A stretch of DNA of 50,468 nucleotides from Clostridia bacterium (GTDB taxonomy: Bacteria; Bacillota; Clostridia; Saccharofermentanales; Saccharofermentanaceae), in the NCBI GenBank assembly GCA_024403755.1, contig JAKSRF010000004.1, positions 1 through 50,468 of the forward strand, in the 5' to 3' direction. Of the stretch, positions 1 to 50,468 are shown one piece after another (the stretch's first letter is position 1; each line of letters begins with the position of its first letter). The position numbers and the translations under genes are program-made. The notes beneath the pieces are model-generated. The model had not been told where the DNA came from. It was given only the letters and a program-made list of their open reading frames with translations, and made no database searches.

Positions 1-28
1 CCTTAATACTTATTACTTGATATACAAA

Positions 29-1687
29 TTATGATTTCTCAAGAGCAAGAGTTCTTGTTGTAAGATCACAAACTGAAGCTGGACCATAGTACTGAATAGC
101 ACCAGGATATGTAAATGCTGTTTCAACAGCCCACTTCTCTCTGTTTGCCTCAAAGAACTTAAACGGCTTACCGTCGAGCTCAACAAGAGCCTTACGAATA
201 ACAGGCTTATCCTGACCGTTTCTTCTCTCCATATTCATCATCTTTGTGATTGGCATACCGCCGGCAATCCACTCCTCAGCAGGCTTTGAGATATTTGATA
301 CCTTTGAGAGGTAACCTGTATAACCGTACTGGATAAGCATGAAAGCGTTGAAGCCCAATGAATAACAGTAATCAGCATCGAAGTTAGAAGGGAAAGCACA
401 TCTTCCTTCATAACCGAAGAAGTGATGCTGTGTTCCGAACTTACCTACATAAGTACCTGCAGCCTTTCTCTTAGCAAGCTCATTCTTAACGAGCTCAGAG
501 AAGAGCTTCTCAGACTCAATGAGTGATACCTGAACGTTACCGTGTGGATCTCTCTCAAGGAAGAGCTGCTGCTGAATTCCTACAGGGAGAAGATCGAATA
601 CTGCGAAAGCAGAAGCAGTAAGACCGGCCTTAATGAAGTCATATTTAGCCTGCCAATCAGGAAGAGCGTTGAATTCTTCTGTCTTTGAACCTGCAAGAAG
701 TTCGTTGATCTCAGCGATAAGAGCAGAGAACTCAGGAACGAACTCTACGATACCCTCAGGGATAATTGCAACACCGAAGTTATTGCCGTTAGCTGCTCTC
801 TTCTCAACAGAGTCAGCAATATAATTTGTGATATCTGCAAGTGACATCTTCTTAGCGGCAACTTCCTCACCGATGAGACAGATATTAGGCTGTGTCTCAA
901 GAGCACACTCAAGAGCAACGTGTGAAGCTGAACGACCCATAACTTTAATGAAGTGCCAATACTTCTTAGCAGAGTTAGCATCTCTCTCAATGTTACCGAT
1001 AAGCTCAGAGTATGTCTTTGTAGCTGTATCAAATCCGAAGGAAGCTTCGATATCCTCATTCTTAAGGTCACCGTCGATAGTCTTTGGACAACCGATAACC
1101 TGAATTCCTGTATTCTTTGCAGCCATGTACTCAGCAAGTGTAGCAGCATTGGTATTTGAATCGTCACCACCGATAATAACGATAGCTGTAAGACCGTTCT
1201 TCTTAGCGTTCTCAGCAACGATGTTGAACTGCTCCTCTGTCTCAAGCTTGGTTCTGCCTGAACCGATGATATCAAAACCACCTGTATTTCTGTAAGAATC
1301 AATGAACTTGTCATCGAATTCTACATAATCATTCTTAAGAAGTCCGTCAGGACCCTTCTTAAATCCCAAAAGAACGTTGTCCTTGTTTGTAGCCTTCAAA
1401 GCATCATAAAGACCTGAAATAACATTGTGTCCGCCCGGAGCCTGTCCGCCTGAGAGAATAACACCTACAACCTGCTTCTTTGAAGCTGAAGTGTTCTGTC
1501 CCTTCTCGAAAGTAATCTCTTTTTTACCGTATGTGTTAGGGAAAAGAGCTTTAATCTTATCCTGGTCTGCAACACTCTGTGTCTCAGCGCCTTCCTTTAC
1601 GCAAATCTCTGAAATACCGTTTCTGAGCATTCCCGGAAGCTTTGGCTTATACTCATATCTGGCAATTTGAAGTGGTGAAAGATCCAT
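29..1687 (-). CDS. pfp: Pyrophosphate-dependent 6-phosphofructokinase (long form)
   Basis: A 552-residue cytosolic glycolytic enzyme that transfers phosphate from PPi to fructose 6-phosphate. The phosphate-donor loop GGDDS (residues 173-177) has Asp where ATP-dependent enzymes have Gly, which points to PPi use. The catalytic loop PKTIDGD (201-207) carries the catalytic Asp residues, and MGRSASH (250-256) forms the sugar-phosphate site. The N-terminal GGQAPGG (80-86) is the usual first nucleotide-binding turn. The length matches the long PFP class (plant beta subunit, spirochaete type) rather than the roughly 320-residue bacterial PfkA. The start is supported by AAAGGAGAA about 8 bases upstream. 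The gene stands alone and uses a biased codon set consistent with high expression. The PPi-versus-ATP call is inference from the motif. Confidence 0.95.
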
Positions 1688-1802
1688 ACCAATTCTCCTT
1701 TAATATAATTTATTACAATTTATTGCAAAGAATATAGTAAAACATTTTTCGGGAAATGTTAAGAGAGAAATTTATTTTTCTTTGCGAAAAGGGGATAATA
1801 AA

Positions 1803-2573
1803 TTACTTCAATTTTTGTTGTTTCATCCAAATCGACATAATCAGGTTGTGCGGCAATATTTTGCACATACCGGCCTGCAGTCTGGCAATAAAACCGTATT
1901 TGCTTACGTCCTTGCCGCGTTTGGCATCGTGCCAGGCACGTTTTACTATTTGCTCCGGCTCGTACATGGCAACATATTTTTTTACAACCGGTTCTTTGTC
2001 AGAAATGACAGCCCGTGCGAAAAACTCTGTTTTGGTCCAGAACGGACATACTGCTGTTACGCTGATTCCGTGAGATTTCATCTCTCTGTTCAGTGCACGA
2101 CTGTATGATAAAACAAAAGCCTTGGAAGCACCGTAAACATTTATGTACGGAATAGGCTGAAAGGCTGCGACCGAAGCAATGTTAATAATCCTGCTTCCCT
2201 GTGACATGAACGGAATTGTAAGTTGGCACATAGCCTGAAGTGCCTGGCAATTCAGGTCAACCATATTCAGATTGCTGCTAAGTTCGGTATCGAGTGTGGC
2301 CTCAAATTTACCATATCCGCTCGCATTTATAAGCAATCTGACATTCGGTCTTTCTTTGTTCAGTAACTCTGAGAAGCGGTCGAAGCTTGCACGCTCTGTC
2401 AAATCCATTGCTAACGGCCTGATAGGAAACGGGGTCTGTAATTCCTCCAAGCGGCTTTCTCTTCTGGCTATAACCCAAATCTCATCCAGTTCCTCGCAGA
2501 ATTCACTTATTGTCTCAGTGAATTTTTTTCCTATTCCGCTTGAAGCTCCTGATATTACAGCAATTTTTTTCAT
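1803..2573 (-). CDS. SDR-family NAD(P)-dependent oxidoreductase
   Basis: A 256-residue classical short-chain dehydrogenase. The Rossmann nucleotide-binding motif GASSGIG lies near residues 9-15, an NASG-type motif follows strand 4, and the catalytic Tyr-x3-Lys is in VYGASKAF, preceded by a Ser in NIASVAAF. It resembles the YqjQ/DltE group of cytosolic SDRs, whose substrates are mostly unknown. It lies on the same strand as the phosphofructokinase gene, which starts about 115 bases downstream. A second SDR occurs at 32677-33375. The substrate cannot be told from sequence. Confidence 0.88.
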   Translation of the reverse strand: MKKIAVISGASSGIGKKFTETISEFCEELDEIWVIARRESRLEELQTPFPIRPLAMDLTERASFDRFSELLNKERPNVRLLINASGYGKFEATLDTELSSNLNMVDLNCQALQAMCQLTIPFMSQGSRIINIASVAAFQPIPYINVYGASKAFVLSYSRALNREMKSHGISVTAVCPFWTKTEFFARAVISDKEPVVKKYVAMYEPEQIVKRAWHDAKRGKDVSKYGFIARLQAGMCKILPHNLIMSIWMKQQKLK

Positions 2574-2663
2574 ATAATGTTCCTCGAATCAGTTATTGTT
2601 GTACGAATACTATCATATAAATCTGTTGCCTTCAATCTTGTTTTGGGAAGAAATACAGACAAC

Positions 2664-2696
2664 AAAAAAGGCTTAAACCCAATGGATTCAAGCCTT
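2664..2696 (-). terminator. Rho-independent terminator of tRNA-Pro
   Basis: Read on the minus strand, a 13-bp stem (AAGGCTTGAATCC paired with GGGTTTAAGCCTT, with G-U pairs) closes a 3-base loop and is followed by six T. It begins only 4 bases after the tRNA CCA end. Confidence 0.9.
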
Positions 2697-2699
2697 ACA

Positions 2700-2775
2700 T
2701 GGTCGAGGTGACAGGGTTCGAACCTGCGACCCCATGCTCCCAAAGCACGTACGCTACCAACTGCGCTACACCTCG
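2700..2775 (-). tRNA. tRNA-Pro (anticodon UGG)
   Basis: The minus strand folds into a complete cloverleaf. The 7-bp acceptor stem is CGAGGTG/CACCTCG with discriminator A and an encoded CCA. The D-arm is GCGCAGTTGGTAGCG, and the anticodon stem CGTGC/GCATG holds the loop TTTGGGA. The T-arm contains GGTTCGAACC. The anticodon TGG specifies proline. The gene has its own promoter (2789-2817) and terminator (2664-2696), so it is a monocistronic tRNA unit. Confidence 0.97.
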
Positions 2776-2788
2776 AAATGCAAGAAGC

Positions 2789-2817
2789 ATTATACACATG
2801 CTTTAATTAAAAATCAA
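2789..2817 (-). promoter_or_regulatory. Sigma-A type promoter of tRNA-Pro
   Basis: On the minus strand TTGATT (2812-2817) and TATAAT (2789-2794) are 17 bases apart. The -10 box ends 13 bases before the mature tRNA 5' end. Confidence 0.85.
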
Positions 2818-2846
2818 TAGGTTTACGCAATAAAGTTGAAAAAATA

Positions 2847-3170
2847 TCAGCGCATAGTCATTTTTCTTAAGAGATTGTTTGCAAAGGTGCTGAGAATAGG
2901 AAGACTGAATTCATACATGCGGTTTGTACAAGCATATATTATTCCCAATATTCTCAATATAAGTGTTGCTATAAGCATAAACTGACCGATGCCCGGTACC
3001 CAGGCAAACATATCGCATAAGGAAAAATAAATGCCGTGCCTCAGATGAGAGTTAATATATGAGTTGTTATCGGTATCTTTGAAGAGACCGATAATCCACA
3101 GCCCGGGGATGTAAGAGAGAATTGCGTATAATTTGGTATAATTGGAAACAGATAATTTTGCTCCTGACAT
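2847..3170 (-). CDS. Small integral membrane protein, DUF4870/Tic20-like
   Basis: A 107-residue protein with about three hydrophobic segments (near residues 10-28, 48-62 and 64-84). The pattern of a leading helix, then a polar loop, then an SHLRHGIYFSL segment resembles DUF4870/Tic20-like small membrane proteins, where a conserved His lies at the start of the second helix. This assignment is a weak inference. GGAGG lies 9 bases upstream of the start. It is divergent from the SpoU methyltransferase gene. Function unknown. Confidence 0.6.
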   Translation of the reverse strand: MSGAKLSVSNYTKLYAILSYIPGLWIIGLFKDTDNNSYINSHLRHGIYFSLCDMFAWVPGIGQFMLIATLILRILGIIYACTNRMYEFSLPILSTFANNLLRKMTMR

Positions 3171-3250
3171 AAAAAACCTCCATGTTAATTCGATACAAGT
3201 ATGGTATCATTTCTATGTATTTTTTTAAATTGAAATTAAGGTGATTTTGT

Positions 3251-3967
3251 ATGAAGATTACACGTTACAGAAAAGAAGATGATATTACTTATGCACTTGG
3301 AGCGACGGTAGTAATGGAATATCTGCTTCATGATACAGAGAATGTTAAAGGAATAATTATTCATCCTGACTTCAGAGCTGAGGATACCAAGGAACGAATA
3401 ACTTCGATTTGTACAGAAAACAAAATTCCTATGGTGACGGAGGAAAAACCGTTTAATATCCTCTCACAAAAGGAAAACTGCTTTGTTATAGCTGTGGTTG
3501 CCAAGAGACAAGCAACAATTACAGATGGAAATCATATAGTTTTGGTTAATCCTTCGAATGCCGGAAATTTGGGAACTATTATGAGAAGTGCGCTTGGATT
3601 CGGCATAGAGAATATTGCTGTTATCACTCCTGCCGTTGATCCTTTTGATCCGAAGACCGTAAGGGCTTCAATGGGTGCTGCCGCACGTGTCAGAGTAGAG
3701 CTTTTCGAGAGTTTTGATGATTACAGAAGAAGATTCCCGAATAATAATTTTTATCCTTTTATGTTGGATGGTTCCTCAAAAATGCAGCATACTCCGATAG
3801 AAGAGAATTTCAGTTTGATTTTGGGAAATGAGGCAACCGGTCTCCCGCGTGAATTCAGTGAGATAGGACAGCCTATTAGAATAGAACATACTCATAACAT
3901 AGACAGCCTGAATTTACCTATTGCGGCCAGTATAGCAATGTATGAAGCAACAAGAAATAATTGGTGA
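3251..3967 (+). CDS. SpoU/TrmH-family RNA 2'-O-methyltransferase
   Basis: A 238-residue SPOUT enzyme that methylates a ribose 2'-OH of tRNA or rRNA with SAM. All three family motifs are in the C-terminal half: motif 1 NPSNAGNLGTIMRSA (Asn and Arg for catalysis), motif 2 LILGNEATGLP, and motif 3 SLNLPIAASIAMYEATR, which forms the knotted SAM pocket. The N-terminal 80 residues are divergent, with no L30e-like domain that I can recognise. The target nucleotide cannot be inferred. It starts a plus-strand run with the two lipoprotein genes downstream. Confidence 0.9.
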   Translation: MKITRYRKEDDITYALGATVVMEYLLHDTENVKGIIIHPDFRAEDTKERITSICTENKIPMVTEEKPFNILSQKENCFVIAVVAKRQATITDGNHIVLVNPSNAGNLGTIMRSALGFGIENIAVITPAVDPFDPKTVRASMGAAARVRVELFESFDDYRRRFPNNNFYPFMLDGSSKMQHTPIEENFSLILGNEATGLPREFSEIGQPIRIEHTHNIDSLNLPIAASIAMYEATRNNW

Positions 3968-3979
3968 GGTATTTAAGTA

Positions 3980-4681
3980 ATGAAGAATAAAAGAGTTATA
4001 GCATTGATTTCAGCAGTGATGATGTTGTCTTTGACTACGATTTATACATCGTGCAAAGCTTCCGATAATACAGATTCGACAGAACAAAGCACAGTAAGTC
4101 AGGAAAAGGAAGTGTCAGCTGAAGTCAGCAGTGATGAAATACCCGAAGAGACGGTAAATAATATTGACGAGACTGTTGTTGGGCATATAGACGGTAATAT
4201 TTACATTAATGAAGATTTAGGATTTGATTTTAACGGAAATGACCGTTTCATACTGACCGGATATGAAGAATTTATTGAAAGTTTGGCCGAGAATACTGAA
4301 ATAAGCGAATTTGTAATGCGTAACGGAGTAGCAGTTATTTTAAATGCCGAGAGCAAGGAGAGCAAAGAAACCAATATTCAAATCAGTATAATGTCTGATG
4401 CTATGAGTGAAACGGTTTTTGTTGATGAGACAATCTGTCAGCAGTTTTTGGAGATAATGGGTTCTTCAGATGATATAAAGATGTCTGAAGCAGTACAACT
4501 TGATTTTGCAGGACAGAAAATTTGGGCCGCGCATATTGTTTATAATGAAGGAAGCGCTGTTCCGGAATACTACCAGTCGTATTTTATGATGAATGGTAAG
4601 GTGTTAAGTTTGACAATTGATGTATATTCGGAAGGTCAGGACATAAATGAGATTTGTTCATTCTTTACAAAACACAAATGA
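3980..4681 (+). CDS. Putative lipoprotein, paralogue of the next gene
   Basis: A 233-residue secreted protein of unknown function. A basic N-terminus and hydrophobic core end at a lipobox-like YTSC near residue 25, so membrane anchoring by lipidation is likely, although the box is not ideal. A Ser/Thr/Glu-rich linker follows (about residues 27-60). The C-terminal domain starts near a G-x-I-Y-I-N motif and ends ICSFFTKHK. The same domain order and ending occur in the gene at 4788-5693, so the two are tandem paralogues. It begins 12 bases after the methyltransferase, with GAGGT upstream. Confidence 0.72.
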   Translation: MKNKRVIALISAVMMLSLTTIYTSCKASDNTDSTEQSTVSQEKEVSAEVSSDEIPEETVNNIDETVVGHIDGNIYINEDLGFDFNGNDRFILTGYEEFIESLAENTEISEFVMRNGVAVILNAESKESKETNIQISIMSDAMSETVFVDETICQQFLEIMGSSDDIKMSEAVQLDFAGQKIWAAHIVYNEGSAVPEYYQSYFMMNGKVLSLTIDVYSEGQDINEICSFFTKHK

Positions 4682-4709
4682 TTGACTGAAAATAAAAATA
4701 TTGTAATAT
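4682..4709 (+). promoter_or_regulatory. Candidate promoter for second lipoprotein gene
   Basis: TTGACT (4682-4687) and TAATAT (4704-4709) are 16 bases apart in the 106-base gap before the gene. The -10 match is only moderate. Confidence 0.4.
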
Positions 4710-4787
4710 GTTTTATGGGTAGATATACGTCTATTTGAGATGAGAATTTATGATTTTGATATTCATAATGAAAGAAAGGGTTATTTT

Positions 4788-5693
4788 ATGAAAAATTTGA
4801 AAAAAATTGCAGCTGTTATTTTGGTATTGATAATGGCGTTTTCTTCAACAACAGTATTCACAGCTTGTGATTCTGTAGGTGATTTGTTCAGCAAGACTGA
4901 AGATTCTGAGAAGTCAGATCACAGCAACAAGAAGAAAAAAGATAAGAAGAAAAAAGATGACGATGATGACGACGATGATGACGACGATGATAAGAAGTCA
5001 AAAGAAACAACCGAAGAGACAACAGAGGAAACTACAGAAGAGACTACAGAGGAGACTACTGTAGAGACAACTGAGGAAACTACAGAGGAGACAACTTCAG
5101 AGACAACGGTTGCAGGTGCTGATGACAATTCTGAAGAGTTTCTCGGAACTGTAGACGGTGATGTTTATACAAACGATTACTATGGTTTTAAATTTGAAGG
5201 TAACGGTCAGTGGACTATTATGGATAATGATGCATATATGTCTTCTGCTACAACCGGAGCTGAGATATTGGATATTGAGAACTGGGAAGAAATGGTTGAG
5301 AACAGCGGCACTGTTTTGCTTCTTACCGCAAACAGTTCTGTAGATGTGTTGTCCAATGTTCAGGTTCAGGCATGTTCTTCAATGATGAAATCCTTCTCAA
5401 TGGACAGTGAGGAGATTTGTCAGTCATATACTGATATGCTTGGTTCGCAGATGGCTGATATGCTTGGAATGGAAGATGGAGATATGGCTGTATGTGAAGC
5501 TATGCAGATGAATTTTCTTGGTGAGGACGTTTGGACTGCTCATTTGGAGTATAATCTTTACGGAATGACTATGGCTACCTATCAGACATATGTTACATTG
5601 AATGATACGATTCTTATGATTACAATCACAACTTCACCTGATGCAAGCATAACTTTAGACGACATTCTTTCATGTTTCACTAAACTTAACTAA
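4788..5693 (+). CDS. Putative lipoprotein with poly-Asp and ETTEETTEE linker
   Basis: A 301-residue secreted protein of unknown function. The start at 4788 is chosen because GAAAGGG lies 8 bases upstream and because it places a signal peptide at the N-terminus, ending in lipobox-like FTAC near residue 29. Residues about 45-56 are Lys-rich. A run of 12 Asp follows, then about 35 residues of Glu/Thr repeats, and then a folded domain of about 190 residues that parallels the C-terminal domain of the preceding gene (GDVYTNDYYGF against GNIYINEDLGF; CFTKLN against FFTKHK). The low-complexity linker probably spans the cell wall. The repeats look prone to length change by slippage. Confidence 0.75.
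   Translation: MKNLKKIAAVILVLIMAFSSTTVFTACDSVGDLFSKTEDSEKSDHSNKKKKDKKKKDDDDDDDDDDDDKKSKETTEETTEETTEETTEETTVETTEETTEETTSETTVAGADDNSEEFLGTVDGDVYTNDYYGFKFEGNGQWTIMDNDAYMSSATTGAEILDIENWEEMVENSGTVLLLTANSSVDVLSNVQVQACSSMMKSFSMDSEEICQSYTDMLGSQMADMLGMEDGDMAVCEAMQMNFLGEDVWTAHLEYNLYGMTMATYQTYVTLNDTILMITITTSPDASITLDDILSCFTKLN
4956..5108 (+). repeat. In-frame simple repeats (GAY run and GAR-ACN-ACN repeats)
   Basis: Twelve consecutive GAT/GAC codons (4956-4991) are followed, after a short Lys/Ser spacer, by about a dozen Glu-Thr-Thr-type units (5004-5108). Synonymous codons vary between units, so the array is old or selected at the protein level rather than a fresh expansion. Confidence 0.85.
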
Positions 5694-5707
5694 TTTAAAA
5701 ATAACTA

Positions 5708-5736
5708 TTGATTAAAAAACATCGTCATGATATAAT
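5708..5736 (+). promoter_or_regulatory. Promoter of rpsT
   Basis: TTGATT (5708-5713) and a perfect TATAAT (5731-5736) with a 17-base spacer lie 42 bases before the rpsT start. Confidence 0.88.
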
Positions 5737-5777
5737 CTCTCGGTGTTAAACGATTACTAACGATGGAGGTGAATATA

Positions 5778-6035
5778 ATGCCAAACATTAAGTCAGCTAT
5801 TAAGCGCGTTAAGGTTTCAGAGAAGAAGACTGAGGCTAACAAGATGAAGAAGAGCGAGATTCGTACAGTTATTAAGAAGGCTAATGCTTCCATTGCTACA
5901 GGCGATACAGCTGAGTCTTTGAAGACAGCTCAGAAGACTTTGGATAAGGCTGCTGCTAAGGGATACATTTCCAAGAACGCTGCTGCTCGTAAGAAGTCAA
6001 GACTTTCTAAGGCTGCTGCTAAGGCACAGGCTTAA
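5778..6035 (+). CDS. rpsT: 30S ribosomal protein S20
   Basis: An 85-residue, Lys/Ala-rich, all-helical protein that binds 16S rRNA. The N-terminus MPNIKSAIKRV and the C-terminal NAAARKKSRLSKAAA match the family. The start at 5778 is preferred over the in-frame ATG at 5763, because the latter overlaps the GGAGGTG ribosome binding site (5765-5771) that serves 5778 at 6-base spacing. It is monocistronic, with a strong promoter and terminator of its own. Confidence 0.97.
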   Translation: MPNIKSAIKRVKVSEKKTEANKMKKSEIRTVIKKANASIATGDTAESLKTAQKTLDKAAAKGYISKNAAARKKSRLSKAAAKAQA

Positions 6036-6053
6036 TCTCAGAAGATTATTCAT

Positions 6054-6088
6054 TACTGCTCTGCATATTGCAGGGCAGTATTTTTTTT
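6054..6088 (+). terminator. Rho-independent terminator of rpsT
   Basis: An 11-bp stem (TACTGCTCTGC with GCAGGGCAGTA, one wobble pair) closes a 5-base loop and is followed by eight T. Confidence 0.93.
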
Positions 6089-6133
6089 GCGAAAATATGA
6101 TGGACTGATTCTTCAATTTGGAGGTGACATACT

Positions 6134-7279
6134 ATGAATTTCAGGAGACTTGGTAAGACAGAGTTAATGGTAAGTGAGATTGGCTTCGGCGGAGAATGGC
6201 TTGAGAGACATTCAGAGGAAGAAAGCATAGATTTAATAAAATATGCGTCGGATAAAGGTATTAATATCATCGACTGTTGGATGCCGGATCCTAAATCCAG
6301 GAATATAATCGGTGAAGCAATAAAGGGAAACAGAGATAAGTGGTTTGTTCAGGGACATATAGGTTCCACATGGAAGGATGAGCAGTATTACAAGACTCGT
6401 GATATTAAATATGTCATACCGGCTTTTGAGGATTTGCTCAGACGATTACAAACCGACTATATCGATTTGGGAATGATTCATTTTGTAGATTCTGCAGAAG
6501 AATGGGAAAGCATTCAAAACTCTGAGTATTTGCAATATGTCAAATCACTGAAGGAGAAGGGTATTGTTAAACATATAGGAATAAGTTCGCATAATCCGGA
6601 GGTTGCTTCTAAGGCAGCACAATCTGGTTATGTTGAGATGATTTTGTTCAGCATAAATCCGGCTTTTGATATGCTTCCTGCCAATGAGGATTTCAATATC
6701 ATGTTTGCTGATGAATACGATAAGGAACTGACCGGAATAAGTCCGGACAGAGCACTGTTATATAAAATCTGTGAAGAAAATGATGTTGGTATTACCGTAA
6801 TGAAAGGCTTTGCAGGCGGAAGGTTGTTTGATGCTTCAAGATCACCTTTCGGTGTAAGTCTTACACCTTCTCAGTGCATTCATTATGCACTTACAAGACC
6901 TGGCGTAAGTTCTGTTTTATGTGGCTATGATACCAAGGATCAAGTTGATGATGCAGTATACTATGAGTCAGCAACAGAAGCTGAGAAGGATTATGCATCT
7001 GTTCTTGCCGATGCACCGCTTCATTCTTACAGAGGACAGTGCACTTACTGCGGCCATTGTAAACCGTGCCCTATGGATATAGATATTGCTATGGTTAATA
7101 AGTATTATGATTTGGCTGTAATGCAAAATGAAGTTCCGGCTACAGTTAAGTCCCATTATGAATTATTGAAACATCATGCATCGGAATGTGTCGGTTGCGG
7201 CGGGTGCGAGAACAGGTGTCCGTTTGGTGTAAAGAGTGCAGACAAAGTGCAAAAGACAACTGATTTGTTCGGGATATAA
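6134..7279 (+). CDS. Aldo/keto reductase-like protein with C-terminal [4Fe-4S] ferredoxin domain
   Basis: A 381-residue protein. Residues 1 to about 285 are an AKR TIM barrel, seen in the opening FRRLGKTELMVSEIGFGG, the DLGMIH strand with the His, and the late cofactor segment beginning ALTRPGVSSVLCG. Residues about 300-380 are a bacterial ferredoxin domain with CTYCGHCKPCP and CVGCGGCENRCP, enough Cys for two clusters. The usual AKR tetrad looks incomplete: the Tyr expected after IIDC is not found, and the Lys position reads FVQGHIGS. This suggests a redox or structural role different from simple carbonyl reduction. The GGAGGTG site is about 7 bases from the start. The gene is single and ends in a hairpin. 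Confidence 0.88.
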   Translation: MNFRRLGKTELMVSEIGFGGEWLERHSEEESIDLIKYASDKGINIIDCWMPDPKSRNIIGEAIKGNRDKWFVQGHIGSTWKDEQYYKTRDIKYVIPAFEDLLRRLQTDYIDLGMIHFVDSAEEWESIQNSEYLQYVKSLKEKGIVKHIGISSHNPEVASKAAQSGYVEMILFSINPAFDMLPANEDFNIMFADEYDKELTGISPDRALLYKICEENDVGITVMKGFAGGRLFDASRSPFGVSLTPSQCIHYALTRPGVSSVLCGYDTKDQVDDAVYYESATEAEKDYASVLADAPLHSYRGQCTYCGHCKPCPMDIDIAMVNKYYDLAVMQNEVPATVKSHYELLKHHASECVGCGGCENRCPFGVKSADKVQKTTDLFGI

Positions 7280-7283
7280 GCTT

Positions 7284-7319
7284 TAGGCAACTTTTTAACA
7301 GAAGTTGCCTATTTAATTA
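7284..7319 (+). terminator. Terminator between convergent genes
   Basis: A perfect 10-bp stem TAGGCAACTT/AAGTTGCCTA with an 8-base loop is followed on the plus strand by TTTAATTA. The 3' half of the stem includes the stop codon of the minus-strand tmcAL gene. Confidence 0.75.
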
Positions 7320-8658
7320 TTATCGGCATTTCTTCCCATTCGTAATTTAACGGCATATGAAGATACTTACCTTGGATATTGGCTGCGATAATATCAAGCT
7401 CAGCCATTCTTTTTATCTCCTCACTGCATGTTTTGAAGTCGGAGAGATTGTGAATAACGGGAAGCTTGGCACATTTTGACATTACTTTGAGACAGTAGCG
7501 ACCGTCGTTATTAAAGCCGAGAACGCGAATGTACAGCGGCTTAATGTCAGGTCCTGCCATATCACGCTTGCGACCGATTAAAAGGGAGGAACAGGCTCTG
7601 TTAATTCTTCCCGAAGTGAAATGCTTTGTAGTCATTTCTTTTTCCCAAAGTCCTATATCAAGTGTCTCATCATTAAGTTTGGAGTTAACCTTATTTTTTA
7701 GATATGAAGCGAGCTCATCTCCCATATAAGCATATTCCTCAAGCTCAGAAGGGGACATGGCAGATATTCTGTCTAAGATATCACGACAGTATTCTTTATA
7801 GGAAGGAAGTCTGTAACGCTTAAATGATAAATCCTCAAGCATTACAGCCAGAGAGTGATCCGGCATGTGACCTGCAAGTTCCTTTGCAAGGTGTGCGACA
7901 GAATCAATCTGACTGATGTCGTCATATATCTTGCTTCGTATTGCACTTGCCGAAGCATAGCAGGATATATTTTGAGACGAATAATCCTCGCCTCGCCTTC
8001 TTATCATATGTACATTAATCGGATGAGACTTATTTAAGCGATTGTAATTATTGATTTCCTTTAAATACTCGAACGCAAGTATAGAGTTTGGTTTGCGTAA
8101 TGCTTCAGATATTGACTCCGGATCCGTATCAGCGAAAGCTTCCTTTAATTCAATATTTGCATTGATAGCATTAATTGTTGCGAAAGCAGAGGCGGAAGGG
8201 AAGGAAGAGCCCTCAGATAATTTACTTTTAAGCAGAGTCGAATATTCGGAAGAAGTTTTTATTTCATTATCATATTTTGCAAGTTTCTCAACTAATGAGA
8301 AATCATTTATATCTATACCGAAGGCTATATCTGTTAATACTCCTGTAGCAGTCAGAGTTTTGACAGCTCCTGCCGCGAATTCCGATGCGGGTGCGCAGGA
8401 AAAGCAAAGCGGTAATTCCAATACCAAATCACTTCCGTAAAATGACTTATCCTTTTTTTGTTTTGATGATACAAGACATGCTTTCGCTCTTGAATGCTTC
8501 GGAAGCAACGCAGGGATACCTCGTTGAGTAATCGGTCCGCTCATAACGGATATAACTACGGCACGTTCATCTCCCACTTTTTGTCTGACCTCGCGTACAA
8601 GATATTCATGTCCGTTTGTGTATGGATTATATTCTGATACTATGCCGATAACTCGCAT
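7309..8658 (-). CDS. tmcAL: tRNA(Met) cytidine acetate ligase TmcAL (YlbM/DUF795 family)
   Basis: A 449-residue nucleotidyltransferase-fold enzyme that, in the characterised family, uses acetate and ATP to make N4-acetylcytidine at the wobble base of elongator tRNA-Met. The opening MRVIGIVSEYNPY and the downstream SGPITQRG and SDLVLELP segments match the family. The HxGH motif reads TNGH (residues 14-17). The start at 8658 is chosen over one 15 codons upstream because AGAGGGA precedes it and because the family N-terminus begins exactly there. It is convergent with the aldo/keto reductase gene. Confidence 0.9.
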   Translation of the reverse strand: MRVIGIVSEYNPYTNGHEYLVREVRQKVGDERAVVISVMSGPITQRGIPALLPKHSRAKACLVSSKQKKDKSFYGSDLVLELPLCFSCAPASEFAAGAVKTLTATGVLTDIAFGIDINDFSLVEKLAKYDNEIKTSSEYSTLLKSKLSEGSSFPSASAFATINAINANIELKEAFADTDPESISEALRKPNSILAFEYLKEINNYNRLNKSHPINVHMIRRRGEDYSSQNISCYASASAIRSKIYDDISQIDSVAHLAKELAGHMPDHSLAVMLEDLSFKRYRLPSYKEYCRDILDRISAMSPSELEEYAYMGDELASYLKNKVNSKLNDETLDIGLWEKEMTTKHFTSGRINRACSSLLIGRKRDMAGPDIKPLYIRVLGFNNDGRYCLKVMSKCAKLPVIHNLSDFKTCSEEIKRMAELDIIAANIQGKYLHMPLNYEWEEMPIIIK

Positions 8659-8729
8659 TAATGATTCCCTCTTAAAACTTTTAATGTATAATTGTATATG
8701 CATTATAACAGAAACAAACGGGAAATATT

Positions 8730-10031
8730 ATGAAAAGCTTTTTTAAAGGTTTGTTCCGACAAAAAAATATGAAGTATTTTGTCGGAGCGGGAATATTGTT
8801 GATTTTGGGTGCTGTTTATTTGTGGTATGCCCATAACTACGGCAACAAAGAACAGGTTAGTCTTGAGGCTCAAAGCAGAGTTGATTATGATGAGCAGAAC
8901 AGCGCTTCCAAGTATAATCTGACTGCTGATTATATATGGTCCAGAACTAAGTCGGTTATGCTTGTTTCCGATAAGCTCATTCCGGAATATTATATGATAC
9001 AGGGACAGCTTACTGAAGAGAAGCCTGAGTTTGCGAGCCGTTATTCTCTTACTGATCAGGCACTGTTATTGTCGGTTTATGTCAGACAGAATGACAGATT
9101 GTCTGCTATGTCTCTTGTTGATGAAGTGTACGACAGATTTGCAACCTCGCAGGGTTCTCTTTTGGCGTCGGAGGCAGACGCTGATAAACAGAACGTATCG
9201 GTTCATGATAATATTGTCTGGTTGGAAAGCTTTCTTGAATATTATTCGGTTTTCGGTTCTACAAGTGACTATGAGAGAATTAAGAATGCTTCGAAGTCCC
9301 TTTTCGATGAAGAAGGAAATATAGTTGAATCAGAGATAAGCTTTGCTACGCTTCAAAGCATTTATGTGGAAAACGGTGATGGGACAACAGCGTTGGTTGA
9401 AGAGGAAAGAACAGAATCGGATGTGAATCTCCCGAATAACAATACCGTAAAGGCCGACAAAATTGACGGAGTTGAGATGAGAAGTGTTAATCTCAGACTT
9501 ATTCGCAATCTTGAGAATAACAAATTTATTCCTGCAGGTTCATATGATAAGGCGCTGAAAATAGTGAAGGAGAGCTTTATTTCAGAAGATGTACCGTTTT
9601 ATGCATATGCTTATCAAATCAATGAAGACGGAACAATTCATTACATATTTGAGGGAAATGAGTCCGGCGCCGTTGATATATCTGCTTCGATAGAGACTGC
9701 CTTGAATATGGCGGATGTAGGCGAATTGTCACCTGCTGTCTTTGCATATCTTAAGAGTGCTGTTGTAAATCAGAAAAATCTCGGTAATTTGTACTATATT
9801 GCGACAAAACAGGCTTCGGGTTCGGTGAATTTGTTTTCTTATATCCAATGTCTGAATATTGCAATTGATTGCGATGATACCTCTATGTATGAGACCTTGT
9901 GCGAGATAATAGGAGGCAAGGTTGCAACCTATAACAACAGTCCTATACTCAGTATGATTTATCGAAATGATGAATATAGATTTACTGCATATGCACAGGA
10001 TAACCTTTTGATTTATTTGTTGCTGACTTAA
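8730..10031 (+). CDS. Membrane-anchored extracellular protein of unknown function
   Basis: A 433-residue protein not assigned to a family. A Lys/Arg-rich N-terminus is followed by one transmembrane segment (about residues 15-33), so residues 35-433 should face outward. The external part is mainly helical, with segments such as LTDQALLLSVYVRQNDRLSAM that resemble helical pairs of six-hairpin glycosidase-like proteins; that likeness is only an impression. The ribosome binding site is weak. A TGTATAAT box lies at 8685-8692. The gene ends two bases before the convergent glycosidase gene. Confidence 0.6.
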   Translation: MKSFFKGLFRQKNMKYFVGAGILLILGAVYLWYAHNYGNKEQVSLEAQSRVDYDEQNSASKYNLTADYIWSRTKSVMLVSDKLIPEYYMIQGQLTEEKPEFASRYSLTDQALLLSVYVRQNDRLSAMSLVDEVYDRFATSQGSLLASEADADKQNVSVHDNIVWLESFLEYYSVFGSTSDYERIKNASKSLFDEEGNIVESEISFATLQSIYVENGDGTTALVEEERTESDVNLPNNNTVKADKIDGVEMRSVNLRLIRNLENNKFIPAGSYDKALKIVKESFISEDVPFYAYAYQINEDGTIHYIFEGNESGAVDISASIETALNMADVGELSPAVFAYLKSAVVNQKNLGNLYYIATKQASGSVNLFSYIQCLNIAIDCDDTSMYETLCEIIGGKVATYNNSPILSMIYRNDEYRFTAYAQDNLLIYLLLT

Positions 10032-10033
10032 GA

Positions 10034-11416
10034 TTAACCTTGATTTCCACCGTAATTGCCCGAAGGATATTCGCCTGAAGGATTCCACAAAATGAATTCA
10101 GTCAATCCCTGATCCTGGATGGCTTTTATCTGCTCGTTAATAGCGTTGTAATCATAATTCATGTAATTGCCTGCTCCGATATAAGATGCCGTAAAAGCTT
10201 GGCAATACGGTCTTACAGTGGCATAGCCGTCTTGTGTATGATAAGTTTTTCCCAGCTCGAGAGCTGAGAACATGACGTCATAAGGCTCAAGATCCGGATG
10301 TTCAAAAACATGACCGTTCATCATTGTTCCCAGTGCATAGTGAGAAGGATAAATCATAGGACAAACGGAGTCAACTCCGGTCAGACCTACTTTGGACCAG
10401 TCCTGTCCGAGAATGTTGCCGTCCAGCTGACTTGATACTGCAATACCGAATATATCGGCAGATACAGGAACTCCGAGTGTATCCTGAATACGAATTCGTG
10501 CAGTCTGAAGGAAGCGATTTATAGCGTCACACTTGGAAGGAACTTCTCCTTCAATTCCGAAATATGGTTCGTTTCCGTTGACGGTGGAACCTGTAGGGAA
10601 GCGCACATAATCAAACTGAATTTCATCAACTCCCATGGAAATTGCTTCTTCGGCAATGCTTATGAGATAATCCCAGTTGCGTGTATCATAGGGATTTACG
10701 AAAGCTTCCGATCCTTCGTTATTAAACAGGAGAATTTCTCCGTTACTGTCACAAATAGCTCGCTCAGGGTATGCATTTGCAAGGTGTACATCCTTAAAGC
10801 AAACTATACGTCCGATAACCCAGATATCGTTGTCATGGCACTTTTGACAAACATCGGCGAGATTATATGCATTATCACTTACGTAGCCTATCTCGCGAGC
10901 TGTCTGATTTGATGTGTTGTAATAGAGATAGTCTGTTTCTTTCAAATCAATTACAAAGGAATTGATTGTTGAATTCTTTGCTATTTCGATATTGGCATCA
11001 AGATTTGCCGCCGCACCGATATAGAGACCGCGGACTTCGTTGCGTGTAACTTCTGCGCCGCCTTCTATAGAAGGAAGAGGTCCCCAAAAATCTTCGGAAA
11101 GCTGATTATACGGAAGAGTCTCAACAATCTCTCTTAATGTTGTTGTAGGAGGTGCCGTAATCTCGGCCATGGTAACCTGAGCAGACGTTTCCGTGGTTGT
11201 AACAGCAGGATCTTTAACGAACATCGGTGCGTCTTCAGGTATGGATGCTTTCTTACCTATATAAATACCTGAGAACAGAAGTGCACCGCATAAAGCCGTA
11301 ATTCCGGTTAGCTTAACAAGAACGCGAAGCAGGGCTACTGCGCCTGAGCCGTTGAAGCGTTCGCGGTTGGTTTTAATATTTTTATTATAATTATATTTCT
11401 CATTCTGATTAAGCAT
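10034..11416 (-). CDS. Membrane-anchored putative glycoside hydrolase, DUF4015 (PF13200) type
   Basis: A 460-residue protein with a cytosolic basic N-terminus, one transmembrane helix (about residues 29-50), a Thr-rich linker (about 60-95) and an external TIM-barrel-like domain. The domain begins EVRGLYIGAAANL and contains SFVIDLKETD, the strand motif EIQFDYVRFPTG with candidate acidic catalytic residues, and VSADIFGIAV. These match the putative glycosyl hydrolase family PF13200; substrates are unproven, and cell-wall polysaccharide is a plausible guess. The ATG at 11416 is preferred to the GTG at 11422 because the promoter -10 box lies immediately upstream and would exclude the GTG from the transcript. 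Confidence 0.82.
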   Translation of the reverse strand: MLNQNEKYNYNKNIKTNRERFNGSGAVALLRVLVKLTGITALCGALLFSGIYIGKKASIPEDAPMFVKDPAVTTTETSAQVTMAEITAPPTTTLREIVETLPYNQLSEDFWGPLPSIEGGAEVTRNEVRGLYIGAAANLDANIEIAKNSTINSFVIDLKETDYLYYNTSNQTAREIGYVSDNAYNLADVCQKCHDNDIWVIGRIVCFKDVHLANAYPERAICDSNGEILLFNNEGSEAFVNPYDTRNWDYLISIAEEAISMGVDEIQFDYVRFPTGSTVNGNEPYFGIEGEVPSKCDAINRFLQTARIRIQDTLGVPVSADIFGIAVSSQLDGNILGQDWSKVGLTGVDSVCPMIYPSHYALGTMMNGHVFEHPDLEPYDVMFSALELGKTYHTQDGYATVRPYCQAFTASYIGAGNYMNYDYNAINEQIKAIQDQGLTEFILWNPSGEYPSGNYGGNQG

Positions 11417-11424
11417 ACCCACAT

Positions 11425-11453
11425 ATTATACATTCGCTTTTCGAAAAGCTCAA
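11425..11453 (-). promoter_or_regulatory. Promoter placing transcription start at the start codon
   Basis: On the minus strand TTGAGC (11448-11453) and TATAAT (11425-11430) are 17 bases apart. The expected start of transcription, about 7 bases past the -10 box, falls at or within 2 bases of the ATG at 11416. No Shine-Dalgarno sequence is present, so the mRNA may be leaderless. Confidence 0.6.
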
Positions 11454-11511
11454 TTATATTATGTTTTTATGATACAATAAGGGTAATAAGTTTTCTTATA
11501 ATGAGGTGTAT

Positions 11512-11931
11512 ATGATAATTCGTAATTGCAGCGGCGGTTTGGTGTTTTTTAATGATTCTGTTTTGTTGGAACAGAATGATAAACTCGAATGGTCTTTCCC
11601 CAAAGGTGTTGTTCGAAGAGGCGAGAAACTCAGTGATAAAGCTGTTGAACGCGTTTTGACAGAGACCGGGATTAAGGCTGAAATAATTGCTGCCTGCGGT
11701 AAGACCAGTTATGAGTTTTTTTCGGTAACCAGGAAGAAGCCGGTTCACAATAATGTTTCGTGGTATGTTATGAGAGCTTTGGACAGTAATCCCGTACCGG
11801 TACCGAATTCTGAATGCAAAGTAGAGAATGCCGAGTTTGTTGAAGTCGAAGAAGCTTTGAAACGTGTTACCTACAGTCAGGATAAGAGCCTTCTGATGAT
11901 GGGATACCAGAAATATAAAGAGATGATCTGA
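11512..11931 (+). CDS. Nudix-family protein with degenerate Nudix box
   Basis: A 139-residue protein with the Nudix fold: SGGLVFF opening strand, EWSFPKG, and a Nudix box starting GVVRRGEKLSDKAVERVLTE. The canonical REUxEExGU part reads ERVLTETGI, so two of the conserved acidic or basic positions are changed and metal-dependent hydrolysis is uncertain. The ATG at 11512 follows GAGGTG (11503-11508) at 3-base spacing; the GTG at 11506 overlaps that site. Its stop overlaps the ATG of the yigZ-like gene (TGATG), which indicates translational coupling. Confidence 0.8.
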   Translation: MIIRNCSGGLVFFNDSVLLEQNDKLEWSFPKGVVRRGEKLSDKAVERVLTETGIKAEIIAACGKTSYEFFSVTRKKPVHNNVSWYVMRALDSNPVPVPNSECKVENAEFVEVEEALKRVTYSQDKSLLMMGYQKYKEMI

Positions 11932-12554
11932 TGTCAGTTATTACATTAAAACAACTCGGAAAATCCGAGATAGAGATTACTAAATCCGTGTTCATTGGGC
12001 ATGCTGCTCCTGTGACTACGCCTGAAGAAGCAAATTCCTTTGTAAATGATATTCGTTCACGTTATCCGGATGCAAGGCATAATTGTTATGCTTGGATAGT
12101 TAACGGTGATGTTGTTATGCAAAAATACAGTGATGACGGGGAACCGCAGGGAACGGCAGGAATGCCTATTCTGTCGTGTATAACCAAGCAGAATATTACT
12201 AATGCGGCTATTGTTGTTACAAGATATTTCGGAGGCATTCTTCTCGGAAAGGGCGGATTGGTAAGAGCTTACAGTGAGGCGGCTTCCGAAGCTGTAAGAA
12301 ATGCGGGAATAGTGGAACTGAAGGATGTTATTTCTTATTCTTTTCGATGTGATTACAGCCTCAGTGAACGGATTTTATATGATTTAAAGACGGAAGGACA
12401 TCGCGTGGATTCTATAGATTACGGTGCTGATGTAGGGATAGAAGTCACTTGTCTTAATGAGAGAAATGATGAATTTATTAAACTTATCACGGATACCGGA
12501 ACCGGAAAAATAGAATTAAAAAAGGTAAGAGAGGGGCAGGATTTCTTTGATTGA
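11931..12554 (+). CDS. YigZ/IMPACT family protein (UPF0029)
   Basis: A 207-residue protein of the YigZ family, whose N-terminal half is related to eukaryotic IMPACT. Signature segments are KSVFIGHAAPV, ARHNCYAWIV, the conserved SDDGEPQGTAGMP, and VTRYFGGILLGKGGLVRAY. The C-terminal half is the EF-G-like ferredoxin-fold domain usual for the family. It is translationally coupled to the upstream Nudix gene. Role uncertain; a link to translation control is inferred from IMPACT only. Confidence 0.93.
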   Translation: MSVITLKQLGKSEIEITKSVFIGHAAPVTTPEEANSFVNDIRSRYPDARHNCYAWIVNGDVVMQKYSDDGEPQGTAGMPILSCITKQNITNAAIVVTRYFGGILLGKGGLVRAYSEAASEAVRNAGIVELKDVISYSFRCDYSLSERILYDLKTEGHRVDSIDYGADVGIEVTCLNERNDEFIKLITDTGTGKIELKKVREGQDFFD

Positions 12555-12655
12555 ATTTTGCCTTAATTTGTACTATTTTTTTCCTAAGAGAGTGATAATA
12601 TTTAGCTGTCAAGAAAAACTGCTTCAGCAGTAGTAAGAAAAGAGGAATGATTTTA

Positions 12656-14212
12656 ATGGATGATTTGGGATATGAGAGATTTGCTCCGAAGACGGGGAAT
12701 GAACCTACAGCTGAGAATAAATCTTCAACTGCTCTTGAGCATAAGGAAGAAAGCTTGAATGAAGGTGAAGTTGTTAATCAGGAACTGAAGACGGAGGAAA
12801 CGCCAAAGTCTGTTGAGACTTCGGATAAACTTATTGGTAATGCGGATAACATTTTACCGGCTGATGTGAATGCAAAAACTGAAACTGAAAATAAATTAAA
12901 TCCGGATACCTCAATAAACAAAGAAACAAAAGTAAATGCAAATACGGATTCAGTCTCTGAGGCCGAGGCAGCAAGGCGTACGGCAGAGATAAAGTATTAT
13001 ACCGAGAAGACAGAGAAACGTAAAAGAACAGTTCAATCAACGATATTTGCAATCGTTACTGTTTTACTGATTGCGATTATCGGTTTTCAAACAATATATA
13101 TCTATAAGCTCAATACAGCCAAGGTCGGTTTGATGACCTATGATAATGAAGCATATCGCAGCTCGAAAGAGAAAGATAAGAGTGATAAGAAGAATAATAA
13201 GGTTAAGGATATATTGGATAATGCCAATGTTGTGGATCCTCATTTCTCACTTGAGGAGGCTGCCAGTGTAACCGATCCTAACAAAGAGACACTTTCAATC
13301 AGTGAGATAGCTTCAAAACTGATGCCGGCTACGGTGTCAATTTATATAGTTGATGCACAAAATCCGAAGACAATATTAGCCTCAGGTTCAGGTTTTGTTA
13401 TTTCCGAAGACGGTTATGTTGTAACCAATAAGCACGTAGTAGTTGATGCTTTGAAAAGTAAAGAGTTGGGTATCAGAGTTCATGTTCCCGGTGATGAAGA
13501 TACTTATGTTGCTGATATAGTCGGTACGGATGAACAGACAGACATTGCTGTTGTTAAGCTTAAGGATGCGAAGAATATGGCATGTGTTACTCTCGGTGAT
13601 TCTGATATGCTTCAGATTGGCGAATTGGCCGTGGCTATCGGTAATCCGCTCGGTTCTTTTGAAAGTACGGTAACCGTCGGTGTTATTTCGGCTACTTCAA
13701 GAGAGATTAATACTAACGGATATACGGTGGAACTTCTCCAAACGGATGCTTCTATTAATTCAGGTAACAGCGGCGGACCGTTGATTAATTCATTCGGCGA
13801 GGTAATCGGTGTAACCAATGCCAAGATTTCTTCGGCAGAGGGTCTCGGATTTGCAATTCCGATTAATTCCGTAAAGAATGTTATCGAGTCGATAATTAAT
13901 ATCGGTTATGTAGCCGGAAGACCTACTCTCGGAGTAATGATCCGTACTGTAAGTGAAGGGGATTATTATGGTGCTGAACCGGGTCTTTATGTTGAAGAGC
14001 TTACACCGGACGGACCGGCAGAACGTGCAGGTTTGGAAGTCGGAGATAAAATTATTTCATTTGACGGTATTGAAATAAAAGAATCTAGTGATATTATGGA
14101 AGTGCGTGATTCACACGATATCGGTGATGCAGTCAGCATTGAGGTTATGCGTGATGGCGACATTTTAAAGTTGGAGATTGTAATCGGAGAGAGCGCTGAT
14201 TACGAGCATTAA
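12656..14212 (+). CDS. htrA: HtrA/DegP-type membrane-anchored serine protease
   Basis: A 518-residue envelope quality-control protease. A cytosolic Glu/Lys/Asn-rich region of about 120 residues precedes one transmembrane helix (about 122-142). A trypsin-like domain carries the triad His260 (TNKHVV), Asp296 (QTDIAVVKL) and Ser372 (SGNSGGPL), and a C-terminal PDZ domain follows (about 420-510, with VGDKIISFDG). The start at 12656 is chosen because AAGAGGA ends 9 bases before it; the ATG at 12647 directly abuts that site. The long acidic N-terminal tail is unusual. A 36-residue membrane protein gene follows 8 bases after the stop. Confidence 0.93.
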   Translation: MDDLGYERFAPKTGNEPTAENKSSTALEHKEESLNEGEVVNQELKTEETPKSVETSDKLIGNADNILPADVNAKTETENKLNPDTSINKETKVNANTDSVSEAEAARRTAEIKYYTEKTEKRKRTVQSTIFAIVTVLLIAIIGFQTIYIYKLNTAKVGLMTYDNEAYRSSKEKDKSDKKNNKVKDILDNANVVDPHFSLEEAASVTDPNKETLSISEIASKLMPATVSIYIVDAQNPKTILASGSGFVISEDGYVVTNKHVVVDALKSKELGIRVHVPGDEDTYVADIVGTDEQTDIAVVKLKDAKNMACVTLGDSDMLQIGELAVAIGNPLGSFESTVTVGVISATSREINTNGYTVELLQTDASINSGNSGGPLINSFGEVIGVTNAKISSAEGLGFAIPINSVKNVIESIINIGYVAGRPTLGVMIRTVSEGDYYGAEPGLYVEELTPDGPAERAGLEVGDKIISFDGIEIKESSDIMEVRDSHDIGDAVSIEVMRDGDILKLEIVIGESADYEH

Positions 14213-14220
14213 GTGGTTTT

Positions 14221-14331
14221 ATGGGTAGTAAAAGACAAAAGAGAACGGTCAGATTGATTGCTTTGTTGATAACGATAGCTTTATTGTTATCGGGCGGTTC
14301 AATAATGTTTACCATATTGTTCAGAACATGA
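14221..14331 (+). CDS. 36-residue single-pass membrane miniprotein (Prli42/DUF4044-like)
   Basis: This short frame starts 8 bases after htrA and encodes a basic N-terminus (GSKRQKRTVR), then one hydrophobic helix of about 20 residues, and ends FRT. The layout (basic head, single helix, about 30-36 residues) is that of Prli42/DUF4044-type miniproteins; Prli42 anchors the stressosome in Listeria. The likeness is to architecture, not proven homology. A weak AGTGG site lies 5 bases upstream. A strong terminator follows, so it is the last cistron of the htrA unit. Confidence 0.6.
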   Translation: MGSKRQKRTVRLIALLITIALLLSGGSIMFTILFRT

Positions 14332-14351
14332 TTGGTGTTTAGTTAATTGAT

Positions 14352-14386
14352 AACTGTCCTGTAGTGTTGCTATGGGACAGTTTTTT
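14352..14386 (+). terminator. Rho-independent terminator of the htrA unit
   Basis: An 8-bp stem AACTGTCC/GGACAGTT, with further inner pairing (TAG/CTA), is followed by six T. Confidence 0.85.
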
Positions 14387-14423
14387 GTTATTTGTGTTAT
14401 AGCTAAGAAAGTGAGTTAAGCTA

Positions 14424-15047
14424 ATGCCTCATTATTACGACGAGAGTCCGGTGACAAAATCGGATAAGAAGACGATTGAATACAGAATTAACGGTATGAA
14501 TTTTGAGTTTGTAACCGATACGAATGTTTTCAGCAGAAATGAGATAGACTACGGTTCGGATTTCCTTTTACAAAAAATGGCAGAGGATCTTAAGAAGGAC
14601 GGCAGATTAACATCCGGAAAGAGTTTTCTTGATCTCGGTTGCGGTTACGGACCTGTCGGAATAGTAATGAAGTCCATTTTTAAAGGGCTTACCGTTACTC
14701 AGACTGATGTTAATGAACGTGCCGTAGGTTTGGCCAGGACAAATGCAGAACGCAACAGAACGCCGATTCACAGTATAGTATCAGGTTCTGTTCTCGAACA
14801 TCTGGATAAATCCGATATGTTTGATATCGTTGCGACCAATCCGCCTGTTCGTGCCGGAAAATCAACGGTCTTTGAATTCTATAGTCAGGCTTATGAGCAT
14901 ATGAATGACGGCGGAATCATTTATGTTGTTCTTCAACGTAAGCAGGGTGCACCGTCAACCGAGAAGAAGCTTACTGAGCTGTTCGGTAATTGTGAGACCT
15001 TAGGCGTATCAGGTGGCTACAGAGTCATGAAATCTGTTAAAACATAA
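14424..15047 (+). CDS. RsmC-like class I SAM methyltransferase
   Basis: A 207-residue methyltransferase. The SAM loop LDLGCGYGPVG (about residues 70-80), the acidic TDVNERAVGLA strand and the N6/N2-type catalytic NPPVRAGK place it with the small MTS-domain proteins related to RsmC/RsmD, which methylate guanine N2 in 16S rRNA. It lacks the N-terminal pseudo-domain of E. coli RsmC, as is normal in Firmicutes. The target is inferred. It begins a compact run with the next three genes. Confidence 0.88.
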   Translation: MPHYYDESPVTKSDKKTIEYRINGMNFEFVTDTNVFSRNEIDYGSDFLLQKMAEDLKKDGRLTSGKSFLDLGCGYGPVGIVMKSIFKGLTVTQTDVNERAVGLARTNAERNRTPIHSIVSGSVLEHLDKSDMFDIVATNPPVRAGKSTVFEFYSQAYEHMNDGGIIYVVLQRKQGAPSTEKKLTELFGNCETLGVSGGYRVMKSVKT

Positions 15048-15064
15048 TTTTAACGAGGCATACA

Positions 15065-15997
15065 ATGACGGAATTTCTTGATGTTTACAGTTATTTCTAT
15101 ATATACGCTTTTATCGGTTGGTGCGTTGAAGTTATATATCACGGCATCATGAAAAATGAATTTGTGAATCGTGGATTCCTTAGCGGTCCTATATGCCCGG
15201 TTTACGGGATTGGCTTTTATGGAATTGTTGTTTTACTTACACCTGTTATTGATAATTTTGCAGAACTGTTCTTGGGATCAATGCTTATTACTACCACTGT
15301 GGAATTGGTGGCGGGATTTATTCTGTATAAGCTTTTCGGGCTCAGATGGTGGGACTACTCGTCCGATAAACTTAATCTCGGCGGATATATATGCCTCAGA
15401 TTCTCAATATATTGGGGAATTGCAGGTTCATTTGCCATGCTTGCGGTTCATCCGGTTGTAAGCTCTTTTGTCGTTTGGGTTCCTACGGTGATTAAGCTGA
15501 TAACCTTAGGTGTTCTGTCAGTTGTTTTTATTTTGGATATAATAGCTACTGTATTGACTGTTCTTAAACTTAAGGAGAAAATTACTCTTGTTGAAGAAGC
15601 TTCTGATGAGCTTCGTGCCGTATCCGACAGGATAGGCATAAAGCTTTACGGACATGTTGAGCCGGTGGTAAAAAGAACAGCTCCTGTAATTGAGGGTTAC
15701 GGTGAGATAAAAGACCTTTATGCAAAAAATAAGGCAGAAGAAAAAGAATTATATCTGAAACATCGTGCACAAGAAAAGGCATTATATGATAAACTTATGG
15801 CTCAGGAAAAATTAAAAATAGAAGCTGACAAGAACAGACTTACTGAGAAAATAAGCAATACCTTGAGTTCTATAAGTAAAAGAGAGCACATTGTGTGGAA
15901 ACGAATAAACAATTACGAAGAGAAGCATGATGTATTACTTAAATATATAAGCGAATTAAAGGATAAGAACAGGTCCGAGGAGGATAATGGGAAATGA
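15065..15997 (+). CDS. PF06541-family membrane protein (putative ABC transporter permease)
   Basis: A 310-residue protein. The N-terminal 170 residues hold about five transmembrane helices and the family signature FIGWCVEVIYHG, NRGFLSGPICPVYG and FGLRWWDYS. The C-terminal 140 residues are charged and predicted helical or coiled-coil (Glu/Lys-rich). The 'ABC permease' label is historical; no ATPase partner is nearby. Its TGA overlaps the ATG of the phosphodiesterase (ATGA), so the two are translationally coupled. Confidence 0.85.
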   Translation: MTEFLDVYSYFYIYAFIGWCVEVIYHGIMKNEFVNRGFLSGPICPVYGIGFYGIVVLLTPVIDNFAELFLGSMLITTTVELVAGFILYKLFGLRWWDYSSDKLNLGGYICLRFSIYWGIAGSFAMLAVHPVVSSFVVWVPTVIKLITLGVLSVVFILDIIATVLTVLKLKEKITLVEEASDELRAVSDRIGIKLYGHVEPVVKRTAPVIEGYGEIKDLYAKNKAEEKELYLKHRAQEKALYDKLMAQEKLKIEADKNRLTEKISNTLSSISKREHIVWKRINNYEEKHDVLLKYISELKDKNRSEEDNGK

Positions 15998-16509
15998 AAA
16001 TAATGGTTGCATCCGATATTCACGGTTCATATGAACATTGTAAAATGATAATCGATAAGTATCATGAATTGAACTGTGATAAGCTTTTATTGTTGGGTGA
16101 CCTTCTTTATCACGGACCTCGTAATAACCTTCCGAAGGACTACAATCCAAAGGCCGTTATTGAATTACTTAACAGTGAGGCTGATAATATTCTAGCCGTA
16201 CGCGGTAATTGCGATACCGAGGTTGATCAGATGGTTCTTGATTTTCCGATAATGGCTGAGTATATTTATTTGATTTCTGATGATACCGTTATTTTTGCGA
16301 CGCACGGTCACAAGATTAATCCGGATTGTCCGCCTCGTTTACCGAAGAATGCTATACTTCTTAACGGACATACGCACGTAGCAAAGGATATTATGATGGA
16401 TGGTTACAGATATATGAACCCTGGTTCACCGAGTATACCGAAGGAAAATTCGGCTCCGTCGTATATAATTGTTGAGAACGGCAAAGCCGAGTTGATGAAA
16501 TTTAACTGA
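15994..16509 (+). CDS. yfcE: YfcE-family metallophosphodiesterase
   Basis: A 171-residue calcineurin-like phosphoesterase. The five metal-binding motifs are present: SDIHGS, LGDLLYHGP, RGNCD, THGH and NGHTHV, followed by MNPGSPSIPK. YfcE-type enzymes are manganese-dependent and hydrolyse phosphodiester model substrates; the physiological substrate is unknown. It overlaps the upstream gene by 4 bases. Confidence 0.93.
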   Translation: MKIMVASDIHGSYEHCKMIIDKYHELNCDKLLLLGDLLYHGPRNNLPKDYNPKAVIELLNSEADNILAVRGNCDTEVDQMVLDFPIMAEYIYLISDDTVIFATHGHKINPDCPPRLPKNAILLNGHTHVAKDIMMDGYRYMNPGSPSIPKENSAPSYIIVENGKAELMKFN

Positions 16510-16526
16510 TGCAAAGGGGAATAAAT

Positions 16527-17318
16527 ATGCCTGAGATGGATTTAAGCAATAAGAAATTAAGAGCATTAATGCAGGAAGTGAGAGTTACCAAGAAGGAACA
16601 GGCAATGCTTGATCTTCTGGCAGAGGCAGCTATATGTAATTTCCTTGTACCTGTTGACGGTTCGGAGAAAATAAGCTTTCATGCTTTACAGGGACCGGAC
16701 GGTAAGGCATATTTGGTTGTATACGGAGACAGTGATACTTTTCTTGAGGATTTTGCGGCAAACAGAAATCAAAGGACTGCTGTTGCATCTTTTCCTGATT
16801 TAATTGAGGCTGTGTTAAATGACTCGCTTAAGCTTGACGGCTTTATTTTGAATCCGGGACATGAGGAAATCCTTTTCGGAAAGGATATGCTTAAATTGAT
16901 TAAAGAGCAGCTCCCGCAAAATAAATCTGAGAATAATACGACTGAAGTGAATTCTTCAGAGGTTGTTCCTTCAGCAGATGATATTAAAATAGGCGACAGT
17001 AACAGATATCCTGTAGATTTGAGAGAGAAAGTTACTGAGTTCGGAAAAAATCATTCTGAGATAGTTAAGATTTTTCTCAGATTATATCAGAAAAATCCTA
17101 ATTCTTCGCAGGAAGAGAAGGAGATGGGCTGGCTTTTTGTAATTGCCTTTAACAGTGTGTGTTCCGGTGAATTACAGAAAAAGATTTTCTCTGAGTTTGA
17201 TATTATGGCCGCAGACTATGTTGATTCAATGCCTTACATGATTATAAGTTCAGCTACTGACCTTGCAAAGTCTGCAATGGAAAATGCTGAACCTGTATAT
17301 TCAAGAACAGACGTATAA
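16527..17318 (+). CDS. SseB-family protein
   Basis: A 263-residue cytosolic protein. Residues 10-125 follow the SseB N-terminal pattern: an FLVPV strand, a central YLVVYGDSDTFLEDF segment, SFPDLIEAV, and GFILNPG ahead of a Phe-Gly-Lys turn. A polar linker and a helical C-terminal domain follow. The start at 16527 has AAAGGGGAA 6 bases upstream; an ATG at 16509 overlaps the previous stop and is less likely. Function unknown. Its TAA directly abuts the stop of the convergent glycosyltransferase. Confidence 0.72.
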   Translation: MPEMDLSNKKLRALMQEVRVTKKEQAMLDLLAEAAICNFLVPVDGSEKISFHALQGPDGKAYLVVYGDSDTFLEDFAANRNQRTAVASFPDLIEAVLNDSLKLDGFILNPGHEEILFGKDMLKLIKEQLPQNKSENNTTEVNSSEVVPSADDIKIGDSNRYPVDLREKVTEFGKNHSEIVKIFLRLYQKNPNSSQEEKEMGWLFVIAFNSVCSGELQKKIFSEFDIMAADYVDSMPYMIISSATDLAKSAMENAEPVYSRTDV

Positions 17319-18695
17319 TCAGAGTTCCAACAGTTTATTTATGGTGTCATTATAAATCTTTGTGAGCTTACGCTTTGAATTGTGAGTTTTCCTGATTAGC
17401 GGCTTAATTATTTTGTTTGTTCCTTTGTATGCAACGGTCCATGTGTGTTCAATATTATCCACGGCCTTGTATTTTATGTGATGTATTGTTGTGGCATCTC
17501 TGTCGGCGTGCCTTTTATTATAACGATTAATCGTTTCCATATACGCTAATTCTACTTTGTCCGCGAATACATCAGCATCAAAATCCTCTACGGATTTTAC
17601 CGCATTTGATGCAATTCGATTGTATTTCTCTTCACTTTCGAAAAGGTCGTTTACAATCTCAGGCAACAAATCCGGATTTTTAAAGACCTTACTGTTGAAA
17701 TCATCCTTCAGAACGGCAGATATTGAATCATCGTATCTGGCGATAACAGGAAGTCCTGCGGCTAAGGCTTCATAGTAGGTTAAGCCCTGTGTCTCCGAAG
17801 TTGAACAGGAAATGAAAGCATCTCCTACATGATAATATGTTGCCACTTCAGAATAAGGAACAAATCCCGGGAATCTTATTCGGTCTCCCAGCTTTAAATC
17901 TTCGGCTAAAGCCTTAAGTTCAGGCATTGCAGGTCCGTCACCGATAACAATAAAGAGAATATTCGGATTCAGAGATAATATCTCCGGCATTTTACGAATA
18001 ATCATATCGATGCTCTTCTCAGGAGCAACACGACCGATAGATAAGATTACTCTGTCACTCGGAAGAATATTCCATTCTTTTTTTATGTCGTTTAATCGTG
18101 TAATGTCGATTTCTGAAGTGCTGAACGGTTTCAGATTTATGCCGGACGGAATAACATAAGTAGTCATGTTTACACCGTATGAGATTATGCTCTGTTTGAC
18201 TTTCTCCGTCGGTACAATAAGCGAATTTGCAGATTCGCAAAAAGAACCGGACAGCATTTTCGCGGCAATTTTTGCAGGCTTGTCTACAACCTTTACACCT
18301 CGTGTCAGGTAGTGGGTATAATCCTCAAGCATCGTGTGATAGGTGTGTATTTGAGCAATACCTAAGGCCTTTGCCACAAGATGTCCCATGATACCCATTG
18401 AGAATTCTGTTTGCGAATGAATTATATCTATATTAAGTTTTCTGCAAAGCTCTATAACACCGATATAATATGGCTTAACCGCACGATAAGGCTTAACAAA
18501 AGCAACAGATACGGAAGGAACTCTGAATACAGGCGGATCGGTCTCTACAAGCTTGATTTTTTTTGACGGTTCGGAAATTGAGAAAATGTAAACCTTATGG
18601 CCCTTTGCAATAAGACCGTTAGTCAAAGTGTATATAGAACTGGATACTCCGTTTATGTTCGGAAAATAATTATCTGTAAAAATTGCAATATTCAT
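17319..18695 (-). CDS. GT4-family glycosyltransferase, diacylglycerol glucosyltransferase-like
   Basis: A 458-residue GT-B fold enzyme. The N-terminus NIAIFTDNYFPNINGVS is typical of the acceptor-binding domain of alpha-glucosyldiacylglycerol synthases and related mannosyltransferases. The C-terminal nucleotide-sugar motif is ETQGLTYYEALAAGLPVIA (E-x7-E). A basic C-terminal tail of about 60 residues would suit membrane attachment. A glycolipid or lipoteichoic-acid anchor role is inferred. AGGAGA lies 9-10 bases before the start. Confidence 0.85.
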   Translation of the reverse strand: MNIAIFTDNYFPNINGVSSSIYTLTNGLIAKGHKVYIFSISEPSKKIKLVETDPPVFRVPSVSVAFVKPYRAVKPYYIGVIELCRKLNIDIIHSQTEFSMGIMGHLVAKALGIAQIHTYHTMLEDYTHYLTRGVKVVDKPAKIAAKMLSGSFCESANSLIVPTEKVKQSIISYGVNMTTYVIPSGINLKPFSTSEIDITRLNDIKKEWNILPSDRVILSIGRVAPEKSIDMIIRKMPEILSLNPNILFIVIGDGPAMPELKALAEDLKLGDRIRFPGFVPYSEVATYYHVGDAFISCSTSETQGLTYYEALAAGLPVIARYDDSISAVLKDDFNSKVFKNPDLLPEIVNDLFESEEKYNRIASNAVKSVEDFDADVFADKVELAYMETINRYNKRHADRDATTIHHIKYKAVDNIEHTWTVAYKGTNKIIKPLIRKTHNSKRKLTKIYNDTINKLLEL

Positions 18696-18733
18696 TCTCT
18701 ATGATTCTCCTGTATTTCATATTATATCCCAAT

Positions 18734-18762
18734 TTCAGAAAAATAACATAATGGTGTATAAT
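18734..18762 (+). promoter_or_regulatory. Candidate promoter of prfA-tsaC
   Basis: TTCAGA (18734-18739) and TATAAT (18757-18762) are 17 bases apart. The resulting leader is about 80 bases, with no strong ribosome binding site near the prfA ATG. Confidence 0.6.
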
Positions 18763-18848
18763 GCATTTGGCTGTTTTTTTGCCTATAATCGGTAATTAAG
18801 TGAACAGTTGTATTCTATAGTTTTAAGGATAAAATTTTACTGAAAATT

Positions 18849-19946
18849 ATGGCAATTAACGAAGAAAAAATTAATTCGGTTTTGATGCGGTACGAGGAAA
18901 TTCTGTCATCAATGCAGGATCCGAGTGTCATTAACGATAAAGAACGATATTTGAAGCTTTCGAAGGAATTGGGAGAGCTGGAATTTAAGGTATCAAGAAT
19001 AAAAGCATATTATGATAATGAACAAAAACTCAGGGATGCTCTGGATTTGCTTCAAAATTCGGATGACGACGAATTACATGTTCTTGCTACCGAAGAACTT
19101 AATGAAGCAAAAAGTGACAGAGAAGCATTAGAGCATGATATAGCACTTATTCTTGCTCCGCAGGATCCGCGTGATGAACGTAATGTAATTGTTGAGATTC
19201 GTGCGGGAGCCGGCGGTGAAGAAGCGGCTTTATTTGCATCAACACTTTTTAAGATGTATTCGATGTATTCACAAAACCACGGTCTGAAGGTTAATGTTAT
19301 TGATTCCAATGATACTGAATTGGGTGGATATAAGGAAATTGTTTTTGAAATAGAGGGACGCGGTGCTTACTCGAAATTTAAGTTTGAGAGCGGTGTTCAC
19401 AGAGTTCAGCGTGTTCCTGTGACGGAAACCGGCGGCAGAGTCCATACTTCAACTGTTACTGTTGCGGTTTTGCCGGAAGCAGAACCGACAGAAGTGAAGA
19501 TTAATCCTGAAGATTTGAGAATTGATACCTACCGAGCCTCAGGTAAGGGCGGACAGCATGTCAACAGAACGGATTCGGCTATACGAATAACTCATATTCC
19601 TACGGGCTTGGTGGTTACCTGTCAGGATGAAAGAAGCCAGTATAAGAATAAAGATAAAGCTATGGCTGTTCTTAATTCAAGATTACTTGAGATTGCAGAG
19701 AATAAAAGTAAAAGTGAAGTTGATGATACCCGTAAGAATCAGGTTGGATCAGGTGAACGTTCGGAGAAAATAAGAACCTATAACTATCACCAGTCCAGAG
19801 TAACAGATCACAGAATCGGCTTGACATTATACAAGCTTGAGGCTATTCTTGCAGGCGATTTGGATGAGATTATAGACGCACTTACTATTGCAGGCGGCGC
19901 CGATGACCTTGTTGTTAACAGTGATGATATTTCAGATGAAGATTAA
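18849..19946 (+). CDS. prfA: Peptide chain release factor 1
   Basis: A 365-residue class I release factor that reads UAA and UAG. The peptidyl-tRNA hydrolysis motif GGQ is in [16 protein letters not shown]. The codon-recognition tripeptide position is PVT in [15 protein letters not shown], which is RF1-type rather than the RF2 SPF. The length is normal. The ribosome binding site is weak: the nearest purine run, AAGGAT, is about 20 bases upstream. It is followed 11 bases later by the tsaC fusion; prmC, often next to prfA, is absent here. Confidence 0.97.
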
Positions 19947-19957
19947 GGTAAAGTAAA

Positions 19958-21751
19958 ATGAGAGTAAAAAAATACGACAAAACTGAATTTGTTTCTTCAA
20001 AGGATGTTGAAGCGGTAAAGGCTGCAGCGAAGCACCTTCATGACGGTGAAGTCGTAGGTTTCCCTACTGAGACGGTGTACGGTCTCGGTGCCAATGCTTT
20101 TGACAGGGATGCCGTAGATAAGATTTTCGAAGCCAAGGGAAGACCCGGTGATAATCCGCTGATTGTTCATATTGCGGATAAATCTCAGATTAATGAACTG
20201 GTGTCGGAGATAACGCCTGTTGCGCAAAAGCTCATTGATGCTTTTATGCCGGGACCGATTACTGTAATTATGCGTAAGTCGGATAAGATTCCTTCTAATG
20301 TTACGGCCGGACTTGATACTGTCGGAATCAGAATGCCTTCCAAAAAAGAAGCCAATGATTTTTTGCGTTTTTGTGATTGTCCTGTAGCAGCACCTTCTGC
20401 TAATATTTCGGGCAGTCCGTCACCTACGCGTGCCGACCATGTTATGGCAGATATGGATGGTTATGTTTATGCTGTTGTAGACGGCGGTGAGGCGGATTAC
20501 GGATTGGAATCTACCGTTGTCGATGCAACCGGAACGGTCCCTGTGGTGTTAAGACCGGGAGCTGTTACGGGTAAAATGATTTCAGAAGCACTTGAGACAA
20601 ACTCTGAGGACAATACGACTCTCAAAAAAGGTGAGACTCCTAAGGCTCCCGGAATGAAGTATCGTCATTATGCCCCGCATTGTTCGGTTGAGATTATAGA
20701 TTTACCGAATGATATTGAATTGATAAATGACGAGACTTTAGATACCGAGACGGAAGAAGATACAGAACTTGATTTTACTAAGCTGAGTGATGATGAGAAG
20801 AAAGAGGTCCTTAAAATTACTCTTCCTTTTATGAACAGAATCAGAGAGATATTAAATGAGAATCCTCTTGCGCGAATAGGTGTTTTTGCCGGAGTTGAGG
20901 TTAAGGCTTCGCTTGAAATGCTTCGCGATGATAACATTTATTATCACACAGAATTTTTTGTTTACGGAAGAAGTGCAGATACTTCTGCGGCTTCTCACTG
21001 TCTCTTTGACGGGTTGAGAGAACTTGATGTTAATAAGACTGATATTATTTTGGCTATGGGATTCAACGGTGACGGAATTTCCAAGGCATATATGAATCGA
21101 CTTAAGAAGGCGGCGTATAAATCGGGGGATATGCCTGATTCTGTACTGAAGGGTGATGATTTGAATTTGAGGAGCAAACGTTCTTTGGATTCTTTTAAAT
21201 CTACGTGTACAGCTTCTGTTTTGTTCATTTGTGATAAAAATCGCAATTTATCCATTGCAGCAGAGGCACTTTTCAGAGATATTATAAAAAGAGAATTACC
21301 GTACTGTTCGGTATTGTCTGAGGATGTCGGTGCCGAGCTTTATGCTGATTCATGCGGAATAAACGCAATAGACGGTGATATGCCCGATGAATTTACTTTA
21401 AAAGCTTTGAAGGAAGCAGCAGGTATTGATGCGTCATATCTTAAGGCTCTCAGAGGCAGTCCGTCCGTATACGATGATTCTGATATTATTATATGTTTAA
21501 GAGAAGATACTTTACAGAAATTGATTCACAATTTTCCTCCTTTGGAAAATAAAGCATATTCGCTTTCTTCATATGCGGCGAATTGCGGTTTGGTTGTAAA
21601 GAATGAGCAGGGAAAAGTTCTTTCTGTCTCGTTACCGGATCCGACCGGAGAAAATTATGTTACACATTTACATACCGTTAAAGCGATAAAAGCTTATCTA
21701 GAGCTTTTGTTTCCGTATATTCTTAAGGATTTGGGTGTAAAAAGAATCTGA
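19958..21751 (+). CDS. tsaC: Threonylcarbamoyladenylate synthase (TsaC/Sua5) fused to a degenerate LMW-phosphatase domain
   Basis: A 597-residue three-part protein. Residues about 15-215 are the YrdC/TsaC domain, which makes threonylcarbamoyl-AMP for tRNA t6A37 (PTETVYGLG, KGRPGDNPLIVH, APSANISGSPSPT). After the GMKYRHYAPH linker, residues about 240-400 are the Sua5 C-terminal domain (FDGLRELD, MNRLKKAA). Residues about 421-597 resemble a low-molecular-weight protein phosphatase: SVLFIC at Cys425, AAEALF, and a late LPDPTG with Asp561. The CX5R loop reads C-D-K-N-R-N-L-S, so the Arg is Leu431 and catalysis is unlikely. In Bacillus these parts are nearby separate genes, ywlC and ywlE, and YwlE is a phospho-arginine phosphatase. 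Confidence 0.9.
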   Translation: MRVKKYDKTEFVSSKDVEAVKAAAKHLHDGEVVGFPTETVYGLGANAFDRDAVDKIFEAKGRPGDNPLIVHIADKSQINELVSEITPVAQKLIDAFMPGPITVIMRKSDKIPSNVTAGLDTVGIRMPSKKEANDFLRFCDCPVAAPSANISGSPSPTRADHVMADMDGYVYAVVDGGEADYGLESTVVDATGTVPVVLRPGAVTGKMISEALETNSEDNTTLKKGETPKAPGMKYRHYAPHCSVEIIDLPNDIELINDETLDTETEEDTELDFTKLSDDEKKEVLKITLPFMNRIREILNENPLARIGVFAGVEVKASLEMLRDDNIYYHTEFFVYGRSADTSAASHCLFDGLRELDVNKTDIILAMGFNGDGISKAYMNRLKKAAYKSGDMPDSVLKGDDLNLRSKRSLDSFKSTCTASVLFICDKNRNLSIAAEALFRDIIKRELPYCSVLSEDVGAELYADSCGINAIDGDMPDEFTLKALKEAAGIDASYLKALRGSPSVYDDSDIIICLREDTLQKLIHNFPPLENKAYSLSSYAANCGLVVKNEQGKVLSVSLPDPTGENYVTHLHTVKAIKAYLELLFPYILKDLGVKRI

Positions 21752-21862
21752 TTAAATGAATAAACAAGCATTTTTTAGTCGCGTCTGTGTGGTATAATTA
21801 CTTCATGTGATAAACAAAAGAAGAAACAATACGAATTTAATGAGACGATTTAAAGATTTATC

Positions 21863-21975
21863 TTGACTAAATACCTGTTTATGTGATATTCTCACAAGGC
21901 TGTTCTTATGTATGCAGCTAATCCTTGCTCGATACAGGTTATCGGGCCTAATGTCCAAGAGGAGGTGAATGACAC
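21863..21975 (+). promoter_or_regulatory. Promoter and structured leader of rpsF-ssb-rpsR
   Basis: TTGACT (21863-21868) and TATTCT (21887-21892) have an 18-base spacer. A leader of about 75 bases follows. Within it CAAGGCTG can pair with CAG and CCTTG across a bulge, and GATA/TATC forms a small hairpin before GAGGAGGTG. An S6:S18 autoregulatory leader is known in many bacteria; whether this is one is only suspected. A second TATAAT at 21793-21798 has a poor -35 box. Confidence 0.4.
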
Positions 21976-22266
21976 ATGGCAAATCAGTATCAGTTGGTAG
22001 TTATCCTCAACGCTGAATTGGGTGAAGAGGGAATTAACAATTTGTCTGAGAGCATTAAGTCCAAGATTGAGGCTTCTGCAACATCTATTGATGCTATCGA
22101 TACAATCGGTAAGAAGACTTTGGCTTATTCTATTGCTAATCAGACTGAGGGCTTCTATGTAAAGTATACTTTTACATCTGAGTCAGATTTACCTAAGGAA
22201 ATTGAGCGTGTTCTCAAGATTACTGAGGGTGTTTTGCGTTTTATTGTAGTTCGTGTTGGTGAATAA
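21976..22266 (+). CDS. rpsF: 30S ribosomal protein S6
   Basis: A 96-residue ferredoxin-fold ribosomal protein. The opening YQLVVILNAEL, the central IDTIGKKTLAYSI and the C-terminal VLRFIVVRV are family hallmarks. It pairs with S18 on 16S rRNA. GAGGAGGTG is 8 bases before the ATG. It is first in the conserved rpsF-ssb-rpsR order. Confidence 0.97.
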   Translation: MANQYQLVVILNAELGEEGINNLSESIKSKIEASATSIDAIDTIGKKTLAYSIANQTEGFYVKYTFTSESDLPKEIERVLKITEGVLRFIVVRVGE

Positions 22267-22289
22267 TCGTTACTAACGGAGGAATTAAC

Positions 22290-22808
22290 ATGAACAAAGT
22301 AATTTTATTAGGTAGATTAACAAAAGAACCTGAAGTAAAGATGACTGCAAGTCAGGTATCATTCTGTAATTTCACTATTGCAGTAGATCGCAGATTTAAA
22401 GATACTAACGGACAGAGACAGGCTGATTTTATCAGTTGTGTTGCTTGGAGACAGACTGCACAGTTTATCGGAAGTTATTTCCACAAGGGTTCAAAGATTT
22501 TGGTCGGCGGAAGCATACAGTCACGTTCCTATGACGATGCAAACGGCCAGAAGCGTTATGTCACTGAAGTAGTTGTTGATGAGGTGGATTTTGCCGATTC
22601 AGGAAGAAATGACGGTCAGGCTGTACCGAACGGATATGGTTCTGTTCCGACAGCACCGCAGGCTTCATATTCTGCTCCTGCTGCACCTGTTGCTCCTACG
22701 GCTCCTGCTGCTCCGACAGCTCCTATGAATTCTATCCCGGTTGATCCGAGTATGAATGACGGTTTCGGTCCTGCCGATTCAGATGACACACTACCGTTCG
22801 AGATTTAA
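22290..22808 (+). CDS. ssb: Single-stranded DNA-binding protein
   Basis: A 172-residue protein with an OB fold in residues 1-108 (NKVILLGRLTKEPEVK, FISCVAWRQTAQFI, GSIQSRSYDDANGQKRYVTE). A Pro/Ala-rich flexible linker follows, then the acidic interaction tip DDTLPFEI, which recruits replication and repair partners. It lies 23 bases after rpsF, with its own GGAGG. Confidence 0.97.
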   Translation: MNKVILLGRLTKEPEVKMTASQVSFCNFTIAVDRRFKDTNGQRQADFISCVAWRQTAQFIGSYFHKGSKILVGGSIQSRSYDDANGQKRYVTEVVVDEVDFADSGRNDGQAVPNGYGSVPTAPQASYSAPAAPVAPTAPAAPTAPMNSIPVDPSMNDGFGPADSDDTLPFEI

Positions 22809-22851
22809 TTCGAGATTAACTTGATTGTTACAATCAGATAAGGAGTTTAAA

Positions 22852-23121
22852 ATGGCTGAGAATAGAGCACCTAAGACAGGTCGTGAATTTGCTAATAATG
22901 CAAGACAGAGACGTCCACGCAGAAAGGCTTGCCAGTTCTGTGCAGATAAGGTTGAAGTTATTGACTTTATGGATGTTGCCAGACTTAAGAAGTGTGTTTC
23001 AGAGCGCGGTAAGATTCTTCCTAAGAGAATGACAGGTACTTGCGCTAAGCACCAGCGTGAATTGACTACTGCTATTAAGAGAGCACGTCATATCGCACTT
23101 CTCCCATTTATTGCTGACTAA
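22852..23121 (+). CDS. rpsR: 30S ribosomal protein S18 (Cys-rich form)
   Basis: An 89-residue protein with RKACQFC, LKKC and TGTCAKHQR, giving four Cys as expected for the zinc-binding C+ type of S18, followed by the conserved [15 protein letters not shown]. The start at 22852 follows AGGAG by 7 bases; an upstream in-frame ATG at 22825 would add nine unlikely residues. Confidence 0.96.
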
Positions 23122-23140
23122 TTTAATATAGTTTTTTAGT

Positions 23141-23210
23141 TTGAAGCAAAGGGAATAATATTGTATAATACATGGACATTTCCTGATGAGTATCATCAGA
23201 GAATGTCCAT
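23141..23210 (+). promoter_or_regulatory. rplI promoter followed at once by a long 5' hairpin
   Basis: TTGAAG (23141-23146) and TATAAT (23164-23169) are 17 bases apart. The predicted transcript starts near 23176, inside the 5' arm of a hairpin (ATGGACATT 23172-23180 with AATGTCCAT 23202-23210; inner CTGATG/CATCAG). The sequence after it, TATTTTATAG, is a poor U-tract. It could be a 5'-end stabilising hairpin of the rplI-dnaB mRNA, or a terminator for rpsR. Confidence 0.6.
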
Positions 23211-23252
23211 TATTTTATAGTTAATTTTTTTGATATATAGGAGGCGCTGAAA

Positions 23253-23696
23253 ATGAAGCTTATTTTATTGCAGGACGTTAAGGATGTAGGAAAGAAGAAT
23301 GATGTTGTCGATGTAAATGACGGATACGGTCGTAATTTCCTTCTTAAAAAGAAGCTTGCCAAGGAAGTAACGGCAGCAAACCTTAACGATGTAAAAATGA
23401 AGAAGGGCGCTGAGGCAGAACTTGCAAGAAGAGAACTTGAGAATGCCAGGGCTTTGGCAGCAAAAATAGAGAATAAAGAATTTGAGCTTAAGGTTAAATG
23501 CGGCGACGGCGGTAAGCTTTACGGTGCTGTTACGTCAATGGATGTTGCCGATGCAATGAAGAAAGAAGGCTTTGACATTCAGAAGAAGAATGTTGTTATA
23601 GACGGTACTATCAAGAATGTCGGAAAGTTTGATGTAAAGGTTAAACTTCACACCAAGGTATCTACTAAAGTAGTTGTTAATGTAGTTGCAGAATAA
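23253..23696 (+). CDS. rplI: 50S ribosomal protein L9
   Basis: A 147-residue protein: N-terminal domain KLILLQDVKDVGKKNDVVDVNDGYGRN in two overlapping signatures, the long connecting helix (about residues 40-75, Lys/Glu/Ala-rich), and the C-terminal domain with GKLYGAVTS. It binds 23S rRNA. AGGAGGCG precedes the ATG. dnaB starts 16 bases later; the gdpP/yybT gene that often precedes rplI in Firmicutes is absent. Confidence 0.96.
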   Translation: MKLILLQDVKDVGKKNDVVDVNDGYGRNFLLKKKLAKEVTAANLNDVKMKKGAEAELARRELENARALAAKIENKEFELKVKCGDGGKLYGAVTSMDVADAMKKEGFDIQKKNVVIDGTIKNVGKFDVKVKLHTKVSTKVVVNVVAE

Positions 23697-23712
23697 AGTT
23701 TGGCAGGACGCG

Positions 23713-25485
23713 ATGGACAGAGATTTAAGTGATAACTTAATAGAAGGTGCTCCTGATGTTGCAAACGGCGGACGTGCTCTTCCTTCTGATATAAACAGTG
23801 AACGGGCTATTTTGTCACTGTGCCTCAGAAATGCGGCTAATTTGGGTGTTGTAATTAATTCATTGAAAGCAGAAGACTTTTGTGATACGAGAAACAGCAT
23901 TATTTTTGAAGTAATGGCTGAGATGTATCTTAAGGGTGAGGCTTTGGATATTGTTGCGGTATCAAGTGAATTAGAGAGAAAAGGCAAGACTAATCAAACC
24001 GGCGGAATACAGTACCTGAATGAGATTTACAGTGCCGTTACTGTTTCTTCCAATATGAAGACATATGTTCAAAACGTAAAGAGTAAGAGCTCGTCAAGAA
24101 AGTTGATTACGTTTGTCAACGGTATTCTGAATTATGCTTATGATAATAAAAACAGTGCTTCCGATTTGATTGATTCTGCGGTAAGCGGTTTATCTAAGAT
24201 GCGTGAGACCGGTTCCAAAGGATTTACTTTATTGGCTAACCAATTAGGTGAGAATTTGAAGGAACTTCACCAGATTGCTACCGGTGAGAAGAAGATAACA
24301 ACGATAAAAACCGGATTCAAGGGGCTTGATCATCATCTTGGAGGTTTGAAGGGCGGTGCATTATATATAATTGCAGCGCGACCTGGTATGGGAAAAACTT
24401 CATTGGCATTAAATATTGCCACTAATGTTGCAATTAATTATCATAAGACCGTTTGCTTTTTCTCATTAGAGATGAGTAAAGCGGAGCTTGCTAATAAGAT
24501 ACTCATTACTAATTCATCGGTTGATGCCAAGAAGATACAGCGTTCGCAGACTACACCTGCCGAGGAAAGACTTCTTCAGGATGCATATGTCAGTCTTGCG
24601 AAAGTACCTTTTTATATTGATGATGATACGCAGACCAATCCGTTTACGATGAAATCGAAGTTGGAACAGCAGCGTGCCAATGGTAAGGTTGATTTGGTTG
24701 TTGTCGATTACCTCGGCTTGATGACTATGCCTAATCAGGGTAAGAATTCATCAAGACAGCAGGAAGTAGCTGATATAGCCCGTAATCTTAAACTGTTGGC
24801 AATGGATATGCAGATTCCGGTTATAGCTTTGTCACAGCTTTCCCGAGGTGCCGAACAGAGAGAAGATCATACTCCTATGCTGTCAGATCTTCGTGATTCC
24901 GGTGCTATTGAGCAGGATGCAGACTCAGTTATTTTTATCGATCGTGACGATTATTATCACAATAAGAATGAGAAGAGCAGTAAAAACAATAATTCCGGTG
25001 ATAATTCTGAATCCGAAGGCAGTACAAAGAGCAATGTGATGCTTGTTGACGGTCATGCTGCACTGCCGGCAAAAATTATTGTTGCAAAAAACCGTGCAGG
25101 AAGTACGGGAACCTGTAAGGTATTATGGATACCGGACAAGACGTTGTTTTTGGATCCGCCTTCTAACGAGAATTCAGAGATGCCGGCAGGTTATACATCA
25201 AAAGTGTCTTCCTATACAAGGACTGTTGACGGAGATGCTGCGGCAGGTAATTACAATTTTGAAGAACCGGCATATATGCCTCCTCCGGAACCTGAATATA
25301 TTCCGAATGATAACGACGTACCGCCTCCGTATGAAGATTCGATTCCTCCGTTTGAAGAGGATATTCATCATGCAGATGAGCGAGTACAGGCACCTTCTTC
25401 TGCTGATTCCGGTGAAGTAAGCAATGAAGAGAATCAAGAGTTCTTCAGTGATTTTCATACTGATTTACCGCCTGATTTTATTTAG
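23713..25485 (+). CDS. dnaB: Replicative DNA helicase DnaB
   Basis: A 590-residue hexameric 5'-3' helicase. The N-terminal DnaB domain (LPSDINSERAILS) is followed by the RecA-type domain with Walker A ARPGMGKTS (about 222-229), FFSLEMSK, VVVDYLGLM and LSQLSRGAEQR. It is longer than usual: an Asn/Ser-rich insertion of about 30 residues follows DRDDYYH, and an acidic, Pro-rich tail of about 115 residues follows the conserved core ending. The start at 23713 is chosen over a TTG at 23686 that overlaps rplI. AGGA lies just upstream. Confidence 0.95.
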   Translation: MDRDLSDNLIEGAPDVANGGRALPSDINSERAILSLCLRNAANLGVVINSLKAEDFCDTRNSIIFEVMAEMYLKGEALDIVAVSSELERKGKTNQTGGIQYLNEIYSAVTVSSNMKTYVQNVKSKSSSRKLITFVNGILNYAYDNKNSASDLIDSAVSGLSKMRETGSKGFTLLANQLGENLKELHQIATGEKKITTIKTGFKGLDHHLGGLKGGALYIIAARPGMGKTSLALNIATNVAINYHKTVCFFSLEMSKAELANKILITNSSVDAKKIQRSQTTPAEERLLQDAYVSLAKVPFYIDDDTQTNPFTMKSKLEQQRANGKVDLVVVDYLGLMTMPNQGKNSSRQQEVADIARNLKLLAMDMQIPVIALSQLSRGAEQREDHTPMLSDLRDSGAIEQDADSVIFIDRDDYYHNKNEKSSKNNNSGDNSESEGSTKSNVMLVDGHAALPAKIIVAKNRAGSTGTCKVLWIPDKTLFLDPPSNENSEMPAGYTSKVSSYTRTVDGDAAAGNYNFEEPAYMPPPEPEYIPNDNDVPPPYEDSIPPFEEDIHHADERVQAPSSADSGEVSNEENQEFFSDFHTDLPPDFI

Positions 25486-25496
25486 TCGGAGATATT

Positions 25497-27023
25497 ATGA
25501 GGACTGACGCATACAAAAAACACAGATTGGTTTATGACACTGAGACCTTTTGCAACAGATACAATTTGCTTGAGGCCTCAGATATTGTTATAGGATTATC
25601 GGGAGGTCCTGATTCAACAGCACTTTTGTATGTGCTTAAGGCACTTTCCGAGAAGTATTCATACAATCTGGTTGCAGTTCACATTAATCACAGTTTAAGA
25701 GCCGAAGCGGCTGACAATGACGAGAAGCTTGCGGGGAAGCTGTGTGCAGAATTAGGTGTACAGTTCAGAGCCGTAAAGCTTAATGTTGCAAAATATGCAC
25801 AGGATAACAAAATTTCCGTAGAGACTGCAGGTCGTGTATTAAGATATGAACAGTTTGACCGTATTACGGAAGAGATAAATATTCAAAATCCGTCATCTGT
25901 TGTCAGAATAGCCGTTGCTCATCATGCGGATGATTTGGCTGAAACCGTATTGATGAATCTTTTTCGCGGAGCCGGACTTGACGGGCTTTGTTCACCGTTA
26001 CCGATGTATCGTAATATCATCAGACCGTTTCTTTTCGAGAAGAAAAAAGAACTTGTGGCTTATTTAAATGAGAATAACATTCCATATGCGTTGGATTTGA
26101 CCAATCAGGACTTATGTTGTACCCGTAACGGTTGGCGCAACAAGGTTCTGCCTGCCGTAAGTGAGGTAGCAATAAAGGAACCGACATCGGCGATAACAGA
26201 TACATATTCATTGCTTCTTGATGATTTGCAATACATCAATAATGAGGTTGATAAATTATTCACGGAGAAGGTTCGTTTTTTGGGTAAGTTTGAGGCTTTG
26301 CCCCAGAGTGTAATTAATGTTCCTAAGGCAATCTCATCACGCATGATAAGAAGATTGTGGTCAGACACTTTCGGAAATCTTACAGATCTTGAGAATACAC
26401 ATATAGGGATAGCGGTTGATTTTATAAGAGATAATTCGGGAATAGGGCGAGTACGCACAATTGACCTTGCTTTCGGCAGACAGTGTTATCTTTATGAGGG
26501 CTTTTTTGGATTTACTTTACCGGAAGAATTGCCGAAAGTTCTCAGGGAATACAAAAAAGAAGACGGTTTTGTTTTTACCGACAGCGATATTTTTACGGAA
26601 ATATATCCCGAAAATACAATTTTGCCTAATTTGGCTCTTCCTTTCTTTCTCGAAAAGATTGAGAATAGTTGCAAATTAGAGTATAATAATTTGTCTTTAT
26701 TTATACCGTTATACGGTGAGAGTAAGGATAGAAAGCTTTATTTGTCTAACAGACTGAAGAATAAGATGTTTAACAGAGCAGGTTCTTCATGCAGCAAGAA
26801 GCTTAATGATGTTATGTGTGATATGCATATTCCTGCAATTATACGGGATGATGCAGTAGGAATTGTAGATGAGACCGATACGGTTTTGTGGGTTCCCGGT
26901 ATAGGACATCATGAAGGTTTTTTAAGTGAAGAATCCAGAAGTAAGTGTCTGAATCAGAATAAAGACAAAGCGACGGCTTTAATAAAGCTTAGCTTTTACA
27001 GAGAGGATAGAAATGACAATTGA
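25497..27023 (+). CDS. tilS: tRNA(Ile)-lysidine synthase
   Basis: A 508-residue N-type ATP pyrophosphatase that converts C34 of tRNA-Ile2 to lysidine, so that it reads AUA. The PP-loop SGGPDS is at residues 35-40, followed by VAVHINHSLR, VAHHADDLAETVLMNLFRGAG, RPF and NGWRNKVLP. The C-terminal half carries the substrate-binding domain. It overlaps hpt by 11 bases in the conserved tilS-hpt-ftsH cluster. Confidence 0.95.
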   Translation: MRTDAYKKHRLVYDTETFCNRYNLLEASDIVIGLSGGPDSTALLYVLKALSEKYSYNLVAVHINHSLRAEAADNDEKLAGKLCAELGVQFRAVKLNVAKYAQDNKISVETAGRVLRYEQFDRITEEINIQNPSSVVRIAVAHHADDLAETVLMNLFRGAGLDGLCSPLPMYRNIIRPFLFEKKKELVAYLNENNIPYALDLTNQDLCCTRNGWRNKVLPAVSEVAIKEPTSAITDTYSLLLDDLQYINNEVDKLFTEKVRFLGKFEALPQSVINVPKAISSRMIRRLWSDTFGNLTDLENTHIGIAVDFIRDNSGIGRVRTIDLAFGRQCYLYEGFFGFTLPEELPKVLREYKKEDGFVFTDSDIFTEIYPENTILPNLALPFFLEKIENSCKLEYNNLSLFIPLYGESKDRKLYLSNRLKNKMFNRAGSSCSKKLNDVMCDMHIPAIIRDDAVGIVDETDTVLWVPGIGHHEGFLSEESRSKCLNQNKDKATALIKLSFYREDRNDN

Positions 27024-27555
27024 TACGTCTGAAATACTGATATCGCGTGACTCTATTGAAGTTATGGTAAACAGAGTTGCGAATCAGATAAATGAAGTTT
27101 ATAACGGTGAAGAATTGATTGTAGTCGGAATCTTAACAGGGGCATTCGTTTTTACCGGTGATTTGGTTCGTAAATTGAATATGCCGACTGTTTTGGATTT
27201 TATGCAGGTGTCTTCTTATGAAGGTGAGAATTCTACGGGTGTTCTTAAGATTCATAAGGATTTATCGGTTGACATAAAAGACCGCAATGTTCTTATTGTT
27301 GAAGATGTTATTGACACAGGATACACTCTTCAGTGTTTGAAGGATATGCTTGAGGGTTTAAATCCGAAGTCACTGAGAATCTGTGTTGCTTTTGATAAAC
27401 CGGAAAGAAGGATTAATGATTTGAAGCCGGATTTTACGGGCTTGGTTATACCTGACAGATTCATCGTTGGATACGGACTTGATTTTGACGGTGCTTATCG
27501 CAATCTGCCTGATGTATGCGTAGTTAATTTTGTGGAGGAAGATAATGGAAAATAA
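27013..27555 (+). CDS. hpt: Hypoxanthine phosphoribosyltransferase
   Basis: A 180-residue purine-salvage enzyme that makes IMP (and GMP) from base and PRPP. The PRPP-binding motif VLIVEDVIDTGYTL has acidic residues E97, D98 and D101, preceded by VGILTGAFVF and the flexible-loop SSYEG, and followed by FDKPERR. It overlaps tilS upstream and ftsH downstream, so the three are probably translationally coupled. Confidence 0.95.
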   Translation: MTIDTSEILISRDSIEVMVNRVANQINEVYNGEELIVVGILTGAFVFTGDLVRKLNMPTVLDFMQVSSYEGENSTGVLKIHKDLSVDIKDRNVLIVEDVIDTGYTLQCLKDMLEGLNPKSLRICVAFDKPERRINDLKPDFTGLVIPDRFIVGYGLDFDGAYRNLPDVCVVNFVEEDNGK

Positions 27556-29569
27556 GAATTTGGGAAAAGAACCTAATGAGGGCGAGAACAGTGAATTTAA
27601 GCCGCCGAGAATACCTGGAGGGCTGATTTTCTATGCTGTAATCATTGTTCTCATAATAATTTTGTCTTATACAGTGCTTCGCACAAACAATACGACCAAA
27701 AGAGAGAATCTTTCTGATTTGTATGAGTATATCAATGACGAGTCTTATGATGTTGAGAGTGTAATAATTAATGGAAATACCGTTCAACTTACATATACTG
27801 ATGCTAAATATAATGACAAGCTCACAATAACTCGTAAAATACCGATGGTATCAGTAGACAGGTTGCTTGAGAAGCTTGAGGAAGAGAAGCAGGCCGGACA
27901 TATTGAATATTATGATTATACCGAACCTGTTGATATCAGTACGATAGTTAATATCATTATCTGTATCGGTTCCTGTGTTTTGGTATTTTTAATTTTTAAG
28001 AGTATTGCTAAGCAGTCTAAGGATAACAACAGTGTGTTTTCTTTCGGAAATAATCGCGCCAAGCTTACAAAACCTAATCAGATGAAAATCAGATTTACTG
28101 ATGTGGCAGGATGTGATGAGGAGAAGGAAGAACTGGCTGAGGTAGTTGACTTCCTTAAAAATCCGGCAAAGTATCATGAGCTCGGTGCAAAAATTCCTAA
28201 GGGCGTTATTCTTTACGGTGCAGCAGGTACCGGTAAAACCCTTCTTGCTAAGGCAGTTGCAGGCGAAGCCGGAGTTCCGTTCTTTTATATTTCAGGTTCA
28301 GACTTTGTTGAGATGCTTGTCGGTGTAGGTTCTTCACGAGTAAGAAGTCTTTTTGCAGATGCAAAGAAAGCTTCACCTAGCGTTGTTTTTATTGATGAGA
28401 TAGATGCAGTAGGACGTAAAAGGGGTGCCGGTCTCGGCGGTGGAAATGACGAACGCGAGCAGACACTTAATCAGATTCTTGTCGAGATGGATGGTTTTAA
28501 CGATAATACAAATGTTATTGTTATTGCTGCTACAAACCGTGTAGATATTCTTGATCCTGCTCTTCTCCGTGCAGGAAGATTCGACCGTAAGGTTATGGTT
28601 ATGCCGCCTGATGCCAACGGAAGAGAAGCTGTTCTTAAGATTCATGCACGCGGAAAGAAATTTACGGATGAAGTTGATTTCCATGAACTGGCTCTTTCAA
28701 CAGTCGGTTTTACGGGTGCGGATCTCGAGAATCTTCTTAATGAATCTGCTCTTCTTGCAGCAAGACGTAACAAAAAGAAGATTACTCCTCTTGAAGTAAA
28801 TGATGCGATGTTCCGTGTAATGATGGGACCGGAGAAGACTTCAAAGAAGCTTACCGATAAGTCAAAGAAGCTTACTGCTTATCATGAGGCAGGACATGCG
28901 ATTGTTTTACGTGCTTTGTCGGAGACAGAGAAGGTAGATCGTGTTACTATTATTCCTGCAGGTTCTGCCGGTGGATTTACGGCTTATAAACCGAAAGAGG
29001 ATTATGATTTCCAGACCAAAAAGATGCTTCTCACTTCGATTAAGGTATCACTCGGAGGACGAGCTGCCGAAGAGATATTCCTCGGTGAGATCAGTACCGG
29101 TGCCATGTCAGATTTGCAGCACTGTAACAGAGTTGCTACTAATATGATAAAGCGCTTCGGATTATCTGATAAATTTCCTAATCTTGTATTCGGTGATGAT
29201 AATGAGGAAGTATTTATCGGTTCTTCATTCGGTCAGGTACAGAGTTATTCCGATAAGACTGCTTATGAGATAGACGAGGAAATAAAGAATATTATCGACA
29301 ACTGTTACAAGGAGACCCTTGAGGTTTTGCGTACAAAGTCAAGCACTGTTGAAGGTTTGGCGACCAGACTTATGGATGTTCTTAAGGTTGACGGTCCTGA
29401 GTTTGAGAAGATATATGAGAATAACGGAGACCTGAGCTTTTTAAATGAGAAAAGTGCGGCTTCTGAAGAGGTGACAGCTGTTGATGAAGGTATTGCTGAA
29501 GCTGAGGCGGTAATTAACAGTGATGATAATAAATCGGAATCGGAAGCAGACAGTAAGAGTGAGGAGTAA
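27545..29569 (+). CDS. ftsH: ATP-dependent zinc metalloprotease FtsH
   Basis: A 674-residue membrane AAA+ protease. Two transmembrane helices (about 22-42 and 137-157) flank a small external domain. The AAA domain has Walker A GAAGTGKT (about 224-231), Walker B VFIDEID, and the second region of homology with [21 protein letters not shown]. The zinc protease motif HEAGH is near 446-450. A long acidic tail ends the protein. The start at 27545 follows GGAGGA (27533-27538) and overlaps the hpt stop region. Confidence 0.97.
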
Positions 29570-29591
29570 TTGATTTTACAGAAAAATAAAG

Positions 29592-29635
29592 CGGTTGTTT
29601 CAAACCTGTCGAGGATTGAGACAACCGTTTTTTTT
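29592..29635 (+). terminator. Terminator of ftsH, possibly bidirectional
   Basis: A 12-bp stem CGGTTGTTTCAA/TTGAGACAACCG (one G-U pair) is followed by eight T. The reverse strand has CTTTATTTTT after the stem, so it could also stop the convergent gene, whose stop codon is at 29634. Confidence 0.92.
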
Positions 29636-30800
29636 ACGAATTGTGAGAATTACTGTTTCTGTTAAGCTTAAGCGGAAATTTAAATTTCCGTTCTTTAGCC
29701 TCTTTTTTTGCTCCGTTTCCTAAGTTTTGCTGCCCGTTACTTATGATAGTTCTTGCAAAGAACATAACTATACGCTTACTGCTGTCACTGAGTGCATCAT
29801 AGCCTTTTATTGTTTTAACGATTGAACTTGGTATGTTGTTCACTAATCCTGTGAGGGTATTATTGTCGAGCATATCTATTATTTGAGATAACGCAACAGC
29901 AAGTTCTGTTCGTTCTTCGACAGAAGTAACGGCAATAGCATCTTTAAAGGTTTTCTCAATAAATCTGCTTCTTTTATCAGTTTCTTCCAAATGTATAAAA
30001 GAATTACCCAATACTTCCCATGTTAATCCGTTATGCTGTGCAATACCGCCGCTTGCCGAACTCTTGATTACAATGTGTTTCTCTTCGTGATCCAAGAACA
30101 TACCGACAATAGATGATTGCGGAACATAAGTGGTAATGCGTGACTGAAGCTTTTTATATTTGTCGGAGTCAACATTAGATGACATAAATCCCGGACCGTC
30201 CAGGCTGTAGACAAACTTAATCCTGTCAGTTAAAGCCTCGGGAGACATGATAGCTGAGAATACAGCCAGGTTTCCTCCTTTGGAATGACCGCACAAAATA
30301 AACCTGTTCTTCGTAAAACGATTGGCAGTGCTGATAAAATAATTCAAAGCTTCGCTTTGTGAAGGTACGGTTTTAAGAATGGACATATTAAAATCTTCCT
30401 GCCATCCGACAATGGTGTCATCCGTTCCCCTGAAGCATATTACTATATCTGTTCCTATGTCAAAAACCAAAGCTGCAAACTGCATCTGAATGTCATAAGA
30501 GATTTTACTGATATAGTGAAGCAGTTTGATATCGGAGAAACGCTTTGAACATATACATAAGTCAAGTAATTGACGATAGGCTTTCTCATCTACGGCTATC
30601 ATATGACACAAATCATCATTTTCGAGAGCCAGTTTTGCAGCGTCCTTAAGATAAACAGCATTTTTGTAATCTTCGGGAACAATGCCTGACCAATCAACAT
30701 AAGAGATAAGTGACAATACCATACTGTCGGCCTCATTGAATTCTGAGACCTCAAATGATAAATCACCTCTCCAATTTAGATAATCAATAACATTACTCAT
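29634..30800 (-). CDS. Mbeg1-like alpha/beta hydrolase (DUF2974)
   Basis: A 388-residue protein. The N-terminal segment NVIDYLNWRGDLSF and NEADSMVLSLISYVDW are typical of the DUF2974/Mbeg1-like family. The lipase-type core has VICFRGTDDTIVGWQEDF, the nucleophile elbow GHSKGG (Ser173) and SLDGPGF. Family members are taken to be lipases or esterases without known substrates. The last 90 residues are helical and basic. It is divergent from the nucleosidase gene. Confidence 0.88.
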   Translation of the reverse strand: MSNVIDYLNWRGDLSFEVSEFNEADSMVLSLISYVDWSGIVPEDYKNAVYLKDAAKLALENDDLCHMIAVDEKAYRQLLDLCICSKRFSDIKLLHYISKISYDIQMQFAALVFDIGTDIVICFRGTDDTIVGWQEDFNMSILKTVPSQSEALNYFISTANRFTKNRFILCGHSKGGNLAVFSAIMSPEALTDRIKFVYSLDGPGFMSSNVDSDKYKKLQSRITTYVPQSSIVGMFLDHEEKHIVIKSSASGGIAQHNGLTWEVLGNSFIHLEETDKRSRFIEKTFKDAIAVTSVEERTELAVALSQIIDMLDNNTLTGLVNNIPSSIVKTIKGYDALSDSSKRIVMFFARTIISNGQQNLGNGAKKEAKERKFKFPLKLNRNSNSHNS

Positions 30801-30874
30801 AATAGTATTATACTCTTTTTGTGATTACATTTCCGTTGTATAATTTATTTCAGACTGCATAAGAGGTGGATACT

Positions 30875-31684
30875 ATGATTTTGTTTTGTTGCGCAATGTA
30901 TTGCGAGGCTGTACCTTTAATCAGAGAATATAAGTTGAGACGCAACGGAGATAACATTCTTTTGGAGGAATATACAGATGAGAATGGTGAAATCAGTCTG
31001 ATAATTATCGGAGTCGGTTCTGTTACAGCAGCGGCAAAGGTGGCTTGTGAATTGACATTGTTGTGCTCAAAAAAGATGAATACGGATATTCATATAGTAA
31101 ATGTAGGTGTATGTGCCGGAACAAAGGAGTTAAGGGGGAAGATTTTTCTTGTTAATAAAATAACGGATGCCAATACTGAGAAATCATTTTATCCGGATAT
31201 GCTGTACAAAGTTAATATTCCGGAGATATCGTTATTTACATGTTCTTCTCCGGTTTCTGTCATAGAGAATAACAGCTTTTATGACATGGAGGCTGTAGGT
31301 ATATATACTGCTGCGAATTGCTTTTTATCGCCTGACAGGATTACTTTTCTTAAAATTGTTTCGGATAACGGTGAGGAGAGAATTACATCGCAATATATAA
31401 CTTCACTTGTGGAACAGAATATCAGTTATATAAATGAGGTTTGTTCATTATTATCAGACACGATGAGAATTCAGCCGATATATAATGTTGATTGGGATAT
31501 GTTTAATGAAGTGTGTGACAGATTGCATTTTACGGTTTCCATGAAAAACGAATTTAAACAGATAGTGAAGTATGCTTCACTTAACGGACAGGATATTGAA
31601 AAGATTTTGAATCAATTGCCGGAAACGGCTGATAAAAAGCAAGGCAAGGAGATATTGGATGAGCTCAAAAAACGAATTGTATAA
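30875..31684 (+). CDS. Nucleoside phosphorylase-superfamily protein (MTA/SAH nucleosidase-like)
   Basis: A 269-residue protein. The opening strand MILFCCAMYCEA, the GVGSVTAA turn, NVGVCAG, and YDMEAVGIYTAA (the Met-Glu of the ribose site) match purine nucleoside phosphorylases and MTA/SAH nucleosidases. The late catalytic Asp position reads KIVSDN. A helical extension of about 70 residues at the C-terminus is extra. The start at 30875 follows AAGAGGTGG; a GTG at 30866 overlaps that site. It overlaps the radical SAM gene by 26 bases, so a shared task is likely, for example removal of 5'-deoxyadenosine (inference). Confidence 0.78.
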   Translation: MILFCCAMYCEAVPLIREYKLRRNGDNILLEEYTDENGEISLIIIGVGSVTAAAKVACELTLLCSKKMNTDIHIVNVGVCAGTKELRGKIFLVNKITDANTEKSFYPDMLYKVNIPEISLFTCSSPVSVIENNSFYDMEAVGIYTAANCFLSPDRITFLKIVSDNGEERITSQYITSLVEQNISYINEVCSLLSDTMRIQPIYNVDWDMFNEVCDRLHFTVSMKNEFKQIVKYASLNGQDIEKILNQLPETADKKQGKEILDELKKRIV

Positions 31685-32675
31685 TACACCGTTTTCTCAC
31701 ATTTATGTTGAGAAAGGAGCGGAGAACACAATAACGGTTCAGAAGATTATTTCCAAATTTAAGAATGCGAAAGTAATATCAATTGATGACTATCGCGATG
31801 TCTTTTTCAGACCCAAACAGGATAACGGAAAACAACGTAATACTCAGGCACTGATTTTGGCAGTTAATAAGGATAAGCTTATTTATCAGGGTTCACCGAT
31901 GTGTCAGAATTTTAATAATGAGAATTTTTATTATTCATCTTGTGTCATGAATTGCATTTTCGATTGTGAGTACTGTTATCTGAAGGGGATGTATCAAAGT
32001 GCCAATATAGTGGTATTTGTTAATATTGAGGATTATTTCAGTCAAATCAGTGAGCTGTGCAGGGATAAAAAGATTTATCTGTGTGTATCCTACGATACGG
32101 ATTTGATTGCATTGGATTCCGTTACGGGATATGTGAAGAAATGGGCAGATTTTACAAGCAATGAACCAAATCTTTCTGTGGAGATACGTACCAAAAGCTT
32201 CAGGCGTGACCTATATGACAAGCTTGAACCGTGTGAACGGGTGATTTTTGCTTATACTGTCTCTCCTGATGAAGTAATCTCAAAGTACGAACACAAAACT
32301 TCGAGCTTGAAGGAACGTTTGGAGGCTGCTCAGTATGCGATTAAACGCGGATTTAAGGTACGCTTTTGCTTTGATCCGATGATTTATTGCGAGAATTATA
32401 AACAGCACTATTCAGATATGGTAAACAAAATAAGTGAGTATATAGATTGGAATGATTTGTGGGATGTCAGTATGGGAAGTTTTCGCATTTCAAAGGAATA
32501 TTTGAAGGATATGCGCAAAAATTATCCGTATTCTGCTGTTTGTCAGTTTCCGTTTGATACCGTAGAAGGTGTATGTCAGTATCCTAAGCATATAAAGGAT
32601 GAGATGGAAAAGTATTTATTTGCGTTGCTCACGAAACATATGGATAAAGATAAGATTTTCGAGGTGGATTATTAA
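31659..32675 (+). CDS. splB: Spore photoproduct lyase-family radical SAM protein
   Basis: A 338-residue radical SAM enzyme, close to the usual SPL length. The cluster motif is C-x3-C-x2-C in CIFDCEYCY (C99, C103, C106), with Tyr107 following as in SPL. LCVSYDTDLIALDSVT aligns with the SPL segment that carries the hydrogen-donor Cys (Cys141 in Bacillus), so Cys142 may be that residue. SPL repairs the 5-thyminyl-dihydrothymine lesion of spores; no other sporulation gene is in the window, so the substrate could differ. AAGGAG lies 7 bases before the ATG inside the upstream gene. Confidence 0.85.
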   Translation: MSSKNELYNTPFSHIYVEKGAENTITVQKIISKFKNAKVISIDDYRDVFFRPKQDNGKQRNTQALILAVNKDKLIYQGSPMCQNFNNENFYYSSCVMNCIFDCEYCYLKGMYQSANIVVFVNIEDYFSQISELCRDKKIYLCVSYDTDLIALDSVTGYVKKWADFTSNEPNLSVEIRTKSFRRDLYDKLEPCERVIFAYTVSPDEVISKYEHKTSSLKERLEAAQYAIKRGFKVRFCFDPMIYCENYKQHYSDMVNKISEYIDWNDLWDVSMGSFRISKEYLKDMRKNYPYSAVCQFPFDTVEGVCQYPKHIKDEMEKYLFALLTKHMDKDKIFEVDY

Positions 32676-32676
32676 T

Positions 32677-33375
32677 ATGGCAAAAAAGGCTTTAGTTACG
32701 GGTGCATCTTCAGGAATAGGAAAAGAGATAAGCAGAACACTGATAGATTGCGGTTATTCTGTATATGGTATAGGCAGAACATTTGATTCGGATTTTGATA
32801 GTAACAGTATGTTTCATCCGATAAATCTCGATTTGCTTTCTCCTATGCTCGAAAAGAGTATTAAGGAATTAACCGGTACTCACGATTTTGATTTGCTTGT
32901 AAATAATGCCGGAGTAGGTTATTACGGATTACATGAAGAACTTAATGCTGACAAAATAAAAACTATGGTCAGAACCAACCTTGAGACTCCGATGATTATC
33001 ACCAATATTATGCTTCGAGACTTAAAAAACAACAACGGAAGAATTATTAATGTTGCTTCTGTTACGGCAGTTGAAAGTAATCCTCACGGAGCGGCTTACG
33101 GTGCAACAAAAGCAGGTTTATTGAGCTTTGCTTCAAGTTTGTTTGACGAAGCACGTAAATATGGTGTGAAGGTAACAACCATTCTTCCGGATATGACAGA
33201 TACCAAACTGTATCGTAATGCCGATTTTACGGTATCGGATGACAGAATGGCTTATCTTAATCCTAAGGACATAGCTGATTGCGTGAGATTTGTTATTGAA
33301 TGTCCTGATAATCAGGTGATATCAGAACTGACGGTAAAACCGCAACTGAAAAAAATACAGCGTAAGAAAATATAA
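32677..33375 (+). CDS. SDR-family NAD(P)-dependent oxidoreductase
   Basis: A 232-residue short-chain dehydrogenase. GASSGIG near residues 9-15, LVNNAGVGYYG, NVASVTA with the catalytic Ser, and AAYGATKAG with the Tyr-x3-Lys are all present. The ATG at 32677 lies one base after the stop of the radical SAM gene, with GAGGTGG upstream; a much longer frame from 32599 would overlap that gene. It is the third gene of the nucleosidase-SPL-SDR unit. Substrate unknown. Its stop abuts the stop of the convergent acyltransferase. Confidence 0.9.
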   Translation: MAKKALVTGASSGIGKEISRTLIDCGYSVYGIGRTFDSDFDSNSMFHPINLDLLSPMLEKSIKELTGTHDFDLLVNNAGVGYYGLHEELNADKIKTMVRTNLETPMIITNIMLRDLKNNNGRIINVASVTAVESNPHGAAYGATKAGLLSFASSLFDEARKYGVKVTTILPDMTDTKLYRNADFTVSDDRMAYLNPKDIADCVRFVIECPDNQVISELTVKPQLKKIQRKKI

Positions 33376-34113
33376 TCACTTTTGATACTTATCAACAACG
33401 GCCTGAATTCTGCTCTGAACCATACTTGATATCTCGCATGTTTTCATGCCTTCGTAATCCTCGGGATTAATAGGTTCAAGATAGTATACATGAATTTTAT
33501 ATGATTGAAAAAAATGACCCAATAACACTTTGTTTGAGTCGATTATTGCTGCGGGAATAATCGGCACTTTAGCACCCAGAGGTGCCTTAAAACAACCGTT
33601 CTTAAAAGGAAGAAGATGCTTAACATCTGAATTGTATTCTCCTTCAGGGAAAATCAGGTAATTGGCACCGTTTACTAAATCACTCGTAATGTGTTTGAAG
33701 GCATTATAAGCGTCACGATTGCTGTTTCTGTTGATTTTGCAACTTCTGGTAAGTTCGCAAATCTCGTAGATAAACGGTCTGTCGGTAACCTCTTCTTCAA
33801 CAATCACTCTAACTGATTTAGGAAACGTATTCCAAATAGCCAGAGGATCAAATTTTTGTTGATGATTACAACAAATAAAACACCCGTCTTTTGACGGAAT
33901 GTTTTCTGTTCCGTGGGCTACTACTTTAATATTTGATGCACGAAGAATCTTGCGAACGAGACTCTTCACAAATCGTAATTTAAATCTCTCGGAATATCGA
34001 GCTCTGTGACGCGCTACATATGATAATTTAGGATAGCATGTAAAAATGTTAAACCAATTGCGCCAAAGTGCACGTCGTAAAATTATTTTTCCTTCTTCGT
34101 TTCCTCTGTCCAT
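33376..34113 (-). CDS. 1-acyl-sn-glycerol-3-phosphate acyltransferase (PlsC family)
   Basis: A 245-residue membrane-associated acyltransferase. The catalytic HX4D motif is NHQQKFD (His84, Asp89), and the glycerophosphate-binding FPEG is at 155-158. A basic region precedes the domain. It should make phosphatidic acid from lysophosphatidate with acyl-ACP or acyl-CoA. A second, larger PlsC homologue lies at 45354-46688. Which one is the housekeeping enzyme is not clear; this one has the canonical motifs. Confidence 0.88.
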   Translation of the reverse strand: MDRGNEEGKIILRRALWRNWFNIFTCYPKLSYVARHRARYSERFKLRFVKSLVRKILRASNIKVVAHGTENIPSKDGCFICCNHQQKFDPLAIWNTFPKSVRVIVEEEVTDRPFIYEICELTRSCKINRNSNRDAYNAFKHITSDLVNGANYLIFPEGEYNSDVKHLLPFKNGCFKAPLGAKVPIIPAAIIDSNKVLLGHFFQSYKIHVYYLEPINPEDYEGMKTCEISSMVQSRIQAVVDKYQK

Positions 34114-34159
34114 GTGAAGAGTATAGCATAATTAATACTAAATTAAATGGTAAACTTAA

Positions 34160-34188
34160 TTAATTCTTAAATTGATACAGTGTATAAT
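34160..34188 (+). promoter_or_regulatory. Candidate promoter of the two-component operon
   Basis: TTAATT (34160-34165) and TATAAT (34183-34188) with a 17-base spacer lie 46 bases before the response regulator gene. Confidence 0.55.
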
Positions 34189-34234
34189 ATTAAGGTATTT
34201 GAGATAAAATCTGATTTATGTTATAGGAGGCAAT

Positions 34235-34948
34235 ATGTATACTTGTTTGGTTTGTGATGATGATAAAGATATAGTTTCAGCAATAAAGATATATTTGGAA
34301 TCGGAAGGTTACGGAGTTATTTGTGCTTACAACGGTAAAGAAGCAGTCGATATACTTAAAGAACGTGAGAGCGAGATTCAGATTGTCCTTCTTGATATTA
34401 TGATGCCTGTTATGGACGGAGTAGAGGCTATTCGCAAAATAAGAGAGTTTTCGGGTGTTCCGGTTATTTTCTTATCGGCCAAGAGTGAGGATACGGATAA
34501 AATACTGGGATTAAATCTCGGTGCAGACGATTATATCACTAAACCGTTCAATCCTTTGGAACTTCAGGCAAGAGTAAAATCAAATGTCAGAAGATATACC
34601 ATGTTCGGTGCCAATGTTGTAGAGGATACTAAAAGCGATAACAAGTTAGTTAACGGCGGCATAGAGATGGATGATGCAACAAAGGTGGTTGTTGTAGACG
34701 GTAATGTGATTAATCTTACTAAAACCGAGTATAATATTTTGAAGTGCTTTTTGGAGAATACAGGTATAGTTTTATCTCCGGATACAATATATGAGAAAGT
34801 TTGGAATGATACGGCAGTTTACGGTTGTGATAATACGGTTGCTGTTCATATTCGTCATTTGAGAGAAAAACTTGAGATTAATCCGTCAGAACCTCGTTAT
34901 CTTAAAGTGGTTTGGGGATACGGATATAAAATGGAGAAGATAGGCTGA
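34235..34948 (+). CDS. OmpR/PhoB-type response regulator
   Basis: A 237-residue regulator. The receiver domain has the acidic pair at D8/D9, the phosphoacceptor Asp54 (LLDIMMP), Ser81 and Lys103 (TKPF). A linker of about 25 residues leads to a winged-helix DNA-binding domain (about 140-235) with TKTEYNILKCFLEN, the DNTVAVHIRHLREK recognition helix and VWGYGYK. AGGAGG precedes the ATG. The partner kinase follows 19 bases later. The VanR-like arrangement is common in Clostridia; the signal is unknown. Confidence 0.93.
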   Translation: MYTCLVCDDDKDIVSAIKIYLESEGYGVICAYNGKEAVDILKERESEIQIVLLDIMMPVMDGVEAIRKIREFSGVPVIFLSAKSEDTDKILGLNLGADDYITKPFNPLELQARVKSNVRRYTMFGANVVEDTKSDNKLVNGGIEMDDATKVVVVDGNVINLTKTEYNILKCFLENTGIVLSPDTIYEKVWNDTAVYGCDNTVAVHIRHLREKLEINPSEPRYLKVVWGYGYKMEKIG

Positions 34949-34967
34949 TAGTATCAGGATAGGAATA

Positions 34968-37061
34968 ATGAAAAGAACATATAGTCGTTTATTTAAAGTA
35001 ATAGTGTATTTTTTTGCCTGTATTACAACAGCCGTTGTTATTTTGAATGTTGCTTTGTTGACCTATCTGGCTTATCCGGGTGAAGATAAGGATATTATTT
35101 TTTATACGGCAAATGCAAACAGCATATATACTAACATCTGCACAAACATAATAAGCAATAATGTAGTTGATGTTTTGTATAACGCGAGAAAGAATGGGTT
35201 TGAGTCTCAGTGGTATAAGGCCATAGAAGAGATTGGTCTTAATTGTAAAATTGAGAGAATTTCTTATATAGACGGTGAAGAGAAAACCTATTCTAAATAT
35301 CAATCACCTAAATATGCAAAAAACGTTAATACATCATACTTGGACATAGGAAGCGACTACCTTTGTAAAAGAGAATTAGATGATTATTGGAAATGTATTA
35401 CGACAAGCGGAAAGTGTTATCCTGCAAATTCTGAAGCTAAAGCTGAATACAGAGTGTATTTTAATATTCCGTCTTCGAATGAAGTTGTCGGAACTCAATT
35501 TGAAGAATACTATGATTATGCATATACAACTGCTCGTTTTATCGGAAATTTCATAAGATACGGCATGGTTCTTCTGATTATCTCTTTTATATTTATGGTT
35601 ATAAGCCTTGTTTATACTTTTAAGGTGGCCGGAATAAGAGATAAAGAGAATAAAGTATATTTGAAATTCTGGGATAAAGTGCCTACGCTTATTGCAATAA
35701 CAGTATTTGTAATCGGATTTATCGCGTGGCTGACACTTTTTAAATTTATTGCCAATATCGGACTTGACGTATTTAATCACATAATAATTTTCTGTTGCCT
35801 TGCATTGGGATTGGCAATGTGTATAGTTGTAATGTGTGATTCTATGGCCATTCGTATTAAGAATAATTCGTTTTTTGTTTGGACAAATTGGTTTTTATCT
35901 TCGGTTTCTCTTTCGAAAAAGAAGATTGTTTTGTTTGTAATAGCGATATGGTCGCTTTTCTCGTTGGCTGAATTTATCAGTATATTTGCTTTTGACTTGG
36001 ATAAAACAGTGTGTATGGCAGTTTTCGGTATAATAAGATTGGTATCGGTGCTTATACTGATTGCATTGGCGGGACAGTTTAACAGAATAAAGGAAGGTAC
36101 CGAAAATATTGTAAACGGTAATATGGAATCCGTAATAGATACTTCAAATATGATTCCGTATTTTTTGGTTCATGCACAAAATATTAACAGTATCAATAAT
36201 GTTATATCTTCAGCCGTTGAAGATAAACTCAAGAGTGAGAAGATGCGAACAGAATTGATTACTAATGTATCACACGATATAAAAACACCGCTTACTTCAG
36301 TAATTAATTATACGGATTTAATTTCCAAGGAGATAAATGATAATCCGAAGATTGCTGATTATTGTGCTGTTTTGTCCAGACAATCAATAAAGCTTAAGAA
36401 ACTCATTGAGGATTTGATAGAAGCATCTAAGGCTTCTACCGGAAATATTGAAATGAATGTTACTCAGGTTGATGTAGGCGTGGTATTGTCGCAGGCATTG
36501 GGAGAATTTAATGACAGATTGTCACAATCTGAATTGGAAACCGTTGTAAATAACAGAGTTGAAGGTAAGATAAAGGCATTTGCCGATTCCCGTTATTTGT
36601 GGCGTGTATTTGATAATTTGCTGACAAATATATGCAAGTATTCTATGAAGGGTACAAGAGTTTATATTGATATCTACGAGGAAAATAATTTTGTCAGAAT
36701 TGCTTTTAAAAATATTTCATCTCGAAAATTGAATATGAGCAGTGATGAGTTACTCGAACGATTTGCCCGCGGTGATTCATCTCGTAATACAGAGGGAAGC
36801 GGTCTCGGTCTTCCGATAGCTCAGAGTCTTATTTTACTTATGGACGGAAAATTGATTCTGACAATAGACGGTGATTTATTCAGAGCAGAGGTATCTCTTA
36901 ATAAAGCTAAGGATTTATTTGTTCCTGAAGAAAAAGAAATTGTTTCTGTCTCGGAAGAAAACAATAACAGTGATGTTAACGTTGAGAAGACCTCACAAGC
37001 CAAGGAAAAGAGAAAAAGAAAATCAAAGAATCATATTAGGAAATCAGATTCTCTTACCTGA
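34968..37061 (+). CDS. Membrane sensor histidine kinase
   Basis: A 697-residue kinase. A first transmembrane helix (about 12-35) is followed by an external region of about 155 residues, then about six more hydrophobic helices between residues 195 and 365. That is more than the two of a classical sensor. HisKA has NVSHDIKTPLTS with phospho-acceptor His436, the N box is near LWRVFDNLLTNICKYS, and the G box is GSGLGLPIAQS. The tail of about 35 residues is strongly basic. It is co-transcribed with the preceding regulator. Confidence 0.93.
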   Translation: MKRTYSRLFKVIVYFFACITTAVVILNVALLTYLAYPGEDKDIIFYTANANSIYTNICTNIISNNVVDVLYNARKNGFESQWYKAIEEIGLNCKIERISYIDGEEKTYSKYQSPKYAKNVNTSYLDIGSDYLCKRELDDYWKCITTSGKCYPANSEAKAEYRVYFNIPSSNEVVGTQFEEYYDYAYTTARFIGNFIRYGMVLLIISFIFMVISLVYTFKVAGIRDKENKVYLKFWDKVPTLIAITVFVIGFIAWLTLFKFIANIGLDVFNHIIIFCCLALGLAMCIVVMCDSMAIRIKNNSFFVWTNWFLSSVSLSKKKIVLFVIAIWSLFSLAEFISIFAFDLDKTVCMAVFGIIRLVSVLILIALAGQFNRIKEGTENIVNGNMESVIDTSNMIPYFLVHAQNINSINNVISSAVEDKLKSEKMRTELITNVSHDIKTPLTSVINYTDLISKEINDNPKIADYCAVLSRQSIKLKKLIEDLIEASKASTGNIEMNVTQVDVGVVLSQALGEFNDRLSQSELETVVNNRVEGKIKAFADSRYLWRVFDNLLTNICKYSMKGTRVYIDIYEENNFVRIAFKNISSRKLNMSSDELLERFARGDSSRNTEGSGLGLPIAQSLILLMDGKLILTIDGDLFRAEVSLNKAKDLFVPEEKEIVSVSEENNNSDVNVEKTSQAKEKRKRKSKNHIRKSDSLT

Positions 37062-37070
37062 CATATTTCC

Positions 37071-37099
37071 TTGAAAATGTTATCTATTAAGTCTATAAT
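37071..37099 (+). promoter_or_regulatory. Promoter of metG-tatD
   Basis: TTGAAA (37071-37076) and TATAAT (37094-37099) are 17 bases apart. The leader is only about 30 bases, too short for a T-box. Confidence 0.85.
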
Positions 37100-37134
37100 A
37101 AGGCGTTACAAATATTAATTAAGGAGGGACGTTT

Positions 37135-39081
37135 ATGTCTGAGAAGAAACCTTATTACATTACAACGCCGATTTATTATCCATCCGGAAATCCACACATC
37201 GGTCATTGCTATACAACACTCGCTTGTGATGTTGTTGCAAGATTAAAACGAATGCAGGGTTATGATGTAATGTTCCTCACGGGTCTTGATGAGCATGGTC
37301 AGAAGATTGAGAAGAAGGCTGAAGAAGCAGGTATCACACCGCAGGCTTATGTAGATGAGATAGCTGCAAAATTTGTAAAGCTTTGGGAAACAATGGGCAT
37401 TACTTATGACAGATTTATCAGAACTACCGACAGTTACCATGTAGAGTCTGTACAGCACATTTTCGAAGAACTTTATAAAAAAGGTTACATATATAAGAGT
37501 GAGTACAAAGGTAAATATTGTACTCCTTGTGAATCTTTCTGGACGGAGAGTCAGTTGGTGAACGGTAAATGTCCTGACTGCGGAAGAGATGTTACGGATG
37601 CTTCCGAAGAAGCATATTTCTTTAAGTTGTCAGAATTCGCACCGAGACTTGAAGCTTTACTCTTGGATGAGGAGAAGAATTTCCTTGAGCCTAAATCAAG
37701 AGTAAATGAGATGATTAATAATTTCATTAAACCGGGTCTCCAGGACTTGTGCGTATCCAGAACAAGCTTTAAGTGGGGTATTCCTGTTACCTTTGATGAA
37801 GGACATATTGTTTATGTTTGGGTCGATGCTTTGTCAAACTATATCACTGCACTCGGCTATCAGAATGGTACGTATAATGATTTTGAAAAGTATTGGCCTG
37901 CTGATGTTCACGTAATGGCTAAGGAGATTGTCAGATTCCATACTCTTATCTGGCCTGCAATGCTTATGGCTTTGGATTTACCGTTGCCGAAGAAGGTTTA
38001 CGGTCATGGTTGGATTACATTCAGCGGCGGAAAGATGAGTAAGTCTTCCGGTAATGTTATCGATCCGTTTGTTCTTGTTGACAGATACGGAATTGACAGT
38101 ATCAGATATCATTTACTCAGAGAGATGCCGTTTGGTTCTGATATGCCTTATACGAATGAAGCTATGTTTAACAGAATAAACTGCGATCTTGCAAATGATT
38201 TGGGAAATCTTGTATCAAGAACAGTTGCAATGGTTGATAAGTATTTTGCAGGAACTCTTCTTGAAGAACAGCAGGTAATTGATTCTGACGAAGAACTCCT
38301 TGCTATGACTGATAAGCTTTATGATGCAGTTATTTCTGATTATGAGACACTCCATATATCAGACGGTCTTGAGAAGATTTTCAGAGTTATTGCACGTGCA
38401 AATAAGTTTATTGATGAGAATGAACCATGGAAGCTTGCAAAGGATGACAGCATGAAGGTAAGACTTTCTACCGTTCTTTATATTTTGCTTGATACAATAA
38501 GAAGATGCACAATCCTTCTGAGCCCTGTAATGCCGCATATTGCTCCTGAGATTTTTGAGCAGATCGGTGCTTGCGAGAAGTGTACTGCCCTCGAAGCAGC
38601 AAATGTTAGATTTGAACTCAAAAAGGATATTACGGTTAAGAAGGGAAGAGTTTTATTCCCTAGAATCGATATCGAGAAAGAGATTGCCGAACTTGAAGCT
38701 TTAAGCGCCGGAGAGAAGAAGGAAGAAGATGACGGTCAGCCTTTGGAACCACTGAAGGAAAATTGTGTTTTCGATGATTTTATGAAACTTGATTTAAGAG
38801 CAGGTAAGGTGCTTTCATGTGAGAAGGTAAAGAAATCCGACAAACTTCTTTGTTTCCAAATTGATGACGGCTTCGGCGGAAGGCAGATTCTCTCAGGAAT
38901 TGCTAAGTATTATGAACCGGAAGAATTGGTCGGAAAGATGATTGCTTTTGTAGCTAATTTCCCGGCACGTAAGATGATGGGGCTTGAGTCAAACGGTATG
39001 ATTTTGTCTTGTAAGTTCGGTGACGGTTATAAGGTTGTTGAGCTTGATCCGAATACCAAACCGGGCAGTGATATAGGCTGA
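37135..39081 (+). CDS. metG: Methionyl-tRNA synthetase
   Basis: A 648-residue class I synthetase. It has HIGH at 21-24, a zinc knuckle (CTPCESFW and CPDCGRD, about 124-150), and KMSKS at 300-304. The C-terminal tRNA-binding domain (about 545-648) starts FDDFMKLDLRAGKVLSCEKV, is of the EMAP-II/Trbp111 type and promotes dimerisation. It is full length. GGAGGG lies 7 bases before the ATG. tatD follows after one base, a pairing conserved in Firmicutes. Confidence 0.97.
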   Translation: MSEKKPYYITTPIYYPSGNPHIGHCYTTLACDVVARLKRMQGYDVMFLTGLDEHGQKIEKKAEEAGITPQAYVDEIAAKFVKLWETMGITYDRFIRTTDSYHVESVQHIFEELYKKGYIYKSEYKGKYCTPCESFWTESQLVNGKCPDCGRDVTDASEEAYFFKLSEFAPRLEALLLDEEKNFLEPKSRVNEMINNFIKPGLQDLCVSRTSFKWGIPVTFDEGHIVYVWVDALSNYITALGYQNGTYNDFEKYWPADVHVMAKEIVRFHTLIWPAMLMALDLPLPKKVYGHGWITFSGGKMSKSSGNVIDPFVLVDRYGIDSIRYHLLREMPFGSDMPYTNEAMFNRINCDLANDLGNLVSRTVAMVDKYFAGTLLEEQQVIDSDEELLAMTDKLYDAVISDYETLHISDGLEKIFRVIARANKFIDENEPWKLAKDDSMKVRLSTVLYILLDTIRRCTILLSPVMPHIAPEIFEQIGACEKCTALEAANVRFELKKDITVKKGRVLFPRIDIEKEIAELEALSAGEKKEEDDGQPLEPLKENCVFDDFMKLDLRAGKVLSCEKVKKSDKLLCFQIDDGFGGRQILSGIAKYYEPEELVGKMIAFVANFPARKMMGLESNGMILSCKFGDGYKVVELDPNTKPGSDIG

Positions 39082-39082
39082 T

Positions 39083-39946
39083 ATGAGAGAAGTACAGTAT
39101 TCGATTTTTGGTGAAGAATTCGAGACGGGCGTGTTTGATACACACGCCCATCTTTATGATAAACGTTTTGTTGAAGAGCAGAGAATGCCCGAGAGTATTT
39201 TGGAACGTGCGCATTTGTCCGGAATAGATAAGGTGCTGATTCCGGCTGACAGCATAGAAACTTCCAAGGCTGCAGTGGATTATGTGGCAAAATACGATGG
39301 GACAGCTTCAACAGAACTTTTCTGTGCAGTCGGTGTTCATCCGCACGAGGCTAAGGATTATGACAATACGAGTGAAGAATTTCTTTATTCCGAGTTGAAT
39401 TCCGACAAAAAAAGCCGAGATAAAGTAGTTGCCTTGGGAGAAATCGGGTTGGATTACCATTATGACTTTTCTCCGAGAGATGTTCAGATTGAAGTTTTTA
39501 AGCGACAACTTCTTATTGCGTATGAAGCAAAGAAACCGATTATTCTTCATGAACGTGAGGCTACCGGAGATTGTCTCAGCATACTGAAAGAGTTATATAA
39601 CGGCGGAAACCTTTACAGTAATCCGGGTGTGTGTCATTGCTGTTCAATGTCAAAGGAAGCTTCTGAAGAATTAATAAAGATGGGATTCTATTTGGGTTTT
39701 GACGGACCGCTGACTTTTAAGAATAACCGTAAGACGGCAGAAACATTAATAAACTGTCCTTTAGAAAGAGTGGTAATTGAGACAGACAGTCCCTATCTTA
39801 CACCTGAACCTAATCGTGGTATAATTAATGAGCCTGCACATGTAGTATATGTGTTAAATAGGATTGCAGAAGTAATTGCAACGGATGTTAACAAAGTCGC
39901 AGGGCAGATATACAAAAATTCTCTTGAGCTTTTTGAGCTATCTTGA
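39083..39946 (+). CDS. tatD: TatD-family metal-dependent DNase
   Basis: A 287-residue TIM-barrel hydrolase. Metal ligands are seen in FDTHAHL, GEIGLDY (Glu), ILHER (His), the VCHCCSM region and ETDSPYL (Asp). It is longer than E. coli TatD at the N-terminus by about 15 residues. The usual assignment is a 3'-5' exonuclease or deoxyribonuclease. It sits directly after metG. Confidence 0.94.
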   Translation: MREVQYSIFGEEFETGVFDTHAHLYDKRFVEEQRMPESILERAHLSGIDKVLIPADSIETSKAAVDYVAKYDGTASTELFCAVGVHPHEAKDYDNTSEEFLYSELNSDKKSRDKVVALGEIGLDYHYDFSPRDVQIEVFKRQLLIAYEAKKPIILHEREATGDCLSILKELYNGGNLYSNPGVCHCCSMSKEASEELIKMGFYLGFDGPLTFKNNRKTAETLINCPLERVVIETDSPYLTPEPNRGIINEPAHVVYVLNRIAEVIATDVNKVAGQIYKNSLELFELS

Positions 39947-39961
39947 ATATCGGAGGTTAAT

Positions 39962-40420
39962 ATGGGAAAAAGAGATAAGATAATGATTATCATTACCGCT
40001 CTTCTTGTGATTTTGTTGGCTTTTGGCTTGTTTTATGACAGAAGCAAGGCGCTTATTGAGCGAACAACACCATTTGAATTGGGAGAGCGTAAAATAGTTG
40101 CAATTGATAAGCAAGGAATGATGTTTTATCGTCGCGGTTATCAGGCTAAGATAGAAATCGACGAAGAGACGGCCAATTACTGTGTGGAATTTTTATCCCA
40201 ATATTACGGCTGCGAAGGAGTTTTGTTGGATAGCTTGGAATATGGCACACAGTTGTACGATGAAATGAGTAAGGAGAATATTCATCCTGTACCGGATCTT
40301 GATACGAGTTTATGGATTTTGGCTATGAGTGATAATGAAAACAGTAAGTATCAGATATCATATATTATTGATTATGAGGTAAATCAAAAAATGTATTTGT
40401 ATATTTATTTTAACAGGTGA
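39962..40420 (+). CDS. Small membrane-anchored protein of unknown function
   Basis: A 152-residue protein. Residues 1-6 are basic, residues 7-24 form one hydrophobic helix, and the remaining 125 residues are soluble, probably mixed alpha/beta, and outside the cell. No family recognised. GGAGGT precedes the ATG by 4 bases, and it follows tatD by 15 bases, so it is probably the last gene of the metG unit. A terminator-like hairpin follows. Confidence 0.65.
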   Translation: MGKRDKIMIIITALLVILLAFGLFYDRSKALIERTTPFELGERKIVAIDKQGMMFYRRGYQAKIEIDEETANYCVEFLSQYYGCEGVLLDSLEYGTQLYDEMSKENIHPVPDLDTSLWILAMSDNENSKYQISYIIDYEVNQKMYLYIYFNR

Positions 40421-40458
40421 TGCTGTTTTCCGTATAAATAACAGAAATTACAAATCAT

Positions 40459-40502
40459 GGCTGTCTTGAGAGATTATGTGCTTTCGGGACAGCCTTTATT
40501 TT
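40459..40502 (+). terminator. Terminator downstream of the metG-tatD unit
   Basis: A 7-bp stem GGCTGTC/GACAGCC, extended by four weaker pairs, is followed by TTTATTTT. Confidence 0.75.
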
Positions 40503-40563
40503 GCAGTTTGTTGCTTACTGAATTATTGATTCAAAGGGAGTGAAAAATTCCTTAAAAACAATA

Positions 40564-40580
40564 TTGACATTCTTTGACTT
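40564..40580 (-). promoter_or_regulatory. CtsR operator 1
   Basis: On the minus strand the sequence AGTCAAAGAATGTCAA is a pair of heptads with a 3-base spacer, matching the CtsR box (RGTCAAA-N3-RGTCAAA) except at the last positions. It overlaps the -35 box, so binding should block RNA polymerase. Confidence 0.85.
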
Positions 40581-40592
40581 TTACTGCATAAT
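40564..40592 (+). promoter_or_regulatory. Promoter of the ctsR-mcsA-mcsB-clpC operon
   Basis: A perfect TTGACA (40564-40569) and CATAAT (40587-40592) have a 17-base spacer. CtsR boxes cover the -35/spacer region and the start region. Confidence 0.9.
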
Positions 40593-40597
40593 CTAAA

Positions 40598-40620
40598 TGT
40601 CAAAGAAAATCAAAGTCAAA
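40598..40620 (+). promoter_or_regulatory. CtsR operator 2
   Basis: TGTCAAA-GAA-AATCAAA, followed by a third overlapping heptad AGTCAAA, lies at the expected transcription start. It has the same heptad spacing as operator 1 but the opposite orientation. Confidence 0.82.
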
Positions 40621-40663
40621 AATGATTTGATTTTTTACTTCTATGAAGGAAGGGGTTGTTTCT

Positions 40664-41131
40664 ATGTCTACAATGGTTGACATTATTGAAATGTTAATAA
40701 AAGATATGATTGACGAGAACGGCGGAGAGGCAAGAATTAATCGTTCCTATCTTGCGGAGCAGGTCAGTTGTGTTCCGTCGCAGATAACGTATGTTGTTAA
40801 AACAAGATTCTCGTCTGACAACGGTTATATCGTTGAGAGTAAAAGAGGCGGCGGCGGTCAGATAATGATCAGAAGGTTGTCCCCGCTTACACAGAGTGAG
40901 TATTTGATGCAGATGTATAACAATATAGATTCACGACTTACTCAACAACAGGCAAGAGTGGTTATTGAGAATTCAATAAGAGCCGGTGCCTTGTCTCTCA
41001 GAGAAGGAAATGCTTTGCTTTCTTCTATCTCGGACAACGCATTGGAGAAGGTAGATGCGGGACATAAGACGATGGTAAGATCGGATATTCTTAAGAATGC
41101 ATTAATCGGATATATGATGAATGACAGATAA
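40664..41131 (+). CDS. ctsR: Transcriptional repressor CtsR
   Basis: A 155-residue repressor of clp genes. The N-terminal winged helix has CVPSQITYVVKTRF, and the glycine-rich wing ESKRGGGGQI senses heat and carries the Arg that McsB phosphorylates in Bacillus-type systems. The C-terminal dimerisation domain is helical. The start at 40664 follows GAAGGAAGGGG by about 9 bases; an in-frame ATG at 40643 precedes that site. Two CtsR boxes in its own promoter indicate autoregulation. Confidence 0.95.
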   Translation: MSTMVDIIEMLIKDMIDENGGEARINRSYLAEQVSCVPSQITYVVKTRFSSDNGYIVESKRGGGGQIMIRRLSPLTQSEYLMQMYNNIDSRLTQQQARVVIENSIRAGALSLREGNALLSSISDNALEKVDAGHKTMVRSDILKNALIGYMMNDR

Positions 41132-41144
41132 CGGAGGGATATAT

Positions 41145-41714
41145 ATGAGTGGTTTTTTTGATAATGATGAAAGTGGTTTTTTCAGTATAAGCAGTATCTC
41201 ATTCGGAGACAATGTGTACAGAAGTGTAAAGTATTCTACGACTGTTATGCCGGAGTTACAGATGCCGAATGATAACCTGACTTGTCCGAGATGCGGAACA
41301 ACTATACATAATGTGCAGAAAAACAGACGCTTGGGTTGCATAAATTGTTATACGGTTTTTGAAGGGCAAATAGCTAAGCTTATTAAGCTTACACAGCCTG
41401 ATACAGCATATTTAGGACGAACAAAAGGCAGAGACGGAATTGATGTAATGGAAATAAACAGTGAGGAAGACATCTCAGAGAATGTTGTCAATCGAACTAC
41501 TGAGACTGAAGTTCCTTCACAGAGTCAGGCTGTAAGCGATAATTCTTCCAAGGAGATAAGTAATGAAGAGAAGCTTGATAAATTGCGTAAGGCAGATTTG
41601 GGTATGCTTTCAGATGCTGAGATAGAGAAGAATATGAAGTTTGCCGCAAGTCAGCGTGATTACGTATTAGCCGGAAGACTTAAAGAAGAATTAAAGAGCA
41701 GAAAGGGCAATTAA
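41145..41714 (+). CDS. mcsA: McsA-like protein with one zinc finger and a UVR motif
   Basis: A 189-residue protein between ctsR and the mcsB homologue. It keeps the second McsA zinc finger, CPRCG and GCINCYTVF (the latter matching the FGCSECY segment of McsA), and a C-terminal UVR-like helix pair (DYVLAGRLKEELKSR). The first McsA finger (two CxxC at the N-terminus) is missing; residues 1-45 are Phe/Ser/Asp-rich instead. A Ser/Glu-rich linker lies between the finger and the UVR motif. GGAGGG precedes the ATG at 41145. McsA normally activates McsB. Confidence 0.82.
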   Translation: MSGFFDNDESGFFSISSISFGDNVYRSVKYSTTVMPELQMPNDNLTCPRCGTTIHNVQKNRRLGCINCYTVFEGQIAKLIKLTQPDTAYLGRTKGRDGIDVMEINSEEDISENVVNRTTETEVPSQSQAVSDNSSKEISNEEKLDKLRKADLGMLSDAEIEKNMKFAASQRDYVLAGRLKEELKSRKGN

Positions 41715-41715
41715 T

Positions 41716-42729
41716 ATGAGTAAAATGCCTGTTAAACAGAATGATGTAATATTAAGTACCAAGATTACCGTTTCGCGTAATTTAGACGGATTAAAGTTTC
41801 CGATAAAATTGGATGCTTCCGGTAAAAGTGAAGTAATAAAAGAGGTCAGAGACGTTTTGGCGGAGTATCCGATTCATTTTGAAGAAGTTGTACCTAAATA
41901 TGATAAGCTCAATAATGAGCTATACAGTAAGAAAATAGTTGACAGACAGTTCTACGAAGCCAATCAGGGTATAGCGCTTTTTGTGTCTGATGACCATGAA
42001 CTCAGTGTTTTGGTAAATGACGGAGAGCATATTAAGATTCAATGTGTTCTTCCGGGCATGGATACTCAGAACTGCTTTGTTAAGGCTAATAAACTTGCTG
42101 TTTTTCTCGAAAATAAGATGAATATCTCTTATACCGAAAGTCTTGGTTTTCTGACATCTGATATTGAGAAAATCGGCTTGGGAATGAATGTTACATTTCT
42201 GGCGGTTATACCGGGACTTCTTGATAAGAATGGTATTGTTGGTTTAAGTAATATTTTCGAGGAAAACTATTGTAAACTTATACCTTTTGATAATAAGGAT
42301 AAAAGTAATCCGCTGTATTTTCTTGAAAGCAGAGCAAATCTTGGTATAGATGAGAATACACTTCTTAAGATATCGGACAATTTGGCAGCTCAGTTTGCTG
42401 CCAAGGAACGTAAGGCTCGCTGTGAGTATCTTAAAGCCGGTGAAGAAATAATAGAAAACTACAAAAATGATTATTATTGCGGATACGGTATTTTAAAATA
42501 CGGCACACTTTTCTCTCGTAAGGATATAGTGAATTCAATCAGTATATTCTACATAGTTCAGACGGCACAGCCTGTTAATGATGAGACCTTTCTTTCTTGG
42601 GAACAACTGAAATTGCTTGTTTCAGAGTGTGTTATGTCCATTCTGGCTTTGGGAACAGAGGAATTTAACGTGCTTGAGTGTCGTAAGAAGATTGCAGTAC
42701 TGGTTAAACAGATATTGGATAAAGAGTAG
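41716..42729 (+). CDS. mcsB: McsB homologue, probable pseudo-arginine-kinase
   Basis: A 337-residue phosphagen-kinase-fold protein, recognised by DVILSTKITVSRN, HIKIQCVLPG, GFLTS and ESRANLG and by its place between mcsA and clpC. Active-site residues have changed: SSRIRLARN became STKITVSRN, NEEDH became NDGEH (residues 101-105, catalytic Glu lost), CPTNxGTGxRAS became DIEKIGLGMNVT (Cys to Asp149, Arg lost), and the GEGS loop is gone. Arginine phosphorylation is therefore unlikely. A binding or scaffold role with McsA and ClpC is inferred. It begins 1 base after the mcsA-like gene. Confidence 0.85.
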   Translation: MSKMPVKQNDVILSTKITVSRNLDGLKFPIKLDASGKSEVIKEVRDVLAEYPIHFEEVVPKYDKLNNELYSKKIVDRQFYEANQGIALFVSDDHELSVLVNDGEHIKIQCVLPGMDTQNCFVKANKLAVFLENKMNISYTESLGFLTSDIEKIGLGMNVTFLAVIPGLLDKNGIVGLSNIFEENYCKLIPFDNKDKSNPLYFLESRANLGIDENTLLKISDNLAAQFAAKERKARCEYLKAGEEIIENYKNDYYCGYGILKYGTLFSRKDIVNSISIFYIVQTAQPVNDETFLSWEQLKLLVSECVMSILALGTEEFNVLECRKKIAVLVKQILDKE

Positions 42730-42746
42730 AAAAGGAGATAGATAAA

Positions 42747-45242
42747 ATGAATTTAAGTGAGACAGCAAAAAATGCTTTGATTATTGCAGGATCTTTTGCA
42801 AAATCAATCGGTACACATCACTTGATGTACGGCTTGACCGAGACAGATTCACAGATTAAAAAATCTCTTGAATCGAAGGGGGTAACACTCGATAAACTTT
42901 TGGAAGCGATTAAGGCAATTGATCGAGACAACAGTGACTTTGAAGCCGGTGAGATGAACCGCACTTTGGATGATATATTGAAGCAAAGTGAGAATGAAGT
43001 TAAAAAGGTTTTGTCCTTCGTAGAGATGGAAGTAAACGGAAAGCAGAAAAGACCGGCTGGTTCAATGGAAATATTCAGGGTAATGTGTATACTCGCACCT
43101 AATTGCGGCACCGCTTATCCTATGCTTAAGAAACTGGATTTTGACTTGAAGAATGTCAGATTTCAGAGCGGTACGTCACAGTTCGGACCGACAGGTCTCT
43201 CGGGAATGCTTCCGTTTGCGAATTTTGCTAATTCATTTTCTCAGAGAATGCAGGGACCTGAAAGCGATAAGAAGAAAGGACTCAAGGAGTATTCAAAGAA
43301 CTTAACGGAAGCCGCCAAAGAAGGAAAAATTGATCCGGTTATCGGTCGTGATGATGAGATACACAGAGTTATGCAGATACTGGCACGCAGAACAAAGAAT
43401 AATCCGTGTCTTGTAGGTGATCCCGGTGTAGGTAAGACTGCAATAGCTGAGGGCTTGGCGCTTAAAATCGCCAACGGTGATGTTCCGGATATTATAAAGG
43501 ATAAACAGATTTACAGTGTTGATATGGCATCAATGCTTGCAGGTTCAAAATATCGAGGTGAGTTTGAAGAGAGAATAAAAAATGTTCTCAATGAGGCAGT
43601 TGCAGATCCGAATGTTATTCTCTTTATTGATGAGATGCATTCTCTTATAGGAGCCGGTGATAACGAGGGTACTCTTGATGCTGCGAATATTTTAAAGCCG
43701 CTTTTAACAAAAAACGAGCTTCAGATATTCGGTGCAACTACACTTGATGAGTACAGTAAATATATTGAGAAGGATTCGGCATTGGAACGTAGATTCCAAA
43801 AGGTAATGGTTAATGAACCTTCACCGGATGAGGCAGTCTTGATTTTAAAAGGACTTCGTCCGAAGTATGAGGAGCATCATAAGATTAAAATATCTGATGA
43901 AGCAATAGAGAAAGCAGTATATCTTTCTACAAGATATATAGCGGATCGTTTTCTTCCTGATAAAGCCATTGACCTTATTGATGAAGCTTCCGCATGTAAG
44001 CGTATTAACTTCCTGGATAACAGCAGCGTTATTAACAGTAAAATCAATAATCTGAAAACCTTGGAGGAGAATGCTGCCAATGATGAGGATTATCAGCTTG
44101 CCAATGAATATAAAGAGAAAATTCTGAAGCTTGAAGAGCAGTTGAATGCTTCTCCGGATGAGAACAGCGAAGTTCTTACTGTTGACGACATTGCAAATGT
44201 TCTTGCCAAATGGACAGGAATTCCTGTATCCAGAATAACTTCAACCGAAGCAGATAAGCTTAAGAGTCTTGAGGATGAATTGAAAAAACGTGTAATAGGA
44301 CAGGATGAGGCTGTTGCTTCAATAGCAAAGGCTATAAGACGAAGCAGACTCGGACTTAAAGATCCTAACAGACCGGCAGGTTCCTTTATCTTCTTAGGAA
44401 CAACCGGTGTAGGTAAGACAGAACTTGCCAAGGCACTTGCCGAGGTGGTATTCGGCAGCAGGGATGCTCTTGTCAGAATAGATATGTCTGAATATATGGA
44501 AAAGAATGATGTTAACAAATTAATCGGAGCTCCTCCGGGATATGTAGGCTACGAAGAGGGTGGACAGCTTACCGAGAAGATACGTCGCAAACCATATTCT
44601 GTAGTTCTGTTTGATGAGATAGAGAAAGCTCATCCGGATATATTTAATTCTATGCTTCAGATTCTTGATGACGGTCGATTGACTGACGGTCAGGGACGAG
44701 TTGTTGATTTTAAGAATACAATAATCATTATGACATCCAATATCGGTGCCAAACAGCTTACCGGCGATTCTAATCGCCGTATCGGATTCTCAACTTTCGA
44801 GGATGAGAATGATAAGGATGAGGCAAGTCGTGAGAGATTGTACGGCGGAAAATCATATGATGATGCAAAAAACGTTGTTCTTGATGAGCTTAAGAAAACA
44901 TTTACACCTGAATTTGTGAACAGACTGGATGAGATTGTATTTTTCCGTATGCTTGGTAAGGATTCACTTGTAAAGATTGTTGATTTGCTGTTGGGTGAAT
45001 TGACAAAGAGAATAGAAGCTTTGAATATTAAAGTTGAGATAACCGATAAAACTAAGGAGTTCCTTGCTGAGAAGGGTTACGATCCGCAATATGGTGCACG
45101 TCCGTTAAGAAGAACGGTTCAGGCATATGTAGAGGATAATTTCTCTGAAGCTCTTCTTGACGGTGTTGTAGCTCCGGGTAAAACTGCACTGTTTGATGTA
45201 TCTGAGAACAATGATACAATAAGTGTAAAATGTAAAGAATAA
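42747..45242 (+). CDS. clpC: ATP-dependent Clp protease ATP-binding subunit ClpC
   Basis: An 831-residue AAA+ unfoldase with a double Clp-N domain (1-140). D1 has Walker A GDPGVGKT (224-231) and FIDEMHSLIGAG. A short M-domain with a UVR-like DYQLANEYKEK follows, then D2 with GTTGVGKT (about 551-558) and FDEIEKAHPD. IGF in RRIGFSTF is the ClpP-docking loop. The N-domain is divergent: the phospho-arginine-binding Glu of GTEH reads GTHH (His24) in repeat 1 and GSME (Met107) in repeat 2. It is the last gene of the CtsR operon, with a terminator after it. Confidence 0.95.
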   Translation: MNLSETAKNALIIAGSFAKSIGTHHLMYGLTETDSQIKKSLESKGVTLDKLLEAIKAIDRDNSDFEAGEMNRTLDDILKQSENEVKKVLSFVEMEVNGKQKRPAGSMEIFRVMCILAPNCGTAYPMLKKLDFDLKNVRFQSGTSQFGPTGLSGMLPFANFANSFSQRMQGPESDKKKGLKEYSKNLTEAAKEGKIDPVIGRDDEIHRVMQILARRTKNNPCLVGDPGVGKTAIAEGLALKIANGDVPDIIKDKQIYSVDMASMLAGSKYRGEFEERIKNVLNEAVADPNVILFIDEMHSLIGAGDNEGTLDAANILKPLLTKNELQIFGATTLDEYSKYIEKDSALERRFQKVMVNEPSPDEAVLILKGLRPKYEEHHKIKISDEAIEKAVYLSTRYIADRFLPDKAIDLIDEASACKRINFLDNSSVINSKINNLKTLEENAANDEDYQLANEYKEKILKLEEQLNASPDENSEVLTVDDIANVLAKWTGIPVSRITSTEADKLKSLEDELKKRVIGQDEAVASIAKAIRRSRLGLKDPNRPAGSFIFLGTTGVGKTELAKALAEVVFGSRDALVRIDMSEYMEKNDVNKLIGAPPGYVGYEEGGQLTEKIRRKPYSVVLFDEIEKAHPDIFNSMLQILDDGRLTDGQGRVVDFKNTIIIMTSNIGAKQLTGDSNRRIGFSTFEDENDKDEASRERLYGGKSYDDAKNVVLDELKKTFTPEFVNRLDEIVFFRMLGKDSLVKIVDLLLGELTKRIEALNIKVEITDKTKEFLAEKGYDPQYGARPLRRTVQAYVEDNFSEALLDGVVAPGKTALFDVSENNDTISVKCKE

Positions 45243-45289
45243 TTGATTTACATTCTGTTTACTTTTTTACATTGTAAAAAGTGTTATGA

Positions 45290-45338
45290 TTACTGTAGTG
45301 ATTTCTGTTTTTCAGTGTCACTGCAGTAATTTTCTTTT
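45290..45338 (+). terminator. Terminator of the clpC operon
   Basis: A 12-bp stem TTACTGTAGTGA/TCACTGCAGTAA (one G-U pair) is followed by TTTTCTTTT. Confidence 0.88.
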
Positions 45339-45353
45339 CTGAAAGGAAAATAT

Positions 45354-46688
45354 ATGGCATCTGATAATGGTGATAAGCCGATAAAAAAGAAAAAAGAATA
45401 TCAATACGATATCGGTTGTGTTCCGAGTAAATTTTGGTACGGTTTTGTAGGCGGGAGAATTATTGTTCCTTTAGCTTGCTTATTTGCAAAAATCAAAGTT
45501 AAGCCTGACCAAGATTATCTAAAGGAGGAGGGACCGATAGTAGTTCTCGGTAATCATCCTTCTTACCTTGATCCGATAGTGGTTGAACGTTTGACACACG
45601 GAAGACCGGTGAATTTTGTTACCGGTGAGTTCCTTTTTCGCTCAAAAGTATGGGGACATTTGTTTAAGTTGGGCGGAGCAATACCGAAGAAACAGTTTGT
45701 AGTAGATACATTTGCCGTAAAGGCAATGATGAAGGTTCTTAAACGCAAGGGTGTTCTTGCTATTTTTCCTGAAGCAACACGTTTTGTTGACGGCAAGTCA
45801 ATTACTTTTGATGACGGTGTTGCTAAATTAATAAAAAAGAACAATGCTGCCATATATGTTTGCAGCTCGCATGGTGCATATTTAACATATCCGAGATGGT
45901 CTCAAAGCGGTATGCGTATCGGAAAGATAACTGCTGAATTTACTCAAAAACTGCCGGCTTCTAAGGTAGCTGAGATGTCCGTAGAGGAGATTCAGAAATT
46001 TATTTTGGATTCATTGGATTACAATGAGAACGATTTTGCGCGTGAGACAAATCCTGTTCATAAGAGTAAAAAACTCGCTTCAGGATTGCAAAATGTTGCT
46101 TACTCGTGTCCTAAATGTTTTAAAGAGTTTTCAATGGTATATGATGAACAAAAAGGCGGAGATTTGATAACTTGTTCTTCTTGCGGTAATCAAGTCAGAA
46201 TGCTTACTAACGGATTACTTGCAAAGGTTAATGAGACAGATGTCATTTTTGAAGATTTGCATCAATGGACGTTATGGGAACGTGAGAATACAGCAAAACA
46301 GGTAGAGAATCCTGATTATAAGCTTGAGATTAACTGTCGTTTGTTTAAGGTTTTTGATAAGATTGATTTTGCCAATACCGGTTCCGGTAAGGTTTATATT
46401 ACTCCGGATTCAATAGTATATCGCGGAACCGATTGTGATGTAACTGACGGAATACCTTATCACAAAGGAAAGGTTAGAAAAGGATATCAGAATCGCAGTC
46501 TTGCTTCGGTGCAGAGAGATGTTGAATATCGTTTTGAGATATCGACTATGAAGGGTTTGGTAGGAAAAATCGGAAAGTGTTTTGAAATCTATGATTCAAA
46601 GGGTGAATTATTCAGATTCTATATAGACGGAAACATGGTATATAAGATTCAGCAGATTGTAGCTCTTAAGGGTAAGGGAGAGACTTAA
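45354..46688 (+). CDS. PlsC-type acyltransferase fused to a zinc ribbon and C-terminal domain
   Basis: A 444-residue protein. Residues about 30-225 are a PlsC domain with HX4D (His68, Asp73 in GNHPSYLD) and FPEA (138-141) in place of FPEG. Residues about 251-280 form a zinc ribbon with C252, C255, C274 and C277. Residues about 320-440 are a beta-rich domain (GSGKVYITPDSIVYRG to the FEIYDSKGELFRFYIDG segment) that resembles PH or GRAM domains; that is an impression only. The start follows GAAAGGAAA. The fusion could tie lipid synthesis to a membrane or nucleotide signal, but this is not shown. Confidence 0.82.
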   Translation: MASDNGDKPIKKKKEYQYDIGCVPSKFWYGFVGGRIIVPLACLFAKIKVKPDQDYLKEEGPIVVLGNHPSYLDPIVVERLTHGRPVNFVTGEFLFRSKVWGHLFKLGGAIPKKQFVVDTFAVKAMMKVLKRKGVLAIFPEATRFVDGKSITFDDGVAKLIKKNNAAIYVCSSHGAYLTYPRWSQSGMRIGKITAEFTQKLPASKVAEMSVEEIQKFILDSLDYNENDFARETNPVHKSKKLASGLQNVAYSCPKCFKEFSMVYDEQKGGDLITCSSCGNQVRMLTNGLLAKVNETDVIFEDLHQWTLWERENTAKQVENPDYKLEINCRLFKVFDKIDFANTGSGKVYITPDSIVYRGTDCDVTDGIPYHKGKVRKGYQNRSLASVQRDVEYRFEISTMKGLVGKIGKCFEIYDSKGELFRFYIDGNMVYKIQQIVALKGKGET

Positions 46689-46707
46689 CGTTTTAAGACT
46701 TATAATT

Positions 46708-46746
46708 GACTGTCTTCTGACTTTTTGTCGGAAGACAGTCTTTTTT
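46708..46746 (+). terminator. Terminator upstream of metH
   Basis: A perfect 10-bp stem GACTGTCTTC/GAAGACAGTC, with inner GAC/GTC pairs, is followed by six T. A TGTATAAT box (46760-46767), probably the metH -10, starts 14 bases later. Confidence 0.93.
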
Positions 46747-46799
46747 ATGGCTGTTTTAGTGTATAATTAGCAATATTATGCTTTGCGAGGTATGGTTTT

Positions 46800-49214
46800 G
46801 TGAACTCGAAAATTAAAATTGGCGAGGAATATTTGGTGTTTGACGGCGGCTTCGGTTCGATGCTTCAACGTAAGGGTGTTGATGCTAAGACCAACGGGCG
46901 TTTGTTGAATTTTACCGATTCTAAGATAGTAACGGATATTCATAAGGAATATCTTGAAGCAGGATGTAACTGCATTACGGCAAATACATTCGGTGCGGAC
47001 AGGTTTCATTTGGAAGGAACAGATGTGTCTGTTAAGGATGTTATTGTAAAAGCTCTCGAGAATGCTGACGAAGCTCGTAAAATGATAAATCCGAATGCTT
47101 CTGTTTTTGTTGATATTGCGCCTACCGGCAAGCTTCTTGAACCGTTGGGTGATTTGAGTTTTGACGAAGCCTATGAAGTTTTTAAAGAGCAGGTTGTTGC
47201 CGTTAACGATATTGCTGATGGCTTTATTATAGAGACATTCAGTGATTTGTATGAGATGAAGGCCGCAATTCTTGCTGTTAAGGAGAACTCAGATTTACCG
47301 ATTATTGCCTCCTGTACTTTTACTTCAAACGGTAAAATGCTCACGGGCGCTTCTCCGGTTCAGATGGTTACGCTTCTTGAGGCACTTGATGTTGATATGC
47401 TTGCGGTGAATTGTTCGTTGGGACCGGATGAACTTATGCCGATAGTAAATGAGATTTTGAATGCGGCATCAAAACCGGTTTTGGTACAGCCTAATGCCGG
47501 TCTTCCTAAGCTTATAGACGGCGAGACGATTTATGATATATCACCGGAGCGTTTTGCGGAATCAATAAATATTATGCTTGATGCGGGAATAGCCGGTATA
47601 GGCGGCTGTTGCGGTACTACACCGGAGCATATAAAGCAGGCAAAGACTAAACTGGAAGGAAGAGTTTTTGCTTATCGCGGCAAGAATATTCAGCCTGTGA
47701 CCAGAGTTACAGGTACTCTCGAGACTATAGAATTCAAAAACAGAGTAATCAGATGCGGTGAGAGACTTAATCCTACCGGAAAACCTAAGATGAAGGCTGC
47801 ACTTAAGGAAGAAAGATACGATGATATCGTTCAGGAAGGAATAAGAGAAGTAGAGGCAGGTGCTGACTGTCTTGATGTTAATGTAGGTGTTCCGGGGATT
47901 AACGAGACTGAGGTTATGACTCACCTTATTAAGGAATTGCAGTCTCTTATAAGTGTTCCGCTTCAGATTGACAGTTCCAATCCTGAGACTCTTGAGAGAG
48001 CTTGCAGGCTTTATAACGGTGTACCGCTGATAAATTCGGTTAACGGAAAACAAGAGGTTATGGATAGTGTTTTCCCGATAGTAAAGAAGTATGGCGGTGT
48101 AGTTATCGGATTATGCATTGATGAAGACGGTATACCTTCACTTGCAGAGGATAGATTTAAAATAGCTGAAAGAATAATCAGTGAGGCAGCCAAATACGGA
48201 ATTGCTAAGAATAGGATAATTATTGATTCGCTTGTTCTTACGGCTAGTGCACAGCAAAAAGAAGTTATGGAAACGGTTAAGTGTGTAAGAATGGTCACCG
48301 AGAGACTCAATATACCGACATGTTTGGGATTGAGTAATGTATCTTTCGGCCTTCCTAACAGACCGCTTATAAACAGAACTTTCCTGTCGATGGCTTTAGT
48401 AAACGGACTTAAGCTACCTATTCTTAATCCTTTGGACAGCGAACTTATGGGTACAATCGATGCGTTCGAAGTACTGTATGCAACAGATGAGAATGCCAAC
48501 GACTATATAGTGAAGCATGCAGATGATGTAGCGGTAAGTTCTCAGAACAGCGTTAAGTCGGTTGCAGATAAGACATCTGAGACGGTAAATCCTCTTTTCG
48601 ATGCCATTGTAAAGGGACAGAAGGGAAATGCAGTAAATGCTTTAAAAGAGGTGAAATGCAATTCGGATATTACCCCACTGGCTGTAGTTGAACAGTATTT
48701 GATACCGGCTTTGGATAAGGTCGGCATGGATTATGATAAGGGCAGAATATTTCTTCCTCAGCTTATGATGTCAGCGGAGACAGCTAAAGCTGTATTTGAT
48801 GAGCTTAAGCCGATGATGAAGAATTCCGAGGGTGTCTCGAAGGGTACGGTTCTGATTGCTACTGTTGAGGCAGATGTGCATGATATAGGAAAAAATATCG
48901 TTAAAGTTGTTTTGGAGAGCTATGGTTTTGATGTTGTGGATCTCGGAAAGGACGTTAAGGCGCAGGTTATTGTGGATGCGGCATTAAAATATAAGCCTAT
49001 CGCTATAGGACTTTCTGCACTCATGACAACTACAGTTGTATATATGCAAAAAACCATTGAGCTTTTAAACGAAAATAATGTTACAATACCAACCATTGTC
49101 GGCGGTGCTGTGCTTACTGAAGATGTTAAAAATCAGATAGGCGGTACATATTATGCAAGAGATGCCGTTGACACGGTAAAAATTTGCGAAGAAATTTTAT
49201 CACGAGGTGAATGA
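46800..49214 (+). CDS. metH: Cobalamin-dependent methionine synthase, without reactivation domain
   Basis: An 804-residue enzyme that methylates homocysteine with methyltetrahydrofolate via B12. The homocysteine/zinc domain has C205 (NCS) and C270/C271 (GGCCG). The pterin domain (about 320-590) has GERLNPTGKPK and DVNVG. The B12 cap and binding domains (about 600-804) have DVHDIG with the axial His694. The fourth domain for SAM-dependent reactivation is absent, as in many anaerobes that use a separate activator. The start is GTG, with GAGGT 8 bases upstream. No cobalamin or SAM riboswitch is visible ahead. Confidence 0.95.
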   Translation: MNSKIKIGEEYLVFDGGFGSMLQRKGVDAKTNGRLLNFTDSKIVTDIHKEYLEAGCNCITANTFGADRFHLEGTDVSVKDVIVKALENADEARKMINPNASVFVDIAPTGKLLEPLGDLSFDEAYEVFKEQVVAVNDIADGFIIETFSDLYEMKAAILAVKENSDLPIIASCTFTSNGKMLTGASPVQMVTLLEALDVDMLAVNCSLGPDELMPIVNEILNAASKPVLVQPNAGLPKLIDGETIYDISPERFAESINIMLDAGIAGIGGCCGTTPEHIKQAKTKLEGRVFAYRGKNIQPVTRVTGTLETIEFKNRVIRCGERLNPTGKPKMKAALKEERYDDIVQEGIREVEAGADCLDVNVGVPGINETEVMTHLIKELQSLISVPLQIDSSNPETLERACRLYNGVPLINSVNGKQEVMDSVFPIVKKYGGVVIGLCIDEDGIPSLAEDRFKIAERIISEAAKYGIAKNRIIIDSLVLTASAQQKEVMETVKCVRMVTERLNIPTCLGLSNVSFGLPNRPLINRTFLSMALVNGLKLPILNPLDSELMGTIDAFEVLYATDENANDYIVKHADDVAVSSQNSVKSVADKTSETVNPLFDAIVKGQKGNAVNALKEVKCNSDITPLAVVEQYLIPALDKVGMDYDKGRIFLPQLMMSAETAKAVFDELKPMMKNSEGVSKGTVLIATVEADVHDIGKNIVKVVLESYGFDVVDLGKDVKAQVIVDAALKYKPIAIGLSALMTTTVVYMQKTIELLNENNVTIPTIVGGAVLTEDVKNQIGGTYYARDAVDTVKICEEILSRGE

Positions 49215-49216
49215 TT

Positions 49217-49867
49217 ATGCCACGCATGAGAGCAAAGAAACACATACCTGAGCGCATGGAGAAATGCAGTGAACGCTGGTTTGAGGCGCCTATGCTTAAT
49301 AAAGGAAAATGGCGTGAGGTCTGCAAGGCTGCTCCCGATGCTCCGATTTTCCTGGAGGTTGGCTGCGGAAAAGGTAAATTCGCCTGCGAGATGGCAAAGC
49401 TTAATCCGAATTCGCTGTATATAGCTTTGGAGCGTGACACTTCAGTTATTTTAGCTGCAATAGAGAAGGCACACGAACAGAACATACCTAATCTGTTTTT
49501 CTTGAACGCTGATGCTCAGCTTTTGAATAATTATTTCGAAGAAAACGAGATAGACAGAATGTATCTCAATTTCTCTGATCCTTGGACACGCCGTAATAAA
49601 CCGAAAAGACGTCTTACATATCGTGTTTTTCTGGAGCAATATAAAAATATTCTCAAAACCGGCGGGCAGATTTGTTTTAAAACCGATAATGATGAGCTTT
49701 TTGATTTCTCTTTGACGGAATTTGAAGAAACCGGTTTTGAACTTTCTGAACTTACAAGAGATTTGCACCATAGTGAATTTGATGCAGATAATGTACGTAC
49801 CGAATTTGAGACTAAATTCGCAGAGCAGGGAATTGCCATAAAGAGAGTTGTAGCTACTGTCAAGTAA
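49217..49867 (+). CDS. trmB: tRNA (guanine-N7-)-methyltransferase
   Basis: A 216-residue enzyme that makes m7G46 in tRNA. The N-terminus PRMRAKKHIPER, the SAM loop EVGCGKGKFACEMA and the catalytic NFSDPWTRRNKPKRRLT match the family. The ATG at 49217 lies 7 bases after GAGGTG (49204-49209); the ATG at 49211 is too close to that site. It overlaps nothing but follows metH by two bases. It is convergent with the ComEA-like gene. Confidence 0.95.
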   Translation: MPRMRAKKHIPERMEKCSERWFEAPMLNKGKWREVCKAAPDAPIFLEVGCGKGKFACEMAKLNPNSLYIALERDTSVILAAIEKAHEQNIPNLFFLNADAQLLNNYFEENEIDRMYLNFSDPWTRRNKPKRRLTYRVFLEQYKNILKTGGQICFKTDNDELFDFSLTEFEETGFELSELTRDLHHSEFDADNVRTEFETKFAEQGIAIKRVVATVK

Positions 49868-49871
49868 ATCT

Positions 49872-50468
49872 TTATACGCAAATATAATCTTTGAGTGCTT
49901 CATATTTGGCTTCGCCGATGCCTGATACATTCATAAGTTCTTCCTTATTCTCGAAAGGCTTGGTTTCCCGATATCTGATTATCTTGTCGGCAGTTGCTTC
50001 ACCGATTCCCGGTAATTTGGTCAGTTCATTCCTGTCGGCAGTGTTGATATTAATTAGTCCGTTCTCGCTTTCTGAGTTTTCTGAAGAGACGTTATTATCG
50101 TTACCGCCGATAATAATTCCCGGCTTGTTAGTTTGACAGTCGTATTCATTTGTATTTATTTCCTGAAGTGTGGGAATATAGACCGTGATATTCTCGGTTA
50201 ATATATATACGAGATTGATTTTGTTAACAGCAGCCGAATCTGTCATTCCGCCGGCCAGCAGAATGATGTCATTCAGTATGCTGCCGTTAGGAATACTGTA
50301 TACACCGGGTATTTCAACTGCGCCGCAAATGTAGATTTGCACAGTTTCAACCGAAGTAGCTTCTGTCTCTGAATATGAGGTGCTTGTTGAATCGGAGATA
50401 ATGTCTTCGACAACAGTTGATTCTGTTGCCGAAGTCGGAGGGGTTACAAAGGTTTCTATTAACGGGGA
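49872..50468 (-). CDS. comEA: ComEA-like DNA-binding protein, 5' end beyond the window
   Basis: This partial gene is open on the minus strand up to the window edge, with at least 198 residues. From N to C it has a Ser/Thr/Glu-rich linker, an SLBB domain beginning VQIYICGAVEIPGVYS, a polar linker, and a C-terminal double helix-hairpin-helix (NINTADRNELTKLPGIG and VSGIGEAKYEALKDYI). This is the ComEA layout for binding DNA at the cell surface during uptake. The signal or membrane anchor would be outside the window. The stop is 4 bases after the convergent trmB stop. Confidence 0.9.
   Translation of the reverse strand, partial: SPLIETFVTPPTSATESTVVEDIISDSTSTSYSETEATSVETVQIYICGAVEIPGVYSIPNGSILNDIILLAGGMTDSAAVNKINLVYILTENITVYIPTLQEINTNEYDCQTNKPGIIIGGNDNNVSSENSESENGLININTADRNELTKLPGIGEATADKIIRYRETKPFENKEELMNVSGIGEAKYEALKDYICV

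Follow-up and report, generated by a model that had tools for sequence, protein, structure and literature searches.

The mcsB gene at positions 41716-42729 of the window, by which is meant the whole stretch of 50,468 nucleotides analysed here, encodes a true pseudoenzyme that has descended from McsB, the kinase whose arginine phosphorylation tags proteins for degradation, and is almost certainly unable to transfer phosphate. The McsB fold has been retained, the catalytic residues have been lost, and the gene is under purifying selection. The best explanation overall, which is held with moderate confidence, is that this pseudo-McsB acts as a non-catalytic partner of McsA, CtsR and ClpC, as either an adaptor or an anti-repressor. 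The same state is found throughout Saccharofermentans, a genus of rumen bacteria.

The clp operon of the window

The features of the window that are relevant to this analysis are listed here.

21218-21691, forward strand: C-terminal phosphatase domain, YwlE-type and degenerate, of a TsaC/Sua5 fusion (ORF 19958-21751); its CX5R motif has become CDKNRNL
40529-40620, forward strand: CtsR-box-like TCAAA tandem repeats just 5' of ctsR; four matches, three of them with 2 mismatches
40643-41131, forward strand: ctsR, the CtsR repressor with both domains (PF05848, 1.3e-27; PF17727, 1.1e-11) and the wing motif SKRGGGG kept
41121-41714, forward strand: mcsA-like gene (NCBIfam McsA, E=7e-7), with the second zinc finger (CPRC...GCINC) kept and the first absent
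41716-42729, forward strand: mcsB, the McsB pseudokinase, 337 aa, phosphotransferase and dimerization domains
41761-41769, forward strand: codons K16-T18 of mcsB, which replace R29 and R31, by homology the ATP-phosphate arginines
42022-42036, forward strand: codons G103-K107 of mcsB, which replace the catalytic E121 and R125; H105, the equivalent of H123, is retained
42145-42162, forward strand: GFLTS (residues 144-148) and D149 of mcsB; D149 replaces the catalytic C167 and adjoins the McsA zinc-finger docking loop (as defined in S. aureus)
42187-42189, forward strand: codon N158 of mcsB, which replaces R176
42280-42297, forward strand: codons I189-K194 of mcsB, which replace R207 and E212 in the rewritten lid region
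42747-45242, forward strand: clpC, the ClpC unfoldase, with two intact Walker A motifs, the ClpP loop (IGFS) and altered phosphoarginine pockets in the N-domain

The four genes are tightly packed on one strand between 40643 and 45242 in the order ctsR-mcsA-mcsB-clpC, with a single base between mcsA and mcsB and 17 bases between mcsB and clpC. As had been predicted, mcsB is in frame; it starts with ATG and runs for 337 aa with zero internal stops and both McsB domains present. The description of the clp operon as otherwise normal was mistaken, since the window ClpC has lost phosphoarginine-pocket residues from its N-domain and the window McsA has no first zinc finger. In a search of the whole window for CtsR boxes, 21 were found against 21.2 expected, which is not significant window-wide, although the repeats in front of ctsR are suggestive.

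Family and fold of the window McsB

The window protein matches the Pfam domain PF00217 with an E-value of 1.3e-20. It is also matched by the NCBIfam McsB models at E-values of 1e-35 to 1e-19, yet falls far under their equivalog cut-offs, the best match being 123 bits against the 385 needed. Among solved structures, those closest to it in sequence are McsB chains, B. subtilis McsB being the first. Structure prediction had been proposed as a check on the original prediction, and the AlphaFold2 model, built solely with the window protein and its relatives in the genus, has the McsB fold (pLDDT 78, pTM 0.81). Against the McsB crystal structure 6tv6 the VIA-align Z is 31.0 over 319 residues, and Foldseek comparisons with McsB crystals give a TM of approximately 0.8. 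Since the model aligns to McsB crystals across residues 7-337, both domains, the ATP:guanido phosphotransferase and the McsB dimerization domain, are present, and by its modelled fold the window protein is a McsB.

Loss of the active site

The residues R29, R31, E121, R125, C167, R176, R207 and E212 are taken here, from the arginine kinase and McsB literature, to be the catalytic and phosphate-binding residues of McsB, and all eight positions were found to be invariant in the active relatives. Aligned with B. subtilis McsB, the window protein keeps none of the eight. The catalytic Glu121, Cys167 and Glu212 are replaced by G103, D149 and K194, and the phosphate-binding Arg29, Arg31, Arg125, Arg176 and Arg207 by K16, T18, K107, N158 and I189. 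Positions are numbered by the B. subtilis McsB chain, and the numbering was verified with R190 and R194, the reported McsB autophosphorylation sites (PMC8370763).

The register of the alignment at the active site is secured by the gapless anchors GFLTS, H105 and R21. GFLTS lies before the catalytic Cys and H105 after the catalytic Glu, and the register is secure at both. The alignment of the lid region, which holds R207 and E212, is less sure, but the stretch from window residue 184 to 203 is without any Glu. The residues that Saccharofermentans has lost although they do not vary among active relatives are concentrated at the active site, and GFLTS is among the best conserved parts, in agreement with the original prediction that the ATP and guanidinium sites had been rewritten and the sequence outside them kept. 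The pseudokinase call would fail if the catalytic Glu, Cys and Arg were present at displaced positions. With the register fixed by the anchors, no displaced residues were found in the window or in the genus alignment, and at no position of the genus has a Glu, Cys or Arg become newly conserved. The window McsB very probably has no kinase activity.

Distribution and selection within the genus

All 57 of the Saccharofermentans McsB sequences that were read keep between 0 and 2 of the eight active-site residues. In three sister genera of the same family, 8 of 8 are kept in 7 out of 7 genomes, and in a fourth genus 7 of 8 are kept, with only a Cys167 to Tyr change, in 10 out of 10. Eighteen order-level relatives keep all eight, and in a truncated copy the six positions that are visible are likewise unchanged. 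A scan of genome contigs gave relatives with an alignment of genus members as query and none with the window protein alone. The isolates AB4001 and YAD3003 also carry relatives. In the McsB tree the pseudokinase clade is monophyletic with support of 100/100, and the window lineage sits on a long branch of 2.12.

The phosphoarginine receptor motif R337/D338 is RD in the order relatives versus QE or ID in the sister genera; within Saccharofermentans the regular-expression tally is unreliable, with 13 rows having no match, and only the contrast between the order and the sister genera is used. In the ClpC tree the genus with the Cys167 to Tyr change is sister to Saccharofermentans, with an SH-aLRT of 90 that is not decisive. 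As the genus altered at this one position adjoins Saccharofermentans in that tree, the loss was likely stepwise, with the receptor motif changing from RD to QE or ID at the family level, followed by the cysteine and then the remainder.

Purifying selection on the Saccharofermentans McsB is as strong as on its active cousins. For twelve close pairs from the genus dN/dS is 0.02-0.12, compared to 0.05-0.15 for fully active order-level pairs and 0.03-0.09 for the Cys167 to Tyr genus; the pair formed by the window and genome G013 is saturated. The frame is open in every Saccharofermentans copy found (57 out of 57). Low dN/dS that matches that of active McsB means that the pseudo-McsB is a functional protein, and the proposal that the gene is selected as a protein, with dN/dS as its suggested measure, is upheld. 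The pseudokinase call itself stands on the loss of the active site in all 57 species read, the retained fold and the low dN/dS. A reading of the window mcsB as a pseudogene was considered and rejected on the same dN/dS values.

Five Saccharofermentans genomes (G022, G075, G076, G084 and G096), which are 76-98% complete, have no McsB or CtsR match and no operon-type ClpC. ClpE-like genes are present in four of these. Gaps in the assemblies could account for this, or the entire module may have been lost and so be dispensable in some species.

McsA docking

In the S. aureus complex, McsA binds with its C-terminal zinc finger to the McsB loop that flanks the catalytic Cys (PMC12467219). This second zinc finger is present in the McsA of 57 out of 57 Saccharofermentans. 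Few parts of the pseudokinase are conserved as well as the docking loop and GFLTS, the latter being near-invariant in the genus, so that at the sequence level both sides of the McsA contact are in place. Given this conservation of the loop and the finger, the most economical interpretation is that selection on the pseudo-McsB still preserves the docking of McsA. The first zinc finger is absent from the window McsA alone and present in the 56 others examined from the genus.

There is no second arginine kinase in the window's genome, which has only one PF00217 protein, and MecA was not found in the seven genomes tested. A ClpE-like Hsp100 is present in addition to ClpC.

The phosphatase and the ClpC N-domain

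The only LMW-phosphatase domain of the window is the one at 21218-21691, at the end of the TsaC/Sua5 fusion. In the sister genera the phosphatase P-loop is C[TS]GNTCRSP, the YwlE form with the CX5R Arg intact, in 13 out of 13. In Saccharofermentans the catalytic Arg of CX5R is lost in 28 out of 28, and in several the Cys is lost too. Neither the window domain, with its CDKNRNL, nor any of the 28 from the genus has the CX5R P-loop together with the Thr at the arginine-selecting position that marks YwlE.

In the N-domain of the window ClpC, E32 is replaced by H, E106 by M, R9 by T, and both R83 and T81 by E; R83 and T81 are presumed to be pocket residues from the symmetry of the N-domain repeats. 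Throughout the genus R83, the second-repeat equivalent of R9, is D or E (56 out of 56) and in all others it is R (35 out of 35). R9 is D or E in 49 of the 56 Saccharofermentans; E32 is retained in 21 of the 56, E106 in 47, and both together in 20-21. The Walker motifs and ClpP loop of the AAA modules are retained in the window ClpC. Phosphoarginine is read by the ClpC N-domain via pockets that include T7, R9, E32 and E106, and in S. aureus ClpC the changes E32A/E106A, R9A and T7D give a protein that is active without phosphoarginine or MecA (PMC12583610). By analogy with these mutants, which are freed from the need for phosphoarginine or MecA, it is plausible that the Saccharofermentans ClpC is derepressed and independent of the tag.

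By these comparisons, the rest of the phosphoarginine pathway has decayed in the same genus as McsB. The changes in McsB, the phosphatase and ClpC are on one branch and are not independent evidence of a causal link.

Possible roles of the pseudo-McsB

Given no kinase activity, a role as adaptor or anti-repressor can be proposed with slightly more confidence than the partner explanation as a whole. The pseudo-McsB would have been kept for another role, that of binding McsA and, via McsA or directly, CtsR and ClpC. The McsA-McsB complex could hold CtsR or take it off the DNA, and through direct contact could present CtsR, and possibly further clients, to ClpC without a phosphoarginine tag that the rebuilt ClpC N-domain would no longer need. 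From the operon and the conservation of the McsA docking loop it is reasonable to infer that the pseudo-McsB has a part in controlling Clp. In B. subtilis, McsB that is freed from McsA removes CtsR from DNA with its kinase off (PMC5506225). The same review reports that McsB needs its kinase activity for ClpC stimulation and substrate degradation, and because of this a purely structural McsB adaptor has no direct precedent.

It is unlikely that the old active-site cleft has become a ligand- or peptide-sensing site, making the pseudo-McsB a sensor for CtsR and ClpC rather than a plain scaffold. The cleft fold of the phosphotransferase domain is retained, and the columns of W186, P190, Y257 and W277 are conserved only in the genus. 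However, of the eight columns that once made up the active site, seven vary within the genus (entropy percentiles 53-95), which fits an abandoned pocket, and the window McsB itself does not have the W186 and W277 residues.

The close packing of mcsB with mcsA and clpC and the conserved docking loop would also suit a mainly structural partner, kept to make McsA stable or for translational coupling to clpC and taking no part in substrate choice. This is a little less likely still, as dN/dS is low across the whole length, which is unexpected for a pure spacer. The persistence of arginine kinase activity via different or migrated residues is very improbable. Pseudoenzymes with migrated residues are known in general (PMC10211241), but the genus has gained no conserved Glu, Cys or Arg, the columns in which E121 and E212 are replaced rank with the most variable, and the phosphatase and the phosphate-binding residues of ClpC are lost in the same genus. 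Decay of mcsB on its way out, to which the operon's seeming absence from some genus members and the long window branch might point, is extremely unlikely in view of the 57 intact frames among 57 found, purifying selection equal to that on active McsB and the same state genus-wide.

Comparison with known systems

The partner proposed here shares with the McsB kinases of B. subtilis (6tv6, 8wtb), G. stearothermophilus (6fh1-6fh3) and S. aureus (8gqd) the two-domain fold (Z 31, 319 residues), the operon, the McsA partner and the GFLTS/H123/R34 framework. It differs from them in the replacement of all eight active-site residues tested, and the R337/D338 receptor motif is not recognisable in Saccharofermentans. 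The ATP:guanido phosphotransferases, such as arginine and creatine kinases, share the PF00217 domain and the fold (Z 20-23), whereas the pseudo-McsB lacks the catalytic Glu and Cys residues and every phosphate-binding Arg, and its operon is one of proteolysis, not energy buffering. With MecA and other direct-binding ClpC adaptors it would share a mode of action, in which ClpC is activated or guided by way of its N-domain and needs no covalent tag, although it is unrelated to MecA. Hanks-type bacterial pseudokinases are likewise derived from kinases and without catalytic residues, and belong to a different kinase superfamily; in a 2025 review of these, McsB is only in the reference list (PMC12599244). 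In keeping with the earlier suggestion that such a protein had not been described, a search of an open-access library gave no account of a McsB pseudoenzyme.

The kinase and adaptor activities of McsB have been hard to separate, both being kinase-dependent (PMC5506225). Here evolution has separated the kinase from the other roles, leaving a strongly selected McsB without catalytic residues. Comparison with the sister genera that have intact McsB or the Cys167 to Tyr change would reveal the effect of McsB and McsA on CtsR and ClpC without phosphoarginine.

Pseudo-McsB outside Saccharofermentans

All 39 spirochaete loci sampled, from a Treponema MAG and its relatives, have a pseudo-McsB, with 0-5 of the eight residues kept. 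The Treponema MAG locus (L156:2469-6678) has mcsA-mcsB-clpC with no ctsR on the contig and has lost the McsB active site, and the 38 further spirochaete loci are alike. The possibility that this locus was a binning error was rejected, since it stands apart as an mcsA-mcsB-clpC locus of its own and has many relatives. Of 20 in Treponema, 18 have LMWPc matches; these are probably ordinary phosphatases.

The lowest-scoring McsB copies were also read from 196 genomes drawn across the class. Only 0-4 of 8 are kept by copies in the clostridial families f12, f34, f43, f59 and f15, and f34 and f43 also hold copies with 8 of 8. From this mixture, there have apparently been several separate losses of the McsB active site, in the spirochaetes and in five other clostridial families. 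Genomes with an annotated McsB, including the sampled spirochaetes, may have no arginine phosphorylation by the McsB route.

The spirochaetes with a dead McsB keep E32/E106-like ClpC residues, where aligned, which counts against the partner explanation. A possible, rather doubtful, wider reading is that the writer, eraser and reader of a whole tagging system have lost their chemistry in one genus with all three proteins kept and rewired. The ClpC pocket, its phosphate-binding Arg having become acidic, might then read unmodified Arg or Lys or the pseudo-McsB itself, and the switch of McsB from kinase to pseudokinase would have been repeated across phyla.

Among individual loci, L260-L262, L264, L265, L268, L269, L272 and L297 come from several other clostridial families and have pseudo-McsBs that keep 0-2 of 8, while certain relatives in these families have 8 of 8. 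A milder loss, to 6 of 8, is seen at L263. In family f9, which has genomes of 0.8-0.9 Mb, the McsBs at L266, L267, L270 and L271 have only Cys167 changed, to Ser, which is possibly another early step toward loss.
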